Source: a virus. Taken from it: a stretch of DNA of 28,894 nt. The notes beneath the pieces were generated by a model, which worked only from the letters and a program-made list of their open reading frames with translations, was not told the origin of the DNA and did no database searches. Positions 1-28,894 of this stretch are shown piece by piece (position 1 is the first letter of the stretch; every line of letters starts with the position of its first letter). The DNA is taken from positions 1 to 28,894 of IMG/VR virus record IMGVR_UViG_3300033052_000007; one strand, written 5' to 3'. The translations under genes were made by a program, and so were the position numbers.

Positions 1-1
1 C

Positions 2-241
2 TCCGCCCGGATCGGCAGCAGCGGCTACTCCGCCCGGATCGATGTCTCAGGCAAAGACGCGGTAGTCGCGTCTGCTGGCCCTAGCGCGTCGGTGACCGGA
101 GCGGACGGCACTTGGGTGTCGCTGGCTGAGTTTGACCGAAACGGAAAGTGCATCGGCTTTGCCACCGGCTGCATTGGGCAGGACGGCCTCAAGGCTGGTG
201 TTCGGTATGTCGCCAAGGGCGGCAAGTTGGTGGAGGCATGA
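2..241 (+). CDS. DUF7666-like phage repeat protein (3' part only)
   Basis: The frame is open from the left edge and gives the last 79 residues. Residues 1-17 hold repeats of the type SARIGSSGY/SARIDVSG, encoded by a 14-nt exact repeat (positions 1-14 and 28-41, period 27 nt or 9 codons). Such nine-residue units are typical of phage proteins that end in a DUF7666-type domain. The C-terminal part (TWVSLAEFD...GLKAGVRYVAKGGKLVE) fits that domain as I remember it. Function is unknown; the repeats suggest a beta-solenoid. The stop overlaps the next start. More repeats are expected upstream of the window. Confidence 0.6.
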   Translation, partial: SARIGSSGYSARIDVSGKDAVVASAGPSASVTGADGTWVSLAEFDRNGKCIGFATGCIGQDGLKAGVRYVAKGGKLVEA

Positions 242-519
242 CCATGAACCGCAAGATCAAGATCACCGGCAGCCGCACCACGGCGCTGATCGATATCACC
301 GATATTCCCGAGACGACCACCGAAGCGCAACTGCTCCGGCACTATCTCAACCTCGCGCAGTCGTACTTCACCGACATGGGTACGATCAGGTCAGTGACGT
401 TCGTGGCTACCGATGACGCTCTCGACCGGATGGCGGCTGAACATGCTGCGGGATTTGTGGGCGAGACGCCGATCAAGCCCCGCCGCGCCACAGCCGACAC
501 TATGGGGAGGATTGAGTGA
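238..519 (+). CDS. small phage protein of unknown function
   Basis: This 93-residue protein begins at ATG 238, overlapping the preceding stop in ATGA; a second ATG lies two codons on (244). I do not recognise a family. The N-terminus is basic (MTMNRKIKITGSR), the middle is predicted helical (LLRHYLNLAQSYF), and the C-terminus is basic and proline-containing. There are no cysteines, membrane segments or signal peptide. It belongs to the early operon by strand, spacing and codon use and is likely cytoplasmic. Confidence 0.65.
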   Translation: MTMNRKIKITGSRTTALIDITDIPETTTEAQLLRHYLNLAQSYFTDMGTIRSVTFVATDDALDRMAAEHAAGFVGETPIKPRRATADTMGRIE

Positions 520-749
520 TGGGCGACCGCAAGAAGTACGCGGAAAACTACCCGACTCCGTACGAATACCGAAGAGAAGAACGAGAACTGGCCTTCCAGT
601 TCGCCCCAAAGATTTACCCATGTCGGTCATGCGGCTGGCCAGTGGCAGACGGCTACGTGTGCCAGTACTGCGGCGATGACGATCCGAATGGCGAGGCAGT
701 GGAGCGGCCCAAGACCCCCTCCCCGCTCAACACGAAGATGGAGGGGTGA
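519..749 (+). CDS. small zinc-ribbon protein
   Basis: This 76-residue protein carries two CxxC knuckles, C35-x2-C38 (CRSCGW) and C48-x2-C51 (CQYCGD), nine residues apart. This is a typical small treble-clef or zinc-ribbon arrangement. The N-terminal half is charged (RREERELAFQF). The start is ATG 519, sharing one base with the previous stop in TGATG; a GTG at 516 is possible. Zinc binding follows from the motif. Its role is unknown, though such ribbons in early phage genes often contact nucleic acid or host proteins. Confidence 0.7.
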   Translation: MGDRKKYAENYPTPYEYRREERELAFQFAPKIYPCRSCGWPVADGYVCQYCGDDDPNGEAVERPKTPSPLNTKMEG

Positions 750-750
750 G

Positions 751-978
751 ATGGCGGTGTACGTGAGGCAAGTTCCGCAGTGGGAAGTAGAAAGAACCGA
801 CGACCCAGAGGTCGTTCCCGTCACGGTCAAGCATGTCAATACAGCCGGGGCTGATGGGTCGCTGCGCAAGCTCATTGAGCTTGGGCAGGGCGAGCACCGG
901 GTTTGGATTGATCTGTCTCTTGCGGAAGCGGTCATCAGCGCAATCGGCGCTGCTGCTGAAGCTTGGCGGTCGAAATGA
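751..978 (+). CDS. small phage protein of unknown function
   Basis: This is a 75-residue protein from ATG 751. The frame stays open upstream, but starting at 751 leaves one base after the previous stop and suits the operon spacing. The sequence (LRKLIELGQGEHRVWIDLSLAEAVISAIGAAAEAW) suggests beta strands followed by an amphipathic helix. I see no motif I can name. The stop overlaps the ATG of the 40-residue gene that follows (ATGA). Confidence 0.65.
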   Translation: MAVYVRQVPQWEVERTDDPEVVPVTVKHVNTAGADGSLRKLIELGQGEHRVWIDLSLAEAVISAIGAAAEAWRSK

Positions 979-1097
979 CGACCACCCTCCCCCACCGTGA
1001 TCCTGCAATTGTTGCAGAGGTCATGGCAGCAAACCGCGACAGGCTCATGGCCATCGTCGCTGTCGTACAGGATGCAGTCCGGAAGGTTGAGAAATGA
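975..1097 (+). CDS. 40-residue microprotein
   Basis: This short frame encodes MTTTLPHRDPAIVAEVMAAN... and ends in VRKVEK. Its ATG overlaps the preceding TGA and its TGA overlaps the ATG of the Erf gene, both as ATGA. The same junction pattern as the surrounding genes at both ends is the main evidence that it is translated. The peptide is predicted as one helix, with no membrane segment. Position suggests translational coupling into the recombination genes. Function is unknown. Confidence 0.55.
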   Translation: MTTTLPHRDPAIVAEVMAANRDRLMAIVAVVQDAVRKVEK

Positions 1098-1900
1098 ACG
1101 CCGCAGTTGCAACCGATCTCGCTGGACGTACCGAAGTCGCTTCGCGCACCGAGGCCGGAACCGTCGCCATTCACCCCGCCTCGGACACCACGTCGCTGCT
1201 CCAGGTTATCACCCGCGCCGCGTCCGATCCAGCCGTTGATATCGACAAGATGGAACGGCTGATGGCGATGCATGAGCGCATGGTGGCGCGCGATGCCAAA
1301 GCCGCGTTCGCCGCAGCCCTGTCCGAAATGCAGCCAGAGCTTCCCGTCATTGACCGGCGCGGGCGTATCGAGGTGCGAGAGAAAGACGCACAGGGCAAAC
1401 GCAACGGAGAAATCCAGCAGTCAACGCCCTATGCGCTATGGGAGGACATCAACGAGGCAATCCGACCGGTCCTGCACAAGTACGGGTTCGCGCTCGCCTT
1501 CCGCATCAAGAAGGAGGCCGATCGCGTCGAGGTCACCAGCGTCCTGTCTCACAACCAGGGTCATTCGGACGAATGCACGCTGAGCTTGCCAATGGATACC
1601 ACCGGCAGCAAGAACAACGTGCAGGCCATCGGTTCATCGATCAGCTACGGCAAGCGCTACGGCGCGCTTGCGCTGCTCAACATCACGACGCGCGGCGAGG
1701 ATGATGACGGTCGCAAGGCCGGCGCGCCCGCCAGCATCAACGAGCAGCAGCGGCAAGAACTTTCCGACCTCATGGACCAGACCGCCGTGGATGAGGCGAA
1801 GTTCTTCGCGTTCTTCCGCATCGAGTATCTGGCGGAACTCCCGTCGAGCCGGTTCGGAGAGGCCAAGGCCATGCTTGAAGCGAAGAAGGCCCGCAAATGA
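1094..1900 (+). CDS. erf: ERF-family single-strand annealing recombinase
   Basis: This 268-residue protein is an Erf-type annealing protein, which pairs complementary single strands for phage recombination and genome circularisation. The ERF core spans roughly residues 60-205. It contains FAAALSEMQPELP, an IRPVLHKYGFALAF segment and the diagnostic AIGSSISYGKRYGALALLNI block (178-197), followed by an acidic DDDG. The first 50 residues are a low-conservation leader. The C-terminus is predicted helical (QRQELSDLMDQ...), where family members show variable tails. It is coupled by ATGA to the exonuclease gene downstream, the usual annealase-exonuclease pair. Confidence 0.9.
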   Translation: MNAAVATDLAGRTEVASRTEAGTVAIHPASDTTSLLQVITRAASDPAVDIDKMERLMAMHERMVARDAKAAFAAALSEMQPELPVIDRRGRIEVREKDAQGKRNGEIQQSTPYALWEDINEAIRPVLHKYGFALAFRIKKEADRVEVTSVLSHNQGHSDECTLSLPMDTTGSKNNVQAIGSSISYGKRYGALALLNITTRGEDDDGRKAGAPASINEQQRQELSDLMDQTAVDEAKFFAFFRIEYLAELPSSRFGEAKAMLEAKKARK

Positions 1901-2532
1901 TCGAGATTTTCGACGTTGAGCAAGGATCGCCTGAATGGTTCGCGGTGCGGGCCGGCGTTGTGACCAGTTCGGAGTTCGCAACCGTCATGGCCAAGGGCAA
2001 GGACGGCGGTGCCAGTGTCACCCGCGCCAAGTACCTGAGGCAGCTTGCCGGCGAAATCCTGACCGGCGAACCGGCTCCAGAAGGGTATTCGAACGGCTTC
2101 ATGGCGCGCGGCAAGGAACTCGAGGACGAGGCGCGGCGGCTGTTTGCCTTCATGCGCGATGCCGACCCGATCAAGGTTGGCTTCGTCAAGGACGGTCGCG
2201 TCGGGTGTAGCCCGGACAGCCTGCTTGGGGAGCGCTCCGGCCTCGAAATCAAGGTCGCCATCCCGGCCGTGCAAATCGAACGGCTCCAACTTGGCCGTCT
2301 GCCGCCAGAACATGTCGCGCAAGTGCAGGGCAGCATGTGGGTCACCGGCCGGCCGACATGGAGCTTCATGAGCTACTGCCCAAAACTGCCTCCGCTGATT
2401 GTCGAGGTCGAGCGGGACAACGCCTACCTGGCGCAGCTCGGCAACGCGATGGCGGCATTCCAAGACGAGCTCGACAGCCTCGTGGCTTCGATCCGCACCT
2501 ATCAGGATTTCAAGGGGAGGGCCGCAGCATGA
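1897..2532 (+). CDS. YqaJ-type viral recombinase exonuclease
   Basis: This 211-residue protein is a lambda-exonuclease/YqaJ-fold nuclease. It is expected to resect double-stranded ends 5'-3' and hand single strands to the Erf-type annealase encoded just upstream. Visible motifs are the N-terminal GSPEWFAVRAGVVTSS (10-25), which matches the family's xWxxxRxGxxTAS start, the conserved GKELEDEAR helix (72-80), the metal-binding D107 in SPDSL, E117-x-K119 in GLEIKVA, and the QVQ strand (142-144). Length is normal for the family. It begins in an ATGA overlap with the Erf gene. Confidence 0.9.
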   Translation: MIEIFDVEQGSPEWFAVRAGVVTSSEFATVMAKGKDGGASVTRAKYLRQLAGEILTGEPAPEGYSNGFMARGKELEDEARRLFAFMRDADPIKVGFVKDGRVGCSPDSLLGERSGLEIKVAIPAVQIERLQLGRLPPEHVAQVQGSMWVTGRPTWSFMSYCPKLPPLIVEVERDNAYLAQLGNAMAAFQDELDSLVASIRTYQDFKGRAAA

Positions 2533-2744
2533 GAGGAGGTTCATTCTTGAAGCGGCCCCTCACGCACCTTACCGACGAAGCGCGCCTAGAGGCCGCAACC
2601 TCGGATCAGCAGCTTTCGGACGTGTGCCGCGACATTGAAGCCCGATTGAAGGCCGAAGGCGCGAGCGTCGAGGACTGGCAGGAATACGAGGAACTTCGCG
2701 AGCGGTTCGTCTCGCGCATGTTTGCTGGCGCGAGGGCGTCATGA
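2529..2744 (+). CDS. small helical phage protein
   Basis: This is a 71-residue protein from ATG 2529 (ATGA overlap with the exonuclease stop). The frame is open further upstream, but only this start avoids a long overlap. It is rich in Glu, Arg and Ala (SDVCRDIEARLKAEGASVEDWQEYEELRERF) and predicted almost wholly helical, possibly a coiled coil. It lies between the exonuclease and NinB genes, so a recombination accessory role is possible but not shown. Confidence 0.65.
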   Translation: MRGGSFLKRPLTHLTDEARLEAATSDQQLSDVCRDIEARLKAEGASVEDWQEYEELRERFVSRMFAGARAS

Positions 2745-3142
2745 GCAGGGCCCTGATTGTTCTCTACAGCGCTTTTGACCGCCGCAAGGCCAAGGAATGG
2801 ATCGACAAGGCACCAACAGGGACCCGCGTGGAATACAAAGCCGCGCGCCGTACGCTCGATCAAAATTCGAAGATGTGGGTGATGCTCACCGAGGTAGCGC
2901 AACAGGTCGAGTGGCACGGCACGAAGCTCACGCCAGACGATTGGAAGTTGATCTTCCTCGACGGGTTAAAGCGCGAACTGCGCATCGTCCCTAACCTCGA
3001 CGGGAATGGCTTCGTCAACCTGGGCCGGTCATCCTCCGATCTGTCGAAAGACGAAATGGCCGACCTGATTACACTGATCGAGGCGTGGGGCCTACAGCAT
3101 GGGGTGGCATTTGCTGAGCCATCCGAAAGCGAGGCCGCATGA
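2741..3142 (+). CDS. ninB: NinB-like recombination protein
   Basis: This 133-residue protein matches the NinB/Orf family of phage recombination mediators, which bind single-stranded DNA and help RecF-pathway-type or phage annealase recombination. The signature RTLDQNSKMW lies at 37-46, followed by WHGTKLTPDDWKLIF (58-72), LKRELRIVPNLDG, and SSSDLSKDEMADLI (97-110) near the end. Length is close to lambda NinB (about 146 residues). It is coupled by ATGA overlaps on both sides and completes the recombination block. Confidence 0.88.
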   Translation: MSRALIVLYSAFDRRKAKEWIDKAPTGTRVEYKAARRTLDQNSKMWVMLTEVAQQVEWHGTKLTPDDWKLIFLDGLKRELRIVPNLDGNGFVNLGRSSSDLSKDEMADLITLIEAWGLQHGVAFAEPSESEAA

Positions 3143-3186
3143 TCGTCCTCCTTACAGACCCGGAAGCCATGAGGATGGCGGCATGA
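3139..3186 (+). CDS. 15-residue micro-ORF
   Basis: The frame reads MIVLLTDPEAMRMAA. Its ATG overlaps the NinB stop and its TGA overlaps the ATG of the next gene, both as ATGA. This exact fit to the operon junction rule is the only evidence. It may serve to carry ribosomes across the gap rather than to make a functional peptide. Confidence 0.35.
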   Translation: MIVLLTDPEAMRMAA

Positions 3187-3494
3187 GCGTGAACCCTTTC
3201 GGCCCACTGTCCGCCGAGGAATTCCAGAAGGCCGTTGATGCGCCCTATGGGCTGGCTGGGGACATCCTCCGCAAGGCGGACCCTCTATGGGGGCGCTCGT
3301 TCCCCGAAGGGGAGAAGTCACGATGGAAGGTCGTTTTCCATCAGCAAGTCACCATGTCGGCAACTGCGTACGTGGAAGCCGCGTCCGAGGAAGAAGCTGC
3401 TGCCATTGCTGAACACTTCGATACCTCGAAGCTGACCTTCGACAGATACGTCGATTCCGGCGACGACGAAATAGCCTCGGTGGAGAAGGCGTGA
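3183..3494 (+). CDS. phage protein of unknown function
   Basis: This 103-residue protein starts at ATG 3183. The N-terminus (MSVNPFGPLSAEEFQKAVDAPYG) is followed by KWRVVFHQQVTMSATAYVEAASEEEAAAIA-like strands and a helix (actual residues: WKVVFHQQVTM...EAASEEEAAAIAEHF). The pattern of beta strand, AxSEEEAxAxA helix and strand resembles small domains found in many phage hypothetical proteins. The C-terminus is acidic. I assign no function. It is linked to the next gene through a TGATG junction. Confidence 0.65.
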   Translation: MSVNPFGPLSAEEFQKAVDAPYGLAGDILRKADPLWGRSFPEGEKSRWKVVFHQQVTMSATAYVEAASEEEAAAIAEHFDTSKLTFDRYVDSGDDEIASVEKA

Positions 3495-3886
3495 TGTTCG
3501 AATTCAAGCGCCCCGAAACCGCGTTCTCCCTCTCTGGCCGCAACGGACAGAAAAAGCGCCCCCGTGTCACCAATGACGCGCATCTCAAATTCATCCGCAG
3601 GCTTCCGTCTCTCGTCCCCGGTGAAGGACCAGTAGAGGCAGCGCATATCCGGTACGCAGACTCACGCTATCGGAAACCCGCAGTTGGGATGGCTGAAAAG
3701 CCGGACGACAAGTACGTGATCCCGCTCGCTGCTTCGGAGCACCGCAAGCAGCACGACATGGATGAGCGCGAGTACTGGAAGTCAGTCGGCATAGACCCTG
3801 TTCTCGTAGCCATTCTGCTGTTCCAGGCTACCGGCGACGAGGAAGAAGGGGAAGCCATCATACAGCAGTTTGGAGGGTCGAGATGA
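3494..3886 (+). CDS. HNH/Ref-like nuclease-family protein lacking zinc cysteines
   Basis: This 130-residue protein resembles the phage Ref/DUF968-type HNH proteins that assist recombination. The core runs from about 29 to 102: DAHLKFIRRLPS, EAAHIRYAD with H51, GMAEKPDDKYVIPL, EHRKQH with H83 and H87, then MDEREYWKSVGIDP. Many relatives have a CxxC knuckle where this protein has LPSLVPGEG, and a Cys where it has PLAASEH, so a structural zinc site seems absent. The active-site histidines remain. Start is ATG 3494; GTG 3491 is possible. It sits directly after the recombination genes. Confidence 0.65.
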   Translation: MFEFKRPETAFSLSGRNGQKKRPRVTNDAHLKFIRRLPSLVPGEGPVEAAHIRYADSRYRKPAVGMAEKPDDKYVIPLAASEHRKQHDMDEREYWKSVGIDPVLVAILLFQATGDEEEGEAIIQQFGGSR

Positions 3887-4266
3887 CCGGAACGAGCGAA
3901 GTGTTCGACAATGACGATCTGCGGGAACTCGAACGGATGGTACCGGCCGAGCTTATCAGAGAGATCAGCACACAGAACCCGCTTCACCAAGTGTACTTTC
4001 GCGCCGGACTGCTGGCGTGCCGGGAGTACATGGCCAGGTTCGTCGAGCAAGGTGGGCATGCTGACATTGCCGCATCGATCCGCGCCAACTGGTGGCCACA
4101 ACTCGGGGACGACCCAGGCCCCCCGAGGCAATACCGATTTGAGGAAGTCGCTGAGGAATGCACACAGGACAACGGCAAGCCCGGATGGCGCAGCCTGCCG
4201 ATCTCGCCCAGCTTCGAAGCCCTTGCCGTTGCATGGACGTTTATAGGTGACGGAGGGTCGAGATGA
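3883..4266 (+). CDS. phage protein of unknown function
   Basis: This 127-residue protein starts at ATG 3883 in an ATGA overlap. It begins acidic (MTGTSEVFDNDDLRELERMVPAEL) and continues with a helical segment (FRAGLLACREYMARFV), a tryptophan pair (ANWWPQLGDDP) and a C-terminal FEALAVAWTFIGDGGSR. I see no membrane segment long enough to count and no nameable motif. The context is the small-gene part of the early operon. Confidence 0.65.
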   Translation: MTGTSEVFDNDDLRELERMVPAELIREISTQNPLHQVYFRAGLLACREYMARFVEQGGHADIAASIRANWWPQLGDDPGPPRQYRFEEVAEECTQDNGKPGWRSLPISPSFEALAVAWTFIGDGGSR

Positions 4267-4637
4267 CCAATTGGGACATGTACACCGCCATCGACCAAAT
4301 CGAATGGTGCAAGTTTGAGACAGAGGCCGGGCCTCTGGCGAACAATGTCGCATGGCGCTGGCTGAAAGAGCGCGTCAACGACGGCCCACGCTACGCCATG
4401 GGGCAGGTCGTGGAGATGGATGTCGGCGGAGAAATCAACGGCGTTCACATATCGCAGGTCTGCCAGTTCACGATCGTAGGCATCCGCATGGGTAGCGACG
4501 ACGCGCGGCGCACCTACACCTACGACCTTTCGGATGATCCGCCGTTCCCGTGGCACTACGGCAAGACGAACTTCCCGCATGTCGATGAGAAGAAGCTGCG
4601 CCTTCCCAAGGCCCGCAATGGAGACAGCAATGCGTAA
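4263..4637 (+). CDS. phage protein of unknown function
   Basis: This 124-residue protein starts at ATG 4263 (ATGA). It is rich in Trp and Tyr (MTNWDMYTAIDQIEWCKFE, AWRWLKERV, PPFPWHYGKTNF), with a central beta-rich part (GQVVEMDVGGEINGVHISQVCQFTIVGIRM written in two strands). The last residues, NGDSNA, are encoded by the repeated junction sequence that also supplies the ribosome site of the next gene, giving an 8-nt overlap. I assign no function. Confidence 0.65.
   Translation: MTNWDMYTAIDQIEWCKFETEAGPLANNVAWRWLKERVNDGPRYAMGQVVEMDVGGEINGVHISQVCQFTIVGIRMGSDDARRTYTYDLSDDPPFPWHYGKTNFPHVDEKKLRLPKARNGDSNA
4616..4633 (+). repeat. gene-junction repeat, copy 1 (RBS plus start)
   Basis: An 18-nt sequence, CAATGGAGACAGCAATGC, recurs exactly at 4977-4994, and its 13-nt core GGAGACAGCAATG recurs at 5348-5360. 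GGAG is a Shine-Dalgarno site placed 6-7 nt before the ATG. In the upstream frame it encodes GDSNA just before the stop. An in-frame upstream ATG at 4618 would give an alternative start, METAM. Confidence 0.8.
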
Positions 4638-4998
4638 TACCGACGAGGTTGTCGAAGCGGTACGCAACGGTGGCGCTTGCACCGACGAAGAGCTCCGGTA
4701 CGCCGTGCGCAACCTGTCCATCTGGCAGAACGGGCTAGTGTTCCCGCTGGCTCGCGCCGTCACCGAAGACCCGGTTAGCCCAAGGACCAAACGCGACCTC
4801 CAGCGAGCATACGACAGCATGCGTGAGGGTAACAAGGTTCCTCTCGATAAACGCCTAAAAGGCGGCTTCTTCGAGCCCGGAATATCGCAAGAGGAACGGG
4901 TGAACCGCATGGCTTCGACCACTTCCGAAGCAGCGGTGAAGCTTGTCGGCGCACTGCGAGGCATGCGCAAGCCCACCAATGGAGACAGCAATGCCTGA
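4630..4998 (+). CDS. phage protein of unknown function
   Basis: This 122-residue protein starts at ATG 4630, chosen because GGAG lies 6-7 nt upstream; ATG 4618 is an alternative. It is basic and predicted helical (AYDSMREGNKVPLDKRLKGG, RVNRMASTTSEAAVKLVGALRGM). It ends in the same NGDSNA tail as the preceding protein because the junction repeat is reused. No motif or membrane segment is visible. Neighbours and spacing place it in the early operon. Confidence 0.65.
   Translation: MRNTDEVVEAVRNGGACTDEELRYAVRNLSIWQNGLVFPLARAVTEDPVSPRTKRDLQRAYDSMREGNKVPLDKRLKGGFFEPGISQEERVNRMASTTSEAAVKLVGALRGMRKPTNGDSNA
4977..4994 (+). repeat. gene-junction repeat, copy 2 (RBS plus start)
   Basis: This is an exact 18-nt copy of 4616-4633. 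It again encodes the C-terminal GDSNA of the upstream protein and provides GGAG and ATG 4991 for the next gene, with an alternative in-frame ATG at 4979. Confidence 0.8.
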
Positions 4999-5494
4999 CC
5001 GGGAAGTACTGAAAGAACTGATCGATCGGGTGGAGAGGGCAAGCGGGCCGGATCGGGAGATCGACAAGGCCATTGCCATCTTTGTCGAGTGGACGGCTAC
5101 GGGGAAAGAACCGCCTGAAACCGGCACTCCGGATTATTGGTACTCCGACGCCTTTGGGATGCCCGCCTACACCGCCAGCATCGACGCAGCGCTCAGTCTC
5201 GTGGAGCGGTTTCGCCCCGGATGGCACTGGTACGTCGATGATCGCACGGCTGCCGTCTGGCCCGAAGGGGTCTATGACGAGTCAGACGTTGCGGCGGCAA
5301 CTCCAGCACTTTCCATCATCCTCGCCCTTCTGAAATCCCTCACCAGCGGAGACAGCAATGACCGACACCGTACCGCAAGAGCTTTTGAACTGTCCGTTCT
5401 GCGGGGGCGCGGCGCGATACCAGCGCAATCCGTATCACGAGGTTTGCTGCGACGCCTGCGATTTTGTTGGACCAGCACGTGGGACACGTGCTGA
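4991..5494 (+). CDS. phage protein of unknown function with a read-on C-terminus
   Basis: This is a 167-residue frame from ATG 4991. Residues 1-121 look like a normal acidic, folded protein (DREVLKELIDRVERASGPDREIDKAIAI, FRPGWHWYVDDRTAAVWPEGVY). The last 45 residues differ sharply: basic, Arg-rich, and encoded opposite in phase to the Lar-like gene from 5358 on. At the two earlier junction repeats a stop follows one codon after the repeat; here GAC CGA follows instead, so the frame runs on for 137 nt. The tail may be an accident of a lost stop. Confidence 0.6.
   Translation: MPDREVLKELIDRVERASGPDREIDKAIAIFVEWTATGKEPPETGTPDYWYSDAFGMPAYTASIDAALSLVERFRPGWHWYVDDRTAAVWPEGVYDESDVAAATPALSIILALLKSLTSGDSNDRHRTARAFELSVLRGRGAIPAQSVSRGLLRRLRFCWTSTWDTC
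5348..5360 (+). repeat. gene-junction repeat, copy 3 (core only, no stop)
   Basis: The 13-nt core GGAGACAGCAATG matches copies 1 and 2. It supplies GGAG and ATG 5358 for the Lar-like gene. The upstream frame codes SGDSND here and meets no stop. Confidence 0.75.
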
Positions 5495-5714
5495 CGCCAT
5501 CGCCGCGTGGAACCGCCGCACCGACACCGCTGCGCTAAGGGCGCAAGTGGTGGAGGAGTGGCCAGGCGACAATTACGAACAGTACGAGACGGCGCACAAT
5601 GCCGCAATTGCTGCATACGAAGCCACGTCGCCAACGGACTATCGGTACTCAGCCAGTGCTTTGCGCCACGCTGTGGACGCCGCCATCCGCTCTCTCAATG
5701 GGGAGCAGGGATGA
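5358..5714 (+). CDS. Lar-like zinc protein (restriction alleviation family)
   Basis: This is a 118-residue protein. Residues 12-54 match the Lar-type restriction alleviation domain: CPFCGG with C12/C15, a second knuckle around C31-x2-C34 (CDACDF), then GTRADAIAAWNRR, the family's closing motif. Lar from the Rac prophage modulates EcoKI restriction; most family members are untested, so the anti-restriction role here is inferred. The C-terminal half (55-118), with two AHNAAIAAYE/LRHAVDAAIR helices, is not part of Lar. Start is set by GGAG at 5348. Confidence 0.75.
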   Translation: MTDTVPQELLNCPFCGGAARYQRNPYHEVCCDACDFVGPARGTRADAIAAWNRRTDTAALRAQVVEEWPGDNYEQYETAHNAAIAAYEATSPTDYRYSASALRHAVDAAIRSLNGEQG

Positions 5715-5926
5715 TGGGGGAACCATGGAAGCCCCGCGCTGGCAAGTGGCCTTGGCGTGAGTTCCTGACGCTGGAGGAACGCGACAAGCTGTCGGAGGCG
5801 TGGGACGCGAAGCAGCACTGGCTCGCCCTGAACAAAGAACGCGCGGCCATCACAAACCGCGCGATACAGCGGGCCAAATACGCAGCCCGCGCCGCTCTCT
5901 CAAAAGCAGAAGGAGGGAAGCCGTGA
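5711..5926 (+). CDS. small basic phage protein
   Basis: This 71-residue protein starts at ATG 5711, overlapping the previous stop (ATGA); ATG 5714 is the next codon. It is tryptophan-rich at the front (GEPWKPRAGKWPWREF) and then helical and strongly basic (LNKERAAITNRAIQRAKYAARAALSKAE). This could bind nucleic acid, but no family is recognised. Confidence 0.6.
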   Translation: MMGEPWKPRAGKWPWREFLTLEERDKLSEAWDAKQHWLALNKERAAITNRAIQRAKYAARAALSKAEGGKP

Positions 5927-6180
5927 GCGATATCCCAGACAGCCACATCGCCTTCGCTCGCGAATTGGTCGCCTTGGCACGGAAGCACAGCATGAACCAC
6001 TTGCGGGTGGAATTCGACCACAGCGGCACCGCCAACTGGCAGAATGCACCGGATCACATAATCAGGATCGCAAAGACGCATTTCCTCTGGGAGGAGGGGC
6101 GGCACGGCGCAAGAACACGGATCAATATGTCACGTGAGGAGACGGCATACTTCGAGGAAATTGAGGAACCGACGCCATGA
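5923..6180 (+). CDS. small phage protein, GTG start
   Basis: This 85-residue protein uses GTG 5923 (GTGA overlap), preceded by a strong AGGAGGG ribosome site. The frame extends further upstream, but the GTG fits the operon overlap rule. The sequence (SDIPDSHIAFARELVALARKHSM, LRVEFDHSGTANWQNAPDHIIRIAKTHFLW in strands) suggests an alpha/beta fold, with an acidic C-terminus (YFEEIEEPTP). Function is not recognised. Confidence 0.65.
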   Translation: MSDIPDSHIAFARELVALARKHSMNHLRVEFDHSGTANWQNAPDHIIRIAKTHFLWEEGRHGARTRINMSREETAYFEEIEEPTP

Positions 6181-6860
6181 CCACTCCACTCGATAAGGCG
6201 GGGCTGGAAGCGGCGCTGCGAGAAGTTGCCGACTGGTTGTTGAAGTCTCGGCTGGTCGGGCACGAGCTGACTGCTGTCCGAGCGGCTGAGACCGTGAAGC
6301 ACGCCATTGACGCCCTCTCCGCCCTGCCTGCTGCCGGGCGGGAAGGGTCCGAGGGGCTGAGTGACGATATTCTGGTGCTGGTCTGGGAACTGCTCCAGAC
6401 GATCCACCAGCCGGCGCAAAAGGCTGGTAGTGACTATTGGCACGTGACCGCCGGGAAGCACGCTGAGTTCGGAAAAATCATCAGCGCGCTCCACACCGCC
6501 CTCGCCTCCGCCCCACCAGCACCGAGAGCGGAGCCGGTGGCGTGGCACGACTTGGACACCATCGCTGCACACGTGCCGGCCATTAAAGCTGGCTACGCCG
6601 AGGCGACAGGGGGGTGTGATTTCCAGTTTATTGCGGCAGAGATCGCCAAGTTCCTCGCCCATCCTGTCCCACCTGTACGGGCGAGGGTGAGCGACGAAAT
6701 GGTTGAACGGGCTATGCTCGCCAAAACGCCCGGAGGCATGTCCGTTGCTGACTGGATTTGCGCCAAGGTTATCGGTGCATCCAATGAGGTCAAGCGGCAG
6801 CATATTCCGAGTGTCATTCGAGCCATTCTGAAGGCCGCCTTGGAGGCCGACCATGACTGA
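6177..6860 (+). CDS. phage protein of unknown function (Ea-like)
   Basis: This 227-residue protein starts at ATG 6177 (ATGA). It reads as segments joined by Pro/Ala linkers: an N-terminal helical part (GLEAALREVADWLLKSR), a linker (LASAPPAPRAEPVAWHDL), and a C-terminal part opening with VSDEMVERAM, a phrase common in phage hypothetical proteins with mosaic architecture. I see no catalytic motif or TM segment. Such mosaic early proteins vary between related phages and I cannot assign a role. Confidence 0.65.
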   Translation: MTTPLDKAGLEAALREVADWLLKSRLVGHELTAVRAAETVKHAIDALSALPAAGREGSEGLSDDILVLVWELLQTIHQPAQKAGSDYWHVTAGKHAEFGKIISALHTALASAPPAPRAEPVAWHDLDTIAAHVPAIKAGYAEATGGCDFQFIAAEIAKFLAHPVPPVRARVSDEMVERAMLAKTPGGMSVADWICAKVIGASNEVKRQHIPSVIRAILKAALEADHD

Positions 6861-6927
6861 CTACAAGGAACTTGAATGGGAAGACCTCCGCCTCGCCCGT
6901 ACCGCTCTCGCTATGAGGAAGCCATGA
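6853..6927 (+). CDS. 24-residue microprotein
   Basis: The frame reads MTDYKELEWEDLRLARTALAMRKP. It starts 8 nt before the end of the preceding gene and stops in an ATGA overlap with the next. It is predicted as a single amphipathic helix. Both junctions fit the operon style, which supports translation. Confidence 0.5.
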   Translation: MTDYKELEWEDLRLARTALAMRKP

Positions 6928-7142
6928 AGCTGACCGGACGACAGACGGACGCGCTCAGGGAGCTTGGCTGGTACGGCAACAGTGGAGCGATGCAACACAG
7001 GTTGAAGGCAGGCGGGGTCTCGCGGTCGTCGCTGCTGGCCTTGGCATCGAAGGGTTTGGCAGAATGGCAAACGACGACCATCGGATTAGTTGGATGGTTC
7101 ATCACCGACGCCGGCCGCCGTGCTTTGGAGCAGAAGGAATGA
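6924..7142 (+). CDS. small winged-helix-like protein
   Basis: This 72-residue protein starts at ATG 6924. It begins with a helix (LTGRQTDALRELGWYG), continues with HRLKAGGVSRSSLLALASKGLAEW, then a hairpin-like TTIGLVGWFITDAGRRALE. The order helix-helix-wing-ITxxGRxAL resembles the small winged-helix proteins that end in an ITxAGRxAL motif, so DNA binding is plausible. I cannot name a target. Confidence 0.6.
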   Translation: MKLTGRQTDALRELGWYGNSGAMQHRLKAGGVSRSSLLALASKGLAEWQTTTIGLVGWFITDAGRRALEQKE

Positions 7143-7384
7143 GCACGCTGATCAACATCTGGCGATATATCCGCTGCCGGATGATGGCCCATCCTAGGCT
7201 CGATGTCATCCAGACGTTCGGTGCAGCGCAACATGTCGGCTGTCCATATTGTCGGCGCGAGTACGGCATCCATCACGGCATGCGAACCATCATCCCGTGG
7301 GACAGCGACTTGGCCGAAATGTACCAGTTGATGGGCTACGATACGGAAACCCCGGCGCACCGCTGGCGGAGGGTACAACCATGA
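7139..7384 (+). CDS. small CxxC protein
   Basis: This 81-residue protein starts at ATG 7139. It contains one knuckle, C35-PY-C38, followed by a nearby HH pair (H45/H46) and an extra C13, which could together make a metal site. The N-terminus is basic (IWRYIRCRMMAHPR). The C-terminal MYQLMGYDTETPAHRW is predicted helical. Function is unknown. It is coupled to both neighbours by ATGA. Confidence 0.6.
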   Translation: MSTLINIWRYIRCRMMAHPRLDVIQTFGAAQHVGCPYCRREYGIHHGMRTIIPWDSDLAEMYQLMGYDTETPAHRWRRVQP

Positions 7385-7470
7385 ACCGTCTCGGCACCAT
7401 AGCCCTTATCGCAGTGATTGCCGTACTGGCTTATACCGTGGCCGTGAAGGTGTGGGAGTGGGTGACGTGA
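7381..7470 (+). CDS. single-TM microprotein
   Basis: This 29-residue protein is one membrane helix (about residues 5-24, LGTIALIAVIAVLAYTVAVK) with a short polar head and a WEWVT tail. It is predicted to insert in the inner membrane. Start ATG 7381 overlaps the previous stop, and its TGA overlaps the GTG of the next gene. Tiny early membrane proteins sometimes act in exclusion or regulation, but there is no evidence here. Confidence 0.55.
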   Translation: MNRLGTIALIAVIAVLAYTVAVKVWEWVT

Positions 7471-7817
7471 GCGCGCTCGATCTGCCCGCAACCGTCAGCC
7501 CGGAAGAACTGGCCCGGCATATGGGCTGGTCACCGCGGCGGGTGAAAACGCTCGCACGGGCTATTGGCGCGTGCCGCATTCTGGGCAATCGTATGGCCCT
7601 CACCCAGGCAGACGTGGAAGCCATTCTGGAGGCTAGCAGGCCATGCCCCTCAAGATCAAGAAGCGCGGCGAAATCTGGCACTACAGCGGGACCGTCGCCG
7701 GCAGGCGACTACGAGGCTCTACGAAGACTGCGCAGCGAACAGAAGCCGAAAAGATCGCCAACGAGGTTGAGCGGCGCTGGCTCAACCGTGATCGCGATGG
7801 CATCGCGGCGACCCTGA
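7467..7817 (+). CDS. excisionase-like HTH protein overlapping integrase
   Basis: This 116-residue protein starts at GTG 7467 (GTGA); GTG 7452 is possible. Residues 10-58 look like a MerR/HTH_17-type DNA-binding fold: SPEELARHMGWSPRRVKTLARAIG, then a wing (CRILGNRMAL), then TQADVEAILEA. This is the usual shape of phage excisionases and DNA-binding factors beside int. Residues 59-116 (CPSRSRSAAKSG... to MASRRP) are Ser/Arg-rich and lie out of frame over the first 175 nt of the integrase gene. Role inferred: directing excision. Confidence 0.65.
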   Translation: MSALDLPATVSPEELARHMGWSPRRVKTLARAIGACRILGNRMALTQADVEAILEASRPCPSRSRSAAKSGTTAGPSPAGDYEALRRLRSEQKPKRSPTRLSGAGSTVIAMASRRP

Positions 7818-8635
7818 CATTTGCACAGGCATCGATCGAATACCGAAAGCAGGGGAAGGTGCCGAAGTACCTCGAGATGGTCGAGGACCACTGGCAGGAC
7901 ACCCCGGTCAAGATCATTACCGGCGGCGCCATCCGGCGCGCGGCCATCGATCTGCTGCCCGGTGGTTCTGGAGCGTATCGCAACCGAGCGGTGTTGGTGC
8001 CCACCATGGCAGTCATAAACTACTGTGCCGGTCTGGACCTATGCGCCCCGGTCAAGGTTCGTCGCTTCGATCACAAGACACCGGAGCGCGAGCCAGCGAC
8101 ATGGGAGTGGGTGCAGGCGTTCATGAAGCAAGCATCGCCGCACCTCGGGGCCCTGGCGTGCTTCATGTTCCTGACCGGAGCGCGGTTGGGCGAAGCGCTG
8201 GCAATCCGCTGGCGCGACGTGGACCTGCAAGCCGCAAAGGTCGTGATCGTGATGGGGAAATTGGGCGGGGAGAAACGCCGGGCGCACATGCCGCCCGAGC
8301 TGATCGCGGCACTGGCCAACATCCCGTCGAATCGGGATGACGATGGGCAGGTGTTCCCCTATGCCCACTATCGCTCATGCGCGCAGCCGTGGGATGCTGC
8401 CATCAAGAGAGCCGGGATCAAGCGGCTGACCGCCCACTGCTGCCGCCATGGCTTCGCTACGTCTATGCTGCACGCCGGCATCGATCCGGTGACGGTCGCG
8501 AGGCGCGGCGGGTGGAAAAGCCCGGCGCAACTGTTCAAGACCTATGGTCACGCGATGGAAGACGAGACGGTGACAAACGTGCTGACTGGCACGAAATTGC
8601 CACATGCGAAAATTGCGAAGGCATCAACTAGATGA
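7643..8635 (+). CDS. int: tyrosine-type site-specific integrase
   Basis: This 330-residue phage integrase makes the strand exchanges for integration and excision. The N-terminal arm-binding part (MPLKIKKRGEIWHYSGTVAGR...) is followed by a core-binding helix region (50-150) and the catalytic domain. Catalytic residues visible are R181 (TGARLGEALAIRW), a lysine in the beta hairpin (K206 or K211), H265-x2-R268 (HCCRHGFATSM), W291 (GGWKSP) and nucleophile Y301 (KTYGHAME). All of the RKHRHY set can be placed. Length is typical. It closes the early operon and is followed by a 222-bp non-coding region that may hold attP. Confidence 0.93.
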   Translation: MPLKIKKRGEIWHYSGTVAGRRLRGSTKTAQRTEAEKIANEVERRWLNRDRDGIAATLTFAQASIEYRKQGKVPKYLEMVEDHWQDTPVKIITGGAIRRAAIDLLPGGSGAYRNRAVLVPTMAVINYCAGLDLCAPVKVRRFDHKTPEREPATWEWVQAFMKQASPHLGALACFMFLTGARLGEALAIRWRDVDLQAAKVVIVMGKLGGEKRRAHMPPELIAALANIPSNRDDDGQVFPYAHYRSCAQPWDAAIKRAGIKRLTAHCCRHGFATSMLHAGIDPVTVARRGGWKSPAQLFKTYGHAMEDETVTNVLTGTKLPHAKIAKASTR

Positions 8636-8665
8636 TAGTATTGAACAAATGATCGATGCCGCCCG

Positions 8666-8683
8666 CCTCACGTTAGGGTGAGG
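8666..8683. other. hairpin downstream of integrase
   Basis: CCTCAC and GTGAGG form a perfect 6-bp stem around a 6-nt loop (GTTAGG), extendable by a G-T and a C-G pair. It lies 31 nt after the integrase stop. There is no T-run, so it is a weak candidate for an intrinsic terminator; it could instead be part of a protein-binding site. Confidence 0.4.
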
Positions 8684-8779
8684 TGTCCTGAGGCCGCATG
8701 TAGCGGAACGCTTGGAAAAGCGCAAGTGGCAAGGGATTTTGACTGACGACTACCATGCAGGTTCGTGCAGCTATTGTGA

Positions 8780-8825
8780 GAACGGAGTCGGAACGTGCGG
8801 GAACGAGTGGCACAAAACTGGCACA
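8780..8825. promoter_or_regulatory. helically phased direct repeats, possible Int/Xis or operator sites
   Basis: GAACG occurs at 8780, 8791 and 8801 (steps of 11 and 10), followed by TGGCACA at 8808 and 8819 (step of 11). A related GTGGCA lies at 8726. Steps of one helical turn suggest proteins bound side by side on one DNA face. The position between int and the next gene fits arm-type integrase sites, excisionase sites or an operator. The rest of 8636-8857 contains only the hairpin at 8666. Confidence 0.4.
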
Positions 8826-8857
8826 CGATGTTCTAGAGATGTTCATGGAGATTGATG

Positions 8858-9673
8858 ATGAGCGCTACGACCGGAATCCAATGGACTGACAGCACTTGGA
8901 ACGCATGGTGGGGTTGCCAGCGCGTCGGGCCGGGCTGCGACCACTGCTACGCCGAAGCGCTCGACAAGCGTACTGGCGGCGCGCATTGGGGCGCAAAGGC
9001 CGACAGGCGGCGCACATCGCAGGCGAACTGGAACGAACCGCTGCGCTGGCAGGCGAAGGCCGACGCTTTCGAGTCCGCGCATGGTCACCGCCGCCGCGTG
9101 TTCTGCGGCTCCATGATGGATATCATGGACAACGCCGTCCCGCTGGAATGGTCACATGAGGCGTTCGAACGGATCGAAGCCTGCGACCGGCTGGACTGGC
9201 AGTTGCTGTCGAAGCGTGTCGGCAACGTAGAAAGTCGCGTCCCGCCCACCTGGTTGCGTGGTGGGTGGCCGAGGCATGTCGGAATGATGATTACCGTGGT
9301 GACGCAGGATGAGGCGAACCGCGACATTCCCAAGCTGCTGCGCCTCAAAGCGCAGTACGGGATTCCGTGGGTCGGGCTCAGCATGGAACCCTTGCTCGAG
9401 CGCGTCGACCTCTACCGGATGCCGGAGATGATCGACTGGGTGATTGTCGGCGGGGAGAGCGGGAACGGTTCGCGCCCGTTCGATACCGCTTGGGCGGCCG
9501 ATATCCTTACCCAGTGCGCCGGGTTCGGTACGCCGTGCTTCGTCAAGCAGCTCGGCGCGAACGTGCTCAAGAACGGCGTGGCTTGCCCGAAGGGTGCGAA
9601 GAAGGGTGACGACATGAACGAGTGGCCGGAAATGATCCGCGTTCGTCGGATGCCGCTCGCCTTGGCGGCCTAA
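8858..9673 (+). CDS. Gp37/Gp68-family (DUF5131) protein
   Basis: This 271-residue protein starts at ATG 8858 (GGAG 7 nt upstream); ATG 8855 is possible. It opens with IQWTDSTWNAWWGCQRVGPGCDHCYAE, the family signature with C20, C27 and C30, followed by NWNEPLRW and VFCGSMMDIMD. The middle has DWQLLSKR, the C-terminal half WVGLSMEPLLERVD and WVIVGGESG, then a Cys-containing FVKQLG stretch. The family has a TIM-barrel-like, radical-SAM-related appearance, and the three cysteines could hold a cluster or metal. The reaction is unknown. As the first gene after int, it is probable lysogenic cargo. Confidence 0.85.
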   Translation: MSATTGIQWTDSTWNAWWGCQRVGPGCDHCYAEALDKRTGGAHWGAKADRRRTSQANWNEPLRWQAKADAFESAHGHRRRVFCGSMMDIMDNAVPLEWSHEAFERIEACDRLDWQLLSKRVGNVESRVPPTWLRGGWPRHVGMMITVVTQDEANRDIPKLLRLKAQYGIPWVGLSMEPLLERVDLYRMPEMIDWVIVGGESGNGSRPFDTAWAADILTQCAGFGTPCFVKQLGANVLKNGVACPKGAKKGDDMNEWPEMIRVRRMPLALAA

Positions 9674-9698
9674 CCAACAGGAAAGGGGGTGATGCCGA

Positions 9699-9758
9699 AT
9701 GAACAGTGTAGATGACACTATTTCGCGCCTGATACGCGGCCCTGGTCAGCAAATCTAG
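9699..9758 (+). CDS. possible 19-residue micro-ORF
   Basis: ATG 9699 opens MNSVDDTISRLIRGPGQQI after a purine-rich GGAAAGGGGG. The end of the frame enters the hairpin at 9738-9770. The ribosome site is good, but there is no other support, so translation is uncertain. Confidence 0.2.
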   Translation: MNSVDDTISRLIRGPGQQI

Positions 9759-9770
9759 TTGACCGGGGCC
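9738..9770 (+). terminator. strong hairpin after the DUF5131 gene
   Basis: GGCCCTGGTCA (9738-9748) pairs with TGACCGGGGCC (9760-9770): 11 bp with one G-T wobble and an 11-nt loop. It lies 65 nt after the stop of the DUF5131 gene. No T-tract follows (GACAAATCC), so it may pause or protect the 3' end rather than terminate fully. It splits the 126-bp gap before the next gene. Confidence 0.45.
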
Positions 9771-9799
9771 GACAAATCCAGAGAAGCATGGAGATATGA

Positions 9800-10105
9800 A
9801 TGAAGCCAGAAGGTTGGAGATACCCGGTTTGGGAACTGGTAGACGACGACTACTGGCATTTGCGTCAAGGTGGAACGCTGGTCGGGGAAGTCTACCGGCG
9901 GGACGATGGAACGATCAAGTGGCACTGCAAAACGTCTGATTGGCGGGATACCTACGCTGCGACGATTGAGCAGGCCAAAGCCGAGTGCGAGTGCTCATTT
10001 TGGAAGGAAGCGTGGCATGTAGCAGTTGAGGGCAAAGGCCCTAAGCCGGCTGCCCATTATCCCTTACCAAGGGAGCACTGCCCTTTGATACGCCTATGGA
10101 ATTGA
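9800..10105 (+). CDS. phage protein of unknown function
   Basis: This 101-residue protein starts at ATG 9800 (GGAG about 6 nt upstream). It is rich in Trp and Cys: YPVWELVDDDYWHL, VYRRDDGTIKWHCK, KAECECSFWKEAWHV. A repeated strand-turn pattern (GTLVGEVYRRDDGTIKW) suggests a small beta sheet followed by a helix. I cannot name it. It stands alone between gaps of 126 and 39 nt, unlike the overlapped early genes, which suits a later-acquired accessory gene. Confidence 0.65.
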   Translation: MKPEGWRYPVWELVDDDYWHLRQGGTLVGEVYRRDDGTIKWHCKTSDWRDTYAATIEQAKAECECSFWKEAWHVAVEGKGPKPAAHYPLPREHCPLIRLWN

Positions 10106-10144
10106 CTGGCTACACGCGGATTACACGCAGGAGAGAGGTTTGAA

Positions 10145-10348
10145 ATGACCGAGTGGCGGACTATCGATAGCGCGCCGAAGGATGGGACGGAGATACTACT
10201 CTGGGGCATGTGCGAGCGCGACGGCAGCTATTATGCGGCAGATACCAACCTAGGTTGGTGGTACGAAGATATGTGGCATACACGGCAAATAGACGAGGGA
10301 ATCGATCCCACCCACTGGATGCCTCTACCCCCTCCCCCATCCAACTAA
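10145..10348 (+). CDS. DUF551-like small phage protein
   Basis: This 67-residue protein opens with TEWRTIDSAPKDGTEILLWG and closes with THWMPLPPPPSN. That start and end are the marks of the small DUF551-like proteins found across phages. Between them lie WWYEDMWHTRQIDE aromatic strands. The biochemical role is unknown for the family. Start ATG 10145 follows GGAGAGAGG. The stop is followed by a 29-nt gap with another ribosome site. Confidence 0.75.
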   Translation: MTEWRTIDSAPKDGTEILLWGMCERDGSYYAADTNLGWWYEDMWHTRQIDEGIDPTHWMPLPPPPSN

Positions 10349-10377
10349 CTGAGGCAGGGGAATAAGGAGAGACGACG

Positions 10378-10656
10378 ATGACGGCAGAGCGCGTAGTCGA
10401 ACCAGGCACCCGGATTCACTGCGGGAGAGGGCAGGTGCTTGAAGTCACCGACTACACCGCCGTTGGGGTCGGTGACGTGCTATACTGCACCATCAGGTGG
10501 ATTGAATCGAGAGATGAACGAAAGCGGGCGTGGGATAGCCGCTCTTGGTGGCGGAAGTTGTTCGATATGCCGCCCAAAGGATACGAACCGTATGTGGAAC
10601 CAGTGCAGAGCATCTTTGGCTCGCTGTTCGGTTCCCTGTTCACTCCCTCTCGATAA
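10378..10656 (+). CDS. phage protein of unknown function
   Basis: This 92-residue protein starts at ATG 10378, with GGAG about 9 nt upstream. It has an N-terminal beta-rich part (GTRIHCGRGQVLEVTDYTAV, VLYCTIRWIE), a basic middle (RDERKRAWDSRSWWRKLF) and an aliphatic-aromatic tail with a small internal repeat (IFGSLFGSLF). It is the last plus-strand gene before the convergent late operon, whose last gene ends 16 nt away. Function is unknown. Confidence 0.6.
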   Translation: MTAERVVEPGTRIHCGRGQVLEVTDYTAVGVGDVLYCTIRWIESRDERKRAWDSRSWWRKLFDMPPKGYEPYVEPVQSIFGSLFGSLFTPSR

Positions 10657-10671
10657 CCTCAACCCTGTGCT

Positions 10672-10926
10672 CTACTCTCCCATTCTTGCCAGAATGGCTC
10701 CGGCAGACTGTACCGTTGAGCGGGACAGTAGCCCACCGTGCTGCACTTCATCGGTCAGCACAGCTTTTGCCAGTTCCACCGGTCGGGCAAGATACGCCTT
10801 GGTGAACCTGTCGCAGAATATCCGGATCGACCTGTCGTCAAGGACGATGCCCTCGGCTTCACACTGCGCGAGGACATCGCCCATAACGTCTGTGATCTCG
10901 AACAACAGCCGATGCCGGACGTTCAT
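10672..10926 (-). CDS. small phage protein, last gene of the late operon
   Basis: This 84-residue protein starts at position 10926, where its ATG overlaps the stop of the secreted-protein gene (ATGA). The frame extends upstream, but only this start fits. It begins MNVRHRLLFEITDVMGDVLAQCEAEG and is predicted mostly helical, with DRSIRIFCDRFTKAYL and a C-terminal AGAILARMGE. No signal peptide or TM segment is seen. The tight coupling suggests it works with the secreted protein, perhaps as cytoplasmic partner. Function is unknown. Confidence 0.6.
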   Translation of the reverse strand: MNVRHRLLFEITDVMGDVLAQCEAEGIVLDDRSIRIFCDRFTKAYLARPVELAKAVLTDEVQHGGLLSRSTVQSAGAILARMGE

Positions 10927-11285
10927 GCGAAGATGCCAATGGGCGTCCAGCCGCTCAGTTTCTCCGCCGGCAGATATGCGGCAAGCGGCTGTGGCGAGGT
11001 CAGGCACCCGCCAATGACGAGGCCGAAGAACAACTGCCCGTCCATCTCGGCAATGAGCACGTCCGTCACCGAGGACATGTCGGGTGCAGTGCCGGTCTTG
11101 AGCGCGACGGCTTCAGCGAGCGCGGCCAGGAATTCGACCTTGCGGTCTTCCTTCAGCACTTCGAACTTGATCTTTTGAGCGTCGAGTTGTGCCATCACGT
11201 CGGAAAGCACGAACTGGCATGACGGTGCAGCTAAGGCAGGGAACGACATGGCGAGCGCAAGCGCTGCCGCAACAAGAAGGCGCAT
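10923..11285 (-). CDS. secreted protein of unknown function
   Basis: This 120-residue protein starts at position 11285 (GGAG 6 nt upstream). An N-terminal signal peptide is clear: MRLLVAAALALAMSFPALA, with a likely signal-peptidase-I cut after ALA. The mature part has two cysteines, one just after the cut (SCQF) and one near the end (GGCLTSP), possibly disulfide-bonded in the periplasm, and is otherwise helical (EFLAALAEAVALKTG). Its leader contains two competing hairpins. It could be a lysis accessory or a lysogenic-conversion factor. Confidence 0.65.
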   Translation of the reverse strand: MRLLVAAALALAMSFPALAAPSCQFVLSDVMAQLDAQKIKFEVLKEDRKVEFLAALAEAVALKTGTAPDMSSVTDVLIAEMDGQLFFGLVIGGCLTSPQPLAAYLPAEKLSGWTPIGIFA

Positions 11286-11316
11286 GGTAGGCTCCAAATG
11301 TTTGGGGGGACAGGTT

Positions 11317-11372
11317 GCGAAACGCTTATAGCCGTTCCGCTATACCACTTTCGCGAGTATGGTATAACGGCT
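11317..11372 (-). promoter_or_regulatory. two mutually exclusive hairpins in the leader of the secreted-protein gene
   Basis: Structure B: 11330-11335 with 11367-11372 (AGCCGT/ACGGCT) and 11341-11347 with 11360-11366 (TATACCA/TGGTATA), a 13-bp stem with a 5-nt bulge and 12-nt loop. Structure A: 11317-11322 with 11349-11354 (GCGAAA/TTTCGC) enclosing 11327-11332 with 11339-11344 (TATAGC/GCTATA). They share bases, so only one can form. On the minus strand B is made first, then A, then GGAG and the start at 11285. This layout fits attenuation or a switch. Confidence 0.45.
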
Positions 11373-11379
11373 GATTTAG

Positions 11380-12375
11380 CTAAGCGTATCGCTCGGCCAG
11401 CTCTTTTTCGGACCAGTAACGGGCGCTTTCGATCTGCCCGTCTCTCAGGGTCAATTCTGACACGCCGTAGGTCCATCCCGTGGTCGCAAGCCCGGCGTAC
11501 TGCTTGATGTAGCCCTGCGGCATGAAGCTGCCGGTATTGTAGGACTGGATGGCGTTGCCGATGCCGATCTTGGGGCGCCGGGCGAAGTGGTGCTTGTGGG
11601 TGTGGGAAAAGACGATGGAGAACGTCGTTTCGTTCATCACCAGGTTTTCGACTGTCTTGCCGCCGTACTCCCTGCCCATCCCGTTGATGGGGACGTGGAT
11701 GAACCCGACGCCCTCCAGAAACAGCCACTCCCGATAGTTCCGCTCGGTCCAGCCGTAGCGGGCAAAGACCTGCGACAGCGGGATGGTATAGACTCCCATC
11801 GAAGCGGGGTTGTTGGCCTCGAACCGGTCGGCCCGGTGTTCGTGGTTGCCCTTTAAGTGATAGCGCGGGATGCTATCACTTGAGGGAGCCGTGGCGTTGA
11901 ATTCGCCATAGGCGTCCGTTAGGCTTTCGATCTCGGAGAGGAACCCCGGCCGGGCGCGGTCATCGACGGAACCCGGAACCGCGTGCACGGACAGGCTGTC
12001 CAAATCGAGACTGTCGCCGAGGTCTATGATGTAGTCGGGGGTGAGTTCGGCCGCGAGCATCCCGGCATGTCTAAATCGGGACTTGTCGGGGATCAGCGGG
12101 GAGTCGTGGGCGCATCCCCACACGAACACCCGGATTGGCCTGCCAAATGCGTCAGGTGACGGCTGATAGGTTGAGCGGGCCGGAACACGGATACGGGGCT
12201 TTTCGGGCTGTACGTGAGGCTGTAGCCCGTCTAGCTGCGCTTTTTCGAGGCGATTGGTGAATGTGCCTCGGTCCATGCGAAGATTGCGGGCGGCTTCGGA
12301 TGCATTGCCGTGCGCATCGTGGTATGCATCGACGGCTTCCTGCATCTGTTCGCGCGTCAGGGGGCGCGTGGGCAT
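11380..12375 (-). CDS. HTH-metallophosphoesterase fusion protein
   Basis: This is a 331-residue protein. Residues 8-46 form a Fis-type helix-turn-helix (QMQEAVDAYHDAHGN, ASEAARNLRMDRGTFTNRLEKA). After a proline-rich linker (51-75), a calcineurin-like phosphoesterase domain begins at about 81. Metal-site motifs in order are C88-A-H90-D, D118-LG-D121, GNHE at 176-179, and SHTHKHH at 257-263. The first motif has Cys in place of the usual Asp. Such enzymes cleave phosphoesters in nucleotides or nucleic acids; the substrate is unknown. It follows the lysis genes late in the operon. Confidence 0.8.
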   Translation of the reverse strand: MPTRPLTREQMQEAVDAYHDAHGNASEAARNLRMDRGTFTNRLEKAQLDGLQPHVQPEKPRIRVPARSTYQPSPDAFGRPIRVFVWGCAHDSPLIPDKSRFRHAGMLAAELTPDYIIDLGDSLDLDSLSVHAVPGSVDDRARPGFLSEIESLTDAYGEFNATAPSSDSIPRYHLKGNHEHRADRFEANNPASMGVYTIPLSQVFARYGWTERNYREWLFLEGVGFIHVPINGMGREYGGKTVENLVMNETTFSIVFSHTHKHHFARRPKIGIGNAIQSYNTGSFMPQGYIKQYAGLATTGWTYGVSELTLRDGQIESARYWSEKELAERYA

Positions 12376-12633
12376 CTAGTGACCTTTCCAGAAGGTCAAC
12401 CCGCTGTTTACCAGCCAGATGATGGCCCCTAGAACCGCCGCAATGAAGAACCACCCTATCTTGGCGGCGGTGCCGTTGACGCCGAGACGAAGGGATCGGA
12501 GGAACATCAGATCGCGGCGGGCCTCGTCTATGTGGTCCGCGCCATCGAGGCGGAGGCCGGCGTCTCCCATTTCCTCGCGGAACACTTGCCGCAGTTGGGC
12601 GAGCTGGGCGGGTGAAAATGCGTCCTCGCTCAT
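12376..12633 (-). CDS. small membrane protein, C-terminal TM
   Basis: This 85-residue protein is charged and helical in residues 1-50 (AQLAQLRQVFREEMGDAG, DEARRDLMFLRSLRLG) with one TM helix at about 58-77 (IGWFFIAAVLGAIIWLVNSG). The amphipathic cytoplasmic part with a single C-terminal helix resembles small phage membrane proteins near lysis genes; an antiholin-like role is possible. Its stop abuts the start of the phosphoesterase gene. Confidence 0.65.
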   Translation of the reverse strand: MSEDAFSPAQLAQLRQVFREEMGDAGLRLDGADHIDEARRDLMFLRSLRLGVNGTAAKIGWFFIAAVLGAIIWLVNSGLTFWKGH

Positions 12634-12708
12634 TTACCGCCCTGCAATTGATTGGTGATTGAAATAGGCACGGGGCAGGCTCCTTGTGTGTTCAAGGGGT
12701 TTGTCCTA

Positions 12709-12742
12709 GGCGCGGGAGGTTGCGCAAACAGCCTCCCGTGCC
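12709..12742. terminator. strong hairpin in the 235-bp intergenic region
   Basis: GGCGCGGGAGG (12709-12719) pairs with CCTCCCGTGCC (12732-12742), 11 bp with one G-T wobble, around a 12-nt loop that itself contains TTGCGCAA. A smaller stem (CCTTG/CAAGG, 12682-12697) lies beside it. Neither strand shows a T-tract. It may end or pause late transcription before the gene at 12633. Confidence 0.4.
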
Positions 12743-12777
12743 GCTTGTCGAAGTCGGCCAGATTTGATAGATATTGC

Positions 12778-12855
12778 GCGCTGGCAGCACACGGTACTGG
12801 TCGCTGATCTAGAAACGGGCCAGAAGGTGGTTCGAATCCACCGGGCTGCCGGCGC
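12778..12855 (+). ncRNA. tRNA-like element lacking a D-arm
   Basis: A perfect T-arm is present: GGTGG (12826-12830), loop TTCGAAT, CCACC (12838-12842). It is enclosed by GCGCTGGCAGC (12778-12788) paired with GCTGCCGGCGC (12845-12855), 11 bp with one wobble. CTGGTC (12797-12802) pairs with GGCCAG (12818-12823) where an anticodon stem would be, but its loop is 15 nt. There is no room for a D-arm: only ACACGGTA remains, and the tRNA-like body is about 67 nt. It is a decayed tRNA gene, a tRNA mimic or an attachment-site remnant, not a standard tRNA. Confidence 0.5.
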
Positions 12856-12868
12856 TGTTACCAGTTAT

Positions 12869-13177
12869 TCACTCCCACTCATTCGTATCTGGGTTGTAGA
12901 CCCGCTTACCTTTCGGTCGCATCACCTTCGGGTCAGGATGGGCATATTGGTCATCGGTAGGAACGTGCTTGCGGGGCCAGAATGCGGCCACCAGTGCCAG
13001 CAGACCGAGCGCGACACCCAAGCCCGCCTTCCAGCCGCCAATCTTGCTGGCGAGCACGATAACCCGGTCGATGATGCCCCACAGCGCTAGCACGGCCCCA
13101 GCCGCGAGCATGACATGCGCCCACCAAGGCCAACCCAAGAACCAGTTCCACAGCGCCTCGGTAATGAAGCCGCTCAT
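12869..13177 (-). CDS. two-TM membrane protein, holin-like
   Basis: This 102-residue protein has TM helices at about 18-40 (PWWAHVMLAAGAVLALWGII) and 50-67 (KAGLGVALGLLALVAAFW), and a hydrophilic C-terminus (KHVPTDDQYAHPDP...). Its ATG overlaps the endolysin stop (ATGA). Two TM helices beside the endolysin gene fit a class II-like holin or an accessory membrane protein of lysis. The sequence alone does not prove this. Confidence 0.65.
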   Translation of the reverse strand: MSGFITEALWNWFLGWPWWAHVMLAAGAVLALWGIIDRVIVLASKIGGWKAGLGVALGLLALVAAFWPRKHVPTDDQYAHPDPKVMRPKGKRVYNPDTNEWE

Positions 13178-14034
13178 TTTGCCACCTCGCTATCGAGCGC
13201 ATCGGCCAGTTCGGCGGCCTTCTTTGAGGCCCACCAGCGATAGGCGAAGCCACCCGCCGCCACGAGAACGCCGACAACCACAATCCCGACCACGATGGCC
13301 TTGACCCAGCCGAACGCCTGGAATGGCTCCAACTGGTCCTTGGCCCCATTGAGAACCTGGTCGAGCGATGCACCGCCACCAGCACCAGCCACACCACCGC
13401 CGGCCGCCATGTCGCCGGGTGTCTTTGGCGGGGGCGCCTTGGCATCTTCCGGGCGGGCTTTTTGTGCACCAGTCGGGGAATATTCAGCCGGGGCAGGTGT
13501 TGACCCCATAGCCCACGCCTGCCCCGCCGCCTCGACGCCGCTGATGCGACGGAGCCAGCCACGCCCAAACGTCGGCCACGTCTTGAGCGCCCGCAGGAAG
13601 GTTTCGCGGCGATCGATAATGCGGGAGATCAGCGCGTCGTGGTCGGCATCGTCCGCAATGGCGTTGAGCGTGATGTTGCCCACCACCCCATCAACCTGCT
13701 TCCCGGTGAAGCCAAGTGCCCGCTGCAGCCACTTGACCGACTGGCGCGGCCCGGAATGGACGGCACCATCGAACACAACATAATCCACACCAACGGGGAG
13801 ATCGTCCCCACGGATTACGTCCCAGTACTGTTCCCGGTAGATGCTTTGCAGTTCGGCATCGTCGATGGCCTTGACGGTGCGCTGGGCCAGCCCGCGCTTT
13901 GAACGGAAGGCGTCATAGACCCGTTGGGTGATCCCGCGCATAGTCTTGCCGCCGGGGTCTGCTGGATTGTTCGAATAGCCTCCTTCGTGCACCAGCACGC
14001 GGGCAAGGCTGTCGGCATAGGACGTTGCCGCCAT
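13174..14034 (-). CDS. GH108-type N-acetylmuramidase endolysin with C-terminal TM
   Basis: This 286-residue protein degrades peptidoglycan at lysis. Residues 5-95 are a GH108 domain, with HEGGYSNNPADPGG placing the catalytic Glu at E17. Residues 97-175 (WLQRALGFTGKQVDGVVGN...) form the peptidoglycan-binding domain usual in this family. A Pro/Ala/Gly linker follows (178-224). The tail has one TM helix (about 243-268, VKAIVVGIVVVGVLVAAGGFAYRW split) and a charged end. The C-terminal anchor should tether it to the inner membrane. The stop TAG of the preceding gene lies inside TAGGAG, its ribosome site. Confidence 0.9.
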   Translation of the reverse strand: MAATSYADSLARVLVHEGGYSNNPADPGGKTMRGITQRVYDAFRSKRGLAQRTVKAIDDAELQSIYREQYWDVIRGDDLPVGVDYVVFDGAVHSGPRQSVKWLQRALGFTGKQVDGVVGNITLNAIADDADHDALISRIIDRRETFLRALKTWPTFGRGWLRRISGVEAAGQAWAMGSTPAPAEYSPTGAQKARPEDAKAPPPKTPGDMAAGGGVAGAGGGASLDQVLNGAKDQLEPFQAFGWVKAIVVGIVVVGVLVAAGGFAYRWWASKKAAELADALDSEVAK

Positions 14035-14043
14035 TGAAATCTC

Positions 14044-14196
14044 CTAGATCCGAATGAGGAAGAACCCGACCGTCGCGACCGACAGCCCGATCAGCACCCA
14101 TCGGAACGGATGCCCTACTGTGAGAACGGCTGGCCACGCTGCCGCGAGAAGCCCGCAGACAAGCGCCGCCACACCCGTCAGATTGAGTGCGAGCAT
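14044..14196 (-). CDS. 50-residue two-TM protein, holin candidate
   Basis: The start at 14196 is chosen by GGAG 6 nt upstream. Nearly the whole protein is membrane: helix 1 about 5-25 (NLTGVAALVCGLLAAAWPAV), a short loop (GHPFR), helix 2 about 32-49 (WVLIGLSVATVGFFLIRI). It lies directly before the endolysin gene, the usual holin place. Size and topology resemble small holins or pinholins, but no family signature is visible. Confidence 0.65.
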   Translation of the reverse strand: MLALNLTGVAALVCGLLAAAWPAVLTVGHPFRWVLIGLSVATVGFFLIRI

Positions 14197-14221
14197 GGGA
14201 TGCTCCGATGTGGATTGGGGT

Positions 14222-14713
14222 TTAGACCGCCAGTGCGATGCGCCAGGCGGCGTCGATTTCATCCGAGGTCATGCCAACGGATGGGGCTAGTTCAGTGAAT
14301 AGCGGGTGGGACCGAGCGAACTCTTGCCCACTCCGGTAGAGCACGCGGGCCATGATCTTGGCGTTCAGTTCCGCCTCGGTCTTTTCCGGCATCGCCTCGA
14401 TTGCGGCCTTGATCCCTGTATCGAGGCCGAGCTTTTCGATGATGAATTCGAACTGGATGCGGTTCAGGTCTTTGAGCGGAACGCTCTCGAGGGTGTAGAG
14501 GTAGGTGACGACGCCATCGATCCGCTCGACGCGCTTGCCGACAACGACCTGTCCAGTAGGCACGGTCGGTTCAACAGGCGCATAGAGCCCGAGCTTGGCC
14601 AGTTCATCCGACGACCACAAGTCCCCGATGTTCGGCTGGTAGCTGATGCCGTCGATCTTTTCCTTGCCGTCCCACTCGCGGAAGGTCTTTCCGTCTTCCA
14701 GGTACAGCGTCAT
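14222..14713 (-). CDS. tail-fibre-associated protein (assembly/chaperone-like)
   Basis: This is a 163-residue protein. The N-terminal half is beta-rich (LYLEDGKTFREWDGKEKIDG, YLYTLESVPLKDL), and the C-terminal half helical with IMARVLYRSGQEFARSH and TSDEIDAAWRIALAV. Its place immediately after the tail-fibre genes and its size resemble fibre-assembly or fibre-tip proteins. I do not recognise a named family. Its ATG overlaps the stop of the preceding gene (ATGA). Confidence 0.55.
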   Translation of the reverse strand: MTLYLEDGKTFREWDGKEKIDGISYQPNIGDLWSSDELAKLGLYAPVEPTVPTGQVVVGKRVERIDGVVTYLYTLESVPLKDLNRIQFEFIIEKLGLDTGIKAAIEAMPEKTEAELNAKIMARVLYRSGQEFARSHPLFTELAPSVGMTSDEIDAAWRIALAV

Positions 14714-15393
14714 GTGAACCTCACATAGCCTGAGATCAGGCCGTTGACCGCTCCGTTATCGCCGGTGTCAATGCTTTGGTCGGATGGGCTGGAATTATAG
14801 AGCGTGTAGCCCATGCGGCATTCCGGGCCGCCGGATGGGCCATCGTTGGTCAGGTTGGTCATCGAGGGCGTTTCAGTCACAAACGCCGGGATCGCCGCGC
14901 CAGACTCCTGCGTTGCCGCAAGGGCGAGCACGATCAGCGGAGTCGAAACGCCGGACGCCGACACGGTCTGCGATGTTGGGTTGCCAGCCGTGACTTCGCC
15001 GTTCCATGTTGATGCCGTGACGGTCGTGATTGCCGACGATGGACGGAACACCAAAAGGAACTTGGTGCCGCTCGACATGCCGGTAACGCTTGACGTGCTG
15101 GTGAGCACCTTTTGGCTGGCGATCAGCCGCAATGCCCCACTTGGATTGTTGTAGATATCCTTGATCGATGTCCAGCCGCTCGGAACCACCGACGTGATCG
15201 AAGACCCGGACCCGGACTCTGCCGCGTCGAGCAGGATGGCCCAATCGCCCACAATCGTCCCGGACGGCATGCTGATGCTTGCCGCGTTGGCGGTGGCGGT
15301 CCCAACCAGGGTGAGTGTCAATGATCCGCCCGCTCCGGAGCCCCCGGAGCCGGCCCCGTTGAAAGCCGGTATCGCCTTCAGACCCGTGAACAT
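14710..15393 (-). CDS. virion appendage protein, Ser/Thr-rich
   Basis: This is a 227-residue protein. A short head (MFTGLKAIPAF) and a glycine hinge (GAGSGGSGAGGS, 14-24) lead to a beta-sandwich-like domain with alternating Ser/Thr/Val strands (SIKDIYNNPSGALRLIASQK, FLLVFRPSSAITTVTAST). The pattern is common in phage receptor-binding and baseplate-decorating proteins. It sits between the fibre gene (TGATG junction at 15393) and the assembly-like gene. The binding target is unknown. Confidence 0.6.
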   Translation of the reverse strand: MFTGLKAIPAFNGAGSGGSGAGGSLTLTLVGTATANAASISMPSGTIVGDWAILLDAAESGSGSSITSVVPSGWTSIKDIYNNPSGALRLIASQKVLTSTSSVTGMSSGTKFLLVFRPSSAITTVTASTWNGEVTAGNPTSQTVSASGVSTPLIVLALAATQESGAAIPAFVTETPSMTNLTNDGPSGGPECRMGYTLYNSSPSDQSIDTGDNGAVNGLISGYVRFT

Positions 15394-16220
15394 CAGGCAA
15401 TCGCCTTGATAGCGGAGATCAGGATGCGACCCGATGCAATGACATCGTAATAGAGGAGGTCCTGCGCGGCGGCGGCGGTAGAAAGTACCGGGGCGGACCC
15501 GCCGGCAAACTCGTAGTCGGCATGATAGGCCAACGTCCGGGACCCGGTGCCATCCTGAACAACCCGGATGCGCCCGGTGCGATTGACCACCGCATTGGAC
15601 ATGGTGCCCAAGGTGCGGTTGCCGCCGAGCGTGACCACGGCGTTGATGAATGTAGAATTGTCCACCGTGATCGTCGCCGCGTCGGTCAGCGTGACCTCGT
15701 TGGCGGCGGTGTAGACGATATCAGTGGTGAGAACCTTGTCAGCAGTGTTGGCCTTGACTTGGGTGGCTGTCGCCTCGTCAATGGCAATGGTCGGATTGCC
15801 GGATACGCCGTCTCCATTGGTGACGGTGACCGGGGCGGTGCCGGTGATGGTCCTCAGGGCGTAGGTATTCGAAGCGGTGCGGGCGAGGATGCCGGTTGAA
15901 GCCAAGGCTTCCAACGCCGTGAGGTCCGCCCCGACGATGGACGCGCCAGCCAGGAGCGGCACCGCGTCGAGAGTTTCTAGCGTTGTCCCGCCGGAGGTCT
16001 TGAGCACCACCTTAAACGGGTCGGTATCGACGTAGATTTCCGCGAAGTATCCAGCGCTGTCTGCCACCACGGGCTGGGCGTGCGGCGTGACCTTGCCCGA
16101 GTCCTGGTAGACCGTGATATCCGTGGTCGTGCCGGACTGGTAGAAATAGAGAAGCGCCCCGGAATATGGGTTGCCGTTGGCATCCACCGCCTGGAAGCGG
16201 GGGGTGAAAAGCATGGTCAT
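15393..16220 (-). CDS. tail fibre protein with N-terminal virion-adaptor domain
   Basis: This is a 275-residue protein. Residues 3-90 match the N-terminal attachment domain seen in many podovirus/siphovirus fibres: LFTPRFQAVDANGNPYSGALLYFYQSGTT, VYQD, PVVADSAGYFAEIYVD. The remainder is beta-rich with Thr/Ala repeats (TGTAPVTVTNGDGVSGNPTI) and ends in a jelly-roll-like part. It should connect to the tail and trimerise. The start is taken at 16220; an ATG two codons later (16214) is equally possible. Confidence 0.78.
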   Translation of the reverse strand: MTMLFTPRFQAVDANGNPYSGALLYFYQSGTTTDITVYQDSGKVTPHAQPVVADSAGYFAEIYVDTDPFKVVLKTSGGTTLETLDAVPLLAGASIVGADLTALEALASTGILARTASNTYALRTITGTAPVTVTNGDGVSGNPTIAIDEATATQVKANTADKVLTTDIVYTAANEVTLTDAATITVDNSTFINAVVTLGGNRTLGTMSNAVVNRTGRIRVVQDGTGSRTLAYHADYEFAGGSAPVLSTAAAAQDLLYYDVIASGRILISAIKAIA

Positions 16221-16232
16221 GTTGGAATCCCG

Positions 16233-18599
16233 CTAGAGGTTTCTAGTGTAGTAGATGCCGCCGCTTTCGCTCATGAACGCCCCGCCGCCGAGGTCGGTGT
16301 ATCCCGCCGGAACGCCGCTGGACGAAGATGAACTCCCGCCTTGAGACGTTGAACTGGACGACGTTGGGGACGTGGACAGGGCCGACTTGACCGCCATGGG
16401 CTGCTTGGCGAACGTGCCATCGGCCTGCGCGATATAGGCCCGGCCGTTCAGCAGGTACGACTGTCCGACCGTGTAGAGCCTGCCCGTGGAGCTGCCCTTG
16501 AAGGTCTGGGCGGGTGGAGGCGCTGCAACCTGTGGGGCGGCCTGATAGGCGGGTTTCGACACAGTGATGGTCTTTGCCGGCGCCGGAGGAATGTACGGCT
16601 TCTTGGCCGGGATGGGTGCGCCAGTCCCCTGAATGGCGGCAAGCTGGTTGGCTGTAATCATGCCCCCGGTGGGGGCGGTCTGGACCTGTGACCCGTCCCC
16701 GTACTTTGCAACCCATTCCGCATAGGCCGGGTTGGCGATGGTCGAGACGATGGGCTTCAGGGTGTTGGCAGGCTTTGGCTCCGGAACGCCCCAGCCGGTG
16801 GTCTGTAGTGCCGGATTGGCGAACGTGTCGGTCAACACCTTCCCGTAGTCGGGAGTGGGCTGCCCACGGCCCATCATGCCGGGCTGGAACGTGGGGGACG
16901 GGGAAAGCGTATTGCCGCCAGAGGTCGATTTCGCCGCGTTGCCGGCAATGGACAACGCCTTGTCAGCCGCTCCGCCGAGGAAGTTCCCGATGGACAGCGC
17001 CGCCCCACTGGCCGTATCGGCTAGGGGCTTCAGTGCATTCGGAGCACTCGATGCGCCGGCCGTGATGCCCTTGATGGCTTCCCCGACCTTGGCCCGGATC
17101 AGCCCACCTGCGGCAGTGTTGCCTCCAGCTTCCGACGCCTTGACGCCCGGAGCGATCTCGTAGCTGACCTTTTCGAACGAAACCTGACCGCCCGGCCCCA
17201 TGACGGCGCGTTTGCTCGTCCCATCCGCGAACGTGTAGACCTTGCCGATCTCGACCGTCTTGCCGTTGACGGTGCCGTACTGCTTGGCGGGCGCGGTGGG
17301 AACGGAGGGTGCCGGAGCCACATTGCCGGCGCGGTTGGTGGTATCGAGTACGTTGGGGCGCTGTGTCTCTTGCGCATTGGCAGGCGTGCCGCGTTCCAAT
17401 ACCTGACGCGGCGGGGCGGGCAAGCCGGCAGCCGGGCCTTCAGGGCGCGCGCCGCCCGGTGCGGTTGGAATAGACGGGTTGAGCGCCCCAGGCGATATCG
17501 ACCTGGAATTGAGCAAGGAGCCCAGACCCTCGTCCATCAGCGTGGCACGCGCCTGGACGTTGCTCTGGTCCATCTTGGGCGCATTGGATGCACCCGTGCG
17601 GGCCTGCAATGCGGCAGTGAGGGCTTCCGTTACGTTCCCGCCCTTGGGGACCGTGAAGTTAAGCAGACCGGTTTCAAGCCAGTTGTTCCATTCGGCTTCA
17701 CCGGCCGCCCTGTCCGGTTCTGGACGCAGCGGTGCAGCATAGGTCACGCTGCCATCCGGATTGCCGCTGACCCGCATGACCTTGGATTGCAGTTCAGCAG
17801 CCGAGTATCCAGCGGGTTCCGGCAGGGTGGGTGTGACCGACATTGCCGCAGTGGAGGTATCGCCCATCGATGCGGCGGTCCTTGCCGCCTGCAGTCTCTG
17901 CCGTGCCGAGGCAAGGGCGGGGGAGACAGGGGCTGCAGTGGCCGGCTGTCCGCGTCCCACCATGCCTGGCTGATAGGTCGGCTGCGGTGACTGCGGGTCA
18001 GGACGCGGGCGAGGCAGCGGCGTGTTCTGCAGGTTGGCGTAGAACTGCGTGCGCTTCTGGTCGAGGATGCGCGGATTTGCCGTGACCGGGAAGGCTTCAT
18101 TGGTGAGGCCGAGCGGGGGGCGGGGCTTCCCATTGAGGCCAACGGAAACAGCGCCTGGGAACTTCGCCTTTTGCGCCGCCGTCAGGCCTTTGTCCCATGT
18201 GCCACCGAGCATCCCGAGCTTGTCGCCCGCGAGGTCGAAATGCATGAGGTCGAGCGCACCGTACTTGCCCTTTCCCCCGGAGAAATATCCTCCCCAGCGA
18301 AGATTCTTAGACAACTCAGGGTAGTACTGCTGTTGCACCTGCCGGACGGTCTGCGCGAACTCCTCATAGGTGCGAAACGACGGCCCACTCTGATAGTCCG
18401 GAATCTTTTGGCCGGTCTTTGGGTCGATCAGCGTGACGTCGATGGCGTTCTTCTTGCCGTGCTGCCTGCTGTCGCCCTCGCGATAGCCGGACCTGAACTC
18501 TACGTCATATCCGGACGCGGCCGCAGCTTTCTCCAGAATGTCGATCAGCGCCGCGTTGGCGCCTTCGCGATACTGGTTGGCATATGAAATGTTGCCCAT
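16233..18599 (-). CDS. large virion protein with N-terminal M15-like peptidase
   Basis: This is a 788-residue protein from the ATG at 18599; the frame stays open to 18773, but only across the promoter region of the plus-strand moron. Residues 1-150 resemble M15 DD-peptidases: FRSGYREGDSRQHGKKNAIDV gives zinc ligands H47 and D54, and DLMHFDL gives H120. The rest is a long Pro/Ala/Gly/Thr-rich stalk containing a repeated segment (QPGMVGRGQP and QPGMMGRGQP), ending in SSSTSQGGSSSSSSG. A virion-carried wall-cutting enzyme that clears a path for DNA entry is the likely role. Confidence 0.68.
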   Translation of the reverse strand: MGNISYANQYREGANAALIDILEKAAAASGYDVEFRSGYREGDSRQHGKKNAIDVTLIDPKTGQKIPDYQSGPSFRTYEEFAQTVRQVQQQYYPELSKNLRWGGYFSGGKGKYGALDLMHFDLAGDKLGMLGGTWDKGLTAAQKAKFPGAVSVGLNGKPRPPLGLTNEAFPVTANPRILDQKRTQFYANLQNTPLPRPRPDPQSPQPTYQPGMVGRGQPATAAPVSPALASARQRLQAARTAASMGDTSTAAMSVTPTLPEPAGYSAAELQSKVMRVSGNPDGSVTYAAPLRPEPDRAAGEAEWNNWLETGLLNFTVPKGGNVTEALTAALQARTGASNAPKMDQSNVQARATLMDEGLGSLLNSRSISPGALNPSIPTAPGGARPEGPAAGLPAPPRQVLERGTPANAQETQRPNVLDTTNRAGNVAPAPSVPTAPAKQYGTVNGKTVEIGKVYTFADGTSKRAVMGPGGQVSFEKVSYEIAPGVKASEAGGNTAAGGLIRAKVGEAIKGITAGASSAPNALKPLADTASGAALSIGNFLGGAADKALSIAGNAAKSTSGGNTLSPSPTFQPGMMGRGQPTPDYGKVLTDTFANPALQTTGWGVPEPKPANTLKPIVSTIANPAYAEWVAKYGDGSQVQTAPTGGMITANQLAAIQGTGAPIPAKKPYIPPAPAKTITVSKPAYQAAPQVAAPPPAQTFKGSSTGRLYTVGQSYLLNGRAYIAQADGTFAKQPMAVKSALSTSPTSSSSTSQGGSSSSSSGVPAGYTDLGGGAFMSESGGIYYTRNL

Positions 18600-18607
18600 G
18601 GTCCGCC

Positions 18608-18636
18608 TTGACGTAAACAAAATCGCGGCCCACCCT
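18608..18636 (+). promoter_or_regulatory. weak candidate promoter for the moron pair
   Basis: TTGACG at 18608-18613 is a good -35 box. Seventeen bases on lies CACCCT, a poor -10. Transcription would start at about 18643-18645, almost at the ATG, so the mRNA would be near-leaderless. No Shine-Dalgarno precedes ATG 18645. Confidence 0.22.
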
Positions 18637-18644
18637 CCCCGACC

Positions 18645-18932
18645 ATGAGGAAAGTCACCGTTCTTGCTGTTTTGTTGTTCTCGCTGAGCCCCGCCATAGC
18701 CGGGGCGGCTGACGAGGATGCTTATGTGGCCTGCGTCGTAGGGAACGCAGTAGTCGCGCTGCACAACGGCCAATTGGTTGACGATGCACAGGCGTCGGCC
18801 GCCAAAAAGTGCGAGCCGCTATATCCATATGGCCCAGGCGATGAGGAGGAGGGCATGGCCGACTTCCTCTATCACCTGATTTGGGACATCTCGGCGTCTT
18901 CGATGCTGCCGCCGCAGCCCAAGGCTAACTGA
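18645..18932 (+). CDS. exported moron protein
   Basis: This is a 95-residue protein on the strand opposite to all its neighbours. Residues 1-21 are a signal peptide (MRKVTVLAVLLFSLSPAIAGA). The mature part (ADEDAYVACVVGNAVVALHNG...) has two cysteines, C30 and C56, that could pair in the periplasm, and an acidic stretch (GPGDEEEG). Its stop shares one base with the ATG of the next gene. Opposite orientation and its own possible promoter are marks of a moron, a gene expressed from the prophage. Function is unknown. Confidence 0.65.
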   Translation: MRKVTVLAVLLFSLSPAIAGAADEDAYVACVVGNAVVALHNGQLVDDAQASAAKKCEPLYPYGPGDEEEGMADFLYHLIWDISASSMLPPQPKAN

Positions 18933-19279
18933 TGCCAGACATTGACCTGGAGCCGAAGCACTACCGGGTTAAGCGAGGCCGTCGTTTCTATCGCTACACG
19001 TCAAGCTTGCCGTTCACCATTGGCGCTTGGTTGTGCGGCGCTTGGGCAGTCGTTGGGGGCTGGCTCGCTGCGATGCATCTGCCGTCTACGCTGACATGGG
19101 CGTGGATACCAATCGCCGTCGCGCCTTTTTGCGCGCTGTTCCTTATTGCCCTGCGGCGCTTAGGCGAAGAGACCGTAGAAGCCCCCCGCGTTCCGCTTCG
19201 TTCTCGCTTCCGGCGCCCAAAGCGCGAACGCCGGATAAGACCGCAGGACCGCCAGTGGCAGATGTACTGGGAAGACTGA
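18932..19279 (+). CDS. two-TM moron membrane protein
   Basis: This is a 115-residue protein. A basic N-terminus (HYRVKRGRRFYRYTS) precedes TM helices at about 27-48 (PFTIGAWLCGAWAVVGGWLA) and 55-75 (TWAWIPIAVAPFCALFLIAL). The C-terminal 40 residues are very basic (RFRRPKRERRIRPQDRQ) and should be cytoplasmic. It is coupled to the exported protein upstream. Its last 137 nt are antisense to the end of the late gene at 19143-20627. A role in superinfection exclusion or envelope change is possible but unproved. Confidence 0.6.
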   Translation: MPDIDLEPKHYRVKRGRRFYRYTSSLPFTIGAWLCGAWAVVGGWLAAMHLPSTLTWAWIPIAVAPFCALFLIALRRLGEETVEAPRVPLRSRFRRPKRERRIRPQDRQWQMYWED

Positions 19280-20627
19280 GCGTATTGCCAGCCGGCTTCC
19301 CCGCCCCAGCCGCGATAGACAGACGGAGTTGATTGGCTGTCTTTTTGGCCCCGCCTGCCGTTAGTCCCTTCACGGCAGCGCCACCAATCATGGTCGCGCC
19401 AGCGCCGATCATGCCTCCGGCAACCCCGCCAAACAGAACGCCACGCAAGCCGCTGAGCCAGTCGCTGATCTTGTCGATCTTCCCGCCCATGACGAACTGG
19501 CGCATCATCTGCAACTCGCCGGGAGAAAATCCGAGGCTTTTGCGGTCTGACTTGAGGATGGTTCGGAACTCGTTGCGTAGCGATTCCGAGCTGAACCCGC
19601 CCTTGGCAATCTCAGCATTGGAGATCGCTTTTTCGACCTGACTGAGCTTCTTGAACAGCGCCCAATTCTGCTTCCCGGTGGAGTAGCCAGATTTGACGGT
19701 CGCGCCGGTTCCCTTCGCAAAGGCGGTATCCGGCAGCGCCTCGAAGTACTTGTCGAACTCGTCAAGCAGCATCTTGCCGATGCGGGATTCCCCCGGTGTC
19801 TTGCTGCCCGCCACGGATTGCAACGCCTCCTCAAGGCGCTGGAACTGTTCGAACGTCATCGGCTTGCCGCTGTAGGCATCCGCATCCTTCATGGCGGTCC
19901 TGACCTGCGAGAACGTGCTGGCCAGTTTTCCATCGGGGCGGACGAGCCCTTCTTTGTCCAGCACCGTGCGCAGCGCGTTCACCAGTCCCGGCGTAGCATC
20001 TGCCGCGATCTGCGATCCCTTGGCCTGCGAATATGCGGCCTGCGACACTGCCTTGATGTCGGCCGCTGTAGGGATTCCGCCTTCCGCCATTCCCTTGGCC
20101 GCCTTGGGCACGATAGCCAGCGTATTCCCCGGAAGCGGCTTAGGAGCCCCCTTGGGAACGCCTGGCGAGAACATGGTGGTAAAGCCCACACTGCGCGCGA
20201 CGGCTTCGTCCGATACCGGCTTGGCGGGGTCCATATCCACCTTGCCCGAGTACACGTCGCCGGGGAGTTTAAACGCATCGTAGGCGCCCATGACGACGCC
20301 GGGCACTGCCATCTTGCGCTCACCGGTCGCGGGGTTCTTGGCGATGGGTAGCAGCGTCCCGCGTTCCCAGCCGGCGGCTTCTTCCTGCGGCGACAGACCG
20401 CCACCGGCATCAAGGCCCTTCACCGCGCCCTCGATGTACGGAGCCTGGTTGGCCTTCAGGTCTTGTGCCTTGTCCGCAAACTTGTCGAACATGACAGCCT
20501 TGGGGTCAGCCGCCTGCCGTGCAGCATCGGGGAATTTGTCCTCGATCAGGGCGCGGATTTCTTCCTTGGGCATGTCATCGGGGAACGAAACCTTCGTGCC
20601 ATCCGGCATGCGTACGATCTGGCTCAT
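19143..20627 (-). CDS. probable internal virion / ejection protein
   Basis: This is a 494-residue protein from the ATG at 20627 (ATGA with the upstream gene). It opens MSQIVRMPDGTKVSFPDDMPKEEI, the short (V)xFPDDMxxEEI motif seen at the start of many podovirus internal virion proteins. The middle is Ala/Gly/Lys-rich, with helical stretches (ALRTVLDKEGLVRPDGK). Near the end lie hydrophobic runs (LFGGVAGGMIGAGATMIGGAAV). The final 45 residues are encoded antisense to the moron membrane gene and may have replaced an earlier end. DNA-ejection role inferred from position and composition. Confidence 0.65.
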   Translation of the reverse strand: MSQIVRMPDGTKVSFPDDMPKEEIRALIEDKFPDAARQAADPKAVMFDKFADKAQDLKANQAPYIEGAVKGLDAGGGLSPQEEAAGWERGTLLPIAKNPATGERKMAVPGVVMGAYDAFKLPGDVYSGKVDMDPAKPVSDEAVARSVGFTTMFSPGVPKGAPKPLPGNTLAIVPKAAKGMAEGGIPTAADIKAVSQAAYSQAKGSQIAADATPGLVNALRTVLDKEGLVRPDGKLASTFSQVRTAMKDADAYSGKPMTFEQFQRLEEALQSVAGSKTPGESRIGKMLLDEFDKYFEALPDTAFAKGTGATVKSGYSTGKQNWALFKKLSQVEKAISNAEIAKGGFSSESLRNEFRTILKSDRKSLGFSPGELQMMRQFVMGGKIDKISDWLSGLRGVLFGGVAGGMIGAGATMIGGAAVKGLTAGGAKKTANQLRLSIAAGAGKPAGNTLSLPSTSATGGPAVLSGVRALGAGSENEAERGGLLRSLRLSAAGQ

Positions 20628-21715
20628 GGCGTAAAGTAGTCCGTCCAATCCACCACGTTATCATTCGCCCCGGCGCTGGCGTCATACTTCTCCGGCTCGC
20701 GGATGAAGCGCTTCGGATCAACGCCGGCAGCCTTGGCGCGCTCCGTGAACTGCGCGTTGATGTCAGCCAAGTTCCCCGCCGACTGCGCATAGAGCGCCTC
20801 GGCATTCTTCACGAACTCCTGCCTCTGAGACTCGGGCAAGCGCTGGCCATTGAGGATGCTCGTCACGAAGCCCTGTATCTGCTCGCCATAGTCGCCGGCC
20901 TGCGCAGCAATCTTGAATTCGCTTTCACGCACCACGGAGCCCGGATCGAGCATGCGCATGTAGCCGTAGATCAGGCCCATGTCGCCGGCGCCGGACTGCT
21001 GCTTGGCGCTTTCCTTGACGCGCTCGAAACTGCTTTTCACCGTCTCATATGTCTTGACTGGGTCGGAATTGGAGTATTGCTGGAACAGGTCCTTTTCGTT
21101 CCCGAACGTATCCGGCGGCTTCGGCGGATCGTCGGCCTTCGTATCGCCCACGGCATAGAAGCCATCTGGGTGGGTCTCATCCACCGGCCCCATATAGCCC
21201 TTCTGCTCCTTGCCGCCCTTGTAGATGGTAACGATCTCTGGTGGCTTCTGAGGCGCATCGGTCGGCTTGTCGCGATAGTCTCCGATGACGCCCCCTGTGC
21301 TGGTATTGACCAACTGACCGTTAATGACTGTTGGAGCCGGTCCCTTCTGCGCATCTGCCAACTGGAGCTCAAACTGCTTCTTCGCCAGTTCGAACTTTTC
21401 CCCATCACGCACGAACTGCAGGACGTTCATTGAGCCCTTGGTGATGGTCCGGAGCAGTTCGGGGTTCTGCTTCACCTTTTCGGCCAACGGGCTGCCATGC
21501 AACATGCCGAGAGCTTGATTGAGTTTTTCCGGATCGATCGGCCCGTCCGGATTTCCACCCATCACCCCCAGTCCGACCGTAGCCAGTTGTTCGAAAGCCT
21601 GCGCTTCCTGCTGCTGACGGGCCTGCTGCTGGGCCATACCATTGTTGTAGCCCTGCGTGAAGTTGGCGCCGAACTGTGTCGGCTGGACCTGCAGGGCGAG
21701 GGTATTGTCTGCCAT
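20624..21715 (-). CDS. probable ejection / internal virion protein
   Basis: This is a 363-residue protein. The N-terminus (FGANFTQGYNNGMAQQQARQQQEAQ in two halves) has a glutamine-rich helix. The middle is Pro/Lys-rich. Residues 230-320 (FERVKESAKQQSGAGDMGLI, YGYMRMLDPGSVVRESEF) form a helical core typical of podovirus DNA-injection proteins. It lies between two other ejection-type genes, as gp7/gp20/gp16 do in P22-like phages. No enzyme motif is visible. Confidence 0.68.
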   Translation of the reverse strand: MADNTLALQVQPTQFGANFTQGYNNGMAQQQARQQQEAQAFEQLATVGLGVMGGNPDGPIDPEKLNQALGMLHGSPLAEKVKQNPELLRTITKGSMNVLQFVRDGEKFELAKKQFELQLADAQKGPAPTVINGQLVNTSTGGVIGDYRDKPTDAPQKPPEIVTIYKGGKEQKGYMGPVDETHPDGFYAVGDTKADDPPKPPDTFGNEKDLFQQYSNSDPVKTYETVKSSFERVKESAKQQSGAGDMGLIYGYMRMLDPGSVVRESEFKIAAQAGDYGEQIQGFVTSILNGQRLPESQRQEFVKNAEALYAQSAGNLADINAQFTERAKAAGVDPKRFIREPEKYDASAGANDNVVDWTDYFTP

Positions 21716-21721
21716 CTGCCT

Positions 21722-22528
21722 TTACCCCTGCACGTTCGCAGCGTGACCACTGCTATTCGAAACACCATACGGCTGATAGCTGGCCCAGGTGCCGAGCGTG
21801 TTGCCGATATTGTTCAGCGCGCCGGTCCATGCATTGGCGCCGCCGACATAGCCGGATGCCCGTGCGGCCCCCGCGTCCTGCATCAACTGGCCCTGCGTCA
21901 ATGCGGAGTTACTGGCGAGCGTGTTGTTCTGGTTCACCTGCGTTTGGCCGCCCCCAGCCATCGCCGAAAGCCGGTTGAGATAGGTGCCGTATTCCTGGTT
22001 GGCGAGGCCACTTCGCAGCTTCGTCAGGGCCTTCAGCGCCGCGCCGGAATTCTTCATGCCCAACGCGGACAGGTGATTGATGGCCCCTTTCTCCGCCTCG
22101 TCCACCATGAATTGGTAGCCCGGCGTCTTCTGGAAGCCGAGATACCGCGCCTGCGGCGTCTGGGTTGGCGTTGGCGTAGGGGTGGTTGTGGGTGGCGTTG
22201 TCCCAGGACGTTGGCCGCCGTCCCGATAGCTACTGGTGCCCGGCGTGGTGGTCGGCGTACTGCCGGGCGTTGGGGTGGGCATAGCTGGTAGCGTGAACCC
22301 TTCGAACCCAAGTTCGCCCATATACGCAGCAAGGGCCTGACGGCCGGCATCCAGCCACGGAGCCGCGTCAAGGCGGCTTTGCGCAAGCGTGGCCTTCTGC
22401 AGTTCCAGCGCCTGCAGCGAGGCATCGGTTTGAGACTTTGCCGCCTTGTCGGCAGCGCTCGACCCGAACAGGCCGCCAAGGATCGAACCGCCCGCTGAAA
22501 TCAGCGCGGCCAGGGTAATCGGGTCCAT
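21722..22528 (-). CDS. DNA transfer protein p32/gp7-like
   Basis: This is a 268-residue protein. It starts with a hydrophobic glycine-rich helix (ITLAALISAGGSILGGLFGSSAA), then a helix with LQALELQKATLAQSRLDAAPWLDAGR. The C-terminal part has the family marks GYQFMVDEAEKG, SALGMKNSGAALKALTKLR, YGTYLNRLSAMAGGGQ. Such proteins are ejected with DNA and may form the membrane channel. Residues 81-126 are an unusual Thr/Pro tract (TPTPGSTPTTTPGTS...). The ribosome site GGAG overlaps the TAG of the preceding gene (TAGGAG). Confidence 0.8.
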   Translation of the reverse strand: MDPITLAALISAGGSILGGLFGSSAADKAAKSQTDASLQALELQKATLAQSRLDAAPWLDAGRQALAAYMGELGFEGFTLPAMPTPTPGSTPTTTPGTSSYRDGGQRPGTTPPTTTPTPTPTQTPQARYLGFQKTPGYQFMVDEAEKGAINHLSALGMKNSGAALKALTKLRSGLANQEYGTYLNRLSAMAGGGQTQVNQNNTLASNSALTQGQLMQDAGAARASGYVGGANAWTGALNNIGNTLGTWASYQPYGVSNSSGHAANVQG

Positions 22529-22540
22529 GTATTGGAACTC

Positions 22541-23080
22541 CTAGGAGATAATGGCGCGGTCCTGAACGCGGCGCCAGTTTGTGCCATCGGAGAACGCGAC
22601 GGTTGCGCCGCCGGTTTCGTTGGACACGTAGATCAGGCCTTGGGTGTAGTCCGCAGCCGCAGGGGCCCCGGCCACGGTGTAGGTTTCGAGCCGAATGGGG
22701 GCGAACGCAGTCCCGATTCCGTCGCGCCGCATGTAGAGTTCATCGCTCAGCGTCTCGGTGAGGTAGACCGTGCTGGTCCCGACCAGGTCGCCGTTTTCGT
22801 CCCACCGCGCCACCTGCCCGGAAGTGCCCGCCGTCCCGGTGACGACCCAATTATCTTCCCCGGTGCGGGTCTTCAGGCTGTTGGTGCCGATGTTCTCTAG
22901 CGTGTTGCTATCGCCGCTGATGGTCTTGTTCGTCAGGGTCTGGATGCCGTCGATAGTGGCCCCGGCCCCTTCCCCGTTCTGCGACAGGACGATCTGCTGC
23001 AACAGCCGTTGGGCCTCGGCGGTCAGCCGTCCGTCCCTGTCGGTCCATTGCATGCCGGGATAGAAGCCGAGCGTGGTCAA
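22541..23080 (-). CDS. tail-associated structural protein
   Basis: This is a 179-residue protein. It contains IDGIQTLTNKTISGDSNTLENI, the LTNKTI phrase found in many fibre and tail proteins, and a C-terminal domain AADYTQGLIYVSNETGGAT...FSDGTNWRRV that caps many virion appendage proteins. The N-terminus (LGFYPGMQWTDRDGRLTAEAQRLLQQIV) may bind the tail. It overlaps the start of the downstream stabilization protein gene by 4 nt. The exact virion position is unknown. Confidence 0.68.
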   Translation of the reverse strand: MTTLGFYPGMQWTDRDGRLTAEAQRLLQQIVLSQNGEGAGATIDGIQTLTNKTISGDSNTLENIGTNSLKTRTGEDNWVVTGTAGTSGQVARWDENGDLVGTSTVYLTETLSDELYMRRDGIGTAFAPIRLETYTVAGAPAAADYTQGLIYVSNETGGATVAFSDGTNWRRVQDRAIIS

Positions 23081-24456
23081 TCCGTATCTACCTCGACCTC
23101 TGCCAGCGCGGCCATGATGGTGAACCGCGCATTATCGGAGCAACTGACCTCGATCGTGGGTTTCGGTCCCCATCCGAGGTTGCGCCACACTGCCCGGTGC
23201 CGGTAATTGCCTGTGTCTCCAAGGGTCCGGGTCTTGATGAGCCCCCAGGTTTCCCCATCGGGGGCAAAACGGAGCATCACGTCGGCCGTTGAGCCCGTGG
23301 GCGACCGCCCGACCTCGCAGTCCAGCATGAAGGCGGGCACCGACATGTTGGCCCCATTGGCGTCCCCCGGCGCCCCACGGGCCAGCCGGAGCATGGTGCT
23401 GCTTTCGTCGGTGTTCACGTCCTCATCGAGCGTCACGATGCCAGTAGGCGTCGAGAAATAGCGGGAATAGCCCCCCGCCGACCCGATAATGCGCCAGTCG
23501 TCATAGCCGTAGGTGGAGCAGTAGTTCCAGAACCCCGTCGCGAGGTTGTACTGGACCGTCAATTCACCCGGAAAGCGGAACACGATGAACTTCTGCCCGC
23601 CGGAGGTGTATGAAAACGCCTCGCAATCATCCAAGGCAGCTTCCGTCACGTCGAGGATGGCCCGCTCGATGGGTCCAGTGGACACCCGCACCGGGCGGTA
23701 TCCCTCGAGACGATAGATCACCCTGTCATCCCCGATGAACATGGTGGTGTTGTCCTCGGCGACGATGGCATTCTCTGCCGCCAAGCCCCTCTGGATTTGC
23801 GAATTGGTCAGCGCCTGGAACGGGAAATCGCTCGCCCCCGTCAGTTGCCAGACTTCAATGGTTCGCGTGCCGCAAAGCAGCGCCTGGTTGTGGTCGATGA
23901 ATATCCGCCTCAAAGGGTCGGGATGGGCTTCGGCCGTCGCGAAATCCAGCGCATCCACGCTGTCGAAGTCGTTGATGCCGGTGATGTACCACTGCCCCGT
24001 ATCGGGGACCGAGAATATCCCCCAGCCCCCTTGATAAGCCAACGGCCCGACCGGCACGCTGTCCGGCGTGGTGATCGTGGCTATCGAGGACCCGTTGTAG
24101 ACGTAGCCCAGCGAGCCATCCGAAATCATGATGTCGTTGTTGTCGTTGAACACCATCCAGCACCGCCCGGAGCTGGAGGTAATGGTGCCAAGGCTGCTGC
24201 TCAGGGTCGTGCCGTCGAAGCGGTAAAGCGCATTACCGATAATCAGGTAGTCGTAGCCGTCCCCGTCGTTGTGCTCGTGGCAGCGCTTTTCGGAGGTATT
24301 GGAGACAAGCCGGGTCAGGCCCGCCCTTTGCCTTCGAATGAGGCGTTTCCGTCCGGACGCCTCGATCTCGGCATACATGTTGACGAGCGTTTCGCGGCTG
24401 TTCTGGATGACCGTGCTTTCGCCGGCCTGTGTCGCGAACGGGACTTCCACATACAT
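23077..24456 (-). CDS. packaged DNA stabilization protein (P22 gp10-like)
   Basis: This is a 459-residue protein close in size to P22 gp10 (472). The opening VNMYAEIEASGRK and RRQRAGLTRL, then WMVFNDNNDIMISDG, GPLAYQGGWGIFSVPDTGQWY, and RRIFIDHNQALLCGTRTIEVW follow the phage stabilisation family. The family forms the tail hub below the portal and tail accessory factor and closes the DNA channel after packaging. The fold is predicted beta-propeller-like. Its start shares one base with the stop of the accessory gene upstream, matching P22 order gp4-gp10. Confidence 0.85.
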   Translation of the reverse strand: MYVEVPFATQAGESTVIQNSRETLVNMYAEIEASGRKRLIRRQRAGLTRLVSNTSEKRCHEHNDGDGYDYLIIGNALYRFDGTTLSSSLGTITSSSGRCWMVFNDNNDIMISDGSLGYVYNGSSIATITTPDSVPVGPLAYQGGWGIFSVPDTGQWYITGINDFDSVDALDFATAEAHPDPLRRIFIDHNQALLCGTRTIEVWQLTGASDFPFQALTNSQIQRGLAAENAIVAEDNTTMFIGDDRVIYRLEGYRPVRVSTGPIERAILDVTEAALDDCEAFSYTSGGQKFIVFRFPGELTVQYNLATGFWNYCSTYGYDDWRIIGSAGGYSRYFSTPTGIVTLDEDVNTDESSTMLRLARGAPGDANGANMSVPAFMLDCEVGRSPTGSTADVMLRFAPDGETWGLIKTRTLGDTGNYRHRAVWRNLGWGPKPTIEVSCSDNARFTIMAALAEVEVDTD

Positions 24457-25172
24457 CAGCGCGGCCTCGAATAGGTCGCCGGCAGGATGAAGATGGAGCT
24501 TTCGCCTTCATCGATATCGAAGGCCTTGATGCTGGAATACGCTTCCGCTGCCTTGGCCTTGATCTCTGCGGCCCTGGGAGTCCCGATCTTGTTGTAGATC
24601 GGCGCCAGGGTGTCGGCGAGGCCGTAGACCAGCGCCATGTACCATTCCTGGGGAAGGTCGAAGCTATCCCCCGATGCGTCCATGTCCATGACGCGGCGGC
24701 GGTAGGTGAAGGTCACGTCGTAGAGGCTGTCATCCGGCTCGGGCCAGATATAGAGCGTGCCGGAATCCCGCTGGCGGTCGTAGTACCACTGAGTGGGATA
24801 CCCCTCGGTGGTCCGGGTGGGAATGCGGTAGTAGTCCTCCCGCGACAGGCGGGTCATTTCCAGTTCTGCTCCGCCGTCGTGGGACACCCGCATATGCAGA
24901 ATGTCCACCGGGACAGTCGTGAAATCCCCCGCTGCTGCGAACGAATAGGAGCCATCGGAGTCCACTAGGGTCAGCGAGCCTTCGGTCAGGGTCCAGCCCA
25001 TGACGCCATCGGCCTGCCATGCCTTGAGCATGTAGTTGAGCCACTTCAGCCCACGGGTCAGCTCGTAGGCCTGCAGCGGCTCTTCCTCGCCACGCACCCC
25101 GAGCAATTCGAGGGCGTCAACGATCAGCTCATTCGCGGTTCGCGCGAAATCCGTCGAACTCGAGACTGTCAT
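24456..25172 (-). CDS. tail accessory factor (gp4-like adaptor)
   Basis: This is a 238-residue protein. The helical start TANELIVDALELLGVRGEEEPL, ELTRGLKWLNYMLKAWQADG is the recognisable hallmark of the podovirus gp4/adaptor family. It is followed by a beta part (YSFAAAGDFTTVPVDILHMR, TLYIWPEPDDSLYDVTFTYR) and a C-terminal helix. It is longer than P22 gp4 (166). The expected role is to extend the portal and receive the gp10-like hub. The position directly upstream of the gp10-like gene supports this. Confidence 0.8.
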   Translation of the reverse strand: MTVSSSTDFARTANELIVDALELLGVRGEEEPLQAYELTRGLKWLNYMLKAWQADGVMGWTLTEGSLTLVDSDGSYSFAAAGDFTTVPVDILHMRVSHDGGAELEMTRLSREDYYRIPTRTTEGYPTQWYYDRQRDSGTLYIWPEPDDSLYDVTFTYRRRVMDMDASGDSFDLPQEWYMALVYGLADTLAPIYNKIGTPRAAEIKAKAAEAYSSIKAFDIDEGESSIFILPATYSRPR

Positions 25173-25180
25173 GGGTGTTC

Positions 25181-26569
25181 CTAGATCAACGCAGCCATTG
25201 CGAGCGCGGAATCGAAGGTGTGCTGGCCCTGCATGCCGAGGATCAGCGCCACCTTCTTGGTGAATTGGTAGGCGTTGGCGGTAGTCGAGTATCCCGTGCC
25301 GCCGAGCGCCAGTTGCGTCAGCGACGGGTAGGTCACGGTCTTGTCAGACCCCGGATCGGACGATCCGATAGCCTGGCAGGCCGCAAAATCCGGACCGGCC
25401 GCGAAGGCAAAAACCTGCGTTCCCGTGGCGGCCGTCTTGACCGTGATGCTGGCATGCGCAGTTCCGCCCGCAGTCACGGCGAAAACCCAATTCCCGCCGC
25501 TCTGGTAAATCTGCACGCTATTGGTGCTGGTCCCGTCGCTGAGATGCAGCAGGGCTTCGGAGGAACCGAGGCGCTTGACGTTGACCTCCAGCACCCCGCC
25601 CACGCCATAGGCCAGTTGATTGCCCAGCCCGCTGAGCACCTGCTTGTTGCCCGTGACAGAGGCTGTTGCCGAGGTTGTCAGGATAGGTGGAGAGGCATAC
25701 CCACCAAGCTCAACCTGCGCCCCCCACAGCAGCAGGGTTGTCCCGGTTCCGGCATAGGTCGGGAAACGGGTCGCGGTCCCCGAATTGACAAAGATGACGA
25801 AGAACTGCCCCGACGTTCCCGTGACCGTGACCGTAGCGGTGCACCTGTACCAGTCATCGTCCAGCGCTTCGATTGTCGCGGTAAACCCGCTCGATGCACT
25901 GACCACGCCGCTCTGCAGGTCGAAATTCGCATACCCGCTGCCGCTGATCGCCCCGGTCATCGCCAGTTGCATGTAGCGGTGCGTCTCCATCTTGGCACAG
26001 ACCGACAGAGTGTAGGTCGAGCCGTTGACGAAGGTGATCGCGTTGGTGCTGAAGTAGTGCAGCCCGCTCGATGTGTTGTCAGAACCACGGTCCGCCGTGG
26101 TCGTTCCGTCCGGCGCCGTATCGGCGTCCGCAACAGGGGAACCCAGGTTCGTCCGGCTCCAATAGGCGTTGTCGAATGCCTGCGACCTCAGGCACAGGTT
26201 GGTGCGGGTCGGAACGGTCTGCAGTCCGAGATCGGAACGGCACAGCACATTAGCCGCCGTCGAGGTCAGCAGACCATTACTATCCTGCACGTAGATCGCT
26301 TCCGGATGGGTGTCCGTCAGCGTGCCGAGCGAGCCGGTGTTGCTGGTGTAGTCAAACCAGTAGTTCGCCCCCCATGTCCATGATGGGTCCATCGGCTCCG
26401 GCCGCATGTCAGGCCGCACGCCCTGCGTATCCTTGACCGCGCGTGTGTATTCCTGCGGGTGGCGGTGGTCGAAACAGTGCCGGCACACCATGAGGCCAGT
26501 CCACTCCTTGCGGAGGTCGTTCAGCCAGTAGACGAAGCCGCAACGGTCACACACTCCCCTGCTTGGCAT
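25181..26569 (-). CDS. zinc-ribbon fused to beta-sandwich adhesin-like domain
   Basis: This is a 462-residue protein. Residues 1-40 are a zinc ribbon with C7-x2-C10 and C29-x2-C32 (VCDRCGFVYWLNDLRKEWTG, MVCRHCFDHRHP), which in related phages I recall as a separate protein of about 65-80 residues. Residues 110-300 look like a carbohydrate-binding beta sandwich (NLCLRSQAFDNAYWSR, YTLSVCAKMETHRYMQLAMT). The C-terminal part is LamG/concanavalin-like (VGGVLEVNVKRLGSSEALLH). Probable virion adhesin. Cysteines are few outside the ribbon. Confidence 0.65.
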   Translation of the reverse strand: MPSRGVCDRCGFVYWLNDLRKEWTGLMVCRHCFDHRHPQEYTRAVKDTQGVRPDMRPEPMDPSWTWGANYWFDYTSNTGSLGTLTDTHPEAIYVQDSNGLLTSTAANVLCRSDLGLQTVPTRTNLCLRSQAFDNAYWSRTNLGSPVADADTAPDGTTTADRGSDNTSSGLHYFSTNAITFVNGSTYTLSVCAKMETHRYMQLAMTGAISGSGYANFDLQSGVVSASSGFTATIEALDDDWYRCTATVTVTGTSGQFFVIFVNSGTATRFPTYAGTGTTLLLWGAQVELGGYASPPILTTSATASVTGNKQVLSGLGNQLAYGVGGVLEVNVKRLGSSEALLHLSDGTSTNSVQIYQSGGNWVFAVTAGGTAHASITVKTAATGTQVFAFAAGPDFAACQAIGSSDPGSDKTVTYPSLTQLALGGTGYSTTANAYQFTKKVALILGMQGQHTFDSALAMAALI

Positions 26570-26584
26570 TGCGGCTCCGTCTGT

Positions 26585-26986
26585 CTAGTGTCTCCATCCC
26601 ATCGCATGCGCTTCTTCGTGCATGCGGATGATGCGGAGGGCCTTTCCGGTCAGGCCTTCGCAGACCCAGATAATGCCGGACTTCGGCGCGTAGTAACCGA
26701 GGACCTGCGAGCCGCTTGCCCGGTAGCTTGCCGGGATCATGGCGTTGAGGAATTCGGCGGACATGGTTCGGTATGGCATGTTCGGTTCATGCCGGTATGT
26801 CGGCGGCGGAAGCTGCGCTGCCGTCACCATGGCGTTGCGGCACTCGCCGGCCGACGCAATGAGCGTAATGCACCAGATGATCAGGACCCAGAGAACGCCG
26901 GAGATCATGAACAGCCCGAGAAGCGTCCACCCTCGGGGAAACCGGCGCAAAAAGTCGAGGAATCGCGTATAGCGGCTGTCAGCCAT
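26585..26986 (-). CDS. membrane protein ending in HExxHxxGxxH metallopeptidase motif
   Basis: This 133-residue protein starts at the ATG at 26986 (GGAG 8 nt upstream). A basic N-terminus (RYTRFLDFLRRFPRGW) is followed by one TM helix at about 22-45 (LLGLFMISGVLWVLIIWCIT). The outer part contains two cysteines (C49, C109) and VLGYYAPKSGIIWVCEG. The last eleven residues read HEEAHAMGWRH: H123, E124, H127, G130 and H133, an exact match to the HExxHxxGxxH zinc motif. It ends at that third His, so no Met-turn region follows. A membrane-anchored periplasmic peptidase is plausible. Confidence 0.62.
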   Translation of the reverse strand: MADSRYTRFLDFLRRFPRGWTLLGLFMISGVLWVLIIWCITLIASAGECRNAMVTAAQLPPPTYRHEPNMPYRTMSAEFLNAMIPASYRASGSQVLGYYAPKSGIIWVCEGLTGKALRIIRMHEEAHAMGWRH

Positions 26987-27033
26987 GGTCGATGCTCCAA
27001 TCATCGGCTGTGGTCAGGGCCGGGAGGAGCGTT

Positions 27034-27052
27034 GGACCGCTTCTCTCGGTCC
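27034..27052. other. hairpin in the 136-bp gap before the metallopeptidase-like gene
   Basis: GGACCG (27034-27039) and CGGTCC (27047-27052) form a perfect 6-bp stem with a 7-nt loop. It lies between the minus-strand genes ending at 27123 and starting at 26986. No T-tract follows on the minus strand (AACGCTCC). The remainder of the gap shows nothing else I can name. Confidence 0.3.
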
Positions 27053-27122
27053 GCCTAGTTGGCTCCACTATTTTGCCAAATGTTGGGCAGGCACCCCATC
27101 AGATGAGATTAGGGCGTGGGGG

Positions 27123-27500
27123 TCAGGCGGCCTTGGGCACGAGCCCTTCGTCCCTCGCGAAGTGGAGCATCTGATCGGCCACCATGCCGATAGCGCTCGC
27201 TGCGTCGAAGCCTTTGGCGTGCTTTACATACTCACACAGCGGGCAGTAGTGCCCGTCGTTAGACCCGTCTTCCGTCTGCCCCATGAGGTAGAGCCCGCCC
27301 TGACCGAGCGCGTTGTTCATCCAATGCCAATGCATCGACATCAGCGGATCGAAGCGCCGGTTCTTAGGGTCGGGCTCACCCTGCAGATCGGCAAGCGTAT
27401 CGTCGAGAGCCGTCTTCCCGTCCTTGGCGACCAGCCCCGCCATACCGCGATCCTCTATGGCCTGGCGGCACATGGCCCAATGCTCTTTGCAGATGCGCAT
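27123..27500 (-). CDS. CxxC-containing phage protein of unknown function
   Basis: This 125-residue protein starts at the ATG at 27500; the longer open frame upstream only overlaps the SGNH gene. The N-terminus MRICKEHWAMCRQAIEDRGMAG has C4, H7 and C11. Later, HYCPLCEYVKHA has C86, C89 and H94, so one or two metal sites are likely. I know this arrangement (CKxHW...GLAGLVA...CPLC) as a recurring small phage protein near structural genes. Its function is not established. Most of it is predicted helical. Confidence 0.68.
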   Translation of the reverse strand: MRICKEHWAMCRQAIEDRGMAGLVAKDGKTALDDTLADLQGEPDPKNRRFDPLMSMHWHWMNNALGQGGLYLMGQTEDGSNDGHYCPLCEYVKHAKGFDAASAIGMVADQMLHFARDEGLVPKAA

Positions 27501-27531
27501 ATCGTTGCCTTTCGATGATGGGGCGGTGGGG

Positions 27532-28845
27532 TCAGAGGTACGCCGACCGACGCAGTTGGAAGTCGCCCGCCCTGACCGTGCCAACGCCCGAGAAGCGGAG
27601 CCACAAGTACACGTGAGCGGTGTTCGCCGGGATGGTGACTTCGGGGGTGGTGAGGACGCCGGAGGCCATCCGGAAACGTCCATTGGTCGCCAACATTGGA
27701 AAGACGCGCGCCGTCGCCAGCGTGGTGAAGCCGCTGTTGGCGCAACTGATCTCAAGGCTGATATTGTTCCGCGACAGACCATCGGCAGCACACCAGTTGG
27801 CGGCATCGGTCTCGAACAGACAGCGCGCTTTGAGGACATCGCCAACCGCGTATCCGCTCGCGACAGCCTCATTGAACAGGTAGAGCGTATTGTTGTTGCC
27901 AGAGCTACCGGCGCCAGCCGCAATCTGCTGCCAGGTGCCGAACTTCTTGCCGCCGGTCATTGCCACCTTGGACAGGGCGATTGACCCGCCCCCCGCCGCT
28001 ACGGCAGGGCCGTTTGTGGCCCAGTTGTTAGCCAGCGAGCCAGTCGCAGGGGCGCCCACGGTGCCGCTGGTGCCGCTCATCTTGCCGTTGGCTATGAGGT
28101 TCCCGGCGACGTTGTAGCCGTTGGTGGCGTCATAGGCGAGGTCGAGGTTGGTCGTGCCACCCTGAGGAAGACCCCACGCCGGGGCTGGCAAGAATGCATT
28201 AATGGCGTCGGCCACCAGGGCGCCAAACGAAGCACCGCCGGACGCGGTGAAATGGGTGTTGTCGCCAGTATCGATCATGTCGTCGATCGCACCGAACGCA
28301 GCCGACACCAGCGGGACGCCGGTATCCGGGTTCGTGGTGACTGCCGCAGCGTCCACGATGATCACGGGGTAGCCGCGCGTCTGGTAGCGCTGAGCATAGT
28401 ACTTGAGCTGCGCGTTGACGTTGAACAGCTTGATCATCTGCGCCGCGCTGAGCCCACCGCGCGCCGGCAGCGTCATGGCGAGGACGATGCAGCCCGCCCG
28501 CAGCAGCGCATCCCACACGGAAAGACGGCTGGCGACGATGGCATCGGCTGTCGTCGCGGTGCCCAGGTCGTTCGTTCCGCCATCCTCAAGCACGATGTCA
28601 GGCGTGGCAAGGAGGGTCGTGGCGACGCGCGCGGCGATCTGGGCGGCCGTCTCACCCCCGACGCCACCGTTGTAGACGAGGTTCAGGCGACCGCCCGACA
28701 TTGCATCGGCCCAGCCGAACCAGCCGTTCTGGCTGATGTCCTGGTGAATCCCGTTGGTGTAGGGCAGCCCATTGTTGACGAGGCTATCGCCGTGGGTGGC
28801 AAAGCGAAGGCTGAGGCGATTGAGGGCAGAGAATAGTTCGACCAT
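27532..28845 (-). CDS. SGNH/GDSL hydrolase with C-terminal binding domain
   Basis: This is a 437-residue protein. Residues 10-220 are an SGNH esterase: block I GDSL with nucleophile S21, block II NGGVGGET (59-66), block III GTND (90-93), block V D195-NT-H198. All four blocks are intact. The C-terminal half (235-437) is a beta sandwich (YLFNEAVASGYAVGDVLKAR, HVYLWLRFSGVGTVRAGDFQ) like a carbohydrate-binding module. A virion deacetylase that strips acyl groups from surface polysaccharide during adsorption is the likely role. Secretion signals are absent, as expected for a virion protein. Confidence 0.85.
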   Translation of the reverse strand: MVELFSALNRLSLRFATHGDSLVNNGLPYTNGIHQDISQNGWFGWADAMSGGRLNLVYNGGVGGETAAQIAARVATTLLATPDIVLEDGGTNDLGTATTADAIVASRLSVWDALLRAGCIVLAMTLPARGGLSAAQMIKLFNVNAQLKYYAQRYQTRGYPVIIVDAAAVTTNPDTGVPLVSAAFGAIDDMIDTGDNTHFTASGGASFGALVADAINAFLPAPAWGLPQGGTTNLDLAYDATNGYNVAGNLIANGKMSGTSGTVGAPATGSLANNWATNGPAVAAGGGSIALSKVAMTGGKKFGTWQQIAAGAGSSGNNNTLYLFNEAVASGYAVGDVLKARCLFETDAANWCAADGLSRNNISLEISCANSGFTTLATARVFPMLATNGRFRMASGVLTTPEVTIPANTAHVYLWLRFSGVGTVRAGDFQLRRSAYL

Positions 28846-28848
28846 GGC

Positions 28849-28894
28849 TCAGACCTTCACAAGTGCGACGACGGGGGCGTTGAGGTAGGTGACG
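28849..28894 (-). CDS. 3' end of an upstream late gene
   Basis: The last 14 residues (VTYLNAPVVALVKV) of a gene running in from the right edge end at 28849, 3 nt before the SGNH start. It is probably another virion protein. Nothing more can be said from this fragment. Confidence 0.5.
   Translation of the reverse strand, partial: VTYLNAPVVALVKV

Follow-up and report, generated by a model that had tools for sequence, protein, structure and literature searches.

A family of short phage-borne proteins that end at a HExxHxxGxxH motif: putative minimal and circularly permutable zincins of the tail/lysis region

The window analyzed here is the whole of a 28.9-kb virus record (28,894 nt), and within a run of minus-strand late genes it carries an open reading frame of 133 amino acids (26585..26986, minus strand), whose ATG lies at 26986 and whose stop codon ends at 26585. 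We conclude that this is a real gene because a GGAG ribosome-binding site (26995..26998, minus strand) is found 8 nt before the ATG and because its GC content by codon position (0.55/0.50/0.78) is like that of the neighboring phage genes; a homolog with 42% identity adds to the gene call. An alternative start at 27004 would lengthen the protein by 6 amino acids. The plus-strand reading of the same interval was discarded, as it holds no protein of interest. As the initial annotation had described, the last eleven residues are HEEAHAMGWRH (residues 123–133; 26588..26620, minus strand), which we read as a putative zinc-site motif from the conservation of its H, E, H, and G, and the stop codon follows directly. 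In shuffles the HExxHxxGxxH pattern is expected 0.01 times, but the window contains one copy; this result, together with a homolog in another viral contig, rules out a chance motif.

An AlphaFold2 model predicts one N-terminal transmembrane helix (residues 18–45; 26852..26935, minus strand), in agreement with the single membrane segment noted initially, and the positive-inside rule would place the C-terminal domain outside given the positive N-terminus. Beyond the helix lie a PPxxY element (P60 P61 P62 T63 Y64; 26795..26809, minus strand), which is near-invariant in the family described below, and two cysteines that probably pair, namely Cys49 (26840..26842, minus strand) and Cys109 (26660..26662, minus strand), the latter at the end of the strand preceding the predicted active-site helix. 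The late operon named in the initial annotation was confirmed, with a GDSL lipase on one side of the gene and a tail protein on the other. The tail protein (phrog_5939 type, with carbohydrate-binding relatives; 25181..26569, minus strand) starts 15 bp downstream, and the GDSL lipase/acylhydrolase (phrog_6102; 27532..28845, minus strand) is two genes upstream. At the start of the tail protein (26569-26450, minus strand) there is a zinc-ribbon-like CxxC...CxxC stretch (MPSRGVCDRCGF...VCRHCFDHRHPQ). A GDSL-like gene also precedes the tail-fiber gene of Rhodobacter phage RcapMu; gene 57, which lies between the two, has no HExxH and was rejected as a zincin.

Viral contigs scanned for HExAHxxGWxH yielded 87 stretches; judged from their open reading frames, most of these come from a single family of short proteins built as PPxx[YF]x[HY]...C...[GA]C...CxI...HExAHxNGWxH. 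In about 70 distinct members the motif is C-terminal or nearly so, and among 70 members 0–39 residues, mostly 0–3, follow it. Measured from PP to the final histidine, the core has a median length of 77 amino acids, although some of the lowest values are artifacts of a second PP match. The closest relative of the window protein, L002, is encoded on another viral contig (42–46% identity) and keeps RMHEEAHAMGWRH, followed by SAERK and a stop, but carries a signal peptide in place of the membrane helix of the window protein. Against the family profile, the window protein scores E = 2.6e-6 when the motif is included and about 0.2 when it is left out. Thus, the window protein and L002 are best described as divergent members of the family, an assignment helped by the tail-gene neighbor that they share.

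A known family was ruled out by sequence for Pfam, PHROGs, NCBIfam, and PDB sequences. There was no match in PHROGs at E<=0.01 with 29 members or at E<=0.001 with 53, none in NCBIfam at E<=0.01 with 53, and none of the scanned members matched a PDB sequence; in Pfam, 29 members returned only five sub-threshold rows (E 0.025–0.079). With the queries tried, no relative was found in cultured phages (50,697 records) or plasmids, and a first scan of the genome collection with the exact window motif gave no match. This phage-borne family therefore appears to be previously unclassified.

Since the first scan had imposed the motif, we relaxed it piece by piece. When HE was left free, all family-like matches retained it, and the exceptions were unrelated reading frames of 10, 28, and 94 amino acids. 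When the third histidine was left free, the distinct matches listed had a histidine at W+2 or W+4, the sole exception (L111) being truncated at a contig end; GWxxxH stands in place of GxxH in a third of the family. Leaving the residue before NGW free recovered L127, which ends in HELAHANGWTEGQ and a stop and is without the third histidine; its motif lies at 5692-5718 (minus strand), and it nevertheless adjoins a tail protein. With the tryptophan free, 57 distinct matches had it and the matches lacking it were unrelated proteins. Independently, a profile search across 392 genomes returned 12 matches, all of which keep HExxHxxG and a later histidine, apart from slight changes (HExGH and a single Trp-to-Phe substitution). 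Across these comparisons the H, E, H, and G never vary, the third histidine almost never does, and the intervening positions are unconstrained. The initial annotation had proposed a minimal zincin-type protein, and the search for homologs that lack the glutamate or histidines, or that continue without the motif, left this reading standing: among homologs the H, E, H, and G are invariant, and the third H has one exception.

The L127 sequence is also what might be expected if the family merely used the fold as a noncatalytic zinc site, for example in a disulfide-stabilized adaptor or a superinfection-exclusion protein. The extreme small size of the proteins is in keeping with such a role, as is a substrate cleft of which just half of that in known zincins is present. 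However, the glutamate of HExxH was never replaced in the relaxed scans or the profile matches, and zinc binding alone does not require a glutamate of the catalytic type. We consider a noncatalytic role improbable.

The cysteines of the family are coupled. In alignment A3, Cys1 and Cys2 occur together in 51 rows and are jointly missing from two (the window protein and L002), and Cys3 and Cys4 occur together in 38 rows and are jointly missing from 15, with no discordant rows (p=1.6e-13, a statistic that ignores the relatedness of the rows). Because each pair is kept or lost jointly, the two pairs point to disulfide partners, and disulfides in turn to the periplasm. The window protein and L002 have Cys49 and Cys109 instead of the two usual pairs. 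A hydrophobic N-terminal segment is present in 48 of 66 members and a lipobox-like sequence in 11, while about a quarter lack a clear signal sequence. Taken with the coupled cysteines, these segments make it most likely that the family domain lies outside the cytoplasm, and the periplasmic orientation assumed at the outset was upheld.

The AlphaFold model of the window protein has a mean pLDDT of 89.8, with the qualification that the alignment supplied to it already assumed family membership, and places HExxH (residues 123–127) inside a helix spanning residues 114–128. In Foldseek searches, the best PDB rows are zincins, that is, IrrE, the archaemetzincin-type 3lmc, adamalysins, and selecase/jannalysin, all with E>0.3, and VIA aligns residues 58–133 of the model with Z scores of 3–4. 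Rows from BFVD include phage peptidases and IrrE-like proteins with E values of 0.025 or worse. Zincins rank first among the PDB rows, but no single match is significant. Taken together, the results suggest that the window protein is a stripped-down zincin core.

In nine distinct loci (L011, L018, L029, L031, L044, L046, L054, L066, and L069), the two halves of the protein are swapped, such that a signal peptide, CxI, and HExAHxxGWxH come first and PPxx[YF]x[HY], C, and GC(Q) come last. A half-profile running from PP to GC, which contains no HExxH, was searched among 9,246 open reading frames and recovers the rear part of L069 and of L044 at E of about 2e-4 and that of L029 at 0.007; L011 and L066 are weaker (0.08–0.09), and L018, L031, L046, and L054 are not individually significant in this set. 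In profile–profile comparisons, the PP halves match at 4.3e-6 and the motif halves at 3.2e-12, against 0.5 and 0.3 for the wrong pairings. The order of elements in the window model is strand-helix-strand-strand-(HExxH helix), and a separate AlphaFold run on L066 gave strand-(HExxH helix)-strand-helix-strand, a rotation of that order. The agreement between motif-free profiles and a separate model supports the view that these nine members arose by natural circular permutation. A structure search with the permuted model returned no zincin, as expected from aligners that depend on the order of elements. In the permuted chain, the third histidine leads straight into PPxx[YF]; hence the N-terminus of members of the usual order would be expected to lie near the motif in the folded protein, and the PPxx[YF] segment of permuted members would be positioned where metzincins have the Met-turn.

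We favor, with a confidence only somewhat above even, the hypothesis that the window protein is a minimal zincin and putative peptidase that is anchored in the membrane, faces the periplasm, and belongs to the late tail/lysis region. Residues 1–45 would form the anchor and residues ~58–133 a three-strand, two-helix zincin core. From the conservation and the predicted fold, we infer that H123, H127, and H133 bind zinc and that E124 acts as the base that activates water. Neither the C-terminal subdomain nor the Met-turn of metzincins is present, and the N-terminal PPxxY turn may close the site from below. The protein would be expressed together with the late tail genes and would most likely clip a protein of the envelope or tail during assembly or lysis, as suggested by the position of the gene among late genes and by the periplasmic topology. 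We advance more tentatively, and would not yet place at even likelihood, the wider proposal that no smaller zincin peptidases are known, that in these an N-terminal PPxx[YF] turn stands in for the Met-turn and lets the chain stop at the third histidine, that the permutants, whose turn comes immediately after the motif, show the two arrangements to be interchangeable, and that the enzyme is coupled to a carbohydrate-binding tail protein.

At the sensitivity used, the window and the phage that carries L002 (G001, 42.7 kb) have only three matches, namely the zincin, the tail protein (35–38% over ~400 amino acids), and one short fiber-like stretch. When the window tail protein was searched in the fetched viral loci, every match lay on the zincin strand and beside or near the zincin, either overlapping it or within ~300 bp in seven lineages (L127 being judged from the position of its motif) and at 1.1 kb in L002. 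The neighborhood is thus found in eight phage lineages and in both gene orders. Relatives of the tail protein have weak carbohydrate-binding or LamG matches. From this association it can be argued that the peptidase acts in virion or tail maturation, where it would process, or ride with, the adjoining tail protein, given that all homologs of that protein in the fetched viral loci lie near a zincin and that two otherwise dissimilar phages have the pair in common. We regard this as possible but unlikely: a detectable homolog of the window tail protein is missing from most zincin loci, and a membrane anchor or signal peptide would be odd for a virion-processing enzyme of the cytoplasm. The cultured phages inspected encode the tail protein without a zincin, some of them with lysis genes beside it. 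The pair is therefore accessory and its location is the tail/lysis junction; the adjacency of the two genes may reflect only this junction, which is a common place for accessory genes.

Lysis genes themselves are found near some members. L002 has a CHAP/lysozyme-like gene within ~260 bp, and endolysins occur within three genes of the zincin in L104 and L059, so that a lysis accessory has to be considered, in which a late peptidase of the envelope would help lysis by weakening either the cell wall or a lipoprotein of the envelope, with the Mtz/Tim pair of Listeria as a precedent (PMC8235301). Yet such endolysins are seen in only a few of the loci examined, at a rate estimated to be about that of chance for 50-gene phages, and the window endolysin is 12 kb from the zincin gene. 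In the window, no TIMP-like lipoprotein gene adjoins the zincin gene, whose neighbors are the tail protein and, two genes upstream, the GDSL lipase. We doubt that a lysis accessory is the correct explanation, about as much as we doubt a role in tail maturation. An enrichment of lysis genes near zincins was likewise rejected, as endolysin families are near few loci and show no clear excess. The initial annotation had suggested exclusion or lysis; the strongest contextual evidence instead favors an association with a carbohydrate-binding tail protein where tail and lysis genes meet.

Matches in the genome collection are mostly from Hyphomicrobiales, and, judged from their translated neighbors, several are chromosomal and do not belong to prophages. 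Three chromosomal members (L188, L191, and L192) lie in exopolysaccharide biosynthesis loci of Hyphomicrobiales, and another (L194) is beside leuS. The neighborhood around two further members (L189 7316-7696 and L190 7463-7888) is conserved on the chromosomes of two bacterial genomes, and the family is therefore not exclusively a phage gene. In L186, a serine-resolvase reading frame is joined in frame to the front of the member, which has HEVGHCNGFPSDH, with Trp changed to Phe.

If active, these proteins would be about one-third smaller than selecase, a small zincin recovered in the structure searches, and would reveal what a zinc peptidase is capable of when it lacks a C-terminal subdomain or Met-turn. 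The family thus offers a rare natural test of the minimal protein that a zinc peptidase needs, and its natural circular permutants are ready-made material for testing which element stands in for the Met-turn. A name for the family would label an unknown gene that recurs in environmental phages, and the family also opens a way to study an accessory gene of the tail/lysis region in Hyphomicrobiales phages. As new we would count the unclassified family itself and, within a known kind of enzyme, a variant that lacks the Met-turn, ends C-terminally at the motif, and is circularly permutable.

Several known systems invite comparison. Like the metzincins (clan MA(M): astacin, serralysin, adamalysin, and MMP), the family is predicted to carry HExxHxxGxxH on a helix that follows a small sheet. 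The label metzincin-type in the initial annotation fits the motif of the window protein, but membership in the metzincins does not hold: no Met-turn is found C-terminal to the motif, the chain ending at the third histidine as had been pointed out, and, unlike metzincins, the family has no C-terminal subdomain, a core of ~77 amino acids, GWxxxH in a third of its members, and rotated forms. The minimal soluble zincin scaffold of selecase and the minigluzincins (Methanocaldococcus, chains of ~104–112 residues) resembles the one proposed here, and VIA aligns the window model with selecase at a Z score of 3.5 (2.4 A over 53 residues). Their third ligand is a glutamate on a later helix, whereas the proteins described here are smaller and probably secreted and disulfide-rich, and the putative third ligand is a histidine within the motif. 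IrrE/ImmA (M78) ranks first in Foldseek (E 0.39; Z 3.3 over 59 residues), and the core topology compares with that of M78 proteins and minigluzincins at Z scores of 3.0–3.5. IrrE is cytoplasmic and has its third ligand on a further helix; in contrast to both groups, the window protein has no residues after H133 and so no third-ligand helix. Mtz is a phage-derived metzincin of Listeria with a Met-turn (AIMLD) and a TIMP-like lipoprotein partner, Tim, which it likely cleaves, sensitizing cells to lysis (PMC8235301). By analogy, Mtz would be the closest functional precedent for the window protein: both are phage-associated, accessory, and secreted HExxHxxGxxH proteins, and Mtz lies near lysis genes in prophages.
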